Part shown: positions 1 to 64,000 of the stretch, piece after piece
Layout: the number at the start of each line of letters is the position of its first letter
How positions within the stretch are numbered: the stretch's first letter is position 1
Assembly: GCF_029223525.1 (NCBI RefSeq)
Contig: NZ_JARHTQ010000021.1
Location: 62,001 to 126,000, forward strand
Direction of reading: 5' to 3'
Length of the DNA: 64,000 nucleotides
DNA from: Streptantibioticus ferralitis
Lineage (GTDB): Bacteria > Actinomycetota > Actinomycetes > Streptomycetales > Streptomycetaceae
Notes under the pieces: generated by a model
The model's input: the letters and a program-made list of their open reading frames with translations, nothing else
Told to the model about the DNA's origin: nothing
Database searches by the model: none
Made by a program: the position numbers and the translations under genes

Positions 1-372
1 GATCCCGACGATCACGTCGCTACGGGTGAAGTGGGTCTGGCCGAGCACGCTCCAGCAGTACGCGGCCACCTCGGCCGACTTGGCCTCCTCGGCGTTCGGC
101 AGCTGGATGGCGATCGCCTCGTACCCCTGCTCGGCGAGGTCGGCACGGACCGCCTCACCGGTGGCGGACAGCGCCTCCGGATGCAGCACCGCCACGCGCT
201 GAACACCAGAGCGGCGCGCAGCGCCTCCGCTGGGGGCGGTGGTGGACGACGGGTGGGAGCCCCGGCCGATCAACGCGGGCAGCTCGCCCAGCAGTTGGTG
301 GCCGACCAGCACCTCGTAGGGGGCCGTGCCCGCGGTACCCGCGACCTGGATGCGGGTGGGAGTGTCGTTCAT
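1..372 (-). CDS. aroB: 3-dehydroquinate synthase, N-terminal part (cut by window edge)
   Basis: Only the first 124 codons are inside the window; the gene continues past base 1. The protein starts [10 protein letters not shown] and runs through a short strand/loop segment (EVLVGHQLLGELPALIG) to SDVIVGI, which fits the NAD-binding N-terminal domain of AroB. AroB converts DAHP to 3-dehydroquinate, the second shikimate step, in the cytosol. The ATG at 372 overlaps the aroK stop by 4 bp (ATGA), so translation is probably coupled to aroK. It is the last visible gene of the leftward aroE-aroC-aroK-aroB run. The active-site residues lie outside the window, so the call rests on the N-terminus and on context. 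Confidence 0.9.
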   Translation of the reverse strand, partial: MNDTPTRIQVAGTAGTAPYEVLVGHQLLGELPALIGRGSHPSSTTAPSGGAARRSGVQRVAVLHPEALSATGEAVRADLAEQGYEAIAIQLPNAEEAKSAEVAAYCWSVLGQTHFTRSDVIVGI

Positions 373-995
373 ACCTTCCTCAGCTCCAGTACGTCGACGA
401 CCTGATCTGCGACGTCCTGCGGGGTGCGGTCATCGGTCGACACGACGACACGTGCGACCTGCGTGTACAGCGGGCGGCGGCGCTCCATCAGCTCCCGCCA
501 CTGCCGCCGGGGGTTGACCGCCAGCAGCGGCCGGGGCGCATCGAGCCCCACCCGGTGCACGGCGGCCGCCAAACTCACGTCGAGGAAGACCACCGGCCGG
601 CCCAGCAGCGCCTCGCGGGTCCCCTCGTCCATGATCGAACCGCCACCGAGGGAGAGCACACCGGGGTGCTCGGTGAGCGCCGCATGGACGGCGGCCCGCT
701 CCAACCGCCGGAAGTACGCCTCACCGTCCTCGACGAAGATGTCGGAGATGGCCCGACCCTGCTCGGCCTCGATATCGGCGTCGGTGTCCCGGTACGTGGT
801 GCCCAGCCGCTCGGCGAGCACCCGGCCGATGGTGGACTTGCCCGCGCCGGGCGGCCCCACCAGGACGACGACGGGTCCGCGCCCCTCTTGATCGCCCGCC
901 CCCGGACTCTGTCCGGGGGCGCTCCCGCCGCCCGCTCGGCGATTCTGCGGGTCGTGTTCCGGCTGCCCCCCGGCGGCCTCCCGTGCGACGCTCAC
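369..995 (-). CDS. aroK: Shikimate kinase
   Basis: Phosphorylates shikimate with ATP to shikimate-3-phosphate. The 208-residue product has a Walker A loop GPPGAGKST at about residues 47-55, the RDTD shikimate-binding aspartates near 69-72, the GGGS segment near 117-120 and the lid arginines (ERRRPLY). I chose the GTG at 995 because it overlaps the aroC stop by 4 bp (GTGA). This gives about 40 residues more than the usual ~170-residue enzyme, a Gly/Gln-rich leader before the P-loop. No ATG, GTG or TTG is visible in frame just ahead of the P-loop that would shorten it. It sits between aroC and aroB in one leftward unit. Confidence 0.93.
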
Positions 996-2176
996 CGGAT
1001 CGCCAGGTGGTCGAGGTATCCGGTCACGTTCCGCCGGGTCTCGGTCACCGAGTCGCCGCCGAACTTCTCCGCGACGGCGTCCGCGAGTACCAGCGCCACC
1101 ATCGCCTCGGCCACGATCCCGGCGGCCGGAACGGCGCACACGTCCGACCGCTGATGATGCGCCTGCGCCGGCTCACCCGTGGCCACATCCACCGTCGCCA
1201 ACGCCCGCGGCACCGTGGCGATCGGCTTCATCGCCGCCCGCACCCGCAGGAGTTCACCAGTCGTGAGCCCGCCCTCGGTACCGCCCGAGCGGCCCGAGGC
1301 ACGGCGAACGCCGTCCTCCGTGGCCAGGATCTCATCATGCGCCCGCGACCCCGGCACCCGCGCCAACTCGAAGCCGTCACCGACCTCAACACCCTTGATC
1401 GCCTGGATCCCCATCAACGCACCCGCCAACCGGGCATCCAACCGACGATCCCAGTGCACATGCGAGCCCAGCCCCACCGGCACCCCGTAGGCCAGCACCT
1501 CCACCACACCACCGAGCGTGTCACCGTCCCGGTGCGCCTGATCGATCTCGGCCACCATCGCCTCACTGGCGACAGCATCCAGACACCGCACCGGATCCGC
1601 GTCCAACCGCTCCACATCCGACGGCTTCGGATACACCCCGTACGGCGCCCTGGCCGCACCCAACTCCACCACATGCGACACGATTTCGACGCCCGTGGTC
1701 TCCTTCAGATACGACCGCGCCACCGTCCCCAGCGCCACCCGCGCCGCGGTCTCCCGTGCCGAAGCCCGCTCCAGCACCGGACGTGCCTCGTCGAACCCGT
1801 ACTTCTGCATCCCCGCCAGATCCGCATGACCCGGACGCGGCCGGGTCAACGGCGCGTTACGCGCCAACTCGGCGAGCTCGGCCGGATCCACCGGATCGGC
1901 CGCCATCACCTTCTCCCACTTCGGCCACTCGGTGTTCCCCACCATCACCGCCACCGGCGAACCCAACGTCAGCCCATGACGCACACCACCGAGGAACGTG
2001 ACCTCATCCCGCTCGAACTTCATCCGCGCGCCCCGGCCGTACCCCAGCCGCCTGCGGGCCAAGGCGTCCGCCACCATCCCAGTCGTCACCGGCACCCCGG
2101 CGGGCAACCCCTCCAGCGTCGCCACCAGAGCGGGGCCATGCGACTCCCCCGCCGTCAACCAGCGCAACCTACTCAA
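992..2176 (-). CDS. aroC: Chorismate synthase
   Basis: Catalyses the last common aromatic step, EPSP to chorismate, using reduced FMN. The 394-residue protein begins [19 protein letters not shown], where the GESHG motif is the family's N-terminal signature, and it retains the basic, glycine-rich core ([27 protein letters not shown]). The start is a TTG at 2176 behind GAGAGGGAG; a longer frame reaches upstream but has no family similarity. aroE lies 115 bp upstream on the same strand and aroK overlaps the 3' end by 4 bp. EPSP synthase (aroA) is not in this window. Confidence 0.96.
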
Positions 2177-2291
2177 CGGTGCTCCCTCTCTCCTGCGCCC
2201 ACCGGAAGTCCTCGGACCGCGAACGTCCTCGGAACCGATCCTCCCACGGGACACCGACAAGCCGGGCACCAGTCCGTTGAACGGACACCGC

Positions 2292-3146
2292 TCAGCGTCC
2301 GGCCAGCGCCGCCTCACCGGCCGCGCGCATCGCGGCAAGCGGCCCCGGGCGGCACCCCGTCATCAGCTCGACCTGCAGTACGGCCTGGTGCACCAGCAGG
2401 TCAAGGCCGCCCACCACGGCGCCGCCACGCGCCGACCAGGCCGCCGCCAACGGCGTCGGCCACGGCTCGTAGAGCACGTCGAACAGCGCGCCGGGCTGGT
2501 CCGGCACCGCGGCCGCGAGCTCGTCGGTCGAGCCCGCGGGAGTGGTGGCGATCACCAGCGGGGCGGTGAAGGCCTCGGCGGCGGCCGACCAGTCCCGGGT
2601 ACGGACGGCGACGCCGAGCCGTTCTCCCCACTGCCGCATCTCGGCGGCCCGCTGCTCGCTGCGTACGTACACCGTGACCTCGGCCGAGCAGATCCGGGCG
2701 AGGGCGGCCAGCGCGGAGGACGCGGTGGCTCCGGCGCCCAGGATCGCGGCGGAGTCGACACGTGCCACACCGCGCTCCCGTAGGGCGGCGACCATGCCGG
2801 GGATGTCGGTGTTCTCCCCGACGCGCCGCCCCTCCTCCGTGAAGATCACGGTGTTGACCGCCTCCACGGCGGCGGCGGTGGCGCTGACCTCGTCCAGCAG
2901 CGGGATCACCGCACGCTTGAGCGGCATGGTCAGCGACAGCCCGGCCCACGGCACGTCGTCCTCGGCGATCGTGGTGAGGAAACCGGGCAGCGCCGCCTCG
3001 TCGATCTCGTGCCGCCCGTACTCCCAGCCCTCCAGGCCCAGGGCCTGGTAGGCGGCACGGTGCAGCACCGGGGAGAGCGAGTGGGCGATGGGTGATCCGA
3101 GCACCGCCGCGCGCCGGGGGGGTCGTGCCCCGGAGGTGTTCAGCAT
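2292..3146 (-). CDS. aroE: Shikimate dehydrogenase
   Basis: NADP-dependent reduction of 3-dehydroshikimate to shikimate. The 284-residue protein shows the shikimate-binding segment ([13 protein letters not shown], residues ~16-28), the catalytic-loop region LTMPLKRAV with its lysine, the ENTD segment, and a Rossmann nucleotide loop ([12 protein letters not shown]) in the second half. The ATG at 3146 overlaps the mltG stop by 4 bp. The mltG-aroE order is typical of actinobacteria, so aromatic precursor synthesis is transcribed with a cell-wall enzyme. The 115-bp gap before aroC is the only break in the aro run and could hold an internal promoter, though I see none that is clear. Confidence 0.95.
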
Positions 3147-4858
3147 CAGCCGCCATGCTCCCGCTGGTAGGCGTTGAAGTCCGCTACGTTCCGCTGGTGT
3201 TGCGCCGGGTCGTTGGTGAAGCGGGTGTCCCCCGGCTTGACGGTGACGAAGTACAGCCAGTTGCCGTCGATCGGGTGCAGGGCCGCGTCGATCGCCAGGT
3301 GCCCCGGGTTGTCTATCGGCCCGGGCGGCAGGCCCTTGTGCAGATAGGTGTTGTACGGGGAGTTGAAGTGCGTGTCGGCGCTGGTGGTGCGCAGCGTGGA
3401 ACGGCCCTTGGCGTAGTTGATCGTCGAGTCGAAGCCCAGGGCCATGTTCTGCTGAAGGCGGTTGTAGATGACCCGGGAGACCTTGCCGAAGTCGCCCTTC
3501 TCCTGCGCCTCGGCCTGGATGAGGCTGGCGATGATGATGATCTCGTACGGTGTCCTGCCGGCCTTGGCGGCCTGCGCTTCGAGGTCGTCCTTGCCGTACT
3601 CGGCCTCGGCCTGCTGGACCATCTGCTTGAGGAAGTCGACCGGTTTGGTGGACTTGCCGATGCTGTACTTGATCGGGAAGAGGAAGCCCTCGGGGTTGCC
3701 GTTCGCGTAGGACGGCAGACCGAGGTCGGAGCTCTTGGCGGCCTTCGCCGTGGTGCCGGACGGCAGGCCGAGCTTCTGGTCGACGGCGTCGTAGATCCGG
3801 GTGGCGCGCCAGCCCTCGGGGATGATCAGCGAGTCCTGGCTGCTGGGGTTGGTCATCATCGCGACCGCCGCGGCTGCCGACATCTCCTTGTGCAGGGTGT
3901 AGACGCCGCCCTGGATGGACTTGTCGCCCGCTGCCTTGGTGAAGGCCTCGACGCTCTTGACGACGTCGTTCTGCTTGAGGATGTTGCCCATCTGGGCCAC
4001 GGTCGCGCCCTTGGGGATGACCACCTGTACATCGCCGGAGCCGTCGCCGGAGAAGTCGGGCGCGGCGGCGAAGTGCCGCTGCCAGTACCAGTAACCGCCG
4101 TAGCCGCCGCCTCCGATGAGTCCGACGAGGACGAGGACCGCGATCAGAACGGCGCACCCGCTGCGCTTCTTCTTCCCCTGGCGCTTCTGCTGCCGGTCGT
4201 CGTCCGGCTCTTCCTCGTCATCGTCGTCGCTGTCGACGAAGCGCTCGCGCTCCTCGTCGTCCTCGAGGGAGGCGCCGGTGAAGAAGGGGTGCCGCTCGGG
4301 CTCCTCCGCCTCCTCGTGGAACGCCGCCCATTCGGAGGTCTGCTCGACGCCCGGCTGGGCGGAGGCCTGGGCCGGGACATGGCCGCCGTGACCGTAAGGG
4401 TCGGCGTGCGCGCTGTCGACGAATACCTGGGCGGGCTGCTGAACATACGTTTCAGCAGGGCCCGCGGCGTATCCGTCGTGCGACGGCACGGGGGTCTGCC
4501 CATGCCAGTCGTAGTGCTGCTGTCCGCCGTAGCCCTGACCCTGCGTCTGCTGGGCGTCCCAGTGCGGTTCCTGCGGGTACTGCTGACCGCCGGGGTACTG
4601 CGGGTCGCCGTACCCCGGGTCGGCGTACTGCTGCCCGGGGTGCTGCTGCCCGGGGTACTGGGCCTGCGGCGGGTACTGCTGCTGTCCGGCATAGTGCTGG
4701 GCGTCCGGATACTGCTGCTGCGGCTGGTGGGGTACCGCGTTGCCGTGCTGATCCCAGCCGCCGTGCTGCGACTGACCACGGTCCCAACCCTGGTCTCCGT
4801 AGAGGGGGTCGTCGGGATGCCACGGCTCGGAACCGGGGCCTCGGCCGTAGTCAGTCAT
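3146..4858 (-). CDS. mltG: Endolytic murein transglycosylase MltG (YceG-like)
   Basis: Membrane-anchored lytic transglycosylase that cuts nascent peptidoglycan strands. The 570-residue protein has three parts. Residues 1 to ~190 are a disordered, Tyr/Gln/Pro/Gly-rich cytoplasmic region with repeated QYP and GQQ motifs, followed by an acidic stretch (DDDDEEEPDDD). One transmembrane helix lies at ~236-256. The remainder is an extracellular YceG domain. The conserved catalytic-site segment appears as ASLIQAEAQ, retaining the family glutamate, with SRVIYNRL and PYNTYLHKGLPPGPI following. The long N-terminus is typical of streptomycete homologues but absent from E. coli MltG. It overlaps aroE; ruvX is 95 bp upstream. 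Confidence 0.94.
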   Translation of the reverse strand: MTDYGRGPGSEPWHPDDPLYGDQGWDRGQSQHGGWDQHGNAVPHQPQQQYPDAQHYAGQQQYPPQAQYPGQQHPGQQYADPGYGDPQYPGGQQYPQEPHWDAQQTQGQGYGGQQHYDWHGQTPVPSHDGYAAGPAETYVQQPAQVFVDSAHADPYGHGGHVPAQASAQPGVEQTSEWAAFHEEAEEPERHPFFTGASLEDDEERERFVDSDDDDEEEPDDDRQQKRQGKKKRSGCAVLIAVLVLVGLIGGGGYGGYWYWQRHFAAAPDFSGDGSGDVQVVIPKGATVAQMGNILKQNDVVKSVEAFTKAAGDKSIQGGVYTLHKEMSAAAAVAMMTNPSSQDSLIIPEGWRATRIYDAVDQKLGLPSGTTAKAAKSSDLGLPSYANGNPEGFLFPIKYSIGKSTKPVDFLKQMVQQAEAEYGKDDLEAQAAKAGRTPYEIIIIASLIQAEAQEKGDFGKVSRVIYNRLQQNMALGFDSTINYAKGRSTLRTTSADTHFNSPYNTYLHKGLPPGPIDNPGHLAIDAALHPIDGNWLYFVTVKPGDTRFTNDPAQHQRNVADFNAYQREHGG

Positions 4859-4953
4859 GCGTCTCCTGAATCGCGAGGCGGCACGTGGCCGGCGCTTGTG
4901 GCGCGGCCCGCATGAGGCCCGCCTCTCCGGCGCGGAACGTTACCGTATCGCGA

Positions 4954-5418
4954 TCAGATGACCACCTCGACGGTCTCGCCGGGCGGCCTGCCGGAGACCC
5001 GCTCGGTCTCCAACGCGCTCTGCAGGATCACCACGGCGGCGGCCTGGTCCACAACTGAGCGGCCCTTCCTGGCCTTTACGCCGGAAGCACGCAGGCCATG
5101 GGTGGCGGTGACGGTGGACATCCGCTCGTCCACCAGCCGTACCGGGACCGGGGCGATGAGTTTCGCCACATCGTCCGCGAACGCGCGGGCCTTCGCCGCC
5201 GCCGGTCCCTCGCCTCCGCTCAGCGAGCGGGGCAGGCCGATGACGACCTCGATGGGCTCGTACTCCTCGACGATCGCGACGATGCGGCGGCGGGCCGCCG
5301 GGGCGTCACGTCCGGGAACGGTCTCCACGGGTGTGGCGATCAGCCCGTCGGGGTCGCATGAGGCGACCCCGATCCGGGCGTCCCCGACATCGACGGCGAT
5401 CCGCCTGCCGCGTCGCAT
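4954..5418 (-). CDS. ruvX: Putative pre-16S rRNA nuclease / Holliday junction resolvase-like YqgF
   Basis: A 154-residue RNase H-fold protein of the YqgF/RuvX family, which acts in 16S rRNA 5' maturation and was formerly proposed to resolve Holliday junctions. The first acidic residue is in IAVDVGDARIGVA, the second in VRLVDERMST and the third in SVVDQAAAVVILQ, matching the conserved D/E/D set. The ATG at 5418 has GAGGA upstream. It follows alaS (26 bp) and precedes mltG, the conserved alaS-ruvX-mltG-aro order. Confidence 0.93.
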   Translation of the reverse strand: MRRGRRIAVDVGDARIGVASCDPDGLIATPVETVPGRDAPAARRRIVAIVEEYEPIEVVIGLPRSLSGGEGPAAAKARAFADDVAKLIAPVPVRLVDERMSTVTATHGLRASGVKARKGRSVVDQAAAVVILQSALETERVSGRPPGETVEVVI

Positions 5419-5444
5419 GGTGCTGTCCTCCGTCAGATCCGTGC

Positions 5445-8114
5445 TCAGGCCTTCTCGGCGACCAGACGGCGCACCGCCTCGACGGCCTCGTCCACGGCAG
5501 CCGGGTTGCTCCCGCCGCCCTGGGCGACGTCGTCCTTGCCGCCGCCTCCGCCGCCGAGGGTCTTGGCGGCGGTGCGGACCAACTCGCCGGCCTTGACGCC
5601 GCGTTCGCGGGCGGCCTCGTTGGTGGCGATGACGGTCAGCGGGCGGCCGCCTGCGACCGTGAACAGCGCGACGACAGCCGGGCGGCCGCCGCTGATGCGC
5701 TGCCGCACGTCGAGGACCAGCTTGCGCAGGTCGTCGGCGCCGGTGCCGTCCGGGACGGTGCCGGTGACCAGGGCGACGCCCTTGACGTCCTCGGCGGACT
5801 CGGCGAGCCCGGCGGCGGCCTGGAGCACCTTCTCGGCGCGGAACCGCTCGATCTCCTTCTCCGCCTCCCGCAGCTTGCTCAGCATGCCGGAGATCTTGTC
5901 GGGCAGCTCCTCGGGGCGGCCCTTGACCAACTCGGTGAGCTGGGAGACCACGGTGTGCTCACGGGCCAGGAACCTGTAGGCGTCGGCGCCGACCAGCGCC
6001 TCCACCCGGCGCACGCCGGAACCGATCGACGACTCACCGAGCAGCTTGACCAGGCCGAGCTGGGCGGTGTTGTGCACATGCGTGCCGCCGCACAGCTCCT
6101 TGGAGAAGTCGCCGATGGTGACGACGCGCACCCGATCGCCGTACTTCTCGCCGAACTCGGCGATGGCGCCCTGCTTCTTGGCCTCGGCCATGCTCATCAC
6201 CTCGGCGGTGACGTCGAGTTCGCGGGCCAGCACCTCGTTGATCTTCTGCTCCACATCGGTGAGCACCGAGCCGGGTACGGCGGCCGGCGAGCCGAAGTCG
6301 AAGCGGAACCGGCCCGGGGAGTTCTCCGAACCGGCCTGGGCGGCGGTCGGGCCGAGAGCGTCGCGCAGCGCCTGGTGGGTGAGGTGGGTGGCGCTGTGGG
6401 CGCGGGCGATGGCGCGGCGGCGGGACAGGTCGATCGAGGCGTAGGCGCCCGCGCCCACGGTCACCTCGCCGACCTGGACGACGCCCTTGTGCACGGAGAC
6501 ACCGGGCACCGGCTGCTGGACGTCACGGACCTCGATCACGGCGCCGCCGTCGAGGCGGATCCGTCCGGTGTCCGCGAGCTGGCCGCCGCCTTCGGCGTAG
6601 AACGGGGTGCGGTCGAGTACGACCTCGACCTCGTCGCCCTCCACGGCGGCGGGCGACGGCACACCGTCGACCAGCAGACCGACGACGGTGGCCTCGCCCT
6701 CGTAGTCGGTGTAGCCGGTGAAGACGGTGGCCCCGGAGGTGTCGGCGACCTCGCGGTACGCGGACAGGTCGGCGTGGCCGGTCTTCTTGGCCTTGGCGTC
6801 GGCCTTGGCCCGCTCCCGCTGCTCCTTCATCAGGCGGCGGAAGCCCTCCTCGTCCACGGAAAGGCCCTGCTCGGCGGCCATCTCCAGGGTGAGGTCGATC
6901 GGGAAGCCCCAGGTGTCGTGCAGCAGGAAGGCCTTGTCACCGGGGAGCACGCCGCTGCCCGAGGCCTTGGTCTCGGTGACCGCGGTGTCGAGGATGTTGG
7001 TGCCCGCCTTGAGAGTCTTGAGGAAGGCGTTCTCCTCGGCGAGGGCGACGGTCTCGATGCGCTTGCGGTCCTCGGCCAGCTCCGGGTACTGCGGGCTCAT
7101 GGCCTTGATGACGGTGTCGACGAGCTCGCCTACGGTCGGCTGGGCGGCGCCGAGCAGCCGCATGTTGCGGATGGCGCGGCGCATGATGCGGCGCAGCACG
7201 TAGCCGCGGCCCTCGTTGCCCGGGGTGACGCCGTCGCCGATGAGCATCACGGCGGTGCGGATATGGTCGGCGACCACACGCAGCGAGACGTCCGAGCTGT
7301 GGGCCGCGCCGTAGCGCACGCCGGTGAGCTCGGTGGCCTTGTCGATGATCATGCGCGAGGTGTCGATCTCGTACATGTTCCGCACGCCCTGCATGATCAT
7401 CGCGAGGCGTTCCAGGCCGAGGCCGGTGTCGATGTTCTTGTTGGGCAGGTCACCGAGGATCGGGAAGTCGTCCTTGCCGGAGCCCTCCCCGCGCTCGTAC
7501 TGCATGAAGACCAGGTTCCAGATCTCCACGTACCGCTCGTCGTTGACGGCCGGGCCGCCCTCGACGCCGAACTCCGGACCGCGGTCGTAGTTGATCTCCG
7601 AGCAGGGGCCGCAGGGGCCGGGCACGCCCATGGACCAGAAGTTGTCCTTCTTGCCCAGGCGCTGGATGCGCTCGGCCGGCACGCCGACGACGTCCCGCCA
7701 GATCTGCTCGGCCTCGTCGTCGTCCTGGTAGACGGTGATCCAGAGCTTCTCCGGCTCAAGCCCGTAGCCACCGTCCTCCTGGGAGGCGGTCAGCAGCTCC
7801 CAGGCGAGCTTGATGGCGCCTTCCTTGAAGTAGTCGCCGAACGAGAAGTTGCCACACATCTGGAAGAACGTGCCGTGCCGGGTGGTCTTGCCGACCTCTT
7901 CGATGTCCGGGGTGCGCACGCACTTCTGCACGCTGGTGGCGCGCGGGAACGGCGGCTTGACCTCACCGAGGAAGTAGGGCTTGAACGGGACCATGCCCGC
8001 GGGGACCAGCAGCAGCGTCGGGTCGTCCGCGATGAGCGACGCGGACGGCACTACCGTGTGCCCGCGCTCCTCGAAGAAGCGCAGCCAGCGCCTGCGGATT
8101 TCTGCCGACTCCAT
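5445..8114 (-). CDS. alaS: Alanyl-tRNA synthetase
   Basis: Charges tRNA-Ala. The 889-residue protein has full family length: class II catalytic core at the N-terminus ([33 protein letters not shown]), the tRNA-recognition helices, then the editing domain with its zinc ligands HSATHL and CGGTHVHN, and a C-terminal oligomerisation/C-Ala domain with the glycine-rich GGGGGGKDD segment. The ATG at 8114 overlaps the stop of the upstream small gene by 4 bp (ATGA); the open frame continues upstream without homology. The frame opposite is open for most of this length but is an artefact of GC-rich codon bias. Confidence 0.97.
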
Positions 8115-8440
8115 CAGTGGCCTTCTTTCTGCTTGTACCCGGGACGCACGTCCGGCGTGCGGGCGTCCGCCCGGTAGGCGATCTCCGGGCGTTGCCCGGG
8201 GAGTTCTGCGGGCGGGGCGTCCAGCCCCAGTAGGTTGTTCAGCTCCGATTCGCGCTCGGACATTCCGGCGCGGACGTCCTTGGCGAACTGCCGTGCCCGG
8301 CCGCCGAGTTCGATGGCCCGGTCGGCCGCTGTCGCGGCGAGGCTCTCGGGGGTCAGGCGGCGGGCGGCCCGGTGCACCTTGTTGGTCGCCCACACCCCGG
8401 CGGTGATTCCGGTGATGAACCAGAACAGGCGGCGGAACAT
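8114..8440 (-). CDS. Small conserved actinobacterial protein (DUF6167-type)
   Basis: A 108-residue protein of unknown function. It opens with a hydrophobic segment ([17 protein letters not shown], residues ~2-18), long enough for one membrane helix, and continues as an alanine/arginine-rich amphipathic helix, with a polar C-terminus. It is translationally coupled to alaS (ATGA) and lies 6 bp downstream of the DUF948 gene. The position between a DUF948 protein and alaS is conserved in streptomycetes and suggests a small membrane-associated pair. No catalytic motif is visible. The DUF assignment is from memory. Confidence 0.85.
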
Positions 8441-8446
8441 CTCGTA

Positions 8447-8908
8447 TCAGCCCTTCCCTCGGGTGCGGCGCAGCCCGCGACGGGCAGCCGGGACCGTGGT
8501 GCCGACGATGACGGCACGGCGTGCGGCGTCCCTCCTGGACCGCTTGCCGCCCTTGTCCTCCCGCGCCTGCAGGCCGACGGCACGGCGTACTCCGTAGCCG
8601 AACGCGGCCACCTTCACCAGTGGGCCGCCGAAGGTGGTGGCGACGGTGGAGGACAGGGCCGAGGCGTTGGCGGTGACCTCCTGGACGTCGGCGGTGATGT
8701 TGTCCACGCGGTCGAGCTGGGTGTGCGCGGACCGCACCGCCGCGGTCGCCTCACCGAGCAGCGGGACGGCCTGTTCGGTGACGTCGGCGACCAGCCGGGT
8801 GGCCTGCTTCAGCGTCTGCGCCAGCCTGACCAGCACAACGGCGAGAAAGGACACCAGGATCGCCCAGAAGACGGCCACGATGAGGCCGGCCACCTCTCCA
8901 CCGGACAC
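8447..8908 (-). CDS. DUF948 membrane protein
   Basis: A 153-residue protein. A single N-terminal helix ([22 protein letters not shown]) is followed by a long heptad-like stretch ([26 protein letters not shown]) and a basic tail ([11 protein letters not shown]). This matches the DUF948 pattern of a membrane anchor with an extracytoplasmic or cytoplasmic coiled coil; function is unknown. The GTG at 8908 was chosen because it is preceded by AAGGAG and places the helix at the N-terminus; upstream codons look non-coding. It is the promoter-proximal gene of the leftward alaS-ruvX-mltG-aro unit. The 270 bp between it and 9181 show no other gene. Confidence 0.87.
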
Positions 8909-9180
8909 TGCTCCGCGCTCCTTCGGTTCACGTCGGTCGGCAGCCGCTCGCGGCGGGCGGGGCCGGACAGGTCCGGGAGGTCGGATGGGTTTCCGGTGGT
9001 CACACCTGGCACGGTCCGCCATGCTCGGGCGGCAGGATACCGACCCTATCGCGCCGGGGTCCGCTGTTCGTACCGCATTCCCGCGGGGCGGGCGCGTCGT
9101 GCTCGCCGTGGTACCGCCGCATCCCGGAAGCGCACCTGGAATTGCACGCTCCGCTCTCACCCAAGTACGCTCCGTGCCCC

Positions 9181-9717
9181 ATGCGGAACGGTGCCCCGCC
9201 CAGCGACTCCGCTGACGACGATCCCCCGTCCGCTCCGCGCTCCGCGCCCGGCGGTCTGCCCGCCGAGCTGAACCGGCTGGTCGGCCGCGACGCCGAACTC
9301 GGCGCGCTGCTGTGGGCCCGGCTGTCGGTGTCTCACCGGGCAGTTCGGCCTGGACGCGGTGGAGTTCGTCTGCACGGGATCGGGGCTGCCGGCCGACGAG
9401 GTCTGGACACCATGGCCGCGCTGGTGGCGCAGTCCGTCGTCATCCGGGACGAGGCGGCTGACGGGGTGCGCTAACGGATGCCGGAGACGGTGCGGGAGTA
9501 CGGCGCGGGGTGGCTGGAAGCGCTGGGTGACACCGAGCGGCTGCGACGGCGCCACCGGGACTGGTACCTGGGCCTGGCCACCTGGTGCGAGCTGGACTGG
9601 TTCAGCCCCCGGCAGGCCGAGGTGGCGGCGCGGGTCGACGGGAACCTGCGCAATCTGCGGGTGGCCCTGGAGTTCAGCCTGGAGTGCGCCGCGGACCCGC
9701 ACATCGGCCAGTACCTG
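9181..9717 (+). pseudogene. Decayed ATPase-type (AfsR/LuxR-like) regulator gene
   Basis: Three segments line up with streptomycete 'predicted ATPase' regulators. An N-terminal LPAELNRLVGRDAEL lies at 9256-9300. A middle part (QFGLDAVEFVCTGSGLPADEV) is readable only in a second frame at about 9338-9403. The third part, ETVREYGAGWLEALG through DPHIGQYL, is in the first frame at 9484-9717. I infer four lesions. The P-loop ATPase region between VGRDAEL and LWARLSV is missing. An extra C at about 9331-9334 shifts the frame. A lost C near 9403 restores it. A TAC-to-TAA change at 9472-9474 replaces the tyrosine expected in VRYRM. The C-terminal part of the protein is also absent. The lesions rule out a full-length product. 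Confidence 0.8.
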
Positions 9718-9784
9718 TACGCCCACCCGCCCTCACCACCCCGGTCACGGGTTCCCCGCCGGGGCCTGCCCGGCTGACGTCAGC

Positions 9785-9930
9785 CGGGTCGCGGCGAGTT
9801 CCACACCGCCGGCCCGCACCGTCGTGGTTGCCCACCGCGGCGGCGGTTCATTTTTTGGGGGGCCAGCCCCAACCCCCCGGGGACGCCAGGGACTTGGGGC
9901 TGGCCCCAACAACCATCCGCCGCCACCCCG
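9785..9930. repeat. Interspersed GC-rich repeat with T6-G6 palindrome
   Basis: Bases 9785-9847 are largely the same as 58534-58597 (shared core CGGCGAGTT, ACACCGCCGG, CCGCACCGT, GGTTGCCC). This block runs into a long inverted repeat: TTTTTTGGGGGGCCAGCCCCAA (9851 onward) pairs with TTGGGGCTGGCCCCAA near 9893-9909, flanked by GGCGGCGG and CCGCCGCC. A similar T6-G5 palindrome is at 41744-41799. No coding signal is present. Such palindromes may act as terminators or be remnants of a dispersed element; which of these holds is inference. Confidence 0.7.
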
Positions 9931-9986
9931 CAACCTGCCGCCACCGAAGGCGGGGGCCCGGGGGCGTAGTCTCCGCGAAAGGAGCC

Positions 9987-10240
9987 GAAGTCCCCAGCCC
10001 ACGCAGCGGTCGAGGGCCGCAGCCCCGTCGGGGGTCCCGGGGCGGAGCCCCCACCGGAGCCCGAAGTCCCCAGCCCACGCAGCGGTCGAGGGCCGCAGCC
10101 CCGTCGGGGGTCCCGGGGCGGAGCCCAAGCAGGGGTCGGGGGCGCGGCCCCCGTTGAGGGCCCGGGGCCGCAGCCCAAGCAGCGGTCGAGGGGCGCAGCC
10201 CCCGTTGGGGGGCCGGGGGCGCAGCCCCCGGTTAACAAGC
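9987..10240. repeat. 76-bp tandem repeat, then degenerate GGGGCGCAGCCCC units
   Basis: A unit beginning GAAGTCCCCAGCCCACGCAG occurs at 9987 and again at 10063, a 76-bp period with almost identical sequence for the first ~70 bases. Shorter, imperfect copies of AGCAGGGGTCGGGGGCGCGG follow to about 10240. The units are rich in self-complementary GGGGC/GCCCC pairs. The stretch is downstream of the pseudogene and convergent with the 3' end of rpsD. Translating it gives only low-complexity Gly/Arg/Pro/Ser frames on both strands, so I call no gene here. Confidence 0.75.
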
Positions 10241-10265
10241 GAACCCCTGCCCAGCTGAGCGCAGC

Positions 10266-10877
10266 TCAGCGGGCGTAGTACTCGACGACCAGCTGCTCGT
10301 CGCAGATAACCGGGATCTCCCGGCGGTTCGGGTCCCGGTCCAGGCGGAAGGCCAGCGCCTCCAGGTTGACCTCCAGGTACTTCGGGGTCTCGCCGTCACC
10401 GGCCCAGCCGCCCTCGCGAGCGACCAGGAACGGGGTCTTGGCACGCGAGCGCTCCCGTACCCGCACCACGTCGTCCGGGCGGACCCGGAAGGACGGGCGG
10501 TCCACCTTGCGGCCGTTGACCTCGATGTGGCCGTGCACCACCATCTGGCGGGCCTGGTAGATGGTGCGGGCGAGGCCCGAGCGCAGCACCAGCGCGTCCA
10601 GGCGGCGCTCCAGCTCGATGATCAGCGCGTCGCCGGTCTTGCCCTCGACCTTGCGGGCGCGGTCGTAGGCGCGGCGCATCTGCGTCTCGCTGATGTCGTA
10701 CTGGGCGCGCAGCCGCTGCTTCTCCAGCAGCCGGACCTTGTAGTCACTGTTCTGCTTGCGGCCGCGACCGTGCTCACCCGGCGGGTAGGGGCGGGCCTCG
10801 AAGTACTTCACAGCCTTCGGGGTCAGCGCTATGCCAAGCGCGCGGGACTTCTTGACCTTGGGACGCGACTGGTTCAC
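10266..10877 (-). CDS. rpsD: 30S ribosomal protein S4 (cysteine-free N-terminal type)
   Basis: Primary 16S rRNA-binding protein that nucleates 30S assembly. The 203-residue sequence carries the S4 RNA-binding domain ([27 protein letters not shown]). The N-terminal zinc-knuckle cysteines found in the C+ form of S4 are absent ([27 protein letters not shown]); the only cysteine is in VICDEQ. The start is GTG at 10877 with GGAGG 11 bp upstream. Only 55 bp separate it from the divergent gene, so its promoter must overlap the iron box at 10900-10918. As in other actinobacteria it is not beside the rpsM-rpsK-rpoA group. Confidence 0.97.
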
Positions 10878-10899
10878 GTTCTCCAGACCTCCATGTAAG

Positions 10900-10918
10900 T
10901 TAGGTGAGGCTTACCTTA
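10900..10918 (+). promoter_or_regulatory. Iron box (DmdR1/IdeR-type operator)
   Basis: TTAGGTGAGGCTTACCTTA matches 16 of 19 positions of the IdeR/DtxR consensus (TTAGGTTAGGCTAACCTAA), and its two halves are near-mirror images. It sits 15 bp before the ATG of the DUF2470 gene, directly ahead of its GGAGGAG ribosome site, and 23 bp before the rpsD start. In streptomycetes such boxes bind the Fe(II)-dependent repressor DmdR1. Repression of the DUF2470 gene under iron sufficiency is the expected outcome; an effect on rpsD is possible but speculative. Confidence 0.78.
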
Positions 10919-10932
10919 GCGGAGGAGATCGC

Positions 10933-11754
10933 ATGAATCGACCCGGGAACCCCATGCCGCCCAGCACGGAGCACACCGCAGCGGCGGTGGTCGGTGAGGA
11001 GCATGGTCAGCCGCGTCCCGAAGAGGAAAACGCGCCCACGATGCCGACGGCAGCGGAGCGCATGCGAACTCTCGTCGAGGGTAACTCGTCCGCCGTCCTC
11101 GTCATTCCCGGCCTGGACGGCGCCGATCCGCTCAGCATGCTGCCGTCCGAGCGCTCGGTCACCGAAGAAGGCGACATCATCCTGCGGTTCCCGGCCGACT
11201 CGCCCGCGGTCCGTGCCGCCACGCACGCGGAGGACGACGAACTCGCCGCTGTGCTGGAGATCACGGACATCGCGCCGGTCGCGGTCTGCCACCGGGTCCG
11301 CGGTCGTGCCTGGATCGCGGGCTGGCTCACCCCGGCACCGGACGGCCGGCGGCCCGGACGACTACGGCTGGAGGTCGGCGAGGCCACAGTGGACGACCTG
11401 TGGGGCGCGGATCCGGTCGAGCCCGACGAGTTCGCCATCGCCAGGGCCGATCCGCTGGCCACCCACGAGGCCGAACTGCTGCAGCACCTCGCCGCCGCCC
11501 ACGGTGGCCAACTCGGCTGGCTGTGCGCGCTGGTCGACGGGCGGGACGGACGCTGCGCGGCGCCGCGCGGCGCGGTTCCGGTGGCGCTCGACCGCTTCGG
11601 GCTGCGGGTGCGGTTCAGCGCGGACGACGGAGTCTTCGACGCGCGCTTCGACTTCCCCGCCCCGGTGGTCGACCACGGCGAACTACGGCGTGCGATGCAC
11701 GCGCTGTTCGACAGCGCCCGGGACGCCGCCCAGCGGGAACACGGCGGGGCGTAG
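10933..11754 (+). CDS. DUF2470 domain protein, probably iron/heme-related
   Basis: A 273-residue soluble protein. The first ~45 residues are polar and disordered. The middle (residues ~45-190) resembles the split-barrel-type half of HugZ-like proteins, and the C-terminal part (AAAHGGQLGWLCALVDGRDG, GLRVRFSADDGVFDARFDFP) fits DUF2470, the domain often attached to heme-utilisation HugZ/pyridoxamine-oxidase-like proteins. The ATG at 10933 has an excellent GGAGGAG site. The iron box immediately upstream supports a role in iron or heme handling. No catalytic residue can be named, so the specific activity is unknown. The YciI-like gene follows after 10 bp. Confidence 0.82.
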   Translation: MNRPGNPMPPSTEHTAAAVVGEEHGQPRPEEENAPTMPTAAERMRTLVEGNSSAVLVIPGLDGADPLSMLPSERSVTEEGDIILRFPADSPAVRAATHAEDDELAAVLEITDIAPVAVCHRVRGRAWIAGWLTPAPDGRRPGRLRLEVGEATVDDLWGADPVEPDEFAIARADPLATHEAELLQHLAAAHGGQLGWLCALVDGRDGRCAAPRGAVPVALDRFGLRVRFSADDGVFDARFDFPAPVVDHGELRRAMHALFDSARDAAQREHGGA

Positions 11755-11764
11755 TCTGCCGATC

Positions 11765-12064
11765 ATGTTCGTTGTCGATCTGACCTACACCGCACCGCTC
11801 GAGCGTGTCGACGCCGCGCTCGCCGATCACGTCGCCTGGCTGGAGAAGCAGTACGACACCGGGGCGGTCATCGCCTCCGGCCGCAAGGAGCCGCGGAACG
11901 GCGGCATCCTCATCGTGGTGGCCCCGGACCGGGCCGCCGTGGAAGCGCTCATCGCCACCGACCCCTTCTCGATCGAGGGCGTCGCCGAGTACCGCGTCAC
12001 CGAGTTCATCGCCACCAAGACGGCGCCCGCCCTGGAGCGGTACCGGGAGCAACTACCCGGCTGA
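11765..12064 (+). CDS. YciI family protein
   Basis: A 99-residue ferredoxin-like-fold protein (MFVVDLTYTAPLERVDAALADH) with the family's conserved early histidine in ADHVAWLE and the ASGRK segment, typical of YciI/YCII proteins. These are small dimeric proteins; a few family members have hydrolase or dehydrochlorinase activity, but most are uncharacterised. It begins 10 bp after the DUF2470 stop and is probably in the same transcript, which would place it under the same iron box. It converges with rarA, whose stop is only 10 bp away. Confidence 0.87.
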   Translation: MFVVDLTYTAPLERVDAALADHVAWLEKQYDTGAVIASGRKEPRNGGILIVVAPDRAAVEALIATDPFSIEGVAEYRVTEFIATKTAPALERYREQLPG

Positions 12065-12074
12065 CAAGGTCCGT

Positions 12075-13424
12075 TCACTCGCCCGACAGCCGGCCCCGGA
12101 CGCGGTCCAGCACATCGGCGTAGCGAGCCTCCGCGCCGTAGCGGGTGGGCTCGTAGTAGCGCCTGCCGTGCACCTCGTCCGGGGCGTACTGCTGGGCGGC
12201 GATGGCGCCGGGCAGGTCGTGCGGGTACTGGTAGCCCGCGCCATGGCCGAGTTTGGTCGCGCCCTTGTAGTGGCTGTCGCGCAGATGCGGCGGAACCGGG
12301 CCCGCGAGTCCCTTGCGTACGTCGCTGAGTGCCGCGTCGATCGCCAGATACGCCGCGTTGGACTTCGGCGCGAGCGCGAGCGCGATGGTGGCCTGGGACA
12401 GGGTTATCCGGGCCTCGGGGAAGCCGATCATCTGCACCGCCTGGGCCGCGGCGACCGCCGTCTGCAGCGCCTGCGGGTCCGCCATGCCGATGTCCTCGCT
12501 CGCCGAGATCATCAGCCGCCGGGCGATGAACCGGGGGTCCTCACCCGCCTCGATCATGCGAGCCAGATAGTGCAGAGCGGCGTCCACATCGGATCCCCTG
12601 ATCGACTTGATCAGAGCGCTGGCCACGTCGTAGTGCTGGTCACCGTCGCGGTCGTACTTCACCGCGGCGCGGTCCACGGCCGCTTCCAGGGTCTCCAGTG
12701 TGATCTCGGGCTCGCCCTTGGCCAGCGCAGAGCCCGCTCCCGCCTCCAGGGCGGTCAGCGCGCGCCGGGCATCCCCGCCGGCGATCCGCAGCAGATGCGC
12801 TTCGGAGTCCTTCGGGAGCGCGACGGCGTCCGCCAGACCGCGCGGATCGGCCAGCGCCCGGTGCAGCAGACCCCGTAGGTCGTCGTCGGTGAGCGCTTCC
12901 AGGGTGAGCAGCAGCGAGCGCGACAGCAGCGGCGAGATCACCGAGAAGTACGGGTTCTCGGTGGTGGCTGCGATCAGTGTCACCCAGCGGTTCTCCACCG
13001 CCGGGAGCAGCGAGTCCTGCTGGGCCTTGCTGAAGCGGTGGATCTCGTCGAGGAACAGCAGCGTTTCGCGTCCGTACGCACCGGACTCCCGCTTGGCGCT
13101 GTCGATGACGGCGCGGACCTCCTTGACGCCCGCGGTGATCGCCGACAATTCGACGAACCGCCGTTTCGTGGCACGGCTGACCACGTACGCCAGCGTGGTC
13201 TTGCCGGTGCCGGGCGGGCCCCACAGGATCACCGAGGCGGGACCGGCAGGGCCGCCGCTTCCCTCGCCGACGAGACGGCGCAGCGGCGAGCCGGTCTTCA
13301 GCAGATGCCGCTGGCCGACCACCTCGTCAAGGGTGCGCGGGCGCATCCGCACAGCGAGCGGGCTGCCACCCGGCTCCCTCTCCTGGCGTTCCTCTGCGGC
13401 AGCGGTGAACAGGTCCGGTTCCAC
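12075..13424 (-). CDS. rarA: Replication-associated recombination protein RarA (MgsA)
   Basis: An AAA+ ATPase of the clamp-loader group that acts at stalled replication forks. The 449-residue protein has Walker [10 protein letters not shown], Walker [10 protein letters not shown], sensor 1 (AATTENP) and the C-terminal tetramerisation domain ending in [19 protein letters not shown], a RarA hallmark. The N-terminus [13 protein letters not shown] is the usual streptomycete start, so I chose the GTG at 13424; the frame is open for 10 more codons. The ribosome site is weak. Confidence 0.95.
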
Positions 13425-13469
13425 GCGAAGAAGCCTATGGCACCCCTCTGACAACGCCGGGCCGCAGAC

Positions 13470-14108
13470 CTAGAGCAGCGTGCTCCAGTACGACCACCAG
13501 CGGGTCAGGATCAGCATGACGATCACGCCGTACCAGAGCACCGGAACCGCCCAGTGGAACTCCAGCACCGCCCGCCGCACCCCGGCGGGCACCGGGATGA
13601 CGCGGTGCTTGATGTTGTGCACGGCGGTGTACCAGAACGCCGCGATGGTCACCGCCCAGGCGAGCGAGCACCACAGGCACAGCGAACCGATGCTGTACAG
13701 CGACTCGTACTGCAGCCAGGTCACGAAGCCCACCCCGAACAGGGTGCCCGCCTGCAGGCCGAGCCAGAACCACGGGCGGTAGCGCGCCCCGGCCAGTACG
13801 CCCATCCCCACGCACATCATCACCGGGTAGGCGACCAAGCCGATCATCGGGTTCGGGAAGCCGAACACGGCCGCCTGCGCGCTCTTCATGATGTTGCCGC
13901 AGGAGATGATCGGGTTGAGGCTGCACCCGGGCACGAAGTTCGGGTTCTTCAGCAGCTCGAACTTGTCGATGGTGATCACCCAGGAGGCGAGCAGTCCCAG
14001 GGCGCCGCACACCACGAGCAACACGCTGAACGCCCGGCCCGCGCCGATGAGTCCCGCCGCTTCCTGCCGTTCGTCACTGCGTGTCTCGTCAAGCGCCGAT
14101 GTCGTCAT
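13470..14108 (-). CDS. Vitamin K epoxide reductase (VKOR) family membrane protein
   Basis: A 212-residue integral membrane protein with about five helices. It carries the VKOR redox pair CLWC near residue 145 and the loop pair in GCSLNPIISCGN near residues 59-70. Bacterial VKORs use quinones to reoxidise DsbA-like partners and so drive disulfide formation in exported proteins. No thioredoxin domain is fused to it. The DsbA-like protein at 48068 is a possible but unlinked partner. The ATG at 14108 has AGAAGG upstream; a further upstream Met would add 22 basic residues. Confidence 0.93.
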   Translation of the reverse strand: MTTSALDETRSDERQEAAGLIGAGRAFSVLLVVCGALGLLASWVITIDKFELLKNPNFVPGCSLNPIISCGNIMKSAQAAVFGFPNPMIGLVAYPVMMCVGMGVLAGARYRPWFWLGLQAGTLFGVGFVTWLQYESLYSIGSLCLWCSLAWAVTIAAFWYTAVHNIKHRVIPVPAGVRRAVLEFHWAVPVLWYGVIVMLILTRWWSYWSTLL

Positions 14109-14310
14109 GTCGCCTTCTGTCGCCGTGTCCTGGTCTTGGCGGGCTTGCCTCTTCCAGCCTGCCTCATTCTGCACCAGAGGCGGCCAGCCGGGGCCAGGAC
14201 CTGCGAGTGAGACGGTCAGCGCGGAATTGACGGACCGCTTCGGGTGCGGGGGACCGGACGGCGCATATCCGGTCCCCCGTGTTGTTACGTACGGGCCGGG
14301 GCGACGGTTC

Positions 14311-14479
14311 AGCCCGCCCGTCTCCCACCACCACCCTCAACGGAGACGCTACGCGCCGCAGCTCCTGACCAGCCCGTCTCCCACCACCACCCTCAACGGA
14401 GACGCTACGCGCCGCAGCTCCTGACCAGCCCGTCTCCCACCACCACCCTCAACGGAGACGCTACGCGCCACAGCCCTTC
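14311..14479. repeat. 56-bp tandem repeat (three copies) carrying the hisS 3' end
   Basis: CGTCTCCCACCACCACCCTC begins a 56-bp unit at 14319, 14375 and 14431. Each unit ends with the complement of the last hisS codons and its TAG stop (CTACGCGCC). The third unit merges into the real hisS 3' end and loses identity at about 14470. Read in the hisS direction, each copy contains GTCTCC ... GGAGAC, an inverted repeat that can form a hairpin with a 17-base loop. The stretch 14109-14318 before it shows no gene. Confidence 0.88.
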
Positions 14480-15750
14480 GCCAGCCGCTCGCGGATCGTG
14501 TCCACCAGTGCGTCGAGCGCCACCGGGGTCTGCTCACCGCTTTCCAGGTCCTTGAGCTGGACGGACCCCTCGGCGAGATCCCGCTCCCCCGCGACCAGCC
14601 CGAACCGGGCACCGGACCGGTTGGCCGACTTCATCGCGTTCTTCAGGCCCTTGCCGCCGTAGGCGAAGTCCGCCGCGACGCCCTGCCGACGCAGTTCGGT
14701 GACGACCGAGAACAGTGCGCGCCGTGCCTCCTCGCCCAGCGGCACCGCGAACACGTCGGTGTGCGAAGGGAGTTCGAGCTCCACACCCTCGGCCTTGAGC
14801 GCCAGTACGGTGCGGTCCACACCCAGCGCCCAGCCCACCGACGGAAGCTCCGGGCCGCCGATCATCTCCGACAGGCCGTCGTACCGGCCCCCGCCGCCGA
14901 CCGCGGACTGCGAGCCGAGACCGTCGTGCACGAACTCGAAGGTGGTCCGGGTGTAGTAGTCCAGGCCGCGCACCAACTTGGGGTCGTCCTCGAACTCCAC
15001 GCCCGCCGCGGTCAGCAACTCCCGCACCTGCTCGTGGTAGCTCTTGCACGACTCGCACAGGTGGTCGCGCATCATGGGGGCGCCGACCAACTGCTTCTGC
15101 ACCGCCTCGCGCTTGTCGTCGAGCACCCGCAGCGGGTTGATCTCGACCCGCTGCCGGGTGTCCTCGTCGAGGTCGAGGCCGCGCAGGAAGTCCTGGAGCG
15201 CTGCCCGGTACACCGGCCGGCACTCCTTGTCGCCCAGCGAGTTGAGCAGCAGCCGGAAGTTCCGCAGGCCCAGCGAGCGGTAGGCGTCGACCGCGAGGAT
15301 GATCAACTCGGCGTCGAGCGCCGGGTCCTCGGCGCCCAGCGCCTCGGCGCCGACCTGCGAGAAGTGCCGGTAGCGACCGGCCTGCGGACGCTCGTAGCGG
15401 TAGTACGAGCCGGAGTACCACAGCTTCACCGGCAGGGCGCCGCGGTGCAGGTTGGCCTGCAGCGCCGCGCGCAGCACGGACGCGGTGCCCTCGGGGCGCA
15501 GCGCCAGCTCGTCGCCGCCCTTGGTGGTGAGGGTGTACATCTCCTTGGTCACGATGTCGGTGGACTCACCCACACCGCGCGAGAAGAGTTCGACGGTCTC
15601 GAAGCCGGGGGTCTCGATATAGCCGTACCCGGCGCGCTTCAGCGGTGCGGCGATCGCCTCACGTACCGCAAGGAACACGGAGGAGTCCGGCGGAATCAGG
15701 TCGTACGTGCCCTTGGGGGCGGAAAAGGTACTCAACGGAAGAGTCGTCAC
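14461..15750 (-). CDS. hisS: Histidyl-tRNA synthetase
   Basis: Class II synthetase that charges tRNA-His. The 429-residue protein has motif 1 ([11 protein letters not shown] region), motif 2 ([25 protein letters not shown]), the histidine-binding [12 protein letters not shown], motif 3 ([12 protein letters not shown]) and an anticodon-binding C-terminus. The GTG at 15750 overlaps the stop of the upstream metallo-hydrolase gene by 4 bp (GTGA). The last codons and the stop are duplicated in the tandem repeat downstream. Three-gene order with the hydrolase and divergent cyclophilin is conserved near rel in actinobacteria. Confidence 0.97.
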
Positions 15751-16457
15751 AATCCTCGTCGCGGAGCCGTGGTGTCGGCTCCGAGGCCGCGGGCCACCTC
15801 GCGTAGGTACGGGTTGGCGGCGCGTTCGCGGCCGATGGTGGTCTGGGGGCCGTGGCCGGACAGCACCACGGTCGAGTCATCGAGCGGCAGGCACACACGG
15901 GCCAGCGACTCGAGGATCTCGGCGTGGGAGCCGCCGGGCAGGTCGGTGCGTCCGATGGAGCCGGCGAACAGCAGGTCGCCCGAGAAGAGCACCGGCGGGA
16001 TCTCCGCGGTCTCGGGCAACCGGAAGGTCACCGACCCCTTGGTATGGCCGGGCGTATGCGAGACGGTCAGCTCCAGGCCCGCCAGGGTCAGCGCCGAGCC
16101 GTCGGTCAGCTCCCGTACGTCGTCCGGCTCCCCCACCGTCAGCTCGCCCATCAGCTGCTGTCCGATGGACCTGCCCAGGGCCTTCTCCGGGTCGCTCATC
16201 ATGTAGCGGTCCTCGGGGTGGATCCAGGCGGGCACACCATGGGCGCCGCACACCGGAACGACGGAGGCGACATGGTCGAGATGGCCGTGGGTGAGGACAA
16301 CGGCCACCGGCTTGAGCCGATGCTTGGCGATGGTCTCCTCGACACCGCGGGCCGCCTCGTGGCCCGGGTCGATGATCACGCACTCCTCACCGGCGGCGGG
16401 GGCGACCAGGTAGCAGTTGGTCCCCCAGGCCCCGGCGGGGAACCCGGCAATGAGCAC
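15747..16457 (-). CDS. MBL-fold metallo-hydrolase (glyoxalase II-like)
   Basis: A 236-residue metallo-beta-lactamase fold enzyme. The metal motif THGHLDH is at residues 56-62, and further ligands are [15 protein letters not shown] and SGHGPQT. The overall pattern is that of hydroxyacylglutathione hydrolase-like proteins. Since actinomycetes use mycothiol rather than glutathione, the true thioester substrate is uncertain. The GTG at 16457 follows AGAAGG. It is translationally coupled to hisS and diverges from the cyclophilin gene across 183 bp. Confidence 0.92.
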
Positions 16458-16640
16458 GATCGTCCTTCTGTCGTCCGCGTCGGTCTACGCAGCAGGTTTC
16501 TGCAGACGACGAGCCTACCGGCGGCGGTACGAGACAAGCCAACCCGTATCGTCGCGGGTCGCCTACAGGTCCCGTATCGTCACGGCAGCAGACGAAGCGC
16601 CAACGGCAAGCGGCAACGGCATACCCGGGGAGAAGCAGAA

Positions 16641-17462
16641 GTGGTCAGCAAGGATCAGCGTCGGCGTCAACTCGCCCGCGACAAGTACTTGCGGCAGCAG
16701 GAACGTCGCACCCAGCAGCGCAGCAGGGCGCGCAAGCGCAACGCGGCGATCGCCGGCGTGGTCGCCGTGGTCGTGGCCGCGGGCGCCGCGGCGTGGGCGT
16801 CCACCGGTCTGGGCAGCGACAAGAAGACCACCGCCGACGCGGCCCCCACCTCCGCGTCGGCCGCGCCCACCAGCAAGGCGCCGGACCCGTGCGCCAAGCC
16901 CGCCGCGGGCTCCCCCGGCACCCAGCAGTGGAAGAGCGAGCCGTCGATGTCGATCGACACCAGCGCGTCCTACACCATGGATCTGGGCACCACCTGCGGT
17001 GACATCAGGCTGAAGCTGAACACCTCCGCCGCACCGCACACGGTCAACTCCTTCAAGTTCCTGGCCGACCAGGGCTTCTTCGACCACACCAAGTGCCACC
17101 GGCTCACCACCAGCGGCATCTATGTGCTCCAGTGCGGCGACCCCAAGGGCACCGGCCAGGGCGGCCCCGGCTACACCATCCCGGACGAGAACCTCAAGGA
17201 CTCCGCGATCGCCAAGGGCACGTACCCGGCGGGCACGGTCGCGATGGCCAACACCGGCCAGCCGCACACCGGCGGCAGCCAGTTCTTCCTGGTCTACAAG
17301 GACAGTCCGTTGCCGGCCAGCTACACGCCGTTCGGCACCATCGACCCCGACGGCATGAAGGTGCTGCAGAAGATCGCGGCCGCGGGCGAGTCCACCGGCC
17401 AGGGCGACGGAGCACCGAACGCCACCGTGGTGATCAACAAGGCGACCGTCACGCAGTCGTGA
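16641..17462 (+). CDS. Membrane-anchored cyclophilin-type peptidyl-prolyl isomerase
   Basis: A 273-residue protein. A highly basic cytoplasmic start (KDQRRRQLARDKYLRQQERR) precedes one transmembrane helix (AAIAGVVAVVVAAGAAAWA, ~35-53), an Ala/Thr/Ser/Pro-rich linker and a cyclophilin domain (HTVNSFKFLADQGFFDHTKCHR, GTVAMANTG, GGSQFFLVY, YTPFG). It would catalyse proline isomerisation outside the membrane, assisting folding of secreted proteins. The GTG at 16641 has GGGGAG upstream. Its location beside rel/DUF349 is conserved in streptomycetes. Confidence 0.94.
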   Translation: MVSKDQRRRQLARDKYLRQQERRTQQRSRARKRNAAIAGVVAVVVAAGAAAWASTGLGSDKKTTADAAPTSASAAPTSKAPDPCAKPAAGSPGTQQWKSEPSMSIDTSASYTMDLGTTCGDIRLKLNTSAAPHTVNSFKFLADQGFFDHTKCHRLTTSGIYVLQCGDPKGTGQGGPGYTIPDENLKDSAIAKGTYPAGTVAMANTGQPHTGGSQFFLVYKDSPLPASYTPFGTIDPDGMKVLQKIAAAGESTGQGDGAPNATVVINKATVTQS

Positions 17463-17675
17463 ATTCCGGTCGTGCGGGATGCGGACAGCCGGGGCGCCGT
17501 TCGCCTATGTTGGCGTTGTACAAGGTGGCGGTCGCTCTCCGGAGCGGCCGAGGACCGCACAGCGGGCGCCTGCGCCGACGGCTGCCGCCCTCGCGGAAAC
17601 CGGATGCGGTCGGAACAACCATCAGCAGCACGTCGGAGCGGCCAGGGCGAGGCCCGGCCGGAGGAAACTGTGGAC

Positions 17676-17708
17676 GATGCCCGTGCACCGCACAACGGGC
17701 CGGGCATC
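17676..17708 (+). promoter_or_regulatory. Stem-loop in the 5' leader of the DUF349 gene
   Basis: GATGCCCG (17676-17683) pairs perfectly with CGGGCATC (17701-17708) around a 17-base loop. It lies just upstream of the GGAGGAGG ribosome site and 16 bp before the start codon. It lacks a U-run, so it is not an obvious terminator. It could modulate translation or be incidental in such GC-rich DNA. The rest of the 262-bp gap after the cyclophilin gene shows nothing recognisable. Confidence 0.4.
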
Positions 17709-17724
17709 ACGTGGAGGAGGCGCT

Positions 17725-18954
17725 GTGAGCAGCGACCCATGGGGACGCGTCGACGAGACGGGGACCGTGTACGTGCGGACGGCCGACGGTGAGCAGGTGG
17801 TCGGATCGTGGCAGGCGGGCTCTCCTGACGAGGCGCTTGCCTATTTCAAGCGCAAGTACGACGGGCTCGTCGTCGAGATCGGCCTCCTCGAACGCCGGGT
17901 GCGCACCACCGACCTGTCCGCCAAGGACGCGATGACCGCCATCGAGCACCTGCGGACGACGGTGTCCGAGGCGCACGCGGTCGGCGACCTCGACGCGCTC
18001 GCGAAGCGTCTCGACGCCCTCGTGGAGCAGGTCGAGTCGCGCCGTGAGGAGCGCAAGGTCGCCAAGGCCAAGGCGTCGGACGAGGCGAGGAGCGCCAAGG
18101 AGAACCTGGTCGCGGAGGCGGAGCAGCTCTCCACCAGCGAGCAGTGGCGTACCGCCGGTGAGCGGCTGCGCGCTCTGGTGGACACCTGGAAGGGCCTGCC
18201 GCGCCTGGACCGCAAGACCGACGACGAGCTGTGGCACCGGTTCAGCCACGCCCGCTCCGTCTTCTCCAAGCGCCGCAAGGCGCACTTCGCCTCGCTGGAC
18301 GCGCAGCGCGAGGAGGCCAGGCAGGCGAAGGAGAAGCTGGTCCAGGAGGCGGAGGCACTGTCCGACTCCACCGACTGGGGTCCGACGGCCGCCCGCTATC
18401 GCGACCTGATGGCCGAGTGGAAGGCCGCGGGCCGGGCCCAGCGGGAGGCCGAGGACGATCTGTGGAACCGGTTCCGCGGCGCCCAGGACGTCTTCTTCGC
18501 GGCCCGCGCGGAGGTGTTCGCCGAGCGTGACTCCGAGCAGCGCGAAAACCTGGCGCTGAAGGAGGAGTTGGCGATCGAGGCGGAAAAGCTGCTGCCGGTG
18601 ACCGACCTCAAGGCAGCGCGGGCCGCGTTCCGGTCGATCAACGAGCGCTGGGAGGCCATCGGTCATGTGCCGCGGGACGCCCGGCCGAAGATCGAGGCCC
18701 GGATGCACGCGGTGGAGCGAGCGATCCAGGACGCGGAGGAAGCGGAGTGGCGGCGCACCAACCCCGAGGCGCGGGCCCGCGCCGAGGGGCTGACCGGTCA
18801 GCTGCAGGCGGCCGTTGACAAGCTGGCCGCTCAGGCGCGGGCCGCGCGGGAGTCGGGGAACACCGCTCGCGCGGAGAAGTTGGAGAAGGAACTGGAGGGC
18901 CGGCAGGCCCTCCTGGACCAGGCCCTGAAGGGCCTTCAGGAGTTCGGCGGCTAG
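17725..18954 (+). CDS. DUF349 protein (long helical)
   Basis: A 409-residue, almost wholly helical, charged protein. After a short beta-like N-terminus (WGRVDETGTVYVRTADGEQVVG) come repeated DUF349 units, recognisable by W-x-G/A and LW-x-RF patterns (EQWRTAGERLRALVDTWK, DELWHRFSHARSVF, DDLWNRFRGAQDVFF). It has no membrane segment or catalytic motif. DUF349 proteins are reported as nucleoid- or RNA-associated factors, but the role is not settled. The GTG at 17725 sits behind a near-perfect GGAGGAGG. It converges on rel across a strong hairpin. Confidence 0.93.
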   Translation: MSSDPWGRVDETGTVYVRTADGEQVVGSWQAGSPDEALAYFKRKYDGLVVEIGLLERRVRTTDLSAKDAMTAIEHLRTTVSEAHAVGDLDALAKRLDALVEQVESRREERKVAKAKASDEARSAKENLVAEAEQLSTSEQWRTAGERLRALVDTWKGLPRLDRKTDDELWHRFSHARSVFSKRRKAHFASLDAQREEARQAKEKLVQEAEALSDSTDWGPTAARYRDLMAEWKAAGRAQREAEDDLWNRFRGAQDVFFAARAEVFAERDSEQRENLALKEELAIEAEKLLPVTDLKAARAAFRSINERWEAIGHVPRDARPKIEARMHAVERAIQDAEEAEWRRTNPEARARAEGLTGQLQAAVDKLAAQARAARESGNTARAEKLEKELEGRQALLDQALKGLQEFGG

Positions 18955-18959
18955 TCCGC

Positions 18960-19001
18960 AAACGCCGGACGGGCTTGAATTTTCAAGCCCGTCCGGCGTT
19001 T
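18960..19001. terminator. Bidirectional terminator hairpin
   Basis: AAACGCCGGACGGGCTTGAA pairs over 20 bp with TTCAAGCCCGTCCGGCGTTT around a 2-base centre, between the convergent DUF349 and rel genes. The right arm and its flank (GCCCGTCCGGCGTTTGACGA, continuing CAAAG) recur identically at 48646-48670, which marks it as one of a dispersed family of terminator palindromes. Confidence 0.9.
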
Positions 19002-19041
19002 GACGACAAAGGGGGTCTGGGGGCGAAGCCCCCAGAAATCC

Positions 19042-21504
<2,463 letters not shown>

Positions 21505-21665
21505 GGGCACTCCTCAAGCGGGTCCGGCCCCGATACGGGTCGGACTCCCATGGTATCGATGTGTCGGCCATGACCGCGTGCGCCGACTGTTCGCGGACCC
21601 CGGACGCGGGCGAAGGCGGGCTCCCGGACCGTACCGGGAACCCGCCTCCGTCGCGATGCCGGACG

Positions 21666-22226
21666 TCATACGACGACGAGCGCCTCCAGGGGCGCGCCCG
21701 CCAGGGCCGGGGTGAGACGGCTGCGGCCGTCCAGGAAGGCGAGCTCCAGCAGGACGGCGACGCCCGCCACCTCGGCGCCCGCGCGCCGGATCAGGCTGAG
21801 CGAGGCCTCGGCGGTGCCGCCGGTGGCCAGCACGTCGTCGATGACCAGGACTCGGTCGCCCGGGGCGAAGGCCTCCGGGTGGACCTCGATCTCGGCGGTG
21901 CCGTATTCGAGCTCGTACGCCTGGCTCAGTGTGGCACCGGGCAGCTTGCCCGCCTTCCGGATGGGTACGAAGCCGATTTCCGCCTTGGCCGCCGCCGGAG
22001 CGGCGAGGATGAACCCGCGGGCCTCAAGGCCGACGATCTTGTCGGCGCCGTGCCGTGCGCACAGCGCGGCCAGGGCGTCGATCAGTGCGCCGAAGGCCGC
22101 CGGGTCGGCGAGCAGCGGGGTGATGTCCTTGAACACCACGCCCGGCCGCGGGTAGTCCGGTACGTCGCGGATCCGGCTGAGCAGCAGGTCACGCAGATCG
22201 GGGTGGACTATGTCCGCCGTGGTCAC
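21666..22226 (-). CDS. apt: Adenine phosphoribosyltransferase
   Basis: Salvages adenine with PRPP to AMP. The 186-residue protein shows the family features: PRPGVVFKDITPLL, GLEARGFI, and the PRPP-binding loop VLVIDDVLATGGTA. The GTG at 22226 has AAGGAG 8 bp upstream. Placement between secF and rel is a known actinobacterial arrangement that links purine nucleotide metabolism with (p)ppGpp control; the 161-bp gap to rel may hold a rel promoter, but none is clear. Confidence 0.96.
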   Translation of the reverse strand: MTTADIVHPDLRDLLLSRIRDVPDYPRPGVVFKDITPLLADPAAFGALIDALAALCARHGADKIVGLEARGFILAAPAAAKAEIGFVPIRKAGKLPGATLSQAYELEYGTAEIEVHPEAFAPGDRVLVIDDVLATGGTAEASLSLIRRAGAEVAGVAVLLELAFLDGRSRLTPALAGAPLEALVVV

Positions 22227-22243
22227 CGGTGGCTCTCCTTCAC

Positions 22244-23371
22244 TCAGCGGCGCTTGCCGGACGGGCGGCCACGGCCGCGGGAGCGGGATGCGGGCTGCCG
22301 GCGCTGACCGCCGACGCTGGCGGTGGCCCCCGCCTCGACCGGTTCGTCCTCGTCACCGGCGTCGGGCACCGCGTCCTGCGGCTCCTCGCCCTTGGCCTCG
22401 GCCTGGGCACGCTTGGCCCTGACCCGCTTGGCGAGCGCCTTCATCTCCGGGGTGCGCTCCTTGAGGGAGGCGACCAGCGGGGTGGCGATGAAGATCGAGG
22501 AGTAGGCACCGGCCGCCAGGCCGACGAACAGTGCCAGCGCGATGTCGTTGAGCATGCCCGCGCCGAGCAGCCCGCCACCGACGAACAGCAGCGCGGCCAC
22601 CGGAAGCAGGGCGACCACGGTGGTGTTGATGGACCGCACCAGGGTCTGGTTCAGGCTGCGGTTGGCCAACTCGCTGTAGGTGAAGCGGGTTTGGCTGGTG
22701 ATGCTCTTGGTGGTCTCCTTCAGGCCGTCGAAGACCACGACGGTGTCGTACAGCGAGTAACCGAGGATGGTCAGCAGGCCGATCACCGTGCCGGGAGTGA
22801 CCTCGAAGCCGACGATCGCGTACACGCCGACGGTGATGGTGAGGTCGTGCACCAGGGCGACCAGGGCGGAGATCGCCATCCGCCACTCGAAGGCGACGGC
22901 GAGGTAGAGCACCACCAGGACCATGAAGATGACCAGGCCGAGTTCGGCCTTCTGGGAGATCTCCTGGCCCCAGCTCGGGCCGACCACCTGCGGGGAGATG
23001 GCGTTGGCGTCGACGCCCAGTTCCTTGGCGAGGTCCTGCTTGACCGTGCCGGCGGTGGCACCGTCGATTCCGCTGACCTGGATCCGCAGACCGCCGTTGC
23101 CGAGCTTCTGCGCGATCACGTCGTGGTGCCCGGAGATGACGCCCTGCGTCTTGGTCTGCGCGTCAGCCGTCGAGACCGACGTCTTGGGGGTGGTGAAGAC
23201 CGCGCCGCCGGAGAACTCGATGCCCTTGTTCAGGCCGTTGACCGCGAGGCCGATGATCGCCACCAGGGTGATGACGATGGAGACGCCGTACCAGAGCTTG
23301 CGCTTACCGACGAAGTCGTAGGAGACCTCGCCCCGGTGCAGACGGTGACCGAGATTACCGAGCCGGGACAT
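22244..23371 (-). CDS. secF: Protein translocase subunit SecF
   Basis: RND-fold partner of SecD that uses proton motive force to pull preproteins across the membrane. The 375-residue protein has six helices, with the first at residues ~28-48, a periplasmic domain after it, the FEVTPGTVIGLLTILGYSLYDTVVVFD signature in the fourth-fifth helix region, and a hydrophilic C-tail rich in Lys/Arg/Glu and Gly/Arg (QRRQPASRSRGRGR). The ATG at 23371 overlaps the secD stop by 4 bp. Confidence 0.96.
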   Translation of the reverse strand: MSRLGNLGHRLHRGEVSYDFVGKRKLWYGVSIVITLVAIIGLAVNGLNKGIEFSGGAVFTTPKTSVSTADAQTKTQGVISGHHDVIAQKLGNGGLRIQVSGIDGATAGTVKQDLAKELGVDANAISPQVVGPSWGQEISQKAELGLVIFMVLVVLYLAVAFEWRMAISALVALVHDLTITVGVYAIVGFEVTPGTVIGLLTILGYSLYDTVVVFDGLKETTKSITSQTRFTYSELANRSLNQTLVRSINTTVVALLPVAALLFVGGGLLGAGMLNDIALALFVGLAAGAYSSIFIATPLVASLKERTPEMKALAKRVRAKRAQAEAKGEEPQDAVPDAGDEDEPVEAGATASVGGQRRQPASRSRGRGRPSGKRR

Positions 23372-25143
23372 CAGGCCTCCTTGGCTTCGGGGCTGGCGGT
23401 ACGGCGACCGCGACGCAGCGGTGCCTGGACACCGAGGCTCCTGGGGTTGAGCCCGGACCAGGGGTGGCCCTGTGCGTAGAACTTGCGGCGGGCGAGGATC
23501 GTCATCAGCGGCTTGGTGAACAGGTAGACCACCACGACGTCGAGCAGGGTGGTCAGGCCGAGGGTGAACGCGAAGCCCTGGACCTTGCCGACCGAGCAGA
23601 TGAACAGCACGGCGGCGGCGAGGAACGACACGAAGTCGGACACCAGGATGGTGCGCCGGGCCCGCGGCCAGGCCCGCTGGACCGCCGGTGCGAGGCTGCG
23701 GCCGCCGCGCAGCTCGTCGCGGATCCGCTCGAAGTACACGATGAACGAGTCCGCCGTGATGCCGATCGCGACGATGGCACCGCAGACCGCGGGCAGGTTC
23801 AGCGCGAAGCCGATGGCCGGGCCGAGCAGCGTCATGATCGCGTAGGTGAGCGCGGCGGAGACCACCAGGCTGACCACGGCGACGAAGCTCAGGCCGCGGT
23901 AGTACGCCAGCAGGTAGAGCACCACCAGCGCGAGGCCGACTGCGCCCGCGATCAGGCCGCCGTGCAGCTGCTCACCACCGAGCTGCGGCGAGACAGTGGT
24001 CACGTCGGAGGTGCTGAAGGACAGCGGCAGCGCGCCGTAGGACAGCACGTTGGCCAGGTCCCCGGAGGTCTGCTGGGTGAAGTTGCCGTAGATCTGGGCG
24101 CTGCCACCGGTGATCGCCGAGGAGACCGAGGGCGCCGAGACGACCTGGTTGTCCAGCACGATCGCGAACTGGTTGTTCGGCGGCTGCTGCTTGGCGAGCT
24201 GGCCGGTGACGTCGGCGAACTTCTTGCCGCCCGCGGAGTTGAACTCCAGCGTCACGATCCAGCCGGCGCCGGACTGGGTGTCGTAGACCGACTTGGCGCC
24301 GCTGACCTGCTTACCGTCGACCTGGGCCGGACCGAGGATGTACTTGGTCCTGCCGTCCTGGCTGCACGCCAGGGTGGTGTCGGTCGGCTTGGCGCCGAGC
24401 CCCGCGTTCGCCGCCTGCGACGGGTTGGAGCAGTCCAGTGCGGCGAACTGCTTCTGCACGGCGGGCGGTACGGAGGGGTTGGCGGCGCCGGTGGCGGGGG
24501 GCGGCGTCGCGGCGGTGGGCGCGCCGGCCGAGGGGGTGGCCTTCGGGCTGCTCGACGCGTCCGCCTTGAGGGCATCGGTGACCGCCCGGCCCTGCGTGGT
24601 GGAGCTGGGCGACGGGGACGCCGAGGGCCTGGCGCTGGCACCGCTCTTGCCCGGGCTCGACGGCGAGCTGGACGGGGCGGAAGAGGGGTTGCCGGAAGGG
24701 CTCGGCGAAGGCTTGGTGCCCGAAGCCGGGCTGCCGCTGGCCTCGGTGATCACGGTGCGGAAGAACAGCTGGGCGGTGGTACCGACCTGCTTCACCGCCT
24801 GGTCCGTGTTGGTGCCCCGGGGGATGTCGACGATGATGTTGCGACTGCCCTGGGTCTGCACCTCGGTCTCGGAGACACCCAGACCATTGACCCGCTTGTT
24901 GATGATGTTGACCGCGGTGTCCATGTTGGCCTTGTTGATCGCGTTGGCCTGACCTGGCAAGTTCTTCGCGGTCAGCGTGATCTCGGTGCCCCCGGCGAGG
25001 TCGATGCCCAGCCGGGGCTTGGTGTGCCCGGAGGCGAACATGCCTCCGGTCAGCGCGACCAGGGCCACCAGGATCACGGCCAGCGCGCGGCCGGGGTACC
25101 CATGGGCCCCCGGCGACCTGCGCCCCTTCTTGGGTGCTGCCAC
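23371..25143 (-). CDS. secD: Protein translocase subunit SecD with low-complexity insertion
   Basis: Sec accessory subunit. The 590-residue protein begins AAPKKGRRSPG, has its first helix at ~20-38 and the family segment RLGIDLAGGTEITLTAK, and ends with five further helices (TADSFIVYFERIRDELRGG is the characteristic loop). Within the periplasmic domain, about residues 136-230, is a Ser/Pro/Ala-rich insertion not present in E. coli SecD, probably a flexible extracytoplasmic linker; similar insertions occur in streptomycetes. I prefer the GTG at 25143 (behind GGGAG) over an ATG 33 bp upstream because the shorter form matches typical streptomycete N-termini. Confidence 0.95.
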   Translation of the reverse strand: MAAPKKGRRSPGAHGYPGRALAVILVALVALTGGMFASGHTKPRLGIDLAGGTEITLTAKNLPGQANAINKANMDTAVNIINKRVNGLGVSETEVQTQGSRNIIVDIPRGTNTDQAVKQVGTTAQLFFRTVITEASGSPASGTKPSPSPSGNPSSAPSSSPSSPGKSGASARPSASPSPSSTTQGRAVTDALKADASSSPKATPSAGAPTAATPPPATGAANPSVPPAVQKQFAALDCSNPSQAANAGLGAKPTDTTLACSQDGRTKYILGPAQVDGKQVSGAKSVYDTQSGAGWIVTLEFNSAGGKKFADVTGQLAKQQPPNNQFAIVLDNQVVSAPSVSSAITGGSAQIYGNFTQQTSGDLANVLSYGALPLSFSTSDVTTVSPQLGGEQLHGGLIAGAVGLALVVLYLLAYYRGLSFVAVVSLVVSAALTYAIMTLLGPAIGFALNLPAVCGAIVAIGITADSFIVYFERIRDELRGGRSLAPAVQRAWPRARRTILVSDFVSFLAAAVLFICSVGKVQGFAFTLGLTTLLDVVVVYLFTKPLMTILARRKFYAQGHPWSGLNPRSLGVQAPLRRGRRTASPEAKEA

Positions 25144-25271
25144 CTTCTCGTTTCTCCCTGTCCAACCGTTCCGCATCGGCTTGCTGTCGCGGGACGGCCA
25201 CGAATGTTGTGAGGACGTGCCGGACGTGACGTGACGGACGTAGGTCCAGAGCCTAGCTCTGAACCTACGAC

Positions 25272-25760
25272 TTACTTCTCGCTGTCCTTGACGTCCTTCG
25301 CCGTGTCGGCGTCCTTCGCCGCATCCTTGGCGTCCGTGCCCGCGCTGTCGGTGGCAGCGGTCTTGTCCAGGTCGATCTTGTCCTCGTCCGCGGGCTTCTC
25401 GTCGTGGACGGGCTCTTCAGCGGCCTCGGCGACCGGGGTGCCGTCGACGACGGGGTGCTCGTCGAAGGAGAGCGGCACGTCGTTGTTGACGAGGCTGTCG
25501 TACTCCTCGTCGCTCAGCACCGCGCCGACGGCGGTCTTGGCGTACAGCGAGTGCACACCGGGCGCGACCTCCAGCAGGACGGTCGTGTCGCGGACCTCCT
25601 TGACCTTGGCGATCATGCCGCCGATGGTCCGCACGCCCGAACCGGGCTGCATCTGGTTGCGCATGTCGGCGGCCTGGCGCTGCTTGTTCTTGGCCGAGCG
25701 GGTCATGAGCAGCATGACGCCGATGATCAGGATGAAGGGGAGAAGCGTGGCGATGTTCAC
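25272..25760 (-). CDS. yajC: Sec accessory protein YajC
   Basis: Small membrane component of the SecDF-YajC complex. The 162-residue protein has one N-terminal helix (IATLLPFILIIGVMLLM), the conserved RSAKNKQRQAADMRNQMQPGSGVRT motif and MIAKV segment, then an unusually long acidic/Ala/Lys-rich C-terminal tail (residues ~95-162) not found in E. coli YajC. It ends in TAA, uncommon in this GC-rich window. The GTG at 25760 has AAGGA at a rather long distance. It is the first sec gene of the yajC-secD-secF order. Confidence 0.95.
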   Translation of the reverse strand: MNIATLLPFILIIGVMLLMTRSAKNKQRQAADMRNQMQPGSGVRTIGGMIAKVKEVRDTTVLLEVAPGVHSLYAKTAVGAVLSDEEYDSLVNNDVPLSFDEHPVVDGTPVAEAAEEPVHDEKPADEDKIDLDKTAATDSAGTDAKDAAKDADTAKDVKDSEK

Positions 25761-25941
25761 GGCCTGGGGGATTTCCTTCGCGTGGCCACGTGGGTGCGGC
25801 CTGGTCTACGGGGATGGGGGGGTGCGGGGTACGGATGCCGTCCTAGGGGGGAGGGCATCGGCGGAGTCTAGGCGAATCCGCACCTTGGGGACAACGCCCA
25901 GCATTGCACTCCAGTTCCGCAAGCGGCGAGTCCCCGCGCCG

Positions 25942-27006
25942 TCACTGGCCGAACAGCCCCTGCTGGCCGGGCGGGTTCGGCTGCTGCGGCGGGACCAGGC
26001 CCAGGTGGGCCCAGGCTGCGGGGGTAGCGATCCGGCCACGGGGAGTACGCGCCAGCAGCCCCTCGCGCACCAGGAACGGCTCGGCCACCTCCTCCACCGT
26101 CTCTCTCTCCTCCCCCACCGCGACCGCCAGTGTCGACAGCCCCACAGGTCCGCCGCCGAACAGCCGCAGCAGTGCGTCGAGCACCGCGCGGTCCAGGCGG
26201 TCGAGCCCGCGCAGGTCCACCTCGTAGACGTCGAGGGCCTGCGCGGCGATCTCGCGGGTGACCACGCCGTCCGCCTTGACCTGGGCGTAGTCGCGGACCC
26301 GGCGCAGCAGCCGGTTGGCGATCCGGGGGGTGCCGCGGGACCGTCCGGCGATCTCGGCGGCCCCGTCGGTGTCGATCACCACGTCGAGCAGATCGGCGGA
26401 GCGGCGTACGACTCGCTCCAGCTCGGCGGGCGCGTAGAACTCCATGTGCCCGGTGAAGCCGAAGCGGTCCCGCAGCGGGGGCGGCAGCAGGCCCGCCCTG
26501 GTGGTGGCGCCGACCAGGGTGAACGGCGGCAGTTCCAGCGGGATGGCGGTGGCGCCGGGCCCCTTGCCGACGATCACGTCGACCCGGAAGTCCTCCATCG
26601 CCATGTAGAGCATCTCCTCGGCGGGCCGGGACATCCGGTGGATCTCGTCGAGGAAGAGGACCTCGCCCTCGGTGAGCGAGGACAGGATCGCGGCGAGGTC
26701 GCCGGCGTGCTGGATGGCCGGTCCCGAGGTGATCCGGATCGGGGCGCCCATCTCGGCGGCGATGATCATCGACAGGGTGGTCTTGCCGAGGCCGGGGGCG
26801 CCGGAGAGCAGCACATGGTCGGCGGTGCCGCCGCGCTGCCGGGCGGCCTTGAGCACCAGGTCGAGTTGTTCGCGGACCCGCTCCTGCCCCACGAACTCGC
26901 CGAGGTCCTTCGGGCGGAGGGCGGCCTCGACGGCACGCTCCTCCCCGTCGGCGGCAGCGGCGACCAGCCGCTGGTCGGTCTCGGGTACGGGGTCGTCCCA
27001 GGTCAT
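25942..27006 (-). CDS. ruvB: Holliday junction branch migration ATPase RuvB
   Basis: Hexameric AAA+ motor that drives branch migration with RuvA. The 354-residue protein has Walker [10 protein letters not shown], Walker [10 protein letters not shown], sensor 1 GATTRAG, arginine finger region ([15 protein letters not shown]) and the winged-helix C-terminus ([17 protein letters not shown]). The short tail [16 protein letters not shown] is typical of actinobacterial RuvB. It follows ruvA by 62 bp. Confidence 0.97.
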
Positions 27007-27068
27007 GGGTGGATCTGTCCTTTGTCGGGGCGGACGTCGGGGCGAATCGGGTGCGGCCGGCGGGCGGG

Positions 27069-27689
27069 CTAGCGGGCGCGGTTGAGGGTTCTCAGGGCGG
27101 AGCGCAGCAGCACCGACACATTGGGCGTGCCGCCATCGGCAGCCTCCGCCTCGGGCGTGACGGCGGCGACCGCGTCATCGGCCTCCCGCGGCTGGTAGCC
27201 CAACCCGACCAGGGCGGCATGGAGTTGGTCCCGCCACGACGGGGCGGCGGCCGCGGCGACGGGGGCGGTGCCGGTGCCGGTGCCGACGGGGGCGCCGAGC
27301 CGGTCCTTCAGCTCCAGCAGCAGCCGTTGGGCGCCCTTCTTACCGATGCCGGGCACGGCGGTGAGCGCCTTCTCGTCGTCCGTGGCGACGGCGCGCCGCA
27401 GGGCGTCGGGTGAGTGCACGGCGAGCATCGCCTGGGCGAGCCGGGGGCCAACTCCGCTTGCCGTCTGCAGGAGTTCGAAGACCTGCCGCTCATCGTCGTC
27501 GGCGAAGCCGTAGAGGGTGAGGGAGTCCTCGCGCACCACGAGCGAGGTGGCGAGCCGGGCCTGCTCCCCCAGCCGCAGCACGGCCAGTGTGCCGGGGGTG
27601 CACTGCACGGCCATCCCCACGCCGCCGACCTCGACGACCGCGGTGTCCGGGGAAAGGGCCGCGACCGGCCCGCTGACAAAGGCGATCAT
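27069..27689 (-). CDS. ruvA: Holliday junction branch migration protein RuvA
   Basis: Binds four-way junctions as a tetramer and loads RuvB. The 206-residue protein starts [12 protein letters not shown] and has the OB-fold N-terminus, two helix-hairpin-helix motifs ([33 protein letters not shown]), an Ala/Thr/Gly-rich linker and the small third domain ([18 protein letters not shown]) that contacts RuvB. The ATG at 27689 overlaps the ruvC stop by 4 bp (ATGA); the open frame upstream is non-homologous. Confidence 0.96.
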
Positions 27690-28222
27690 GCGGTGCCTTT
27701 CGGAGTACGGAGCCGCTGGGCGGCGACGGCCTGTTGCAGGCGGTTGTTGGCGGGGCCGCGCCAGATGTGGCAGATGGCGAGTGCCAGGGCATCGGCGGCG
27801 TCGGCGGGTCTGGGCGGCGCGTCGAGCCGCAGCAGCCTGGTCACCATGGCGCCGACCTGTTCCTTCTCGGCCCGGCCGCTGCCGGTGACGGCTGCCTTGA
27901 CCTCGCTGGGGGTGTGCAGGGCGACGGGCAGGCCGCGGCGGGAGGCGCACAGCAGGGCGACGGCACTGGCCTGCGCGGTGCCCATGACGGTACGGACGTT
28001 GTGCTGGCTGAACACCCGCTCCACGGCGACGTATTGCGGCCGGTGCTCGTCGAGCCAGGCTTCTATGCCGCGCTCGATGAGGACGAGGCGCTGGCCGATG
28101 TCCGCGTCGGCCGGGGTACGGACGACGCCAACTCCCACCATGCGCAACGGCTTTCCGGGAGCGCCGTCCACCACGCCGATACCGCAGCGGGTCAGTCCCG
28201 GGTCCACGCCGAGCACGCGCAC
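27686..28222 (-). CDS. ruvC: Crossover junction endodeoxyribonuclease RuvC
   Basis: Cuts Holliday junctions. The 178-residue protein has the RNase H-like acidic set: D7 in [14 protein letters not shown], the glutamate in YVAVERVFS, and the two aspartates in [15 protein letters not shown]. The basic segment [17 protein letters not shown] is the usual DNA-contact region. The start is GTG at 28222 behind GAAGGGAGG. It heads the ruvC-ruvA-ruvB unit. Confidence 0.96.
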
Positions 28223-28286
28223 CGCGCCCCTCCCTTCACGCCGTCGATCAGCTGTTCTTCGGAGGCTATCGGGTGCCACTGACAAC

Positions 28287-28327
28287 GACGGGGGGCCGGT
28301 GGGGTGTTTCCCCACCGGCCCCCCGTC
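28287..28327 (-). terminator. Strong hairpin between yebC and ruvC
   Basis: GACGGGGGGCCGGTGGGG (28287-28304) pairs with CCCCACCGGCCCCCCGTC (28310-28327) around a TGTTT loop, 18 bp without mismatch. It lies 7 bp after the yebC stop (28334) in the direction of transcription, so it should end the yebC message and insulate ruvCAB. Confidence 0.9.
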
Positions 28328-28333
28328 GGAGGC

Positions 28334-29086
28334 TCAGGCTTCGACCTTCTCCATGATCTCGTCCGAGACGTCGAAGTTGGCGAAGACGTTCTGCACGTCG
28401 TCGCTGTCCTCAAGGGCGTCGATCAGCTTGAAGATCTTGCGCGCGCCTTCCTCGTCCAGCTCGACCTGCATGGTGGGAAGGAAGTTGGCGTCGGCGGAGT
28501 CGTAGTCGATGCCCGCCTCCTGGAGCGCCTTGCGGACCGGGACCAGGTCGGTGGCCTCGCTGATCACCTCGAAGGACTCGCCCAGGTCGTTGACCTCTTC
28601 GGCACCCGCGTCGAGCACGGCGCCGAGGACGTCGTCCTCGCTCAGCCCGTTCTTCGGGACGATCACCACGCCCTTGCGGTTGAACAGGTACGAGACCGAG
28701 CCCGGGTCGGCCATCGAGCCGCCGTTGCGGGTCATCGCCACGCGCACCTCGGAGGCCGCGCGGTTGCGGTTGTCGGTGAGGCACTCGATAAGCACCGCGA
28801 CACCGTTCGGGCCGTAGCCCTCGTACATGATGGTCTGGTAGTCGGCGCCGCCCGCTTCCAGACCCGCACCGCGCTTGACCGCGCTGTCGATGTTCTTGTT
28901 CGGGACCGAGCTCTTCTTCGCCTTCTGGATGGCGTCGAAGAGGGTCGGGTTGCCGTCCGGGTCGGCGCCGCCGGTGCGCGCCGCGACCTCGATGTTCTTG
29001 ATCAGCTTCGCGAAGAGTTTGCCGCGCTTGGCATCGATCACGGCCTTCTTGTGCTTGGTCGTAGCCCATTTAGAGTGGCCGGACAT
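28334..29086 (-). CDS. YebC/PmpR family transcriptional regulator
   Basis: A 250-residue member of the YebC (TACO1) family. It carries the hallmark N-terminus [24 protein letters not shown], the [10 protein letters not shown] segment and the [21 protein letters not shown] motif. Family members have been described as DNA-binding regulators and more recently as ribosome-associated factors that relieve stalling at proline stretches. The ATG at 29086 follows GGAGACAGGCGG. It lies between pdxT and ruvC, an order widespread in actinobacteria. Confidence 0.96.
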
Positions 29087-29160
29087 CCGCCTGTCTCCTT
29101 CACGTCACCAAACTGCCAACGAACACTTGTGATCCTACCGGGATCACGCGGCCCGTCTTT

Positions 29161-29757
29161 TCACAGTGTCCGCCGCACCATGTCCGCGAACAGGCCGTGC
29201 ACTCGGTGGTCCCCGGTGAGCTCCGGGTGGAAGGACGTGGCCAGCAGGTTGCCCTGGCGTACGGCGACGATCGTCTCGTCCTGAAGTCGCGCGAGGACCT
29301 CGACCCCGGCGCCGACCGACTCGACCCAGGGCGCGCGGATGAAGACGCCCTCGCAGGGGCCGCCTTCGATGCCCGCGATCTCCACCGCCGCCTCGAAGGA
29401 CTCGTTCTGCCGGCCGAAGGCGTTGCGGCGCACCGTCATGTCGATGCCGCCGATGGTCTCCTGGTCGTCCCGGCCGTCGAGGATCTTGTCGGCGAGCATG
29501 ATCATGCCCGCGCAGGACCCGTAGGCGGGCAGTCCGGCGCGTATCCGGGCGCGCAGCGGCTCCAGCAGGCCGAAGGCGACGGCCAGCTTGGACATGGTGG
29601 TGGACTCGCCGCCCGGGATCACCAGGCCGTCGACGCCGTCGAGTTCCTCGGGCCGGCGCACCGGGCGGACCTGGGCACCGGCGGCCTGCAGCGCGGCGGT
29701 GTGCTCACGTACATCGCCCTGCAGGGCGAGCACGCCGACGGTGGGGGTACTGGGCAC
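29161..29757 (-). CDS. pdxT: Pyridoxal 5'-phosphate synthase glutaminase subunit PdxT
   Basis: Releases ammonia from glutamine for PdxS. The 198-residue protein has the class I glutaminase elements: nucleophile in [12 protein letters not shown], the [10 protein letters not shown] oxyanion segment and the His/Glu pair in [13 protein letters not shown]. The GTG at 29757 has GAAAGG 7 bp upstream. It lies 136 bp after pdxS on the same strand, separated by a large stem-loop. Confidence 0.96.
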
Positions 29758-29788
29758 AGCGGGACCTTTCGGAATGCGTTTCTCAGCC

Positions 29789-29865
29789 CGATGGGCAGGC
29801 CGCCCTGGCGACCACGCGGGGCGTGAGCCGCGGTCCGCGCGGGAGGCGCGGCGGCCTGCCCATCG
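29789..29865 (-). promoter_or_regulatory. Long stem-loop between pdxS and pdxT
   Basis: CGATGGGCAGGCCGCC (29789-29804) pairs perfectly over 16 bp with GGCGGCCTGCCCATCG (29850-29865). The 45-base loop contains further self-complementary GC sequence. No U-run follows, so partial attenuation, mRNA processing or stabilisation of the pdxS message is more likely than full termination. Confidence 0.7.
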
Positions 29866-29893
29866 ATGGGTTGGTCGGATACCAGCCGGGTGC

Positions 29894-30823
<930 letters not shown>

Positions 30824-31045
30824 GGTTGACCTCACTCGTTGAGAAAGTGCGATAAGCACATCGTAGAGCTGTGCGGATCGGCCCTGGACCTGCCCTCAGG
30901 TCCACTTCGGCCGGTCCGCCGCTACGGAACTGACAAAACCCGAGGTATCGACCGGAGATCAAGGGCCAATTGCCACCCGGTGGACCGATTCCCGACCGCG
31001 CCACTGGCTCGCGGTGGCCCGCCCCGCACCCGTCCGCAGCCGGTC

Positions 31046-31594
31046 CTAGCGGCCCACGCCGTCGGCGGTGAGGGCCATCGGCGGCTCGTCGTCCATCTCG
31101 AAGGCGAGCGGAAACGGAGCGTGTCCGGCCAGCCGGAACCAGCGCACCGCACGCTGCCGCCGCAGCGCCCTGGCCGCGCGTACCGCGTCGTTGTGGAACC
31201 GCCGCGCCATCGGCGTACGGCGTACCGCCGCGGTCAGCTCGCCCACCGCCGCCGGTCCGCCAGGCGCCTCCCGTACCGTCTGGACGGTGTCGGGTTCGGC
31301 GAAGACCGCGCGCAGCGTCTGGCTCAGTTCGCTCTCGGCGACCTCACGCTGCTCGTCCTCCGCCTGCCGGGCCGCGTGTGCGGTCTGGTAGAGCACGATG
31401 GAGGCGGCCGGATCGAGGATGCCCGAGGTGGCGAGCTCCTGAGCGACCGAGGCCCGGCGCAGCAGTTGGGCGTCCAGCGCGGCACGCGCGGCGTCGATCC
31501 GTGCGTGCAGGCGGTCCAACCGCCCTGCTGTCCAACTGAGGTAGACGCCCAGCAGGACGACGATCGCCGCGATCCAGATGAGAGTGATGGTCAC
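31046..31594 (-). CDS. Membrane-anchored hypothetical protein, LemA-like
   Basis: A 182-residue protein. One N-terminal helix (LIWIAAIVVLLGVYLSW) is followed by a helical domain (GRLDRLHARIDAARAALDAQLLRRA) and a conserved C-terminal RRFHNDAVRAARALRRQRAVRWFRLAGHAPFPLAFEMDD. The RxxN..V..A..LRR..xVR pattern resembles the last helices of LemA proteins, but similarity is only by eye. The GTG at 31594 is preferred over a TTG 9 bp upstream because the helix then begins near residue 3; neither has a strong ribosome site. It lies between pdxS and pimA, a position conserved in streptomycetes. Confidence 0.8.
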   Translation of the reverse strand: MTITLIWIAAIVVLLGVYLSWTAGRLDRLHARIDAARAALDAQLLRRASVAQELATSGILDPAASIVLYQTAHAARQAEDEQREVAESELSQTLRAVFAEPDTVQTVREAPGGPAAVGELTAAVRRTPMARRFHNDAVRAARALRRQRAVRWFRLAGHAPFPLAFEMDDEPPMALTADGVGR

Positions 31595-31681
31595 GGGCGG
31601 CAAGGCTAATCGCTCGGCGCCGTACGGTGCGTTCGCGGTCGGCGGATCGGCCCGTTCGCACCTGCCGGCGCGGGCGTCGCG

Positions 31682-32842
31682 TCAGTCCCGGGCCAGGCCC
31701 AACCGAGCCCGTAGGCCGGTGCGTTCGTCCGGGGCCACCGAGGCGGCTCCGTCGGTCACCATCTCGTAGACCGACAGGATCTCGGCGCCGACCGTTGACC
31801 AGTCGAACCGCCGCACATGCCTGCTGCCCGTCGACCGGAGCTCGGCCAACCGGTCGCTGTCACCGAGCAGTCGGACCGCCGAGGCGGCCAGCGCATCCGC
31901 GTCCTCGACCGGGAACAGCTCACCCGCCGCTCCCCCGTCGAGCACCTGCCGGAACGCGTCCAGATCGCTGGCCAGCACCGGCGCGCCCGCCGACATGGCC
32001 TCCACCAGGATGATGCCGAAGCTCTCGCCACCGGTGTTGGGCGCCACATACAGATCGACGCTGCGCAGCATCCGGGCCTTGTCCTCGTCGCTGACCATGC
32101 CGAGGAACTCGACCTGCCCGCGCATGGATTCGGGCAGCCCTTCGACCGCCTCCTGCTCGTCGCCGCGCCCGGCGACCAGCAACCGCACCCCAGGGCGCAC
32201 CGCGAGGATCTTCGGGAGGGCCCGCATCAGCGTCGGCAGACCCTTGCGGGGCTCGTCGATCCGGCCGATGAAGCCAATCGTTTCCCCTTGCCACTGCGGC
32301 TTGGGTTCGGCCTTCGCGAAGAAGTCCACATCAACGCCGTTGGGGATGACCACGGCATCGCCGCCGAGGTGCTCCACGAGCGTGCGCCGGGCGTACTCGC
32401 TCACCGCGATCCGTGCGCTGATCTTCTCCAGCGCGGGCTGCAGGATCGGATACGCCGCGATCATCGCGCGCGAACGCGGGTTGGAGGTGTGGAACGTCGC
32501 CACGATCGGGCCCTGCGCCGCCCAGCAGGACAGCAGGCCGAGCGAGGGCGAGGCGGGCTCATGGATGTGGATGACGTCGAAGGCGCCGTCGTGCAGCCAG
32601 CGGCGTACCCGCGCGGCGGACAGAAACCCGAAGTTCAGCCGGGCCACCGAGCCGTTGTACGGCACGGGTACCGCCCGCCCCGCGGAGACGACATAGCCCG
32701 GCAGCGGAGTGTCATCGTCGGCGGGGGCCAGCACGGACACCTCGTGGCCCAGCCCGATCAGGTGCTCGGCGAGGTCCCGGATGTGGAACTGCACACCGCC
32801 GGGGACATCCCAGGAATACGGGCAGACGATCCCGATCCTCAA
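31682..32842 (-). CDS. pimA: Phosphatidylinositol alpha-mannosyltransferase PimA
   Basis: GT4/GT-B enzyme that transfers mannose from GDP-mannose to phosphatidylinositol on the cytoplasmic membrane face. The 386-residue protein shows PYSWDVPGGVQFHIRDLAEHL with the GG loop, HIHEPASPSL, IPNGVDVDFF, the sugar-nucleotide site GRIDEPRKGL and the EX7E motif in GGESFGIILVEA. The TTG at 32842 overlaps the patA stop by 4 bp (TTGA). Coupled to patA and pgsA, it forms the phosphatidylinositol mannoside module. Confidence 0.95.
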   Translation of the reverse strand: MRIGIVCPYSWDVPGGVQFHIRDLAEHLIGLGHEVSVLAPADDDTPLPGYVVSAGRAVPVPYNGSVARLNFGFLSAARVRRWLHDGAFDVIHIHEPASPSLGLLSCWAAQGPIVATFHTSNPRSRAMIAAYPILQPALEKISARIAVSEYARRTLVEHLGGDAVVIPNGVDVDFFAKAEPKPQWQGETIGFIGRIDEPRKGLPTLMRALPKILAVRPGVRLLVAGRGDEQEAVEGLPESMRGQVEFLGMVSDEDKARMLRSVDLYVAPNTGGESFGIILVEAMSAGAPVLASDLDAFRQVLDGGAAGELFPVEDADALAASAVRLLGDSDRLAELRSTGSRHVRRFDWSTVGAEILSVYEMVTDGAASVAPDERTGLRARLGLARD

Positions 32843-33777
32843 GGCTTCTCCGTTCCGGAGCCGTCAGACCGATTCGCCGCGGTGGCCTGGCGTGGGTCCA
32901 GGTCCGCCAGCCACAGCCGCTGCAGCATGTGCCAGTGCTCCGGATGCTCGGCGATGCCCGCCGCGAAGGCGTCGGCCATCCGTTGCGTCATCGCCTTCGC
33001 CTTCTCGGTCCTGGTGCCGTTCTCGGGCACCTCGACCGCCGGATGCACCTGCCCCCGCAGGACCGCCGACTCGTCGTACCAGAGGGTGACCGGCAGCAGC
33101 AGCGCACCGGTCTGTATCGACAGCATCGCAGGTCCGGCGGGCATGCGGGTGGTATCGCCGAAGAACGAGACCTCGATCCCGGAGGCGGACAGATCGCGAT
33201 CCGCCACCAGGCAGACCAGACCGCCGGAGCGCAGCCGCCGGGCGAGAGTGCCGAAGGCGGCGCCGCCGGTGTGCGGCAGCACCTCCATGCCCAGGCCCTC
33301 GCGGTACGCGACGAACCGGTCGTAGAGCGTCTCCGGCTTGAGCCGCTCGGCGACCGTGCTGAACGGGACGCCGAGCTTGGTGGTGACCCAGGCGCCCGCG
33401 AGGTCGTAGTTGCCCATGTGCGGCAGGGCGAGGATCACACCGTTGCCCGCCGCGAGCGCCTCTTCCAGCAGATGGACGTCCTTGGGCTCGAAACCGTCCC
33501 GGATGCGCTGCTTGCTCCATGCCGGGAGCCGGAAGGACTCCATCCAGTAGCGCAGGTAGGAGCGCATACCGGCGCGGGACAGCTCCGCCAGGCGCTCGGG
33601 GGTGGCGTCGGGGACGACCCGCGCGAGGTTGGCCTCCAGGCGCAGTACGCCCTTGCCGCGCCTGCGCCAGGCCAGATCGGCTATGCCTCGGCCCAATGCG
33701 TTGGCCAAGGGTTCCGGCAGCCGCTTGACCGCGGCCCATCCGGCCCCGTACAGCGCATCGGTGAGCTTCTCCTTCAC
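32839..33777 (-). CDS. patA: Phosphatidylinositol mannoside acyltransferase (PatA-like)
   Basis: Adds an acyl chain to the mannose of PIM1. The 312-residue protein belongs to the LpxL/HtrB-like lysophospholipid acyltransferases and has the HX4D catalytic motif HMGNYD, followed by LVADRDLSASGIEVSFFG. The start is GTG at 33777, overlapping the pgsA stop by 4 bp. An amphipathic start (KEKLTDALYGAGWAAVKRLPE) suits peripheral membrane attachment. Confidence 0.93.
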   Translation of the reverse strand: MKEKLTDALYGAGWAAVKRLPEPLANALGRGIADLAWRRRGKGVLRLEANLARVVPDATPERLAELSRAGMRSYLRYWMESFRLPAWSKQRIRDGFEPKDVHLLEEALAAGNGVILALPHMGNYDLAGAWVTTKLGVPFSTVAERLKPETLYDRFVAYREGLGMEVLPHTGGAAFGTLARRLRSGGLVCLVADRDLSASGIEVSFFGDTTRMPAGPAMLSIQTGALLLPVTLWYDESAVLRGQVHPAVEVPENGTRTEKAKAMTQRMADAFAAGIAEHPEHWHMLQRLWLADLDPRQATAANRSDGSGTEKP

Positions 33778-34436
33778 GCCGGGTTCCCCTCCTCCTCGTG
33801 CACCGCTGCGTCGGCCTCGGCGGCCTCGCGGCGCACGGTCACCACGCGCTGCACCATGGTCACCAGGCTGCCCGCCGCCACGATCCACAGCGCGATCGGC
33901 AGCAGCACCTCGATGTGCGGCACACCGAACGCGTGCAGTCCGGCCAGACCGCAGGCCACCAGCGAGATGACCAGCCGCTCGGCGCGCTCGACCAGCCCGT
34001 TGACGTCGACCGGCAGACCGATGGCCTCGCCGCGCGCCTTGGTGTACGAGACGATCTGGCCGCTGGCCAGGCAGAAGATGGTCACCGCGCACAGCACCAG
34101 GTTGCGCCCGCCCCCCGCGTACCACAGCGCGAGCCCGCCGAAGATCGCGGCGTCGGCCACCCGGTCCAGCGTGGAGTCCAGGAACGCGCCCCATCGGCTG
34201 GAGCGGCCGAGTTGGCGGGCCATGTTGCCGTCGACCAGGTCGGAGAAGACGAACAGCGTGATGACGACGGTGCCCCAGAAGAACTCTCCCCTGGGGTAGA
34301 AGGCCAGCGCACCCGCCATCACGCCCCCCGTACCGACCAGGGTGACCGCGTCGGGGCTGATGCCCAGACGCAGCAGAAGTGCGGCGAACGGTGTGAGGAC
34401 ACGCGTGAAGAAAGCACGCGCGTACTTGTTCAGCAT
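33774..34436 (-). CDS. pgsA: Phosphatidylinositol phosphate synthase (CDP-alcohol phosphatidyltransferase)
   Basis: Condenses CDP-diacylglycerol with inositol phosphate. The 220-residue protein has about six helices and the complete CDP-alcohol transferase motif D-x2-DG-x2-AR-x8-G-x3-D-x3-D in DLVDGNMARQLGRSSRWGAF, closing with LDSTLD. The context with patA and pimA supports the phosphatidylinositol substrate rather than glycerol phosphate. It is the first gene of the leftward PIM unit. The 288 bp between it and the divergent EF-G2 gene contain no other gene that I can support. Confidence 0.94.
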   Translation of the reverse strand: MLNKYARAFFTRVLTPFAALLLRLGISPDAVTLVGTGGVMAGALAFYPRGEFFWGTVVITLFVFSDLVDGNMARQLGRSSRWGAFLDSTLDRVADAAIFGGLALWYAGGGRNLVLCAVTIFCLASGQIVSYTKARGEAIGLPVDVNGLVERAERLVISLVACGLAGLHAFGVPHIEVLLPIALWIVAAGSLVTMVQRVVTVRREAAEADAAVHEEEGNPA

Positions 34437-34724
34437 GGCCTTCCCGACAGTTCAGTAGTACCGGCTTGGCCCCTTGCGGCCCCGGCCGCCCCATCGTAGC
34501 CAGGCGCGGAGTGCGGCCGGTCACAGGCACCCGTCCGGTACGGGCGGGGGTACGACGTATGGACGCAAACCTAAGGGCGTGGGAAGGTCGAAGAACCGCG
34601 GGCGCTACCGGAGCCGCCTGATCAGTCCCGTGGCCTTCGCCTTCGCGCCTGCCGGCATGCCAGCCCTGCCCTCATGAGCCGCGGGTTACGAGGGCAGTCA
34701 CCGTGCAGTGACTGGAGGCAAGCG

Positions 34725-36923
34725 ATGGGCGACAGGCGAGATGCACATGCGGGAGCCGCCGGAGGCGCACCGGCGGCCGACCGGCCCGAGGGGCTGCGGA
34801 ACGTGGTGCTGGTCGGCCACAGCGGAGCAGGCAAGACGACGCTGGCGGAGGCGCTGGCCCTGGCCGGCGGGGCGATGAACCGGTGCGGCCGGGTCGAGGA
34901 GGGCACGACCGTCTCCGACTTCGACGAGATCGAGCACCGGCAGCAGCGTTCGGTACAGCTGTCACTGATCCCGGTGGAATGGGGCAATATCAAGATCAAT
35001 CTGCTGGACACCCCCGGATACGCGGACTTCGTCGGGGAGTTGAGGGCCGGTCTGCGCGCCGCGGACGCGGCCCTCTTCGTCGTCTCGGCCGCCGACGGTG
35101 TCGACGGCGCGACCCGCATGGTGTGGGAGGAGTGCGCGGCGGTCGGCATGCCGCGCGCGGTGGTGGTGACCCACCTGGAGAACGCCCGCGCCGACTTCGA
35201 CGAGATGACCGCCATCTGCCAGCGGGTCTTCGGCGGCGACGACCCGGATGCGGTGCTGCCGCTGTATCTGCCGCTGTACGGCGAGGAGGCACCCGACGGG
35301 CACACCCCGGTCGCCGGTCTGATCGGACTGCTGTCGCAGCGCGTCTACGACTACTCCTCGGGCGAGCGCGTCGAACGCGACCCCGACCCCGAGCATCTGC
35401 CGCTGATCGAAGAGGCCCGGAACCGGCTCATCGAGGGGATCATCGCCGAGAGCGAGGACGAGACCCTGATGGACCGCTACCTCGGCGGTGCGGAGATCGA
35501 CCAGAAGACCCTGATCGAGGACCTGGAGCGGGCCGTCGCCCGCGGCACCTTCCACCCGGTGCTCGCCGCCGCCCCACCGCCGGAGGGCGCACGCCACGGT
35601 CTGGGCACCCTTGAGCTGCTGGAACTGATCACCGGTGGCTTCCCGACACCGGCCGAGCGCGAGGCCCCAGCGGTGACCACCCCGCAGGGCGCACCGCGGC
35701 CGCCGCTGGAGTGCGACCCGGACGGCCCGCTCGCCGCCGAGGTGGTCAAGACCTCCTCCGACCCCTACGTGGGACGGATCAGCCTGGTGCGGGTCTTCTC
35801 CGGGATGTTGCGCCCCGACGAGACGGTGCATGTCTCCGGGCACGGGCTGGAGGACCGCGGACACGAGGACCACGACGTCGACGAGCGGGTGGGCGCGCTC
35901 TCCTCCCCGTTCGGCAAGACCCAGCGCCCGGTGCCGCGGGCCATCGCCGGCGATCTGGTGTGTGTGGCGAAGCTGACCCGCGCGGAGACCGGCGACACCC
36001 TGTCCGCGAAGGACGACCCGCTGCTCATGGAGCCGTGGATCATGCCGGACCCGCTGCTGCCGGTCGCCATCGAGGCGCACAGCAAGGCCGACGAGGACAA
36101 GCTGTCGCAGGGCCTGGCACGACTGGTCGCCGAGGACCCGACGATGTGCCTGGAGCAGAACCAGGACACCCACCAGGTGGTGCTGTGGTGTCTGGGCGAG
36201 GCGCATGTGGACGTGGCGCTGGAGCGGTTGCGCGGCCGGTACGGCGTCCAGGTCGACGCCGTACCGTACCGGGTGTCGCTGCGCGAGACCTTCGGCGACA
36301 AGGCGGCCGGGCGCGGTCGGCATGTCAAACAGTCCGGTGGCCACGGGCAGTTCGCGATCTGCGAGATCGAGGTGGAACCGCTGCCGGTGGGCTCGGGTAT
36401 CGAGTTCGTCGACAAGGTGGTCGGCGGCGCGGTGCCGCGTCAGTTCATCCCTTCGGTGGAAAAGGGCGTACGCGCGCAGGCCGCCAAGGGCGTAGCGGCT
36501 GGATACCCCGTGGTGGACATCAGGGTCACCCTGCTCGACGGCAAGGCGCACTCGGTGGACTCCTCCGACGCCGCTTTCCAGACCGCGGGCGCGCTGGCAC
36601 TGCGGGAGGCCGCCAAGGATTCCCGTATCCACCTGCTGGAGCCCGTCGCCGAGGTGCAGGTGCTGGTCTCGGACGAGTACGTGGGACCGGTGATGAGCGA
36701 CCTCGCCGGGCGCAGGGGCCGGGTGCTGGGGACCGAACCGGCGGGACCCGGCCGGACGTTGGTGCGCGCCGAGGTGCCCGAGATCGAGATCGGACGGTAT
36801 GCGATCGACCTGCGGTCGATCTCGCACGGAACCGGCCGGTTCAGCCGCTCGTACGCCCGGCATGAGCCGATGCCGCCGCAACTCGCCGCGAAGCTGCGGG
36901 AGGAGCAGGAGGAGACCAGGTAA
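34725..36923 (+). CDS. Elongation factor G-like protein EF-G2
   Basis: A 732-residue translational-GTPase paralogue. G1 is GHSGAGKTT, the switch/G2 segment has the conserved threonines (EEGTTVSDFD), G3 is DTPGY. The G4 motif, NKxD in true EF-G, reads THLE (VVTHLENARADFDE). Domains II-V follow (KTSSDPYVGRISLVRVFSG, QSGGHGQFAICEIEVEPL, SVEKGVRAQAAKG). The family is the actinobacterial EF-G2 group, whose role in translation is unclear; the essential EF-G lies elsewhere. The ATG at 34725 has GGAGG 6 bp upstream. Confidence 0.93.
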   Translation: MGDRRDAHAGAAGGAPAADRPEGLRNVVLVGHSGAGKTTLAEALALAGGAMNRCGRVEEGTTVSDFDEIEHRQQRSVQLSLIPVEWGNIKINLLDTPGYADFVGELRAGLRAADAALFVVSAADGVDGATRMVWEECAAVGMPRAVVVTHLENARADFDEMTAICQRVFGGDDPDAVLPLYLPLYGEEAPDGHTPVAGLIGLLSQRVYDYSSGERVERDPDPEHLPLIEEARNRLIEGIIAESEDETLMDRYLGGAEIDQKTLIEDLERAVARGTFHPVLAAAPPPEGARHGLGTLELLELITGGFPTPAEREAPAVTTPQGAPRPPLECDPDGPLAAEVVKTSSDPYVGRISLVRVFSGMLRPDETVHVSGHGLEDRGHEDHDVDERVGALSSPFGKTQRPVPRAIAGDLVCVAKLTRAETGDTLSAKDDPLLMEPWIMPDPLLPVAIEAHSKADEDKLSQGLARLVAEDPTMCLEQNQDTHQVVLWCLGEAHVDVALERLRGRYGVQVDAVPYRVSLRETFGDKAAGRGRHVKQSGGHGQFAICEIEVEPLPVGSGIEFVDKVVGGAVPRQFIPSVEKGVRAQAAKGVAAGYPVVDIRVTLLDGKAHSVDSSDAAFQTAGALALREAAKDSRIHLLEPVAEVQVLVSDEYVGPVMSDLAGRRGRVLGTEPAGPGRTLVRAEVPEIEIGRYAIDLRSISHGTGRFSRSYARHEPMPPQLAAKLREEQEETR

Positions 36924-36943
36924 CTCCCGTATCCCTTACCGCG

Positions 36944-36981
36944 GGGAGTCGTCCTTCACCCCGGGAGTCGTCTTTCACCCC
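36944..36981. repeat. 19-bp tandem duplication
   Basis: GGGAGTCGTCCTTCACCCC (36944-36962) is followed at once by GGGAGTCGTCTTTCACCCC (36963-36981), differing at one base. It lies 21 bp after the EF-G2 stop and 131 bp before the next gene. It has no clear hairpin and could be a duplicated operator or plain slippage. Confidence 0.85.
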
Positions 36982-37111
36982 GCACCACTGACGAGTTGGT
37001 CACCGTCCGGATACGCTGTGCAGGTAGATCGGACGGTGTGCCAATCCGATGCACGGTGGAGTTCGTTGACGGCCCTTACCGGGCCATCGGCCAAGGGAGT
37101 TGGGGGCGGCA

Positions 37112-38761
37112 GTGTCGAGTTTCTCCGGCGTGGAGTTCGACTTCAGCCCGGGCGCCCAGGTGCCGCTGATCGGCATGGGCGGGGAGACGGCCGCCACCCA
37201 GGCGCTGTCCTCCGCCGCGTACCGGGACGGGCCGGTCGAGGCCCTGGTGAACGTCAACTCCGAGGCGAGCGTCAAACCGCCGAAGCTGTCCCTGTTCGAA
37301 CCGAACCTGGGCGAGGCGTTCGCACGCGCGGTGCAGGTGCGGATGCTCGGCGGCGCACGCAAGGAGACCATCCAGTCCTTCGGCATGGATCCGCAGACCG
37401 TCGTGGTGCACTGCCTGGCGGCGAACCGGATCCGTCAGCAGCGCGACATGCGCCTGACCGTCGTGATGGGCGTGTGCGGTCTGCTCTTCCTGCCCGGTGT
37501 GCTGATCTGGCTCGGCGCGTTCCAACTGCGCCGTACGCTCGGCAAGTTGGACGGGCGCGTCGGGTCACTGGGCGGCGTGGTGCTCGCGATCGTGGTGGGG
37601 CTCGCCGCGCTGCTGTTGTGGCGGCCTCCGCTGACCGGGTTCTTCAGGCAGTACCTGCGGGTGATGCTGCTGGTTCCGGTGCTCGGCTGGTACATCGCCA
37701 AGCGCATCTGCGAGCGCACCGCGGTGGATCTACGGGAACGCTGGGCGTCGCTGCTCGGCGGTGGCGGCGTCGGCGCGAAGATCCCGGAGGCGGTGCCGCA
37801 GCACCCCAACCAGACCCGCGCCGAGCTGATGCGCCAGTCGCTGATGGCGCTGGCCACCGAGCAGAGCAGCAACGTGGTCTTCTACGCCGGCCCCAAGGGC
37901 ATATTGGGCATGGGCTCGCGCTGGGGCGTCTGGCAGCTGGCGGAGGAACTGGAGCCGCGGGCCGACACCGACATCCACCCCTTCCGCAGCTGGGACGTCA
38001 TCAAGGCCATCCAGGACCGGTTGCGCGATCTGGAGCGCGGTCCGCTGCACACCGGCGGCTTCCCCAAGCCCTCGATACGGCACTGGATCGTGGCGCCGGT
38101 CGGCGAGGGCGCCAAGGAGGTCAGCCGACCCACCGGGGCTGAGGTCGAGGGCTTCACCGTGAAGGACTTCGAGATACAGCGGATCTGCAACGAGCAGCAG
38201 TTCGGCAGCGGCAACCGGCACTACCTCGGTGTCCAGTTCGTGCTGTGGGACGGCCAGTTGGTGCTCAATCTGCTGATCACGGTGACGGTGCTGCACTACA
38301 CCCTGCGGATCGAGGTGACCGGGCACGCGCTCGGACCGGTGAACTCGCTGTTCATGGGCGGCCCTTCGCCGAAGACCAAGGAGGTCTCAAAAACCGTCAA
38401 GTTCTGGGAGACCAGGACCGTGAACCTGCCGTTGGTGGACGCGGGCGAGGTGGTGCGGCTCACCGCACGCGCGCCGTTCACCTGGTTTCCGCCGATCCTG
38501 GACTTCCTCGGCGGCCAGCTGACGCTGCCCGAGCCGTTCGGGCTGCGGCACGCGTGGGCGGACAAGCCGTGGAAGCACCGGTTCATGGCGGACGACGCGT
38601 TGCGCGCTGCGACTCCGGTGTTGCGCGCGGTGAACGCCGCCGCGATTTCCGTTCTGGAGGAGAACGGGGTGGACACGGAGCGGTTCACCAACCGGTCGCT
38701 GATGCTCAGCGGTTTGGTCCAGGGGGCAGAGCCTCGGTCGGCTGACGCGTACAACGCGTAG
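37112..38761 (+). CDS. Large conserved membrane protein of unknown function
   Basis: A 549-residue protein. The N-terminal ~110 residues are soluble (FSPGAQVPLIGMGGETAATQALSS). Three or four hydrophobic segments follow between residues ~115 and 195 (MGVCGLLFLPGVLIWLGAF, GGVVLAIVVGLAALLLW, MLLVPVLGWYIA), then a ~350-residue C-terminal part with one more hydrophobic stretch (LVLNLLITVTVLHYTLRI). I see no enzyme motif. The GTG at 37112 is chosen over a TTG 12 bp earlier. Its position between EF-G2 and the HIT gene is conserved in streptomycetes. Confidence 0.9.
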   Translation: MSSFSGVEFDFSPGAQVPLIGMGGETAATQALSSAAYRDGPVEALVNVNSEASVKPPKLSLFEPNLGEAFARAVQVRMLGGARKETIQSFGMDPQTVVVHCLAANRIRQQRDMRLTVVMGVCGLLFLPGVLIWLGAFQLRRTLGKLDGRVGSLGGVVLAIVVGLAALLLWRPPLTGFFRQYLRVMLLVPVLGWYIAKRICERTAVDLRERWASLLGGGGVGAKIPEAVPQHPNQTRAELMRQSLMALATEQSSNVVFYAGPKGILGMGSRWGVWQLAEELEPRADTDIHPFRSWDVIKAIQDRLRDLERGPLHTGGFPKPSIRHWIVAPVGEGAKEVSRPTGAEVEGFTVKDFEIQRICNEQQFGSGNRHYLGVQFVLWDGQLVLNLLITVTVLHYTLRIEVTGHALGPVNSLFMGGPSPKTKEVSKTVKFWETRTVNLPLVDAGEVVRLTARAPFTWFPPILDFLGGQLTLPEPFGLRHAWADKPWKHRFMADDALRAATPVLRAVNAAAISVLEENGVDTERFTNRSLMLSGLVQGAEPRSADAYNA

Positions 38762-38796
38762 CGCCTGCGGTTCTTGCCCCACCCGCCAGCCCTTCC

Positions 38797-38928
38797 GTCC
38801 TCAAGCGCCGGACGGGCTGGCTTTCGTCCTCAAGCGCTGGACGGGCTGACTTTGTCCTCAAGTGCCGGACAGGCTGAAAGCAGCGCCGAGACGGGCGGAA
38901 GATTCAGCCCGTCTCGGCGCTTGAGGAC
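38797..38928. repeat. Three direct GTCCTCAAGCGC repeats plus inverted copy; terminator
   Basis: GTCCTCAAGCGCCGGACGGG (plus CTG) starts at 38797, 38826 and 38854 with a few substitutions. An inverted copy (CAGCCCGTCTCGGCGCTTGA, plus GGAC) lies at 38905-38928. AGCGCCGAGACGGGC (38882-38896) and GCCCGTCTCGGCGCT (38907-38921) form a 15-bp hairpin. The element lies between convergent genes and belongs to the same palindrome family as 18960 and 48624, so it is probably a bidirectional terminator that has multiplied locally. Confidence 0.85.
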
Positions 38929-38948
38929 GACGCGCGGATTGCGGGTGA

Positions 38949-39506
38949 TCAGTCCGACCGTTCGGACGGCCAGTGGGCCGCCAGCATGGCGCGGGTGTCC
39001 GCAAGCAACTGCGGCAGCACCTTCGTGTGGCCGACGACCGGCATGAAGTTGGTGTCGCCACCCCAGCGCGGCACCACGTGCTGGTGGAGGTGGGCGGCGA
39101 TGCCCGCGCCGGCCACCTCGCCCTGGTTCATGCCGATGTTGAAGCCATGCGCTCCGGAGGCCGAGCGCAGGGCGGTCATCGCGTGCTTGGTGAACTCCGC
39201 CAGCTCCACCGTCTCGGCCTCGTCGAGATCTGTGTAGTCGGCAACGTGCCGGTACGGCACCACCATCAGATGGCCGCCGTTGTAGGGGTAGAGGTTGAGG
39301 ACCGCGTAGACGGTCTCACCGCGCGCGATGATCAGGCCGTCCTCGTCGGACTTGGCCGGAATGGCGCAGAAGGGGCAGCCGTCGCCGGCCTCCGGGCCGG
39401 TCGGCTTGTTCTCACCCTGGATGTACGCCATGCGGTGCGGGGTCCACAGGCGCTGGAACGCGTCCGGCGTCCCGACTCCGATCTGCTGCTCCGGCTCAGT
39501 CGTCAT
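38949..39506 (-). CDS. HIT-family nucleotide hydrolase/phosphorylase
   Basis: A 185-residue histidine-triad protein. The triad is HLHQHVV near residue 145, and CPFC near residue 45 is one half of a metal site. Other conserved parts are LNLYPYNGGHLMVVPYRHV and GFNIGMNQGEVAGAGI. Mycobacterial relatives act on diadenosine tetraphosphate, a plausible substrate. The ATG at 39506 has no good ribosome site and may be leaderless; an ATG 12 bp upstream is an alternative. It follows thrS across a terminator, so it is likely transcribed on its own. Confidence 0.92.
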   Translation of the reverse strand: MTTEPEQQIGVGTPDAFQRLWTPHRMAYIQGENKPTGPEAGDGCPFCAIPAKSDEDGLIIARGETVYAVLNLYPYNGGHLMVVPYRHVADYTDLDEAETVELAEFTKHAMTALRSASGAHGFNIGMNQGEVAGAGIAAHLHQHVVPRWGGDTNFMPVVGHTKVLPQLLADTRAMLAAHWPSERSD

Positions 39507-39543
39507 GCTGTGCAGCATATTCGCCCGCGGCGGCCGACGACGC

Positions 39544-39578
39544 GGGGAGGGGCGGACCGTAACGGTCCGCCCCTCCCC
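39544..39578 (-). terminator. thrS terminator hairpin
   Basis: GGGGAGGGGCGGACC (39544-39558) pairs perfectly with GGTCCGCCCCTCCCC (39564-39578), and the centre GTAAC can add two more pairs. It lies 23 bp after the thrS stop in the direction of transcription and separates thrS from the HIT gene. Confidence 0.88.
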
Positions 39579-39601
39579 GGCCCCGTCCCAGCGGGGGCTC
39601 G

Positions 39602-41584
39602 TCACACCTGGATGCGGCGCTCCACAGCGTCAACGATCTCGGCCAGCGCTTCGTCACGCGGGATGCCGTTCTTCTGCGAGCCGTCGCGGTAGCGGAAGCT
39701 CACCGCACCGTTCGCGACATCCTCATCACCGGCGATGACCATGAACGGCACCTTCTGCTTCTGCGCGTTCCTGATCTTCTTCTGCATGCGTTCCGAGGAC
39801 GCGTCCACCTCGATGCGCAGACCCTTGGCCCGCGCCGCCGACGCGAACTCCTCCAGGTACGGCACATGGGCGTCGCCGATCGGGATGCCGACCGCCTGCA
39901 CGGGCGCGAGCCAGGCCGGGAAGGCGCCCGCGTAGTGCTCGGTCAGTACCCCGAAGAACCGCTCGATGGAGCCGAAGAGTGCCCGGTGGATCATCACCGG
40001 ACGCTGCCGCGAGCCGTCGGCGGCCTGGAACTCCAGGTCGAACCGCTCCGGCAGGTTGAAGTCCACCTGGATCGTGGACATCTGCCAGCTGCGGCCGATC
40101 GCGTCCCGTGCCTGGACGGAGATCTTCGGGCCGTAGAAGGCGGCGCCGCCCGGGTCCATCACCAGTTCAAGGCCCTGCTTCTCGGCGGCCTCGCGCAGCG
40201 TCTGGGTGGCCTCCTCCCAGACCTCGTCGGAGCCGATGAACTTCTCCGGGTCCTTGGTGGACAGCTCCAGGTAGAAGTCGTTGAGCCCGTAGTCACGCAG
40301 CAGGTTCAGCACGAAGGTGAGCAGCGAGTCGAGCTCGTCGGCCATCTGCTCCTTGGTGCAGTAGATGTGCGCGTCGTCCTGGGTCAGCCCGCGGACCCGG
40401 GTCAGTCCGTGCACCACGCCGGACTTCTCGTACCGGTAGACGGTGCCGAACTCGAAGAGACGCAGCGGGAGTTCGCGGTAGGAGCGCCCCCGGGACCTGA
40501 AGATCAGGTTGTGCATGGGGCAGTTCATGGGCTTGAGGTAGTACTTGTGGCCCTCGTCCAGCTCCATGGGCGGGTACATGCCGTCCGCGTACCAGTCCAG
40601 GTGGCCGGAGGTCTGGTACAGCTCCTGCTTGGTGATGTGCGGGGTGTTGACGAACGAGTACCCGGCCTCCTCGTGGCGACGGCGCGAGTAGTCCTCCATC
40701 ACCCGGCGGATGACACCGCCCTTGGGGTGGAACACCGGCAGACCCGAGCCGATCTCCTCGGGGAAGGAGAACAGGTCGAGCTCGGCGCCGAGCTTGCGGT
40801 GATCACGCTTCTCGGCCTCGGCCAGCCGGTCGAGGTAGGCCTTCAGCTCGTCCTTCGACGGCCAGGCGGTGCCGTAGATCCGCTGCAGCTGCGGGTTCTT
40901 CTCGCTGCCGCGCCAGTACGCGGCGGCGGTGCGCATCAGCTTGAACGCCGGGATGTTCCGGGTGGTGGGCAGGTGCGGACCGCGGCACAGATCCTTCCAG
41001 CACAGGTCGCCGGTCTTGGCGTCGAGGTTGTCGTAGATGGTCAGCTCACCGGCGCCGACCTCGGCGGAGGCGCCCTCGGCGGCGTCCGCGGCGGAGCCCT
41101 TGAGACCGATCAGCTCCAGCTTGTACGGCTCGGCGGCGAGCTCCTCGCGGGCCGCCTCGTCGCTCACCGCGCGGCGCGAGAAGCGCTGGCCGCGCTTGAT
41201 GATCTCCTGCATCTTCTTCTCGACGCGCTTGAGATCGTCCGGGTTGAACGGCTGGTCGACGTCGAAGTCGTAGTAGAAGCCGTCCTTGATCGGCGGACCG
41301 ATGCCGAGCTTGGCCTCCGGGAAGATCTCCTGCACCGCCTGCGCCATGACGTGCGCGGTCGAGTGGCGCAGGATGCTCAGCCCGTCCTCGCTGTCGATGG
41401 TGACCGGCTCCACCTCGTCGCCGTCGGCGAGCGGGTAGCCGAGGTCCTTCAGCTCACCGGCGACACGGGCAGCGACGACGGAGCGGTCCCCCTCGAAGAG
41501 GTCCGCGGCCGTCGTCCCCGTCGTGACCACGCGATCTTCCCGTTCCACGGAATCGCGTTTGATGATCACACGGAGCTCTGACAC
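39602..41584 (-). CDS. thrS: Threonyl-tRNA synthetase
   Basis: Charges tRNA-Thr. The 660-residue protein has an N-terminal TGS domain (residues ~1-60), an editing domain with HSTAHVMA near residue 74 and CRGPHLP, the class II core ([35 protein letters not shown]) with its Zn ligands, and an anticodon-binding domain. The GTG at 41584 has AGGAG 8 bp upstream. I looked in the leader for a T-box and found none. Confidence 0.97.
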
Positions 41585-41726
41585 CGGTCTTCTCCTGACT
41601 CACGTCACACAGTCGGCAGCGGACGCTGCACCGGTGAATCGTACCGAGCGGGACCGCTCGGGCGCTAAGCCGTGGTCATCAGGGCTGCGGTTCGCCGGGA
41701 CCGCAGGTCGCCATGGCGGTGCTTAT

Positions 41727-41819
41727 TCGCCCTCGCGGCGGGATTTTTTGGGGGCACGCCCCCAGTCCCCGGGGGTTCGGGGGCTTGCCCCCCAAAAAAG
41801 GATCCGCCGCGAATGGCGG
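41727..41819. terminator. Long palindrome with T6/A6 arms between thrS and the next gene
   Basis: TTTTTTGGGGGCACGCCCCC (41744 onward) mirrors GGGGGCTTGCCCCCCAAAAAA (ending 41799), with outer pairing between CGCGGCGGG and CCGCCGCG. Oligo-T flanks on either strand make it look like an intrinsic terminator for the partner gene at 41852, read leftward. Similar architecture is seen at 9851-9909. It lies in the thrS leader region, so it also precedes the thrS promoter. Confidence 0.7.
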
Positions 41820-41851
41820 AGACCGGCGGTGCCGAAAGGAAGCGCAACGCC

Positions 41852-43045
41852 CTAGTCGACCGCCTCCGCGGCCTCCTGCAAGGACTTGAGCAACCGGTCG
41901 CGCTCAGCGGCGTCAAGCCGCAGCAGCCTCACCCCGCGCGCCCCGGCCAGCCGCCGGAAGCGGCGCCGCGGCTCCAGCGCTCCGCTGACCTGGATCGGCA
42001 ACCCCACGAGATGGGCGTGGGCGGCGACCCGATAGTCGTCCGCCCCCAACCGCATACGGACCTGCCGTACGTCCGCACCGCCGAGCACCCGCAGCCGCAC
42101 CGCACCGCCCTCCGCCGGAAGGGCGCTGCGCAGCCGGACCACGGTCCCGATCACGGTGACCGGAACCGGCGGCTCCGCGGCGGCGTAGCGCTCGGCGGCC
42201 TGCTGCAACGCGGGCAGATCGCCCGGAGAGAACTCCACCGGCTCCGGGCGGGCGGCCACCCCGAGCGGCAGCCCGGCCGCCGGGGACCAGGCCAAGGCGA
42301 TCTCGGCGCCTTCGCTGTCCCGCACCAAGTGGGCCACCGCCGTGACGAGTTCATGGCACACGCCGAGCTCCACCGCGGCGTCGAACGCCTCGAGACGGCC
42401 GGTCGCCCGTTGGTAGTCCACCGCGTCGCGGGCCGCCTGCAGCGCGCGCAGCAGCGTCATCGTGACGGAGCGGCCGTCCGGCGCCGGGGCGTACGCGGTC
42501 ACCAGGTGGCCGCCGGAGGAGGGCCCGATGAGCACCTGCTCCAGGTAGGCGGTGGCGTACCGCCCGTGCCGCTCCCCGAAGTACCCCGCCTTGCCCTGGG
42601 CGGCCCGGGCCGCGGCCGTGAGCATCCCGCGCACCGCGGTCCGCAGCTGCTCCGCCGCCGTCCACGGCACCGCTCCGGCGCACCGTGGCACATCACGCCG
42701 CCAGCGGATCTCGTCCCCCGGCACCGAGAGCGCCAGCAGCACCTCGCGGGCCGAGGGTGCGCCGGAGTGGGCGAGCGCGGTCAGCGCCTCGCCGACCAGG
42801 TCGGCATAGTCCCCGTACGCCCGGCCCGCGGGCACCAGCAGGCTGGACGCCGTGACGCCACGCCGGACGTCGCTGCCAGGCGGCGTCCACCGGGTGTACC
42901 GCCCGCTCTCGCCGCCCCTGCGCTGCCAGCCGTGCCGGGCGAGCAGTGCGGTGAGCACATCGGGGTCGACGCGCTCGGGGTCGGGCAGTTCGGCTTCGGG
43001 CAGCTCCGGGCCGGATACGTCGGAGTCCTCTCCGGTCAGTCGCAT
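41852..43045 (-). CDS. Hypothetical protein paired with DUF4365 gene
   Basis: A 397-residue soluble protein without a motif I recognise. An acidic N-terminus (GEDSDVSGPELPEAELPDPE) leads to HGWQRRGGESGRYTRWTPPG, a central helical part and an Arg/Leu-rich C-terminus (RRFRRLAGARGVRLLRLDAAERDRLLKSL). The ATG at 43045 overlaps the stop of the DUF4365 gene by 4 bp, so the two products are probably made together. The order thrS-this pair-exonuclease appears conserved in streptomycetes. Function unknown. Confidence 0.85.
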   Translation of the reverse strand: MRLTGEDSDVSGPELPEAELPDPERVDPDVLTALLARHGWQRRGGESGRYTRWTPPGSDVRRGVTASSLLVPAGRAYGDYADLVGEALTALAHSGAPSAREVLLALSVPGDEIRWRRDVPRCAGAVPWTAAEQLRTAVRGMLTAAARAAQGKAGYFGERHGRYATAYLEQVLIGPSSGGHLVTAYAPAPDGRSVTMTLLRALQAARDAVDYQRATGRLEAFDAAVELGVCHELVTAVAHLVRDSEGAEIALAWSPAAGLPLGVAARPEPVEFSPGDLPALQQAAERYAAAEPPVPVTVIGTVVRLRSALPAEGGAVRLRVLGGADVRQVRMRLGADDYRVAAHAHLVGLPIQVSGALEPRRRFRRLAGARGVRLLRLDAAERDRLLKSLQEAAEAVD

Positions 43046-43611
43046 CAGGGTCTCCCTCCCGCCCCGACCCGCGTCATGATCTCGCACAGCGCCCGGTCGT
43101 CGAAGATCCGGGCGGTGGGGATCCGCACGGTGGTCTTGTACCTGCCCGTCACCGGCTGACCGGCGAGGTTCGTCCAGTAGCAGCAGTGCCTCAGCTCCAT
43201 GCGGTCGTGGCCCGCGCGCAGCCACTGCTCCTGGCTGCGCGGGACCAGCATCACGACGAGGATCTTGTGCACCGAGACCGGTGTGCGGGCCAGCTTGGCG
43301 AGGTGGGCGTTCTCCAAGGTGAACGAGAAGAACGGCCCCGGAGGGTTCGGTGCCACCTGGTAGGTGCACTTGAGCTGCACCTTTATGGTGATCTCGTCGT
43401 CGACCGCATGGCCGTGGGAGCTGTGGCTGAGGTGCCAGTCGATGCCGTTGTCGGGAAAGGGCTGGGCGAGCGAGCATCCGGCCGCCGCGGCCACCGCATG
43501 CAGATAGCCCACCTGCAGGGTCTCCATACAACTGGTGGTGGCGAGTCCTCCCCGTAGCGGTGCCGTCCGTTCGGGAAGCAGCGCGCCGGGTTCGGGCTGA
43601 GCGAGCGCCAT
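43045..43611 (-). CDS. DUF4365 protein, possible PD-(D/E)XK nuclease fold
   Basis: A 188-residue protein. After a short leader, YLHAVAAAAGCSLAQPFPDNGIDWHL and ITIKVQLKCTYQ give the order D58 ... Q79-L-K81, resembling the core of PD-(D/E)XK-type nucleases (D...QxK). SFTLENAHLAKLA and the C-terminal FDDRALCEIM are further family features. The nuclease idea is inference from this pattern. It is translationally coupled to the 397-residue gene downstream. A neighbouring DnaQ-like exonuclease diverges from it. Confidence 0.85.
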   Translation of the reverse strand: MALAQPEPGALLPERTAPLRGGLATTSCMETLQVGYLHAVAAAAGCSLAQPFPDNGIDWHLSHSSHGHAVDDEITIKVQLKCTYQVAPNPPGPFFSFTLENAHLAKLARTPVSVHKILVVMLVPRSQEQWLRAGHDRMELRHCCYWTNLAGQPVTGRYKTTVRIPTARIFDDRALCEIMTRVGAGGRP

Positions 43612-43852
43612 GGCTGCTGCCGTGCCTTCCGGGCCTTGCGTGAATCATTCCCCGCGCCGAACCACCCGATGGTTGGGGCGGCTTGCCTGCCCCTGATCCG
43701 AACGGTCCGTCAACTCTGTTTTCTCCGCGGGGGATGATCCGCAAACGGGTGCGATCCGGTACACCGCGATGCGGTTCGATGACGTGGCGTCACGGGTAGG
43801 AAACGGACAGTGGATTGTCCACCGAACCCGGCAGGCGGAGAGGGGAGCGGTC

Positions 43853-44581
43853 ATGGCGCGTTGGTTCGAAGGGCCCCTCGCCTCGTTCGACACCGAGACC
43901 ACCGGTGTGGACGTGGAGCATGACCGCATAGTGTCCGGCGCACTCGTGCTGCAGGACAGCGATGGTGCCGAACCGCGCTTCCTGCGCTGGCTGGTTGACC
44001 CCGGTGTGCCGGTGCCCGAGGCCGCGACGGCCGTCCACGGGCTGACCGACGCCCATCTGCGGGAGCACGGCGGGGCTCCTGGTCCGGCCGTCGAGTCGAT
44101 GGCCCGGGCGCTGGCACGCGAAGCGGAGCCTTCCACACCGCTGGTGGTGATGAACGCCCCGTTCGATCTGACCCTGCTCGACCGGGAGCTGAAGCGCCAT
44201 CGCGGGATCGGCCTGTTCGGGTACATGGAGCGCACCGCGCTGTGCGTACTGGACCCGAGGGTGCTCGACAAGTACGCCGACCGCTACCGCAAGGGCCGCC
44301 GTACGCTCGGCGACCTGTGCGCGCACTACGGCGTCCCGCTCACCGACGCACATGACGCGGCGGCGGACGCGCTGGCGTCACTGCGTCTGGTGCGGGCGAT
44401 CGGCCACCGTTACGCGGAGCAGAGCCTCGGCAGGATGACGCCGGCGGAGCTCCATGTGCGACAGGCGCTGTGGCACGCGGCGCAGGCACGCGGCCTTGAG
44501 GCCTGGTTCGCCAGGAACGGCTCGGCGGAGCGCTGTGATCCGGCGTGGCCGCTGCGCCCTGAACTGCCCGCCGCGGCCTAG
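43853..44581 (+). CDS. DnaQ-like 3'-5' exonuclease (DEDDh)
   Basis: A 242-residue single-domain exonuclease. Exo I is FDTETTG (D13, E15), Exo II is VMNAPFDLTLLDRE, and Exo III is HDAAADA, giving the DEDDh set. This is the epsilon-like proofreading fold, but no polymerase-binding tail is visible; it might act in repair or RNA trimming. I chose the ATG at 43853 behind GAGAGGGGAG; an ATG at 43769 would add 28 residues without homology. It diverges from the DUF4365 gene. Confidence 0.93.
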   Translation: MARWFEGPLASFDTETTGVDVEHDRIVSGALVLQDSDGAEPRFLRWLVDPGVPVPEAATAVHGLTDAHLREHGGAPGPAVESMARALAREAEPSTPLVVMNAPFDLTLLDRELKRHRGIGLFGYMERTALCVLDPRVLDKYADRYRKGRRTLGDLCAHYGVPLTDAHDAAADALASLRLVRAIGHRYAEQSLGRMTPAELHVRQALWHAAQARGLEAWFARNGSAERCDPAWPLRPELPAAA

Positions 44582-44643
44582 CGCCTGACCGTCGGCCCCG
44601 AACGGGCTCAGGTCCGTCAGGGATCTGCCGGTCCGCAACGCAC

Positions 44644-44677
44644 AAGGCCGGTCAGCGCGTTGACGCTGACCGGCCTT
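44644..44677. terminator. Terminator between exonuclease gene and tRNA-Val
   Basis: AAGGCCGGTCAGCG (44644-44657) and CGCTGACCGGCCTT (44664-44677) form a perfect 14-bp stem with a 6-base loop. It lies between the rightward exonuclease gene and the leftward tRNA, and can serve both. Confidence 0.9.
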
Positions 44678-44685
44678 GACCAGGG

Positions 44686-44757
44686 TGGGCGATACTGGGT
44701 TCGAACCAGTGACCTCTTCGGTGTGAACGAAGCGCTCTCCCACTGAGCTAATCGCCC
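44686..44757 (-). tRNA. tRNA-Val (anticodon CAC)
   Basis: A 72-nt cloverleaf on the minus strand: acceptor GGGCGAT pairs with ATCGCCC, D-arm TAGCTCAG, anticodon stem CTTCG/CGAAG with loop TTCACAC giving anticodon CAC, T-arm CTGGTTCGAACCCAG, discriminator A. The 3' CCA is not encoded. It decodes GUG. An identical gene lies at 45363-45434. The terminator at 44644-44677 follows it directly. Confidence 0.96.
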
Positions 44758-44793
44758 GGGTCTGTCCCGCGGGAGCCCCGCGGCACGACGAGA

Positions 44794-44823
44794 ACAATAC
44801 AGTGCGCGGGACCGTGTGTTCAA
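44794..44823 (-). promoter_or_regulatory. Probable promoter of tRNA-Val at 44757
   Basis: On the minus strand TTGAAC (44823-44818) is followed after 18 bp by TATTGT (44799-44794), about 37 bp before the mature tRNA. This resembles a housekeeping sigma promoter. The -35 box overlaps the last codons of the upstream SRPBCC gene. Confidence 0.55.
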
Positions 44824-45293
44824 ACGCCGTTTCCTTGCCCCCGGTCCGCCCGTTCGGCGAGCAGGGTGCGCAGCCCGCGTCGTCCGCCGCGCATCATCAG
44901 CGCGTGGTTGGCGCGGAAGAACGGCCGACCGGGGACGGCGAGCCGCCGCATCAACGGCTTCCGCACGATCACCTGCTGCTCGAAGAGCGCGCGCGTACCG
45001 GCGCCGACGGAGCCGAGCGTCCACCGCGCCCACCCCTCCAGGTCACCGGTCATCGCGATCTCCAGCACCCGCGCCGCCCGGTCGCGACGCGCCTCCTGGG
45101 CGGTGACCACGAGGTCGTACGGGAGGAAGGAGCGGAAGTGGACGGTGCCCGTCTGGTCGTCGATCGGCTCGACCCGGCGTATCTGCGGCCACCATCGCGG
45201 GTACTCCTCGGCGCGCTCCAGGACCCCGTAGACCACCTCGGGAGGGGCGTCGAGCCGCCAGACGTCGCGGAAGTCGTACCAGCACCAGTCCAT
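44820..45293 (-). CDS. SRPBCC (START-like) family protein
   Basis: A 157-residue ligand-binding-fold protein of the polyketide cyclase/dehydrase-like group. WYDFRDVWRLDAPPEVVYGVLERAEEYPRWWPQIRRVE is the characteristic N-terminal strand/helix pair, and WARWTLGSVGAGTRALFEQQVIV a later strand pair. The ligand is unknown. The ATG at 45293 lacks a clear ribosome site and may be leaderless. It lies between two identical tRNA-Val genes on the same strand. Confidence 0.85.
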   Translation of the reverse strand: MDWCWYDFRDVWRLDAPPEVVYGVLERAEEYPRWWPQIRRVEPIDDQTGTVHFRSFLPYDLVVTAQEARRDRAARVLEIAMTGDLEGWARWTLGSVGAGTRALFEQQVIVRKPLMRRLAVPGRPFFRANHALMMRGGRRGLRTLLAERADRGQGNGV

Positions 45294-45320
45294 AGCGGTC
45301 AGTGTGGCGGCAACAGCGAA

Positions 45321-45352
45321 GGGCCCGGAAGCCTTGTGCGGCTTCCGGGCCC
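45321..45352. terminator. Terminator after the second tRNA-Val
   Basis: GGGCCCGGAAGCC (45321-45333) pairs perfectly over 13 bp with GGCTTCCGGGCCC (45340-45352) around TTGTGC. It immediately follows the tRNA in the direction of transcription and lies 28 bp upstream of the SRPBCC start. Confidence 0.88.
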
Positions 45353-45362
45353 CTGACCAGGG

Positions 45363-45434
45363 TGGGCGATACTGGGTTCGAACCAGTGACCTCTTCGGTG
45401 TGAACGAAGCGCTCTCCCACTGAGCTAATCGCCC
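45363..45434 (-). tRNA. tRNA-Val (anticodon CAC), second copy
   Basis: Identical in sequence over all 72 nt to the gene at 44686-44757: acceptor GGGCGAT/ATCGCCC, anticodon CAC, T-arm CTGGTTCGAACCCAG, discriminator A, no encoded CCA. The 3' flank (TGACCAGGG on the plus strand) is also shared, so the copies probably arose by duplication of a segment slightly longer than the tRNA. Confidence 0.96.
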
Positions 45435-45759
45435 CGGCGCGGGGACAACATTACCGCATGTCAGCGGGGGCTCTTGACCACTCGGTGCCACCGGTCGCGC
45501 TTCGGTGCGCCGGTGCCCGCCGGGAGACACCGGCGGAGCCGAACCGCTACCGTCACTCTTCGTGACCGCAACGGTGCAGTCGACCGATCCGACCGCCTCA
45601 CCGCATCGGCCCACCGGGTCATCCCAGGACTGGCCCGAACGAAGTACCAGAAACCTCACAAACCAGTCAGAGGGGTTTACAACGTCCCCGCAGGTGGCAT
45701 GTCGATTTCGCCGACGTGCGAATCCCCGAGCGCACACTGAGCGAAAGGCCTTGGCGCTT
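45435..45759. other. Intergenic region upstream of ssgB
   Basis: A 325-bp stretch between a leftward tRNA-Val and rightward ssgB. It must hold both promoters. A -10-like TAATGT is readable on the minus strand at 45453-45448 for the tRNA, but with a weak -35. For ssgB I see GGGGTTTACAACG near 45672-45684 but no convincing complete promoter. ssgB is known in S. coelicolor to be developmentally controlled; the operator sites cannot be assigned by eye. No gene is supported here. Confidence 0.5.
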
Positions 45760-46173
45760 ATGAACACCACGGTCAGCTGCGAGCTGCACCTGCGCCTCGT
45801 TGTGTCGAGCGAATCCTCACTGCCCGTACCCGCGGGCCTGCGGTACGACACGGCCGATCCCTACGCCGTGCACGCTACCTTCCACACTGGTGCCGAAGAG
45901 ACGGTCGAATGGGTGTTTGCCCGCGACCTGCTCGCGGAGGGGTTGCACCGTCCCACCGGAACCGGCGATGTCCGTGTCTGGCCCTCCAGGAGCCACGGCC
46001 AGGGCGTTGTCTGTATCGCCCTGAGCTCTCCAGAGGGCGAGGCGTTGCTCGAAGCCCCAGCGCGGGCCCTGGAGTCGTTCCTGAAGCGGACCGACGCCGC
46101 TGTGCCGCCAGGCACCGAGCACCGCCACTTCGACCTCGATACGGAGCTGTCACACATCCTCGCGGAGAGCTGA
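45760..46173 (+). CDS. ssgB: Sporulation-specific cell division protein SsgB
   Basis: SsgA-like protein that positions FtsZ at sporulation septa in aerial hyphae. The 137-residue sequence (TTVSCELHLRLVVSSESSLP, YAVHATFHTGAEETVEWVF, HFDLDTELSHILAES) matches what I recall of streptomycete SsgB almost throughout, and this protein is strongly conserved in sporulating actinomycetes. The ATG at 45760 has AAAGG upstream. Its presence is the best single marker that the organism forms spore chains. Confidence 0.95.
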   Translation: MNTTVSCELHLRLVVSSESSLPVPAGLRYDTADPYAVHATFHTGAEETVEWVFARDLLAEGLHRPTGTGDVRVWPSRSHGQGVVCIALSSPEGEALLEAPARALESFLKRTDAAVPPGTEHRHFDLDTELSHILAES

Positions 46174-46470
46174 GCCCCCGCCCGCCGCCCGCGGCCGTCC
46201 TACTCGGGGGGACGGCGCGGGCCTGAAATCGCGCGTCGGAGCGCCGTTGCCGCACACCCCGCGGCAGCGGCGCTTCTGTGCGCGCGGCCCTGGTACGGTC
46301 CGTGCACCCGTTCGGGACGACGGACCCCGCCGCCCGCCCCCAGCGCGGCATCACAAGGTCGATACGGGTGGCGACAGCGCGTGGTCGACTTGAGTAAAGT
46401 CACCCGGCAAACAGCCGCGGGCGCCGACCCGCCGGTGCGCTGTCCGACCCTCCGGCCAGGGAGCGAAGCC

Positions 46471-47028
46471 GTGCTGATCAACCATGACACCCGGTGCGCC
46501 CTCGACTGCGTCGTCGATCTGCTCAACACCGCGCCGGAGAGTGAGGGCCGGGAAAGGCTGGACGGTCTCGACTCGCTGCGCGACTTCGTGGCGCGCAACC
46601 GGGTCAGCGACGTGGGGCGACTGGCGGAGTCGGATCTCCCGGCAGTACGCGCGGTACGGGACCGGTTCACCGCGGTCCTGACCGCCTCCGGCACCCGTAC
46701 CGCGGCGGCCCTGATCAACGCCATGGTCGCGGAGGCCGGGACCACCCCGCGGCTGACCGACCACGACGACTACGACTGGCATGTGCACTACTTCGCCCCG
46801 GGCGCCTCGCTCGCCCAGTACCTCGCCGCGGACGGTGGGATGGCCCTGGCGTATCTGGTGGTCGCGGGCGAACGGGACCGGCTGCGCCGGTGCGCGGCGC
46901 CGGACTGCCGGCGCGCGTTCGTCGACCTGTCCCGCAACCGCTCACGCCGCTACTGCGACAGCCGCACCTGCGGCAACCGGCTGCACGTGGCCGCGTACCG
47001 CGCCCGCCAACGCGAGGCGGCGCAGTGA
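46471..47028 (+). CDS. CGNR zinc-finger regulator (ABATE domain)
   Basis: A 185-residue protein. The N-terminal ~130 residues fit the stress-induced ABATE domain (CALDCVVDLLNT, LDSLRDFVARN). The C-terminal treble-clef finger is CAAPDCRRAF ... YCDSRTCGNRLHVAAYRAR, with the CGNR signature that probably binds DNA. It is likely a transcription regulator of unknown target. The GTG at 46471 with GGGAG 7 bp upstream is chosen over earlier codons. It follows ssgB by 297 bp, in which I see no gene. Confidence 0.93.
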   Translation: MLINHDTRCALDCVVDLLNTAPESEGRERLDGLDSLRDFVARNRVSDVGRLAESDLPAVRAVRDRFTAVLTASGTRTAAALINAMVAEAGTTPRLTDHDDYDWHVHYFAPGASLAQYLAADGGMALAYLVVAGERDRLRRCAAPDCRRAFVDLSRNRSRRYCDSRTCGNRLHVAAYRARQREAAQ

Positions 47029-47041
47029 CGGCCACCGGCGG

Positions 47042-47161
47042 TCAGAAGCCGAGCAGGTCGTAACACGCGCCGAAGAAGATCAGGGTTCCGATCACCCCGA
47101 GAAACAGAATGAGCGGCGGCTGGGAGAGCGCGAACAGGCACCCACGGGAGTCGTCGTTCAT
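47042..47161 (-). CDS. 39-residue membrane peptide
   Basis: A short frame encoding MNDDSRGCLFALSQPPLILF followed by LGVIGTLIFFGACYDLLGF. After an acidic start it is one continuous hydrophobic helix of about 22 residues, the pattern of a single-pass small membrane protein. The ATG at 47161 is preceded by GAGG at a rather long distance. It converges on the CGNR gene, whose stop is 13 bp away. Small hydrophobic proteins of this kind are known in streptomycetes; I call it on composition and start only. Confidence 0.55.
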   Translation of the reverse strand: MNDDSRGCLFALSQPPLILFLGVIGTLIFFGACYDLLGF

Positions 47162-47387
47162 TTGGTGCGCGGCCTCGGCAGGTCGTAAGTCACTCGTCAG
47201 GGGGCATGCTCGCACAACAGTACGTCCCCGTATGCCTCAAGTCGCTTACGGCTAGGGGCAGTTGGCGGCAGCCATAACGATCATCGCGTACCGCGGCCGT
47301 CCAAGGGAGCCCAACACGCTGACCCGCAGGGGTGGTTGTGCGGCGCGCCAGGGCGTGGCGCCGTCGCGCCGCGCCCAACCCGCTTGC

Positions 47388-47867
47388 TCAGATGCCGTGT
47401 TTCTTAAGGATCTCCTCGATGTCCCCCATGTCGGACAGCGCATCATCTGCTCCGCTCCGGCCCTTCGGCCGAGCCACGGGGGCGGTCTTCGACCGGCTCA
47501 GCTGCGGTGCGGAGGTGGCGGCACCGATCGCCGGGCCGCCCTTCGACGCCTGCGCGGCCTTCCGCTCCGCGCGGGTGACCTGCTTGGCATCGCCGAAGCG
47601 GGTGGCCACGTACAGCACGACGGCCAGCGCCAGCACCGCGAAGCCCGCCCAGACGGTGGGCTTGAAGACCAGGTCGGCGGCCCAGCTGCCGACCGCGCTG
47701 CCGATCTTGCCGCCGAGCGTGATCAGCCCGGCCTCGTACAGCCCAATGGGCAGCAGCGCCAGCGCCGCTATGCGGGTCGCCCGCCGAAACCGGCGCCGCC
47801 AGGCGGTCAGCAGCGCCACTGCGAGTCCCGCACCGGACAGGGCGACGCACACGGTCGCGGTCAGCAT
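47388..47867 (-). CDS. Conserved membrane protein of unknown function
   Basis: A 159-residue protein with three hydrophobic segments (LTATVCVALSGAGLAVALL, IAALALLPIGLYEAGLITLGG, TVWAGFAVLALAVVLYVA) and a polar, Arg/Lys/Ala-rich cytoplasmic tail ending in DDALSDMGDIEEILKKHGI. The compact acidic/helical end looks like a conserved interaction peptide. The ATG at 47867 has GGAG upstream. It diverges from the DsbA-like gene across 200 bp. Confidence 0.85.
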   Translation of the reverse strand: MLTATVCVALSGAGLAVALLTAWRRRFRRATRIAALALLPIGLYEAGLITLGGKIGSAVGSWAADLVFKPTVWAGFAVLALAVVLYVATRFGDAKQVTRAERKAAQASKGGPAIGAATSAPQLSRSKTAPVARPKGRSGADDALSDMGDIEEILKKHGI

Positions 47868-48067
47868 CGCCCGCTCCTCGTGCCGATTCCGGACATGGCT
47901 ACTCCAATCAGCCGGATGTGCGTCCCCTCCATCGTGCACCGACCGCGGTGGTCCGGGCCATGCCCGGGCTCCGGCTTCAGGGAGATCTCCGGGTGATGAT
48001 CCTCCCCAGGTGCCAGATGCCGCCGCCGCACGGGGGCGCCGACCGGAGCGGCTGAGAGACTGACCGT

Positions 48068-48586
48068 ATGAACGAAGCCACCCCCCGCAGCGTGACCCTC
48101 GACTTCTGGTGCGACCTGCAGTGCCCCGACTGTCGTACCGCCTGGCAGCAGGACCTGCGGGTGCTACGCGAAGGCTATGGCGACCGGCTGGAGATCCGGC
48201 TGCGCCACTTCCCCCTGGAGAAGCACAAGTACGCCTTCGCCGCGGCGCAGGCCGCCGAGGAGGCCTTCGCCCAGGGGCTGGGCTGGGAGTACGTCGAAGC
48301 CGTGCTCGCCCGAATCGAGGAGCTCGAACAGCGCGGCGAACCGCTGCTGGTGCGGATCGCCGAGGAGTTGGACCTCGACGACGAGGAGATGGACACCGCG
48401 CTGGTGGACGGCCGCCACATCCTGACCGTGGACGCCGACCACGCGGAGGGCAAGGCGATCGGCGTCACGGGTACGCCCACGTACGTCATCGACGGGGTGC
48501 GGCTGGACGGTGGCAAGAGCCAGGAGGGGCTGCGCGAGCGGATCCAGGAGCTCGCCGACCGTGTGCTGGGTTCGACCGCCGACTAG
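48068..48586 (+). CDS. DsbA/FrnE-like thioredoxin-fold oxidoreductase
   Basis: A 172-residue protein with the redox motif CPDC at about residues 19-22 (DFWCDLQCPDCRTAW), the DsbA helical insert and the cis-proline loop GTPTYVIDG. It has no signal peptide, so it appears cytoplasmic, as in FrnE-like proteins, and is not an obvious partner for the exported VKOR system. The ATG at 48068 has no clear ribosome site. It converges on the GNAT gene across a terminator. Confidence 0.92.
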   Translation: MNEATPRSVTLDFWCDLQCPDCRTAWQQDLRVLREGYGDRLEIRLRHFPLEKHKYAFAAAQAAEEAFAQGLGWEYVEAVLARIEELEQRGEPLLVRIAEELDLDDEEMDTALVDGRHILTVDADHAEGKAIGVTGTPTYVIDGVRLDGGKSQEGLRERIQELADRVLGSTAD

Positions 48587-48623
48587 GCCTTGCCCGGCGG
48601 GACTTCAACAGCCGCGGTGCGAG

Positions 48624-48657
48624 CGCCGGACGGGCATTCCATAGAGCCCGTCCGGCG
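48624..48657. terminator. Bidirectional terminator hairpin
   Basis: CGCCGGACGGGC (48624-48635) pairs with GCCCGTCCGGCG (48646-48657), 12 bp with loop ATTCCATAGA, followed by TTTGACGACAAAG. The right arm plus its flank repeat the palindrome at 18982-19010. It sits between the convergent DsbA-like and GNAT genes. Confidence 0.88.
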
Positions 48658-48698
48658 TTTGACGACAAAGCGCTTGATAGCCACGCGCGGATCGGGGC

Positions 48699-49538
48699 CT
48701 AGAGCAGAGGCTTGGCCAGACACAGCTCGGTGGCCCGGTAACCGAGCGACTCGTACAGCCGCAGGGCGGCGGTGTTTCCGGCGAAGACGTTGAGGCCGAG
48801 CGTTCGGATGCCCCTCGCCAGGCACTCGCGCTCCGCCAGCAGCATCAGGGTGCGGCCGTGCCCCTGACCGCGCCGCGATGGCGCGACCTCGACGTCGAAG
48901 ACCCAGGCGGGGGTGTCCGGTTGGGTGCGGTCACGCAGCCCCAGCCACAGCCAGCCGACGTCCTGTCCGCCATGGGCGAGGATCCGCAGCACCGCGTCGG
49001 CGGTGTGCGGGCCGTCGCCGAGCAGCCTGCGATGGTCCGCGTCCGCCTTGGCGGCGGCCTGCTCGTAGGGCACCCCGCGCTGGACCCAGCTGTCGATGTA
49101 GCGCGCCCGGCCGCGCTCATGCCAGACGTCGTAGTCGGCCTCTCCCATCGGCCGCACCTCGGCGTCCCCGGGCAGCTCGGGCGGGGTGTCCGGCAAGGAC
49201 TTGATCATGCCGCGGTTGCGCTCGACGTAGCCGAGCGCGCTCGCGAGACGAAGCGCGATCGCCGCATCGGCCGGAACGCGCGTCTCCACCCAGCGGCACC
49301 CCCAGCCGCGCAGCACCTCCTCGGCGGCGAGGGCCGCGACGGTGCCGCGACCGCGTCTGCGGTCCTTCTCGTCGATGTCCAGCGACACGATGCGCCCGGC
49401 CTCGGGGCCGAACCGCTCGTCCGTCGCGAGCTGGATCACGCCGACCGGACGGCTGTTGACGCATACGGTGAACCGGCGCGAGCGCCCACCGTCCGCACCG
49501 CGCTGCTCCGCGCCGGCGGGCCGCAGGGTGGTTGTCAT
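48699..49538 (-). CDS. Double-domain GNAT acetyltransferase
   Basis: A 279-residue protein with two GNAT folds. The first contains VSLDIDEKDRRRGRGTVAALAAEEV (residues ~53-77, an acetyl-CoA-type loop), and the second VFDVEVAPSRRGQGHGRTLMLLAERE, the standard V-x-P-xx-RGxG acetyl-CoA site, with LNVFAGNTAALRLYESLGY following. The second domain looks catalytic; the first may be degenerate. The acceptor is unknown; relatives are often mycothiol synthase-like, but nothing here specifies that. The ATG at 49538 has GGGGGAG upstream. Confidence 0.9.
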   Translation of the reverse strand: MTTTLRPAGAEQRGADGGRSRRFTVCVNSRPVGVIQLATDERFGPEAGRIVSLDIDEKDRRRGRGTVAALAAEEVLRGWGCRWVETRVPADAAIALRLASALGYVERNRGMIKSLPDTPPELPGDAEVRPMGEADYDVWHERGRARYIDSWVQRGVPYEQAAAKADADHRRLLGDGPHTADAVLRILAHGGQDVGWLWLGLRDRTQPDTPAWVFDVEVAPSRRGQGHGRTLMLLAERECLARGIRTLGLNVFAGNTAALRLYESLGYRATELCLAKPLL

Positions 49539-49623
49539 GGCTTCGCTCCCCCATCCCGTGGCGCTGTCCCGCCACGAACTCCCATCGGATAAGTCCCGTA
49601 GCGCAGGGCGGCCCCCGGTCACC

Positions 49624-50445
49624 TCACGGGTTGGCGTCCACTGCCGCCCGCTCGGCGAACACCCGCGCCGCCTTCGCGGTGACCGGCCCGGGCGCGCGCG
49701 GCAGTTCGCGGTCGTCCACCCGGTGCACCGCCTGCACATCGCGGGTCGACGAAGTCAGGAAGATCTCGTCGGCCGTCCCGAGCACATCGAGCGGCAGGTC
49801 GGCCTCGCGCGCGCCGGCCCAGTCGATCACCAGCCGACGGGTGATCCCGGCCAGGCAGCCGGAGTCCAGCGGCGGCGTGAGCAGTTCGCCCCCGAGGGCG
49901 ACGAACACATTGGTTCCGGTGCCCTCACAAAGCCGCCCTCGTGTGTTGCCGTAGACCGCCTCGCTGGCGCCGCGCTCCAGGGCGTAGGCGAGGGCGACGA
50001 CGTTCTCCCCGTAAGAGGTGGTCTTCAGCCCGGTGAGCGCGCCGTTCTCGTTGCGCGTCCAGGGGACGGTGACGATCGCCGTGGTGTCCGGCCGCCGACC
50101 CGTCTCTGCCAGCGCGACGACCAGCGTCGGATCGCCGTCGCCGCGGCGGGAGCCCAGCGGCGCTATCCCGCCGGTGTAGGTGATCCGCAACGCTCCGTAC
50201 GGCACCGGGTCGGCGTCGAGCACCGCGAGGCAGGCCTGGCGCACCCGCTCGCGGTCCGGCTCCGGCAGGCCGAGACCGCGCGCCGAGCGGGCCAGCCGCG
50301 CCAGATGCCGGTCCAGTGCGAACGCCGTCCCGGCTGTCACCTTGAGCGTCTCGAATACGCCATCGCCCACGGTCAGACCATGGTCAAGCGCGGACACCGC
50401 GGCACTGGCGGCGTCCCGCAGTTCGCCGTCGACCCAGATCTTCAC
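49624..50445 (-). CDS. PLP-dependent aminotransferase class IV (aminodeoxychorismate lyase-like)
   Basis: A 273-residue fold-type IV PLP enzyme. The PLP lysine is in TGLKTTSYGENVVA, with the EGTGTNVFV segment after it and EIFLTSSTRDVQAVHRVD near the C-terminus. It matches 4-amino-4-deoxychorismate lyase or related branched-chain/D-amino acid aminotransferases; the sequence does not decide among them. I chose GTG at 50445, 9 bp after GGAGG; a GTG at 50451 is only 3 bp from it. Confidence 0.9.
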   Translation of the reverse strand: MKIWVDGELRDAASAAVSALDHGLTVGDGVFETLKVTAGTAFALDRHLARLARSARGLGLPEPDRERVRQACLAVLDADPVPYGALRITYTGGIAPLGSRRGDGDPTLVVALAETGRRPDTTAIVTVPWTRNENGALTGLKTTSYGENVVALAYALERGASEAVYGNTRGRLCEGTGTNVFVALGGELLTPPLDSGCLAGITRRLVIDWAGAREADLPLDVLGTADEIFLTSSTRDVQAVHRVDDRELPRAPGPVTAKAARVFAERAAVDANP

Positions 50446-50534
50446 TGTCACCGTCCTCCGCTCATGCGGCCCCGTCCCTCCCGACGCTACCCCCGCTCAC
50501 CCTCTACCTGCCCGGCACGCTGCGGAAACGGAAT

Positions 50535-50562
50535 TTGAGCTGACGCGGAATTCCGCTAGAGT
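50535..50562 (+). promoter_or_regulatory. Promoter of the Gly-Cys-Val tRNA cluster
   Basis: TTGAGC (50535-50540) and TAGAGT (50557-50562) are separated by 16 bp, a good housekeeping-sigma match, and lie 72 bp before the first tRNA. GGAATTCCG palindromic sequence fills the spacer. Confidence 0.75.
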
Positions 50563-50633
50563 TCAACACGTCGCCGGGACGCGGAAGCGAACCGGCGGGG
50601 GGTCGATCCCAGATCACTCTGGGAGAGACACAT

Positions 50634-50706
50634 GCGGACGTGGCTCAGTTGGTAGAGCATCACCTTGCCAAGGTGAGGGTCGCGGGTTCGAATCCCGTCG
50701 TCCGCT
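50634..50706 (+). tRNA. tRNA-Gly (anticodon GCC)
   Basis: A 73-nt cloverleaf. Acceptor GCGGACG/CGTCCGC, D-arm GGCTCAGTTGGTAGAGC, anticodon stem TCACC/GGTGA with loop TTGCCAA giving GCC, T-arm CGGGTTCGAATCCCG, discriminator T. CCA is not encoded. It is the first of five tRNAs transcribed from 50535. Confidence 0.97.
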
Positions 50707-50732
50707 CGATGGGGGTCCTTGGATCCTCACGT

Positions 50733-50803
50733 GGTGGAGTGGCCGAGAGGCGAGGCAACGGCCTGCAAAGCCGTCTACACGGGTTCAAATCCCGTCTCCA
50801 CCT
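50733..50803 (+). tRNA. tRNA-Cys (anticodon GCA)
   Basis: A 71-nt cloverleaf. Acceptor GGTGGAG/CTCCACC, anticodon stem ACGGC/GCCGT with loop CTGCAAA giving GCA, T-arm CGGGTTCAAATCCCG, discriminator T. Only one base separates it from the following tRNA-Val. Confidence 0.96.
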
Positions 50804-50804
50804 C

Positions 50805-50876
50805 GGACGATTAGCTCAGCGGGAGAGCGCTTCCCTGACACGGAAGAGGTCACTGGTTCAATCCCAGTATCGTCCA
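50805..50876 (+). tRNA. tRNA-Val (anticodon GAC), copy 1
   Basis: A 72-nt cloverleaf. Acceptor GGACGAT/ATCGTCC, anticodon stem CTTCC/GGAAG with loop CTGACAC giving GAC, T-arm CTGGTTCAATCCCAG, discriminator A. The T-arm has TTCAATC, as is usual in this isoacceptor. Confidence 0.96.
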
Positions 50877-50917
50877 CTGAGTCCGTAAGGACTCGCGGTG
50901 CCCCAGCGGTACCACCC

Positions 50918-50989
50918 GCGCGATTAGCTCAGCGGGAGAGCGCTTCCCTGACACGGAAGAGGTCACTGGTTCAATCCCAGTATCGCGCA
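50918..50989 (+). tRNA. tRNA-Val (anticodon GAC), copy 2, variant acceptor stem
   Basis: Identical to copy 1 except in the acceptor stem, which reads GCGCGAT/ATCGCGC: pairs 2-71 and 3-70 are changed on both strands (G-C to C-G and A-U to G-C), so pairing is preserved. Anticodon GAC, discriminator A. Confidence 0.95.
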
Positions 50990-51017
50990 CGCGGCCCCTA
51001 CCAGGGCCTGGGTACAA

Positions 51018-51089
51018 GGACGATTAGCTCAGCGGGAGAGCGCTTCCCTGACACGGAAGAGGTCACTGGTTCAATCCCAGTATCGTCCA
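51018..51089 (+). tRNA. tRNA-Val (anticodon GAC), copy 3
   Basis: Identical over 72 nt to copy 1 at 50805-50876: acceptor GGACGAT/ATCGTCC, anticodon GAC, discriminator A. It is followed by a terminator hairpin at 51101-51131, the end of the tRNA unit. Confidence 0.96.
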
Positions 51090-51100
51090 CACCGCAGCAC

Positions 51101-51131
51101 CGAGGGCCGGAGCATTTCGCTCCGGCCCTCG
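51101..51131 (+). terminator. Terminator of the tRNA cluster
   Basis: CGAGGGCCGGAGC (51101-51113) pairs over 13 bp with GCTCCGGCCCTCG (51119-51131) around ATTTC, followed by GTCGTTT. It is 12 bp after the last tRNA. Confidence 0.9.
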
Positions 51132-51160
51132 GTCGTTTCGCCTCCGTCCAGGGAAAACCG

Positions 51161-51197
51161 CGGGGCCCGGACACCTCCCCCAGGTGTCCGGGCCCCG
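51161..51197 (-). terminator. Terminator of the small membrane protein gene
   Basis: CGGGGCCCGGACACCT (51161-51176) and AGGTGTCCGGGCCCCG (51182-51197) form a perfect 16-bp stem with loop CCCCC. It lies downstream of the leftward gene at 51282-51488 and next to the tRNA terminator, so the two convergent units each have one. Confidence 0.85.
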
Positions 51198-51281
51198 TGC
51201 CGCCCGTTTCGCCCCCCGTCCCCACGGGGTCCTGTCGCCGGTTTCCCGCCCGGGCCGCTCTCCCGGACCTCGAACGCTTAG

Positions 51282-51488
51282 TCAGCGCCCCATCAACCCA
51301 GCTACGGACGACGCTTGTACGACCACGGCGTGCCAGCCGCCGCAGGCCACGGCGAGAAGCACCGCCAGCGGGGCGGCCATCGCTACGGCCACCAGCGGAT
51401 GCCGGGTTCCCGTCCGGCTCTCCGCAGGCAGCGCGGCGGACCTCAGCTCACGTACACGCTTGATCGCACGTACCGCCGTGTCCGTCAT
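51282..51488 (-). CDS. Small membrane protein of unknown function
   Basis: A 68-residue protein. A basic N-terminus (TDTAVRAIKRVRELRSA) precedes a hydrophobic stretch HPLVAVAMAAPLAVLLAVACGGW that can form one helix, and a short hydrophobic tail. The ATG at 51488 has GGGGGAG upstream. A longer frame exists, but its upstream codons have no coding character. Function unknown. Confidence 0.65.
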   Translation of the reverse strand: MTDTAVRAIKRVRELRSAALPAESRTGTRHPLVAVAMAAPLAVLLAVACGGWHAVVVQASSVAGLMGR

Positions 51489-51795
51489 GGCTGCTCCCCC
51501 TGACCCTTCTCTTCCGCACCGTGATCGTTCGCTTTGATCATTCGCTCTGATCGCTCGCTTTGGCAGCGGCGGGCGTCTGACCTCGGGGGACGAGCGCTCC
51601 GCCCGCCGCATGACCTCAACACTAGGCGCGCGGGGCCACCCGGTCGTCATGCCCTCGTACAGCTTCACTGGCCTCCCCGAGGATGACGCCGGAGCTGCGC
51701 GAATACTCCCCTGGTTGGAGACGCGTACCCCAACCCCCCGGGGGGATCCCCGAGGGGGTGTCCCGGGGGTACGCCGCGGCGACTGCCAACCGACG

Positions 51796-52038
51796 CTATG
51801 CGCCGCCCTCTTCTTCCGCGTCCTCCCGGGGTATCGGCTGCTCGACGAGCGCGAGCACCCGGTTCGCCATGAACCTCGCGGTCCGCACCACGGATCCGCT
51901 CCTGGTGACTTCACTCACTTCGACCACTCCCCGGCGCACCGCGGTCTCCACCCGCCGTCCGGCCCTGGTGGCCACCACTTCGTAGGTACGGGTGGTGTCC
52001 CCGGCATCCACCACTATCTCGACACGATCACCTTTCAT
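51796..52038 (-). CDS. Small conserved hypothetical protein
   Basis: An 80-residue, beta-rich protein (KGDRVEIVVDAGDTTRTYEVVATRAGRRVETAVRRGVVEVSEV) with a short helix (RFMANRVLALVEQ) and an acidic tail (REDAEEEGGA). It has no signal peptide or membrane segment. The ATG at 52038 follows GGGGG. It diverges from the kinase gene. The fold may be a small beta-barrel; no function can be assigned. Confidence 0.75.
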   Translation of the reverse strand: MKGDRVEIVVDAGDTTRTYEVVATRAGRRVETAVRRGVVEVSEVTRSGSVVRTARFMANRVLALVEQPIPREDAEEEGGA

Positions 52039-52317
52039 GCCGTCAATCCCCCTATTTCGACGGTCCGTTGGCGACATGGGGCGGCGGCGCGGCCATCCGG
52101 CGGCGTACCGATCCCCACCTGTCCAGGATCCCACCCACCACTGACAATCCGTCCGCTGACGCGTGCGGCGCCTCTCCGCGTCCCGGCCGGTCAGTCCGTA
52201 AGCTGTGCCTCGTCAGACGGGGACCGGGCGGGTGTCACACGGCGCGCAGCGCCTCCATCGAGGGCGATGGTGGGCGAAGGGCGGGCAGGGCCTCCCCACC
52301 GGAGGTAGGGGAAGGAC

Positions 52318-53652
52318 ATGGCGATGATGCGGCTCCGGCGAGAGGATCCGCGTGTCGTCGGCTCGTTCCGGCTGCACAGGCGGCTCGGCGCCGGCGGGAT
52401 GGGCGTGGTCTACCTGGGCGCCGACAAGCGCGGGCAGCGGGTGGCGTTGAAGGTGATCCGTCCGGAGTTGGCGGAGGATCAGGAGTTCCGGCAGCGGTTC
52501 GCCCGTGAGGTGTCCGCGGCCCGCCGGATCCGCGGTGGCTGCACGGCGCGTCTGGTGGCCGCCGATCTCGACGCGGACCGGCCGTGGTTCGCCACCCAGT
52601 ACGTGCCGGGCCCCTCGCTGTACGACAAGGTCAGCTCGGAGGGGCCGCTGCCGGCCGCCGAGGTCGCCGCCATCGGTGCCGCCCTGGCCGAGGGGCTGGT
52701 GGCGGTGCACGACGCCGGGGTGGTGCACCGCGATCTCAAGCCGTCGAACATCCTGCTCTCCCCCAAGGGCCCGCGCATCATCGACTTCGGCATCGCATGG
52801 GCGACCGGGGCCAGCACGCTGACGCATGTCGGTACCGCGGTCGGCTCGCCCGGCTTCCTGGCCCCCGAGCAGGTGCGCGGTGCGGCGGTCACCCCGGCGA
52901 CGGACGTGTTCGCCTTCGGTGCGACGCTCTCCTACGCGGCCGCCGCCGACTCCCCCTTCGGACAGGGCAGTTCGGAGGTCATGCTGTACCGGGTGGTGCA
53001 CGAGGAACCGGACCTGCGGGGGGTACCGGACTCGCTGGCACCGCTGGTGCACGCCTGTCTGGCGAAGGAGCCGCAGGACCGGCCGAGCACGGCCCGGCTG
53101 GCGGAGCGGCTTTCGGAGATCGCCGCCCGGGAGGCGCGGGGGCTGGACGCGGTACGGCGGGACGGCGGAACGCTGCCGAAGGCTCCGGGTCCGCGGTCCG
53201 AGCGGCCGGTCGGCCGACGCGCACAGGAGTACGCCGACCAGCGCACCGAGCGACGCCCGGTAGGCCCCGAGGCGGCCTCCGGACGCAGCACGGCCCGTAC
53301 CGCCTCGCCGCGCACTCCGGTGCCCAGGGCCACGACGGGCCGATCCGGCGTCCGGCCGCCGCAGCGCACGCCCGCGGCCCGCCCACCCTCGGGGCGCCAT
53401 CCGGCGGGGCCCCCGGCCGCCCAGCGGCCGTCGACGGCGCGCTCGTCGGCGCAGCGCGGCCCGGCGGCTCGCCGGACCGGTCGCCCCGACGGCAGGCTGC
53501 TGCGGCAGCGGCTGATCGTCTTCGTGACGGTCACGCTGCTGGTCGCGCTGGGCATCGCGGTGGCACAAGGCTGCCAGGGGCCCGCGCGCGGTTTGGGTCG
53601 GGGCGGGCCGCCCACGATCGGGGCCACCCAGTCGGGCGGCGCGCTCCCGTAG
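52318..53652 (+). CDS. Membrane-anchored Ser/Thr protein kinase (Hanks type)
   Basis: A 444-residue kinase. Gly-rich loop LGAGGMGVVY (~24-32), catalytic lysine K45 (ALKV), HRDLKPSN catalytic loop, DFG metal motif and APEQ segment are intact, so it should be active. Residues ~270-398 are a Pro/Ala/Arg-rich juxtamembrane linker, followed by one helix (RLIVFVTVTLLVALGIAVAQG, ~398-418) and a short ~25-residue external tail. It has no PASTA or other sensor domain. The ATG at 52318 or 52324 is possible. Signal and targets are unknown. Confidence 0.93.
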   Translation: MAMMRLRREDPRVVGSFRLHRRLGAGGMGVVYLGADKRGQRVALKVIRPELAEDQEFRQRFAREVSAARRIRGGCTARLVAADLDADRPWFATQYVPGPSLYDKVSSEGPLPAAEVAAIGAALAEGLVAVHDAGVVHRDLKPSNILLSPKGPRIIDFGIAWATGASTLTHVGTAVGSPGFLAPEQVRGAAVTPATDVFAFGATLSYAAAADSPFGQGSSEVMLYRVVHEEPDLRGVPDSLAPLVHACLAKEPQDRPSTARLAERLSEIAAREARGLDAVRRDGGTLPKAPGPRSERPVGRRAQEYADQRTERRPVGPEAASGRSTARTASPRTPVPRATTGRSGVRPPQRTPAARPPSGRHPAGPPAAQRPSTARSSAQRGPAARRTGRPDGRLLRQRLIVFVTVTLLVALGIAVAQGCQGPARGLGRGGPPTIGATQSGGALP

Positions 53653-53856
53653 TCCCGCTCGGTGCCTGTTCGGCGAGGTCTTGGTTGGGGACGGCGGGTT
53701 CTGGGGTCGCCAGTCCACCCCGTCGTGGTTGCCCGGAGTCGCGGCGGACGTCGTGGCGCGAGCCCCCGGCTGACCGGCGGCGTCGAACCCGCCGCGGTCC
53801 GTGACCGAATTCCATCGGAAGGGCCCCTGGCGCGGGCGTCATCGCGGCGGTAGGTT

Positions 53857-53870
53857 TCCAAGCGCTTGCT
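53857..53870 (+). promoter_or_regulatory. CAAG-n2-CTTG palindrome (TetR/KstR2-like operator)
   Basis: CAAGCGCTTG (53859-53868) is a perfect palindrome 24 bp before the first acyl-CoA dehydrogenase start. The KstR2 motif of mycobacteria is AnCAAGnnCTTGnT; here the core and the 3' T agree while the 5' A is a T. A TetR-type repressor of lipid or steroid genes is the likeliest binder. No such regulator gene is in the window. Confidence 0.5.
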
Positions 53871-53892
53871 TAGTTCAGGGAGGACGCGGCGT

Positions 53893-55095
53893 ATGACGAC
53901 CACCGACCGGACCGGGCCTGACGCGGCGGAACTGCGCCGCCGGGTCCGCGCGCTACTCGACACGCACGACCCGGCGGCCACCGAGCGGCTGGAGTTCCTC
54001 CGTGCCCGCTTCGACGCCGGGCTGGCCTGGGTGCACTTTCCGCCCGGGCTCGGCGGACTGGGGGCGCCGCGCGCCCTGCAGGGCGTGGTGGACGCGGAGT
54101 TGGCGGCTGCCGGTGCCCCGGACAACGACCCGCGCAGGATCGGCATCGGCCTCGGCATGGCCGCCCCGACCATCCTGCGGTACGGAACCGATGGGCAGCG
54201 GGGGCGCTTCCTGCGGCCGTTGTGGCTCGGCGAGGAGGTGTGGTGCCAGCTGTTCAGCGAGCCGGGCGCGGGCTCCGACCTCGCGGGGCTCGCCACCCGT
54301 GCGGTGCGCGATGGCGACGAATGGGTGGTGACCGGGCAGAAGGTCTGGACGTCCAACGCGCACAACGCCCGTTGGGCGATCCTCATCGCACGGACCGACC
54401 CCGAAGCGCCCAAGCATCGCGGCATCACCTACTTCATCTGCGATATGACCGATCCGGGCGTCGAGGTCCGGCCGCTACGGCAGATCACCGGCGAGGCGGA
54501 GTTCAACGAGGTCTTCCTGACCGAGGTGCGGATCCCGGACACCCTTCGGCTCGGCGAGGTCGGCGACGGCTGGCGGGTCGCGCAGACCACGCTGATGAAC
54601 GAGCGGATGGCGATCGGCGGTTTGGCACTCCCCCGCGAGGGCGGCATGATCGGCGGCGCCGTCGCGACCTGGCGCGAACGCCCCGAACTGCGCACGCCCG
54701 AACTGCACGACCGGCTGTTGCGGCTGTGGGTCGACTCCGAGGTCGCACGGCTCAGCACGCAGCGGGTGCGCCAGCAACTGGCGATGGGCGCGCCGGGCCC
54801 CGAGGGCTCGGGGATGAAACTCGCCTTCGCCCGCCTCAACCAGGCGATCAGCGGCCTGGAGTTGGAGCTGCTCGGCGAGGACGGGCTCCGCTACGGCGAC
54901 TGGACGAACAACCGCCCGGAGACGGTCGACTTCTACGGCCGCGACGCGGGATACCGCTATCTCCGTGCCAAGGGCAACTCCATCGAGGGCGGGACCTCGG
55001 AGATCCTGCGCAACATCATCGCGGAGCGGGTGCTCGGCCTGCCCAGCGAACCGCGTACCGACAAGGACGTCGCCTGGAAGGACCTGCCCCGATGA
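53893..55095 (+). CDS. Acyl-CoA dehydrogenase, subunit 1 of a pair
   Basis: A 400-residue flavoenzyme that oxidises acyl-CoA to enoyl-CoA. It has the standard signatures CQLFSEPGAGSDLAGL, VTGQKVWTSNAH (FAD binding) and, near the C-terminus, the conserved KGNSIEGGTSEILRNIIAERVLGLP with the EGGTS segment. It contrasts with its partner, which lacks these. The ATG at 53893 has GGGAGG upstream. The stop overlaps the next gene's ATG (ATGA), which suggests a fixed-stoichiometry complex. Confidence 0.93.
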   Translation: MTTTDRTGPDAAELRRRVRALLDTHDPAATERLEFLRARFDAGLAWVHFPPGLGGLGAPRALQGVVDAELAAAGAPDNDPRRIGIGLGMAAPTILRYGTDGQRGRFLRPLWLGEEVWCQLFSEPGAGSDLAGLATRAVRDGDEWVVTGQKVWTSNAHNARWAILIARTDPEAPKHRGITYFICDMTDPGVEVRPLRQITGEAEFNEVFLTEVRIPDTLRLGEVGDGWRVAQTTLMNERMAIGGLALPREGGMIGGAVATWRERPELRTPELHDRLLRLWVDSEVARLSTQRVRQQLAMGAPGPEGSGMKLAFARLNQAISGLELELLGEDGLRYGDWTNNRPETVDFYGRDAGYRYLRAKGNSIEGGTSEILRNIIAERVLGLPSEPRTDKDVAWKDLPR

Positions 55096-56228
55096 CCGCC
55101 GATGACCTTGACCTGCTGTACTCCGATGTCGAGCAGGACCTGCGCTCGGCGGTTCGGGACCTGTTGACCGACCGCTGCCCGGCCTCGTCAGTACTGGCGC
55201 GCTGCGACAGCGACACGCCGTACGATCTGGGCCTTTGGCGGACGCTTGCGGTGCAGCTCGGTCTGGCAGGACTGCTGGTGCCGGAGAAGCTGGGCGGCCA
55301 GGGCGCCTCGGCCCGGGAAGTCGGCGTCGTACTGGAGGAGTTGGGCGGCGCGGTGGCTCCGGTGCCGTTCCTCGGTAGTGCCGTGCTGGCCACGAGTGCG
55401 CTGCTCGGCTGCGACACCGGCGACGGGCGTGTCGCGGCGCTGCTCGGGCGGCTGGCGTCGGGCGAGTCGACGGCCGCGCTCGCCGTGCCGCTGTCGACGG
55501 CACCTGGCGGCGCGTTCCCGACGGGGGTACGGGTGGACGCGGACGGTGTGTTGAGCGGGCGCGTCACCAGTGTTGCCGACGCCACGGTGGCGGACGCGCT
55601 GGTCGTGCCGGCCGTCGGCCCCGACGGGCCGGCGCTGTACGAGGTCGCGGCCGACATGCCCGGTGTAAGGATCGCCGCCGCGACGCCGCTGGACCTGACC
55701 CGGCCCATCGCCGACATCGAGTTCGAGGCGGCTGCGGGCGGGCTGCTCGCCGGTGCGCGGACCGCCACCGCCGCACTGGACGGCGCGCTGCTGACCGGCG
55801 CCGGACTGCTCGCCTCCGAACAGCTCGGCGTGGCGCAGTGGTGCCTGGACGAGACCGTCAACCACCTCGGCCAGCGGCGGCAGTTCGGGCGTGTCGTGGG
55901 ATCCTTCCAAGCGCTCAAGCACCGGCTGGCGGACGTCTGGCTGGAGGTCGTCTCCGCACGCGCCGCCGCCCGGGCCGCCGCCGACGCGTTGGCGAAGACC
56001 GCGCCCGACACCGCTCTGCTGGTAGCGGTGGCCCAGGCCTACTGCGCACCGGTCGCGGTGCGCGCGGCGGAGGAGTGCGTACAGCTGCACGGCGGCATCG
56101 GTATGACCTGGGAACACCCCGCCCACCTCTACCTCAAGCGCGCCAAGGCCAGCGAGATCGCGCTGGGTACGCCGGGGCGCCATCGGGCGGCTCTCGCCGC
56201 GTTGGCGGACCTTCCCGCGGCCGGGTGA
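55092..56228 (+). CDS. Acyl-CoA dehydrogenase, subunit 2 of a pair
   Basis: A 378-residue acyl-CoA dehydrogenase family protein of a divergent type. LGLAGLLVPEKLGGQGASAREVGVVLEELG is the N-terminal helical signature; QRRQFGRVVGSFQALKHRLADV and QLHGGIGMTWEHPAHLYLKRAK are the C-terminal ones. The central FAD-contact segment is weaker than in its neighbour. Adjacent dissimilar pairs of this sort form alpha2beta2 enzymes in mycobacterial sterol side-chain degradation, so one flavin site per heterodimer is plausible; the substrate here is unknown. Confidence 0.92.
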   Translation: MTADDLDLLYSDVEQDLRSAVRDLLTDRCPASSVLARCDSDTPYDLGLWRTLAVQLGLAGLLVPEKLGGQGASAREVGVVLEELGGAVAPVPFLGSAVLATSALLGCDTGDGRVAALLGRLASGESTAALAVPLSTAPGGAFPTGVRVDADGVLSGRVTSVADATVADALVVPAVGPDGPALYEVAADMPGVRIAAATPLDLTRPIADIEFEAAAGGLLAGARTATAALDGALLTGAGLLASEQLGVAQWCLDETVNHLGQRRQFGRVVGSFQALKHRLADVWLEVVSARAAARAAADALAKTAPDTALLVAVAQAYCAPVAVRAAEECVQLHGGIGMTWEHPAHLYLKRAKASEIALGTPGRHRAALAALADLPAAG

Positions 56229-56264
56229 TGCGTGCGGGGGCTTCGCGGACGCGAAGCCCCCGCC

Positions 56265-57083
56265 TCAGGCCACCGGACGCCCGGCCGTCACCGCGTAGAA
56301 GGCCACGGCCGCCGCGGCGCCGACGTTCAGCGAGTCCACCCCGTGCGCCATCGGGATGCGCACCCACTGGTCCGCGGCCACCAGCGCCCGGGTGGACAGA
56401 CCTTCGCCCTCGGCGCCGAGCATCAGCGCCACCCGGTCCATGCGGTGCGGCGCGACGACGTCGATGTCCTCGGCCTTCTCGTCGGGCGTGAGGGCCAGCA
56501 GCCGGAAACCGCCCTCCCGTACCGCCTCCAGATCGCGCGGCCAGTGCTCCAACCGCGCGTAGGGGACGGAGAAGACGGCGCCCATCGACACCTTGACCGA
56601 ACGGCGGTAGAGCGGATCCGCGCAGTCCGGGGAGAGCAGAACGGCGTCCATGCCGAGCGCCGCGGCGCTCCGGAACACGGCACCGATGTTGGTGTGATCG
56701 TTCACCGCTTCCATGACCACGACGCGCCGTGCGCCGGCCAGCAGCTCGTCCGCCCCCGGCAGGGTCTTGCGCTGCATCGAGGCGAGCGCGCCGCGATGGA
56801 CGTGGTAGCCGGTGACCTGCTCGGCGAGTTCCGGGCTCACCGCGTAGACGGGCGCCGGGACCTCGTCGATGACGTCGCGCATCGTGTCGACCCACTTCGC
56901 CGACAGCAGCATCGACCGCATCTGGTAACCGGCTTGCCGGGCGCGCCGGATGACCTTCTCGCCCTCGGCGATGAACAGGCCCTCGGCCGGTTCGCGCCGC
57001 CGCCTCAGCTCCACATCCGTCAGGGAGGTGTAGTCGCGCAGGCGCGGGTCGGCGGGGTCGTCGATCGTGATGAGCTCAGCCAC
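56265..57083 (-). CDS. TrmH/SpoU family RNA 2'-O-methyltransferase
   Basis: A 272-residue methyltransferase. An N-terminal L30e-like substrate-binding part (EPAEGLFIAEGEKVIRRA) precedes a SPOUT knot with motifs NDHTNIGAVFRSA, LMLGAEGEGLS and IPMAHGVDSLNVGAAAAVAFY. It should methylate a ribose in rRNA or tRNA; in streptomycetes related proteins confer thiostrepton or other antibiotic resistance, but nothing here indicates that. The GTG at 57083 is the only reasonable start. It lies between the dehydrogenase pair and the SUMT gene. Confidence 0.93.
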   Translation of the reverse strand: MAELITIDDPADPRLRDYTSLTDVELRRRREPAEGLFIAEGEKVIRRARQAGYQMRSMLLSAKWVDTMRDVIDEVPAPVYAVSPELAEQVTGYHVHRGALASMQRKTLPGADELLAGARRVVVMEAVNDHTNIGAVFRSAAALGMDAVLLSPDCADPLYRRSVKVSMGAVFSVPYARLEHWPRDLEAVREGGFRLLALTPDEKAEDIDVVAPHRMDRVALMLGAEGEGLSTRALVAADQWVRIPMAHGVDSLNVGAAAAVAFYAVTAGRPVA

Positions 57084-57136
57084 AGGGTGATACTGCCTTG
57101 TCCCGCTTACGGTGCCAACGCCCGGGGTGACCCGAG

Positions 57137-58363
57137 TTACCCACGGTTACCCAAGCGGAGCGCCACCACGTCGCCGATGACGATCACCGCGGGCGGCCGG
57201 ACGCCCTCGTCGGCCGCCGTCCGCCCGACCGTCGCCAGCGTGGCGTCGACCCGCCGCTGAGCGGCTGTGGTGCCCTCCTGGACGATGGCGACCGGCGTGT
57301 CCGCGTCCCGGCCGTGCGCGATGAGGGTTCGGGCGATCGCGCCGATCCGCTCGACCGCCATCAGCAGCACCAACGTGCCGTGCAGCCGCGCCAGCGCCGC
57401 CCAGTCGACCAGCGAACTCGGGTCGTCCGGTGCGACATGCCCGCTGACCACGGTGAACTCATGCGCCACCCCCCGGTGTGTCACCGGGATCCCGGCCGCG
57501 GCCGGAACACTGATGGAGCTGGAGATCCCGGGCACGACCGTGCACGCGATCCCCGCCTCGGCCAGCGCCTGGGCCTCCTCCATACCCCGCCCGAAGACGA
57601 ACGGATCGCCGCCCTTCAAACGCACCACGGCCTTGCCCGCCTTGGCGTGTTCGATCAGCGCGTTGTTGATGGCCTCCTGGGCCATCGCCCGCCCGTAGGG
57701 GATCTTCGCCGCGTCGATCACCTCTACATGCGGCGGGAGTTCATCGAGCAGATCACGCGGACCGAGGCGGTCCGCGATGACCACATCGGCCTCCGCGAGC
57801 AGCCGCCGGCCGCGCACGGTGATCAGGTCCGGGTCGCCGGGGCCGCCGCCCACCAGGGCCACCGAGGGCGTACGCGCCCGGTGGTGCGGAGCGGCGAGGG
57901 TGCCGTCGCGCAGGCCCTCGACGACCGCGTCGCGCACGGCGGCGGAGCGCCGCGGGTCACTGCCGGTCAGCACGGCGACGGTCACGCCCTCGCTGCGTCC
58001 GGTCGCCGGGGTCCACGCGGTGGCGGCGTCGGCGTCGTCACTGCGTACGCACCACACCCGGTGCTGCTCGGCCTCGGCGGACGCGGCGGCGTTGGCCTGC
58101 GGGTCGTCGGTGGCGACCACCGCGTACCAGGCATCGGCGAGGTCCCCCTGCTGGTACCTGCGGCGCTCCCAGCGCACCTCGCCCGCGTCCACCATCGCCT
58201 CCACCGACGGGGTCGCCGACGGCGAGACCAGTACCACGTCCGCGCCCGCCGCGACCAGCGAGGGCAGCCGACGCTGTGCTACCTGGCCGCCGCCGAGCAC
58301 GACGACACGCCGTCCGGAGAGCCGCAGTCCGACCGGGTATGCGGGCACGTCGTTACGGTCCAT
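57137..58363 (-). CDS. cobA: CysG-like fused precorrin-2 dehydrogenase / uroporphyrinogen-III C-methyltransferase
   Basis: A 408-residue fusion. Residues ~1-165 are the NAD-binding precorrin-2 dehydrogenase/sirohydrochlorin ferrochelatase half (GLRLSGRRVVVLGGGQVAQRR). Residues ~165-408 are the SAM-dependent methylase SUMT (VALVGGGPGDPDLITVRG, RLKGGDPFVFGRGMEEA, CTVVPGISSSISVPAAAGIPVTHRG). It makes precorrin-2 for siroheme and cobalamin. The ATG at 58363 has GAGGAG upstream. It sits next to cobT and cobL. Confidence 0.94.
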   Translation of the reverse strand: MDRNDVPAYPVGLRLSGRRVVVLGGGQVAQRRLPSLVAAGADVVLVSPSATPSVEAMVDAGEVRWERRRYQQGDLADAWYAVVATDDPQANAAASAEAEQHRVWCVRSDDADAATAWTPATGRSEGVTVAVLTGSDPRRSAAVRDAVVEGLRDGTLAAPHHRARTPSVALVGGGPGDPDLITVRGRRLLAEADVVIADRLGPRDLLDELPPHVEVIDAAKIPYGRAMAQEAINNALIEHAKAGKAVVRLKGGDPFVFGRGMEEAQALAEAGIACTVVPGISSSISVPAAAGIPVTHRGVAHEFTVVSGHVAPDDPSSLVDWAALARLHGTLVLLMAVERIGAIARTLIAHGRDADTPVAIVQEGTTAAQRRVDATLATVGRTAADEGVRPPAVIVIGDVVALRLGNRG

Positions 58364-58533
58364 GGCGGTACAGCTCCTCATGCGGTGGCGATGGGCTCTG
58401 CGCCGCTGCGTCGTTGGAGCGGCAGGGTCCCCTCCCGGGGGGTTCCGAGATTAGCGGCTGGGCCGCCGGGGTGGGCTTCTGGCCTGGGTTTTCTTCCATT
58501 CCAGGGGCCCACCGCGGGTCCGGTGGGCCTTCG

Positions 58534-58597
58534 TCGGGTTGCGGCGAGTTCGACACCGCCGGTCCGCACCGTGGGGGTTGCCCCCGTTGCGGCGGGG
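58534..58597. repeat. Second copy of the interspersed repeat at 9785
   Basis: CGGGTTGCGGCGAGTTCGAC through GGTTGCCCCCGTTGCGGCGG matches 9785-9847 over most of its length, with scattered substitutions. It fills part of the 335-bp gap between the SUMT gene and cobT. A 15-base fragment (CCGTCGTGGTTGCCC) of the 9785 copy also occurs near 53724-53738. The rest of the gap contains GC-rich palindromic sequence and no gene. Confidence 0.75.
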
Positions 58598-58698
58598 AGT
58601 TGTCGCCGCCGCCGCGACACCGAACAGCCACGACGGAGCGGACCGGCGGCCGCGGAACTGCCGTACCCCCATGGAGCGCGCCCCGGCAGCGGCGGGGG

Positions 58699-61600
58699 TC
58701 AGCCCTTCTCGGTGACTCCCGCCGAGTCGAAGGTGGCGACCTCGTGCATCACGCGGGCGGCGCTCTGCACCAGCGGCAGTGCCAGCAGGGCGCCGGTGCC
58801 CTCGCCCAGCCGCAGGTCCAGGTCGACCAGGGGGCGCAGGCCGAGCTTGGTCAGCGCCGCCACGTGGCCGGGCTCCGCGCTGCGGTGACCGGCGATGCAC
58901 GCGGCCAGTGCCTCCGGCGCGATGGCCCGGGCCACCAGCGCGGCGGCCCCGGCGCTGACGCCGTCCAGGATCACCGGCGTACGCAGGGACGCGCCGCCGA
59001 GCACCAGGCCGACCATGGCGGCGTGCTCCAGTCCGCCGATCGCGGCGAGCACACCGACTGGATCGGTCGGGTCGGGCTGGTGCAACTCCAGCGCGCGCCG
59101 CACCACATCGACCTTGCGGGCGTGCATCTCGTCGTTGATGCCGGTACCGCGGCCGGTGACCTCAGCCGGGCCCACACCGGTGTAGACGGAGATCAGCGCC
59201 GCCGAGGCGGTGGTGTTGGCGATGCCCATCTCACCGGTCAGCAGTGCCTTGTTGCCCGCCGCCACCAGGTCGCGCGCGGTCTCGATGCCGACCTCGATCG
59301 CCCGCAGCACCTCTTCGCGGGTCATCGCCGGACCGGTGGTGAAGTCCCCCGTGCCGTGCCGGACCTTCCGCGGCAACAGGCCGGGCGTGGTGGGCAGTTC
59401 GGCCGCCACGCCGACGTCCACCACGCAGACCTCCGCGCCGACCTGGTTGGCGAAGGCGTTGCACACCGCGCCGCCGCCCAGGAAATTGGCCACCATCTGG
59501 GCGGTGACCTCCTGCGGCCAGGCGGTGACGCCCTGGGCGTGCACACCGTGGTCGCCCGCGAAGATCGCCACGGCGGCGGGCTCCGGGATCGGCGGCGGGC
59601 ACTGCCGGGACAGCCCGCACAGCTGCGCGGAGATGATCTCCAGCATGCCGAGCGCGCCGGACGGCTTGGTCATCCGCTTCTGCCGCTCCCACGCCTCACC
59701 GAGCGCCTTGGCGTCCAACGGGCGGATGCCGCGCAGGGTTTCGTCGAGCAGGTCGTGCGGCTGCTCTCCGGGCAGCGCCCGGCGTCCGTACTCCTCCTCG
59801 TGCACCACCCAGGACAGCGGACGGCGCTTGGCCCAGCCCGCCTGCATCAGCTCGGGCTCCTCGGGGAACTCGTCGACGTACCCGACGCACAGGTAGGCGA
59901 CGACCTCCAGGTGCTCGGGCAGGCCGAGTTCGCGGACCATCTCGCGCTCGTCGAAGAAGCTGACCCAGCCGACGCCGAGCCCTTCGGCGCGCGCGGCCAG
60001 CCAGAGGTTCTCCACCGCCAGCGCCGAGCTGTACGGAGCCATCTGCGGCTGCGTGTGGCGGCCGAGGGTGTGGCGGCCACCGCGCGTCGGGTCAGCGGTG
60101 ACCACGATGTTGACCGGGGTTTCGAGGATCGCCTCGATCTTCAGCTCGCGGAACTGCTTGGCCCGGGCCTTGGGCAGCGACTTGGCGTAGGCGTCGCGCT
60201 GCTTCATCGCCAGCGCGTGCATCTTCTCGCGGGTCTGGGTGGACCGGATGACCACGAAGTCCCATGGCTGCGAGTGCCCGACGCTCGGCGCCGTGTGCGC
60301 CGCCTCCAGCACCCGCAACAGCACCTCGTGCGGAATGGGGTCCGGGCGGAAGCCGTTGCGGATGTCGCGGCGCTCCCGGATGACACGGTGCACCGCTTCG
60401 CGTACCGCCTCGTCGTATCCGGCGGCGGAGATGCCCAGCGCGGGTTCGGCGTCCCCGGATCCGGGGGTTTCGGCCGACGCCGCGGGCGGTGCGGCCTCGG
60501 TTGCCGCGGCCACCGGCTCGGGCTGCGGTTCGGCGGCGGAGGCCTGGCCGGCCGCTTCCGGCTGCGGCACCACCACATCCGCGACGGGCTGCTCCGGCTG
60601 CTCGGCGACGGCCGGTTCGGCGGGGGCCTGCGCGGTGGACTCCTCGGGCGCGGTGTCCGTGGCGGCGGGCTCCTGGGCCGCGACGACCTCGGGCTCGGCG
60701 GCCTGGGGCGCGACGATCCCGGGCGCGGCGGCCTGGGGCGCGACGATCCCGGGCGCGGCGGCCTGAGGCGCGACGATCCCGGGCGCGGCGGCCTGAGGCG
60801 CGACGATCCCGGGCGCGGGCGCCTCGGCCGAAGTGTCCGGCTGCGGCGCGGCGTTCAACACGGTGTTCGCCGCCGGCACCGTCACCGGCTCGCTCTCGGC
60901 CAGCACGGGGGCGGGTACGGCGATGGGTTCGCGGTCCAGGTCGGCGAGGCCGCCCGGCTCGTCGGCCGGGGCGTTCAGCGGTGCCTCGGCGACCGATTCC
61001 ACGACCGCGGTGGGCACGACGGGCGTGCTCTGCGCGGGAGCTTCCGGGGTCTCGGGGGCTGCCTGGACCGGCACCGAGAACTGCGCCGCCTCAGCGGGCG
61101 CTTCCTCGGCAGCGACTGCGGCTGCGGGGCTCTCCTCCACGGCGACGACCGGAACGGCAGGCTCCGCCGGAGCTCCCTCGGATACGAGGGAGCTCTCCCC
61201 CACCTGCTGGGCGGGAAGTTTCGGCTGCGCCTGTTCGGCCGGAGCCTCGGCGGCAGCGGCGGGCTCGCCCGGAACCAGCGCCTCGGTACCGGTCGCCGGG
61301 GTGGCGGTCGCCGGGGTGACGGTCGCCGGGGTGACGGTCGTCGTCTCGGCGGCAATCCACGGCCCACCGGACACCGGGACGTCACCGTTCTGCTGAGCCG
61401 GGATCGCGGCGGGCTCCCCGGCCGGAGCGTCGAGGTACTCGGGCCCGGGGGTGCGGTCCCCGGCGCCAGAGCCGAGCTGCGACTCCGGCTGGTGCACCGG
61501 TGCGGGACTGGCGGGCGCGGGCGCCGGCCCGCGTTCGGCGAGCGAGCGCACGGAGACACCGCCGACGGCGTCCGCCGACGGCATCGGCGGGCCCATGTTC

Positions 61601-62136
61601 AGCGGACGGCGAGGTGGCACCGCCTGCCCGGCGGAACCGGGCGCCGATGCGGCGGGTACACCCTGCGCGGGCGTACCTGAAGCCGGTGTCGCCGCGAAAT
61701 CGGCCGCGGCCACGGGGCGTTCGACCCCTTGCGGCGCGAGGCCCGCATCCGCCACGACCGGCTCGGGTTCGACGGCGGCCGGTGCGACCGGCTGCTGCGG
61801 AGCGGCGGCCGGCGGAACCACCGGCGGAGCCGGTTGCACCGGTACCGGTTGAGCGGGGACCGGCTGCGGATCGCCCCACGAGCCCTGCGGTGCGGGCATC
61901 AGCAGCAGGTCGTCCTCGTCCTCGACGGCCACCGGCGCCTCTACGCCGTCCGGTTGGTCGAGGAAGGTGAACGCGGGAGTCGCCGGGGCCAGGAACGCGT
62001 CGGTGCTCCAGCCGTGTCCGGATTGCGGCGCAGCCTTGGCGGCTTCGCCGGTCCGCTCGGCGTGCGGCTGCTGAACCGCTTCTCCGCCTACGTTCTCCGG
62101 CAGTCCCTCGCCGGGGACCGGGCCGGTGTCAGTCAT
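58699..62136 (-). CDS. cobT: Fused BluB-CobT: DMB synthase and nicotinate-nucleotide-DMB phosphoribosyltransferase
   Basis: A 1145-residue protein in three parts. Residues ~1-570 are an Ala/Pro/Val/Glu-rich, low-complexity region, probably disordered, with internal repeats. Residues ~570-785 are BluB, the flavin-destroying enzyme that makes 5,6-dimethylbenzimidazole (EAVHRVIRERRDIRNGF, APSVGHSQPWDFVVI, GVGWVSFF). Residues ~793-1145 are CobT, which activates DMB for the lower ligand of B12 (KPSGALGMLE, FAGDHGVHAQGVT, GEMGIANTT, GAAALVARAI). A similar BluB/CobT fusion is known in Propionibacterium. The ATG at 62136 has GAGGGG upstream. The long N-terminus is the unusual part. Confidence 0.95.
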   Translation of the reverse strand: MTDTGPVPGEGLPENVGGEAVQQPHAERTGEAAKAAPQSGHGWSTDAFLAPATPAFTFLDQPDGVEAPVAVEDEDDLLLMPAPQGSWGDPQPVPAQPVPVQPAPPVVPPAAAPQQPVAPAAVEPEPVVADAGLAPQGVERPVAAADFAATPASGTPAQGVPAASAPGSAGQAVPPRRPLNMGPPMPSADAVGGVSVRSLAERGPAPAPASPAPVHQPESQLGSGAGDRTPGPEYLDAPAGEPAAIPAQQNGDVPVSGGPWIAAETTTVTPATVTPATATPATGTEALVPGEPAAAAEAPAEQAQPKLPAQQVGESSLVSEGAPAEPAVPVVAVEESPAAAVAAEEAPAEAAQFSVPVQAAPETPEAPAQSTPVVPTAVVESVAEAPLNAPADEPGGLADLDREPIAVPAPVLAESEPVTVPAANTVLNAAPQPDTSAEAPAPGIVAPQAAAPGIVAPQAAAPGIVAPQAAAPGIVAPQAAEPEVVAAQEPAATDTAPEESTAQAPAEPAVAEQPEQPVADVVVPQPEAAGQASAAEPQPEPVAAATEAAPPAASAETPGSGDAEPALGISAAGYDEAVREAVHRVIRERRDIRNGFRPDPIPHEVLLRVLEAAHTAPSVGHSQPWDFVVIRSTQTREKMHALAMKQRDAYAKSLPKARAKQFRELKIEAILETPVNIVVTADPTRGGRHTLGRHTQPQMAPYSSALAVENLWLAARAEGLGVGWVSFFDEREMVRELGLPEHLEVVAYLCVGYVDEFPEEPELMQAGWAKRRPLSWVVHEEEYGRRALPGEQPHDLLDETLRGIRPLDAKALGEAWERQKRMTKPSGALGMLEIISAQLCGLSRQCPPPIPEPAAVAIFAGDHGVHAQGVTAWPQEVTAQMVANFLGGGAVCNAFANQVGAEVCVVDVGVAAELPTTPGLLPRKVRHGTGDFTTGPAMTREEVLRAIEVGIETARDLVAAGNKALLTGEMGIANTTASAALISVYTGVGPAEVTGRGTGINDEMHARKVDVVRRALELHQPDPTDPVGVLAAIGGLEHAAMVGLVLGGASLRTPVILDGVSAGAAALVARAIAPEALAACIAGHRSAEPGHVAALTKLGLRPLVDLDLRLGEGTGALLALPLVQSAARVMHEVATFDSAGVTEKG
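60701..60820. repeat. Four in-frame 30-bp tandem repeats in cobT
   Basis: The unit GCCTGGGGCGCGACGATCCC (plus GGGCGCGGCG) starts at 60701, 60731, 60761 and 60791, with one change (GGGG to GAGG) in the last two. It codes on the minus strand for APGIVAPQAA repeated four times. The high identity at DNA level shows recent expansion by slippage or unequal crossover, and 30 bp keeps the frame. Confidence 0.93.
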
Positions 62137-62563
62137 GCGTGCCCCTCGCCCATCGGTATCGATCCTTCCAGCCCCGTGATGCGCCGGCGGCTTCGGCGTA
62201 CGGGCCGCGCCTTCGGACCGACCGGCGGCAGGGCTCGCGGTACGCGCTCCTTGTGCCGGGCGGTCACAGGGAGAACGAGCACGCGTGGCAATGCGTGACG
62301 ACCCCCCGGGACGTTCATTGTCCCGGTAGCTCGCGCGCTACGGCCACCCAACTCGCCATCCGGGCGCTGTGGACTGCGCCACTCCGCTGGCCTGCGGCAC
62401 GGGGAGCCCCGTCACCGACGCCGCGCTCACCGCCGAAGGCGACGTATGGCCGACACCGTGTCAACACCACGTCGCCGCCGGTAGGCGGCACAACGGTCCG
62501 CCAGCCTACCGCGCGATCAGCCGAACGTGTTCCAAGCCCCCGTCACCATCAGACAAATGTTCG
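62137..62563. other. 427-bp gap between cobT and cobL
   Basis: Contains no gene I can support firmly. A short basic frame (61 residues, ATG at 62318, stop overlapping the cobT ATG by ATGA) is possible but has no ribosome site and a random look. CCGGGAC(GTTCATT)GTCCCGG at about 62306-62326 is a small hairpin around that ATG. I searched by eye for a cobalamin riboswitch (B12 box) on the minus strand ahead of cobT and found none. Confidence 0.5.
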
Positions 62564-63778
62564 TCACATCCGAGTGCCGCACAGCAGGAACACGGTGGCG
62601 CGCTCGCGCTCCGCCCACTCACCGTCCAGCTCCACCGACTGCAACAGCGCGCGCTCGACCGAGTAACCGGCCTCCTGCAGCGCCTGGCCGACCCGTTCCG
62701 CCTCATCGCGCGTTGTCGCACTGGCGGCGATACGTTCCGGTTTACGCGCCGCACAGGCGGCCACAACATCTGCCCCGCCGCCGCCGACGCGCACGATGTC
62801 CGGCTCCGGCAGATCCTCCAGGACATGCGGGGCGGCGCCCTCCACCACCTGCGGTTGTACGCCGTAGCGGCGGGCGTTGGCGGTGGTCTGGGCACAGGCC
62901 TCGGCGTCCCGGTCCACCGCGATGACCGCGGCACCGAGCCGGGCAGCCTCCACCGCCACCGCGCCGCTGCCCGCGCCGATGTCCCAGAGCAGATCGCCGG
63001 TGCGCGGCCCGAGCCGGGCGAGTTGCAGGGCGCGCAGCTGGGCGGACTGCCGGGCGCCCGGCGTGTCGGGCCCCGGTCCCGGCGCGTACTGCGCCTCGGG
63101 CAGCGCCCAACCGCGGTTGGCGCCCGGATAGCCGGGGTCCTGGCCCGCGATCCAGCCGCTGCTCTCGGCCGCCGACACGCCGCCGATGACCAGCACCACG
63201 TTGGGGTCGCGCCAGGTGTGGTCGGCGACCTTGTCGGAGGTGAGCACGGTGACCTCCTCGTGCTCGGTGCCCAGCGCCTCGCAGATGACGAAGGTGCGGT
63301 GCACTCCGCCGAGCAGCAGGGCGAGTTCGGCGGGTCCGGCGCCCGGCGCGGTCAGCACCGCGACCTTCGGGTAAGCCCGGATCACGTTCACCGCGCGTCG
63401 CAGCGTGCGGCTGTGCGCCACCACGGTGCGCGCGTCGTCCCATGGCATTCCGGCGCGGGCGAAGGCCTGGGCGACGGAGGAGACGCCCGGCACCACCTCG
63501 ACCTCCAGGCCGTGCTCCGGCTTGCGCAGTGCCCGTACGACGCCGAAGTAGCCGGGGTCGCCGTCGGCGAGGACCACGGCGGTGCCGCGATGCGCCGCGA
63601 TGCGGCGGGCGGCGAGATCGATGCTGCCGAGCAGGACGCGTTCGGCGTCGGCGGGAACATCGGGCAGCGCCAGATGGTGGCGCGCACCGGCCACCAGGGT
63701 GGCCGCGCCGAGTGCGGACAGTGCCGCCGCGGTAAGCGGTGTACCGTCCCACCCGATCACCGTGACCCGGTCCGCCAT
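62564..63778 (-). CDS. cobL: Precorrin-6Y C5,15-methyltransferase (decarboxylating), CbiE-CbiT fusion
   Basis: A 404-residue fusion that methylates C5 and C15 and decarboxylates the C12 acetate in corrin synthesis. Residues ~1-200 are the CbiE tetrapyrrole methylase (VTVIGWDGTPL, DGDPGYFGVVRAL, EVVPGVSSVAQAFARAG). Residues ~235-404 are the CbiT Rossmann methylase (LLWDIGAGSGAVAVEAARLGAAVIAVD). The ATG at 63778 has AAGGA 5 bp upstream. It lies downstream of cobT's promoter side on the same strand. Confidence 0.94.
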   Translation of the reverse strand: MADRVTVIGWDGTPLTAAALSALGAATLVAGARHHLALPDVPADAERVLLGSIDLAARRIAAHRGTAVVLADGDPGYFGVVRALRKPEHGLEVEVVPGVSSVAQAFARAGMPWDDARTVVAHSRTLRRAVNVIRAYPKVAVLTAPGAGPAELALLLGGVHRTFVICEALGTEHEEVTVLTSDKVADHTWRDPNVVLVIGGVSAAESSGWIAGQDPGYPGANRGWALPEAQYAPGPGPDTPGARQSAQLRALQLARLGPRTGDLLWDIGAGSGAVAVEAARLGAAVIAVDRDAEACAQTTANARRYGVQPQVVEGAAPHVLEDLPEPDIVRVGGGGADVVAACAARKPERIAASATTRDEAERVGQALQEAGYSVERALLQSVELDGEWAERERATVFLLCGTRM

Positions 63779-63919
63779 CGTCGTCCTTCGCTCGGCGTGT
63801 CTACTGACTGTGCTGTGCGGGCGTTGTCGCCAGAACCAGGCGCAGACCTGGCAAGACACAGTATCCCGGCCGGGTCTGGCCAAGCACGGGAGCACCCGGC
63901 GCACATGCCGAACGGACGA

Positions 63920-64000
63920 TCAACGCCAGTCGGGATAGGCGGCGTATCCGGAGTCGTCCATCACCCGGCCGGCGACCCCGTCGAGGTCCTCCGGCAGCAG
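63920..64000 (-). CDS. Unidentified protein, C-terminal 26 residues (cut by window edge)
   Basis: The last 26 codons read LLPEDLDGVAGRVMDDSGYAAYPDWR before TGA. The frame enters from beyond base 64000 on the minus strand. The sequence is too short to identify; the clean end and normal codon use suggest a real gene upstream of cobL. The 141 bp between its stop and cobL show no gene. Confidence 0.6.
   Translation of the reverse strand: MLPEDLDGVAGRVMDDSGYAAYPDWR

What the first reader, a model, noticed from the sequence alone, without database searches (positions are those of the whole stretch)
41852..43611. Translationally coupled DUF4365 + unknown pair beside a DEDDh exonuclease
DUF4365 has a D...QxK pattern that would suit a PD-(D/E)XK nuclease, and its ATGA-coupled partner is a 397-residue protein with no visible motif. 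The divergent neighbour is a DnaQ-like exonuclease. The setting is compatible with a DNA or RNA processing or defence module that is poorly described, although it lies in core-genome context. This is the best candidate in the window for an undescribed two-component unit.
Basis: inference. Interest (0 to 1): 0.55.

Follow-up and report, generated by a model that had tools for sequence, protein, structure and literature searches.

The report
Argonaute-free DREN nuclease with OB-fold partner
Two overlapping genes encode a predicted DNA/RNA-cutting enzyme and a partner with a predicted nucleic-acid-binding fold; the pair is a catalogued but apparently untested anti-virus candidate that rides on plasmids and viruses elsewhere, yet is inherited like an ordinary chromosomal gene pair in most Streptomyces relatives sampled.

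Summary
In detail: 43045-43611(-) encodes a 188-aa DUF4365 protein and 41852-43045(-) a 397-aa partner; they overlap by one base (TGATG, not ATGA). The nuclease reading is well supported: the AF2 model is closest to SPARDA's DREN nuclease (Z 13.0) and to Hjc, and D58/Q79/K81 are kept in 81 of 81 Streptomycetaceae copies compared. The partner is not motif-free: residues 291-382 model as an OB fold. The unit is not uncatalogued: both proteins match the PADLOC-DB candidate defence pair PDC-M02A/B (6e-92, 3e-158), though no held paper names it. Of 18 plasmid and phage stretches read, 18 hold the partner and 16 the nuclease. Nostoc plasmids carry a minimal partner (N-domain plus OB region). In Streptomycetaceae 195 of 297 genomes hold the core copy; in 80 named loci it lies between an exonuclease and thrS, under purifying selection; losses occur. 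Best explanation: an Argonaute-free sensor/effector nuclease, mobile elsewhere and vertically inherited here. The DEDDh exonuclease is a neighbour and was not found in those 18 stretches. Activity, trigger and phenotype are untested.

The parts
43045..43611 (-). Gene 1 (P0001): 188-aa DUF4365 / DREN-type PD-(D/E)XK nuclease, PDC-M02A
   Evidence: Pfam 6.3e-20; PADLOC PDC-M02A 6.1e-92; AF2 pLDDT 77, pTM 0.74; best structural match SPARDA DREN 9qcc_Y Z 13.0, 3.4 A over 135 aa
43438..43440 (-). codon of D58 (predicted metal ligand; position of D41 in NbaSPARDA by residue spacing and overall structural alignment)
   Evidence: conserved 81 of 81 and 22 of 22; D41 in NbaSPARDA from PMC12205087 section 8
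43375..43377 (-). codon of Q79 (position of Q60 in NbaSPARDA)
   Evidence: 81 of 81; 21 of 22
43369..43371 (-). codon of K81 (position of K62 in NbaSPARDA)
   Evidence: 81 of 81; 21 of 22
41852..43045 (-). Gene 2 (P0002): 397-aa partner, PDC-M02B
   Evidence: PADLOC PDC-M02B 2.7e-158; AF2 pLDDT 85.8, pTM 0.78
42689..42976 (-). Gene 2 N-domain (about residues 24-119), the part shared with the minimal Nostoc partner; fold not identified
   Evidence: invariant W40 and D79, near-invariant P72 in the 14 rows; Nostoc plasmid partners align here
42176..42688 (-). Gene 2 middle region (about residues 120-290), missing in the Nostoc partners
   Evidence: absent in the 175-180 aa partners of L200-L202
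41900..42175 (-). Gene 2 C-terminal OB fold (residues 291-382), predicted
   Evidence: strand/helix order b-b-b-a-b-b in the model; SilF, SSB, RecO, PriB and RPA among the best matches, Z 7-9.8; no Foldseek PDB match below E 0.002
43043..43047 (-). TGATG overlap of gene 1 stop and gene 2 start
   Evidence: overlap kept in 71 of 78 loci
41728..41818 (-). Long hairpin between gene 2 and thrS, terminator-like and part of a dispersed repeat
   Evidence: fold z-score -3.48; part of it occurs 18 times in the genome with up to 2 mismatches, reversed control 0
43853..44581 (+). Neighbour, not counted as a component: DnaQ-like DEDDh exonuclease
   Evidence: NCBIfam PRK07942 1.3e-80; orthologue present without core gene 1 in 53 of 297 genomes
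39602..41584 (-). Neighbour: thrS, threonyl-tRNA synthetase
   Evidence: TIGR00418 6.1e-198; downstream of the pair in 76 of 80 loci, the other four being short contigs
44684..44757 (-). Neighbour: tRNA-Val (CAC), on the side of the lineage-specific deletion that removes gene 1

Best explanation
The pair is an Argonaute-free effector/sensor nuclease module of the PDC-M02 kind. Gene 1 is a small DREN-type PD-(D/E)XK nuclease that is probably inactive, or kept in check, alone. Gene 2, made in step with it by overlapping stop and start codons, binds it (most likely through its N-domain) and senses or holds nucleic acid through its C-terminal OB fold, assembling the nuclease into an active oligomer when invading or damaged nucleic acid is met. 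It would do the job that Argonaute plus the APAZ domain do for DREN in SPARDA. Elsewhere it is a mobile defence-type cassette. In Streptomycetaceae one copy became established beside thrS and has since been inherited vertically under purifying selection. Shown: gene pairing, nuclease fold by prediction, kept catalytic residues, OB fold by prediction, carriage on plasmids and phages elsewhere, conserved locus and selection here. Inferred: physical complex, nucleic-acid sensing, activation by assembly, defence function.
For: PADLOC A/B matches of both proteins. Fold match of gene 1 to SPARDA DREN, Z 13.0, above Hjc at 11.3, with nearly the D/Q/K spacing of the residues shown to be catalytic in NbaSPARDA (PMC12205087 section 8); Q62/K64 mutated as predicted active-site residues in TmuRE (PMC10810196, passages). 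OB fold in gene 2. Both genes in 90 of 93 loci, three cut by contig ends or starts; gene 2 in 18 of 18 and gene 1 in 16 of 18 plasmid and phage stretches. Defence-like or mobile neighbours in some: three DUF262 proteins and an Abi protein, type I-E cas3, RelE-type toxin, end of a prophage record, recombinases. Selection and overlap. Core nuclease without partner: only one of 195, at a contig end; core partner without core nuclease: 5 genomes.
Against: No sequence-level match of gene 1 or its profile to a DREN chain in the PDB: the link is by Pfam family and fold only. The OB matches are modest: no Foldseek PDB match below E 0.002, and the tool warns that Z under 8 may mean only a common arrangement. 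No complex could be predicted. The conserved OB residues look structural, with no conserved aromatic or basic patch noticed by eye. A nuclease as conserved as thrS at one locus is not what an arms-race defence gene usually looks like. One lineage keeps the middle and OB part of gene 2 without gene 1, with low dN/dS in three of four, so gene 2 may do something that does not need the nuclease. One copy (G010/L022) has lost Q79 and K81 but keeps both frames open. Two of 18 mobile stretches have no recognised gene 1 (L179, L207). Several neighbourhoods do not look like defence, and many of the plasmids are typed non-mobilizable.
Confidence: 0.55

Rival explanations
1. Domesticated housekeeping role: in Streptomycetaceae the pair is a DNA-processing or repair unit (for example trimming of damaged, stalled or linear-end DNA), working in a pathway with the neighbouring DnaQ-like exonuclease, and is no longer a defence system.
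For: Purifying selection on gene 1 (median dN/dS 0.131) at least as strong as on thrS (0.187), the ATP-adenylyltransferase-like HIT gene (0.175) and the exonuclease (0.198); its distances and those of gene 2 correlate with ThrS distances about as well as those of the neighbours do (r 0.57 and 0.60 against 0.60 and 0.54). 195 of 297 family genomes hold the core copy. 193 of those 195 also hold the exonuclease orthologue. OB-fold relatives RecO, PriB and SSB act in DNA repair and replication (roles recalled).
Against: The pair is missing from many genomes that keep the exonuclease (53 of 297); in the 7 such loci read, thrS lies 0.2-0.9 kb from it. Copies on plasmids and phages of several phyla have no exonuclease neighbour (0 of 18 stretches). 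The nesting inside exonuclease-bearing genomes can come from shared locus history alone.
Confidence: 0.25
2. Toxin-antitoxin-like pair: gene 1 is a self-toxic nuclease, gene 2 its inhibitor, released by stress or infection.
For: The core nuclease is essentially never found without the partner, while the partner tolerates loss of the nuclease. Plasmid and prophage carriage and overlapping genes. The best known relative, DREN, is a collateral nuclease (PMC12205087).
Against: The effector gene comes first and the partner is a large three-part protein. DREN alone is monomeric and showed undetectable activity in NbaSPARDA, so an inhibitor may not be needed. Four of the five partner-only genomes may stem from one deletion, so the asymmetry is weak.
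Confidence: 0.12
3. Sequence- or modification-specific restriction pair, with gene 1 cutting and gene 2 recognising DNA.
For: PD-(D/E)XK fold with restriction enzymes among weaker matches (DpnI Z 6.3, EcoRV 5.5); the Entomospira copy sits beside DUF262 proteins.
Against: No methyltransferase next to the pair in the window or among the annotated genes of the plasmid and phage stretches read, except one class I methyltransferase about 3.5 kb away. Hjc and DREN match better. The identified domain of gene 2 is OB, not a known base-reading domain.
Confidence: 0.05

Closest known systems
PDC-M02 (PADLOC-DB 2.0.0 candidate defence pair, A and B)
   Same: Both proteins match over nearly full length, adjacent and in the order A then B; the LE1 phage and Nostoc pairs match the same model names, and so do the partners from the M. 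abscessus prophage, an IMG/VR contig and Entomospira.
   Different: The catalogue entry as shown carries no mechanism or description, and no held paper contains the term PDC-M02. Here it is a conserved chromosomal locus, not a mobile island.
SPARDA (short Argonaute with DREN-APAZ)
   Same: Gene 1 shares the DREN/DUF4365 family, fold and D/Q/K residues.
   Different: No Argonaute or APAZ match: DREN stands alone and the partner is predicted to be an OB-fold protein.
Archaeal Holliday-junction resolvase Hjc / Mrr-like PD-(D/E)XK nucleases
   Same: Same core fold, 1gef Z 11.3, 2.7 A over 112 aa.
   Different: A second gene goes with it; no junction specificity known; a DUF4365 member by Pfam.
Leptospira phage LE1 gp38-gp37
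   Same: DUF4365 gene (3.5e-18) followed by a 381-aa protein; an LE1 protein of 381 aa matches the gene 2 model over its length (Foldseek 2.5e-17, TM 0.52); both genes match PDC-M02.
   Different: Carried by a temperate phage; genes 2 bases apart rather than overlapping.
OB-fold single-strand binding and repair proteins (SSB, PriB, RecO, RPA)
   Same: C-terminal domain of gene 2, Z 7-8.4.
   Different: Two further regions in gene 2; nucleic-acid binding not tested. SilF (a metal-binding OB protein) scores highest (9.8) and OB toxin subunits are also in the list, so the fold alone does not prove nucleic-acid binding.

Membership tests
PDC-M02 | component A model matches gene 1 | tested here: met
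   PDLC04276 6.1e-92, residues 1-188
PDC-M02 | component B model matches gene 2, adjacent to A | tested here: met
   PDLC04317 2.7e-158, residues 18-394; overlap at 43045
PDC-M02 | protects against phages or other mobile elements | not testable with these tools
   needs bench work; it is a candidate only
DUF4365 / DREN PD-(D/E)XK nuclease | Pfam PF14280 above cut-off | tested here: met
   72.1 bits against 24.3
DUF4365 / DREN PD-(D/E)XK nuclease | PD-(D/E)XK core fold | tested here: met
   model and matches; a prediction, not a solved structure
DUF4365 / DREN PD-(D/E)XK nuclease | catalytic D, Q, K kept | tested here: met
   81 of 81; 22, 21 and 21 of 22; equivalence to D41/Q60/K62 rests on spacing and overall superposition, not on a residue-by-residue table
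DUF4365 / DREN PD-(D/E)XK nuclease | nuclease activity | not testable with these tools
   -
SPARDA | DREN-type nuclease domain | tested here: met
SPARDA | APAZ domain on the nuclease and a short Argonaute partner | tested here: not met
   gene 1 is one domain of 188 aa; gene 2 has no Argonaute match in Pfam or NCBIfam at E up to 1, nor among the 25 shown of 27 PADLOC families, all 25 PDC-M02B; its neighbours are thrS and the exonuclease
OB-fold nucleic-acid-binding proteins | five-stranded OB barrel with helix between strands 3 and 4 | tested here: met
   element order 294-306, 314-322, 328-333, helix 335-347, 351-359, 364-374; matches; predicted only
OB-fold nucleic-acid-binding proteins | binds single-stranded DNA or RNA | not testable with these tools
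   -
Toxin-antitoxin pair | gene 1 toxic alone and neutralised by gene 2 | not testable with these tools
   only a one-sided loss pattern was seen

The most novel reading that the evidence does not exclude
A mobile nuclease-plus-OB defence cassette was domesticated once in Streptomycetaceae and now does a cell-autonomous nucleic-acid job (for example surveillance of damaged or foreign single-stranded DNA, or controlled DNA breakdown in development), possibly in the same pathway as the neighbouring DEDDh exonuclease. After loss of the nuclease in one lineage the OB half is still kept under selection.
Probability: 0.27. Interest if true: 0.75.

Novelty: new member of a known kind. Interest (0 to 1): 0.5.

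Why it matters
It gives a concrete predicted anatomy to a catalogued defence candidate: a DREN nuclease without Argonaute, and an OB-fold partner reducible to N-domain plus OB region. It also places that candidate at a conserved chromosomal locus in an easily handled bacterial family. That makes two open questions testable: how DREN nucleases are switched on without a guide-loaded Argonaute, and how a mobile immune cassette becomes core genome.

Tried and rejected
Sequence search of both proteins and their profiles against the PDB found nothing useful. Rfam at gathering threshold found only seven tRNAs in the window. The literature was searched for PDC-M02 (none), DUF4365 (10 papers; two read in passages, one in passages and one section, the rest as listing), PADLOC and candidate names (listings; PMC9252829 in passages), SPARDA/DREN with OB-fold (listing) and SCO1531-SCO1534, gene numbers recalled for S. 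coelicolor and not verified (one listing, term not found in its main text). No paper on this pair was seen in that library, which lacks most subscription journals and all bioRxiv preprints.

The exonuclease as a functional component was considered and set aside. It is nested with the pair (193 of 195), but it also stays when the pair is absent (53 genomes) and was not found in 18 plasmid and phage stretches. The Fisher value ignores shared ancestry and is not used as evidence.

The intact open frame of the truncated partner in G067/G169/G292/G320 was not counted as evidence by itself, because high-G+C genomes keep frames open by chance; dN/dS was used instead (0.13-0.26 among L209-L211, 0.37-0.50 against L212). 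The dN/dS values are NG86 estimates on high-G+C codons and are only used relative to each other; pairs of sequences are not independent.

The phylum survey (matches only inside the family; about 287 of the 296 genomes lie outside it) scored at most 11 or 6 candidates per genome, and diverged pairs in that phylum are known from prophage and plasmids, so it shows rarity, not absence.

Rows dropped before counts. One search aligned 22 of the 33 gene 1 sequences referenced (close duplicates left out; the broken copy of L008 was never referenced). P2, ThrS and HIT codon alignments hold 74, 76 and 61 of 81 sequences because short or stop-containing hits were left out. Eleven of 206 genomes with E above 1e-30 for gene 1 were treated as diverged copies or remnants, leaving 195 core. 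Of 91 family genomes without gene 1, the locus was looked for in the 20 listed with no gene 1 or gene 2 match plus G067, G263, G292 and G320. The 18 mobile stretches are those fetched, not all the plasmid hits.
Full report
Check of the observation. Gene 1, 43045-43611 on the minus strand, encodes 188 residues; gene 2, 41852-43045, encodes 397. They share one base (TGATG). Gene 1 is a DUF4365 protein (6.3e-20); gene 2 has no Pfam match better than E 0.24 and no NCBIfam match. The divergent gene at 43853 is a DnaQ-like exonuclease of a known subfamily; the gene downstream of gene 2 is thrS (6.1e-198). The PADLOC library names both: gene 1 PDC-M02A (6.1e-92) and gene 2 PDC-M02B (2.7e-158). So the pair is a catalogued candidate defence system. 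No paper in the held library contains the term PDC-M02.

Gene 1 as a nuclease. The AF2 model (23 sequences, mean pLDDT 77, pTM 0.74; residues 1-25 unreliable) has the helix/strand order of a PD-(D/E)XK core. The best structures are the DREN domains of SPARDA (9qcc_Y, Z 13.0, 3.4 A, 135 residues), then Hjc resolvases (1gef, Z 11.3, 2.7 A, 112 residues). In NbaSPARDA, D41, Q60 and K62 are the catalytic residues; D41A and Q60A abolish and K62A impairs collateral cleavage, and DREN alone is monomeric with undetectable activity (PMC12205087, section 8 read in full; other passages). In TmuRE, Q62 and K64 were mutated to give an inactive form (PMC10810196, passages). DUF4365 was assigned to the Mrr subfamily of PD-(D/E)XK nucleases in PMC6299218 (passages). 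D58, Q79 and K81 have the same order and nearly the same spacing. They are kept in 81 of 81 Streptomycetaceae copies (the window and 80 named loci); over a wider set D58 is in 22 of 22 and Q79/K81 in 21 of 22, the exception being genome G010 (L022). Plain sequence and profile search does not reach the DREN chains, so this equivalence rests on family, fold and spacing.

Gene 2. The AF2 model (41 sequences, mean pLDDT 85.8, pTM 0.78) ends in a domain (291-382) with OB-fold element order. The listed matches to that part are OB proteins: SilF Z 9.8, SSBb 8.4, RecO 8.3, PriB 8.1-8.2, and many SSB and RPA chains near 7.5. These are modest: Foldseek gave no PDB match below E 0.002, the best being RPA, and the tool warns that Z under 8 can be a common arrangement; it is the element order and the uniform list that carry the call. 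Against viral models gene 2 matches a 381-residue protein of Leptospira phage LE1 over its length (2.5e-17, TM 0.52), by length gp37; the gene before gp37, gp38, is DUF4365 (3.5e-18). On three Nostoc plasmids read, DUF4365 is followed, with overlapping ends, by a protein of only 175-180 residues. Profiles of gene 2 match these short partners in two stretches, the N-domain and the C-terminal end (for example PADLOC 1-87 on profile 1-91 and 105-170 on profile 314-379; own profile 8-86 and 314-375). The minimal partner is therefore N-domain plus the OB region, and the middle can be missing.

The pair as a unit. Among 93 loci scanned with profiles of both proteins, 90 hold both; L113 and L115 end just after gene 1 and L144 starts inside gene 2. 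In 297 Streptomycetaceae genomes gene 1 is found in 206 and gene 2 in 206; 202 hold both, four only gene 1 (G091, G141, G241, G291) and four only gene 2 (G067, G263, G292, G320). G241 is a contig end, G091 and G291 hold only fragments of gene 1 at this locus, and G141 is a diverged match that was not followed. Stop and start overlap in 71 of 78 loci (34 ATGA, 18 GTGA, 15 TGATG, 4 both; 7 other). As annotated, pairs in other records also overlap by one or four bases: Gluconobacter, Entomospira, Pusillibacter, Phaeobacter, three Nostoc plasmids, an S. aurantiacus plasmid and an M. abscessus prophage. LE1 and Streptomyces sp. NBC_01568 have gaps of 2 and 5 bases instead.

Where it moves. Gene 2 relatives were found on 34 plasmid records with one query (16 of them over at least 80% of the query), 15 with another and 8 with a third, with overlap between the lists, and on phage records of Leptospira and Mycobacterium; P0002 itself finds no plasmid at E 1e-5. 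In 18 plasmid, phage and viral-contig stretches fetched, profiles find gene 2 in 18 and gene 1 in 16 (in L206 only its end, at the start of the record); L179 and L207 have no recognised gene 1, and L207 has only the middle of gene 2; the exonuclease is in none (tblastn, E up to 0.01). Neighbours include three DUF262 proteins and an Abi protein, type I-E cas3, a RelE-type toxin and recombinases. In the M. abscessus prophage the pair lies at positions 398-2160 of the 60.7-kb record. Not every context looks like defence: the Phaeobacter and Pusillibacter copies sit among transport and cell-surface genes, and many of the plasmids are typed non-mobilizable.

Where it stays. A core copy is in 195 of 297 family genomes. 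In 80 named loci the order is exonuclease (divergent), gene 1, gene 2, thrS: exonuclease 80 of 80, gene 2 78 of 80, thrS 76 of 80, the missing ones on short contigs. These 80 are the best-scoring loci of a capped search that had 461 relatives, so they lean towards intact copies. Median pairwise dN/dS is 0.131 for gene 1, 0.187 thrS, 0.175 the ATP-adenylyltransferase-like HIT gene (model below its cut-off), 0.198 exonuclease and 0.247 gene 2; protein-changing distances correlate with those of thrS (r 0.57 gene 1, 0.60 gene 2, 0.60 exonuclease, 0.54 HIT). I read this as vertical inheritance of an active-site-intact enzyme; no gene-tree test was run. In the phylum survey the pair appears only in this family (gene 1 in 6 of 296, gene 2 in 7 of 296), with the sensitivity limits given under rejected. 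The same genome also holds a second, diverged pair on another contig (L002).

How it is lost. Of 20 genomes with neither gene, 7 have the orthologous exonuclease, and in all 7 thrS lies 0.2-0.9 kb from it with no pair between (L150-L155, L157); in the other 13 only diverged exonucleases, or none, were found, so the site was not seen. Two genomes keep fragments of gene 1 of 38 and 55 aligned residues (L149, L156). Some copies look broken: gene 1 in two pieces in G017, a TAG in gene 2 of G023, gene 2 in two pieces in G036; sequencing error is not excluded. In four genomes (G067, G169, G292, G320) the exonuclease orthologue, gene 1 and the N-domain of gene 2 are gone, leaving the middle plus OB region between tRNA-Val and thrS. 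dN/dS among three of them is 0.13-0.26, and 0.37-0.50 against the fourth, so the remnant appears still constrained. G263 keeps gene 2 over residues 6-372 without gene 1, beside a diverged exonuclease, with raised dN/dS (0.55-0.66). Losing the N-domain together with the nuclease fits, but does not prove, that the N-domain is the docking part; one deletion explains it as well.

The exonuclease. 193 of 195 genomes with core gene 1 hold its orthologue (E up to 1e-70), and 53 genomes hold the orthologue without core gene 1. The two exceptions are G010, whose gene 1 has lost Q79 and K81, and G097, 76% complete. This is suggestive, but the genes share a locus and genomes share ancestry, so I treat it as a neighbour.

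Mechanism and verdict. The best reading is an effector nuclease (gene 1) licensed by a sensor or scaffold (gene 2, OB fold), the Argonaute-free counterpart of SPARDA's DREN. Nuclease fold, active-site conservation and gene pairing are supported by results. Complex formation, sensing and defence are inferred. The unusual part is not the module but its status: a defence-type cassette that looks vertically inherited and under strong constraint in one bacterial family. Whether it still defends, or has taken a housekeeping job, cannot be told from sequence.

Noticed in passing
L002 (G000:C26:91480-93131): The same genome carries a second, diverged DUF4365 plus partner pair on another contig.
   Followed up: partly
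L022 (genome G010): A copy with both frames open but Q79 and K81 replaced (R and T), in a genome without the exonuclease orthologue: possible catalytically dead nuclease.
   Followed up: partly
L209-L212 (genomes G169, G067, G292, G320): Partner without its N-domain, between tRNA-Val and thrS, nuclease and exonuclease gone, remnant with low dN/dS in three of four.
   Followed up: partly
41728-41818: Strong hairpin between gene 2 and thrS; part of it recurs 18 times in the genome with up to 2 mismatches against 0 for the reversed control. Probably a dispersed terminator-like repeat.
   Followed up: partly
L200-L202 (Nostoc plasmids): Minimal partner of 175-180 residues beside DUF4365; one plasmid also has a caspase-family gene, and another a DNA/RNA non-specific endonuclease next to a nuclease A inhibitor family gene.
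   Followed up: partly
L179 (Pigmentibacter ruber plasmid) and L207 (Ornithinimicrobium plasmid): Gene 2 relatives with no recognised nuclease gene. In L179 an annotated 110-aa protein sits in the DUF4365 position; in L207 only the middle of gene 2 matches.
   Followed up: partly
44684-44757 and 45361-45434: Two tRNA-Val (CAC) genes lie beside the locus; six of the seven relatives scanned also have two, the seventh stretch (L208) one.
   Followed up: no
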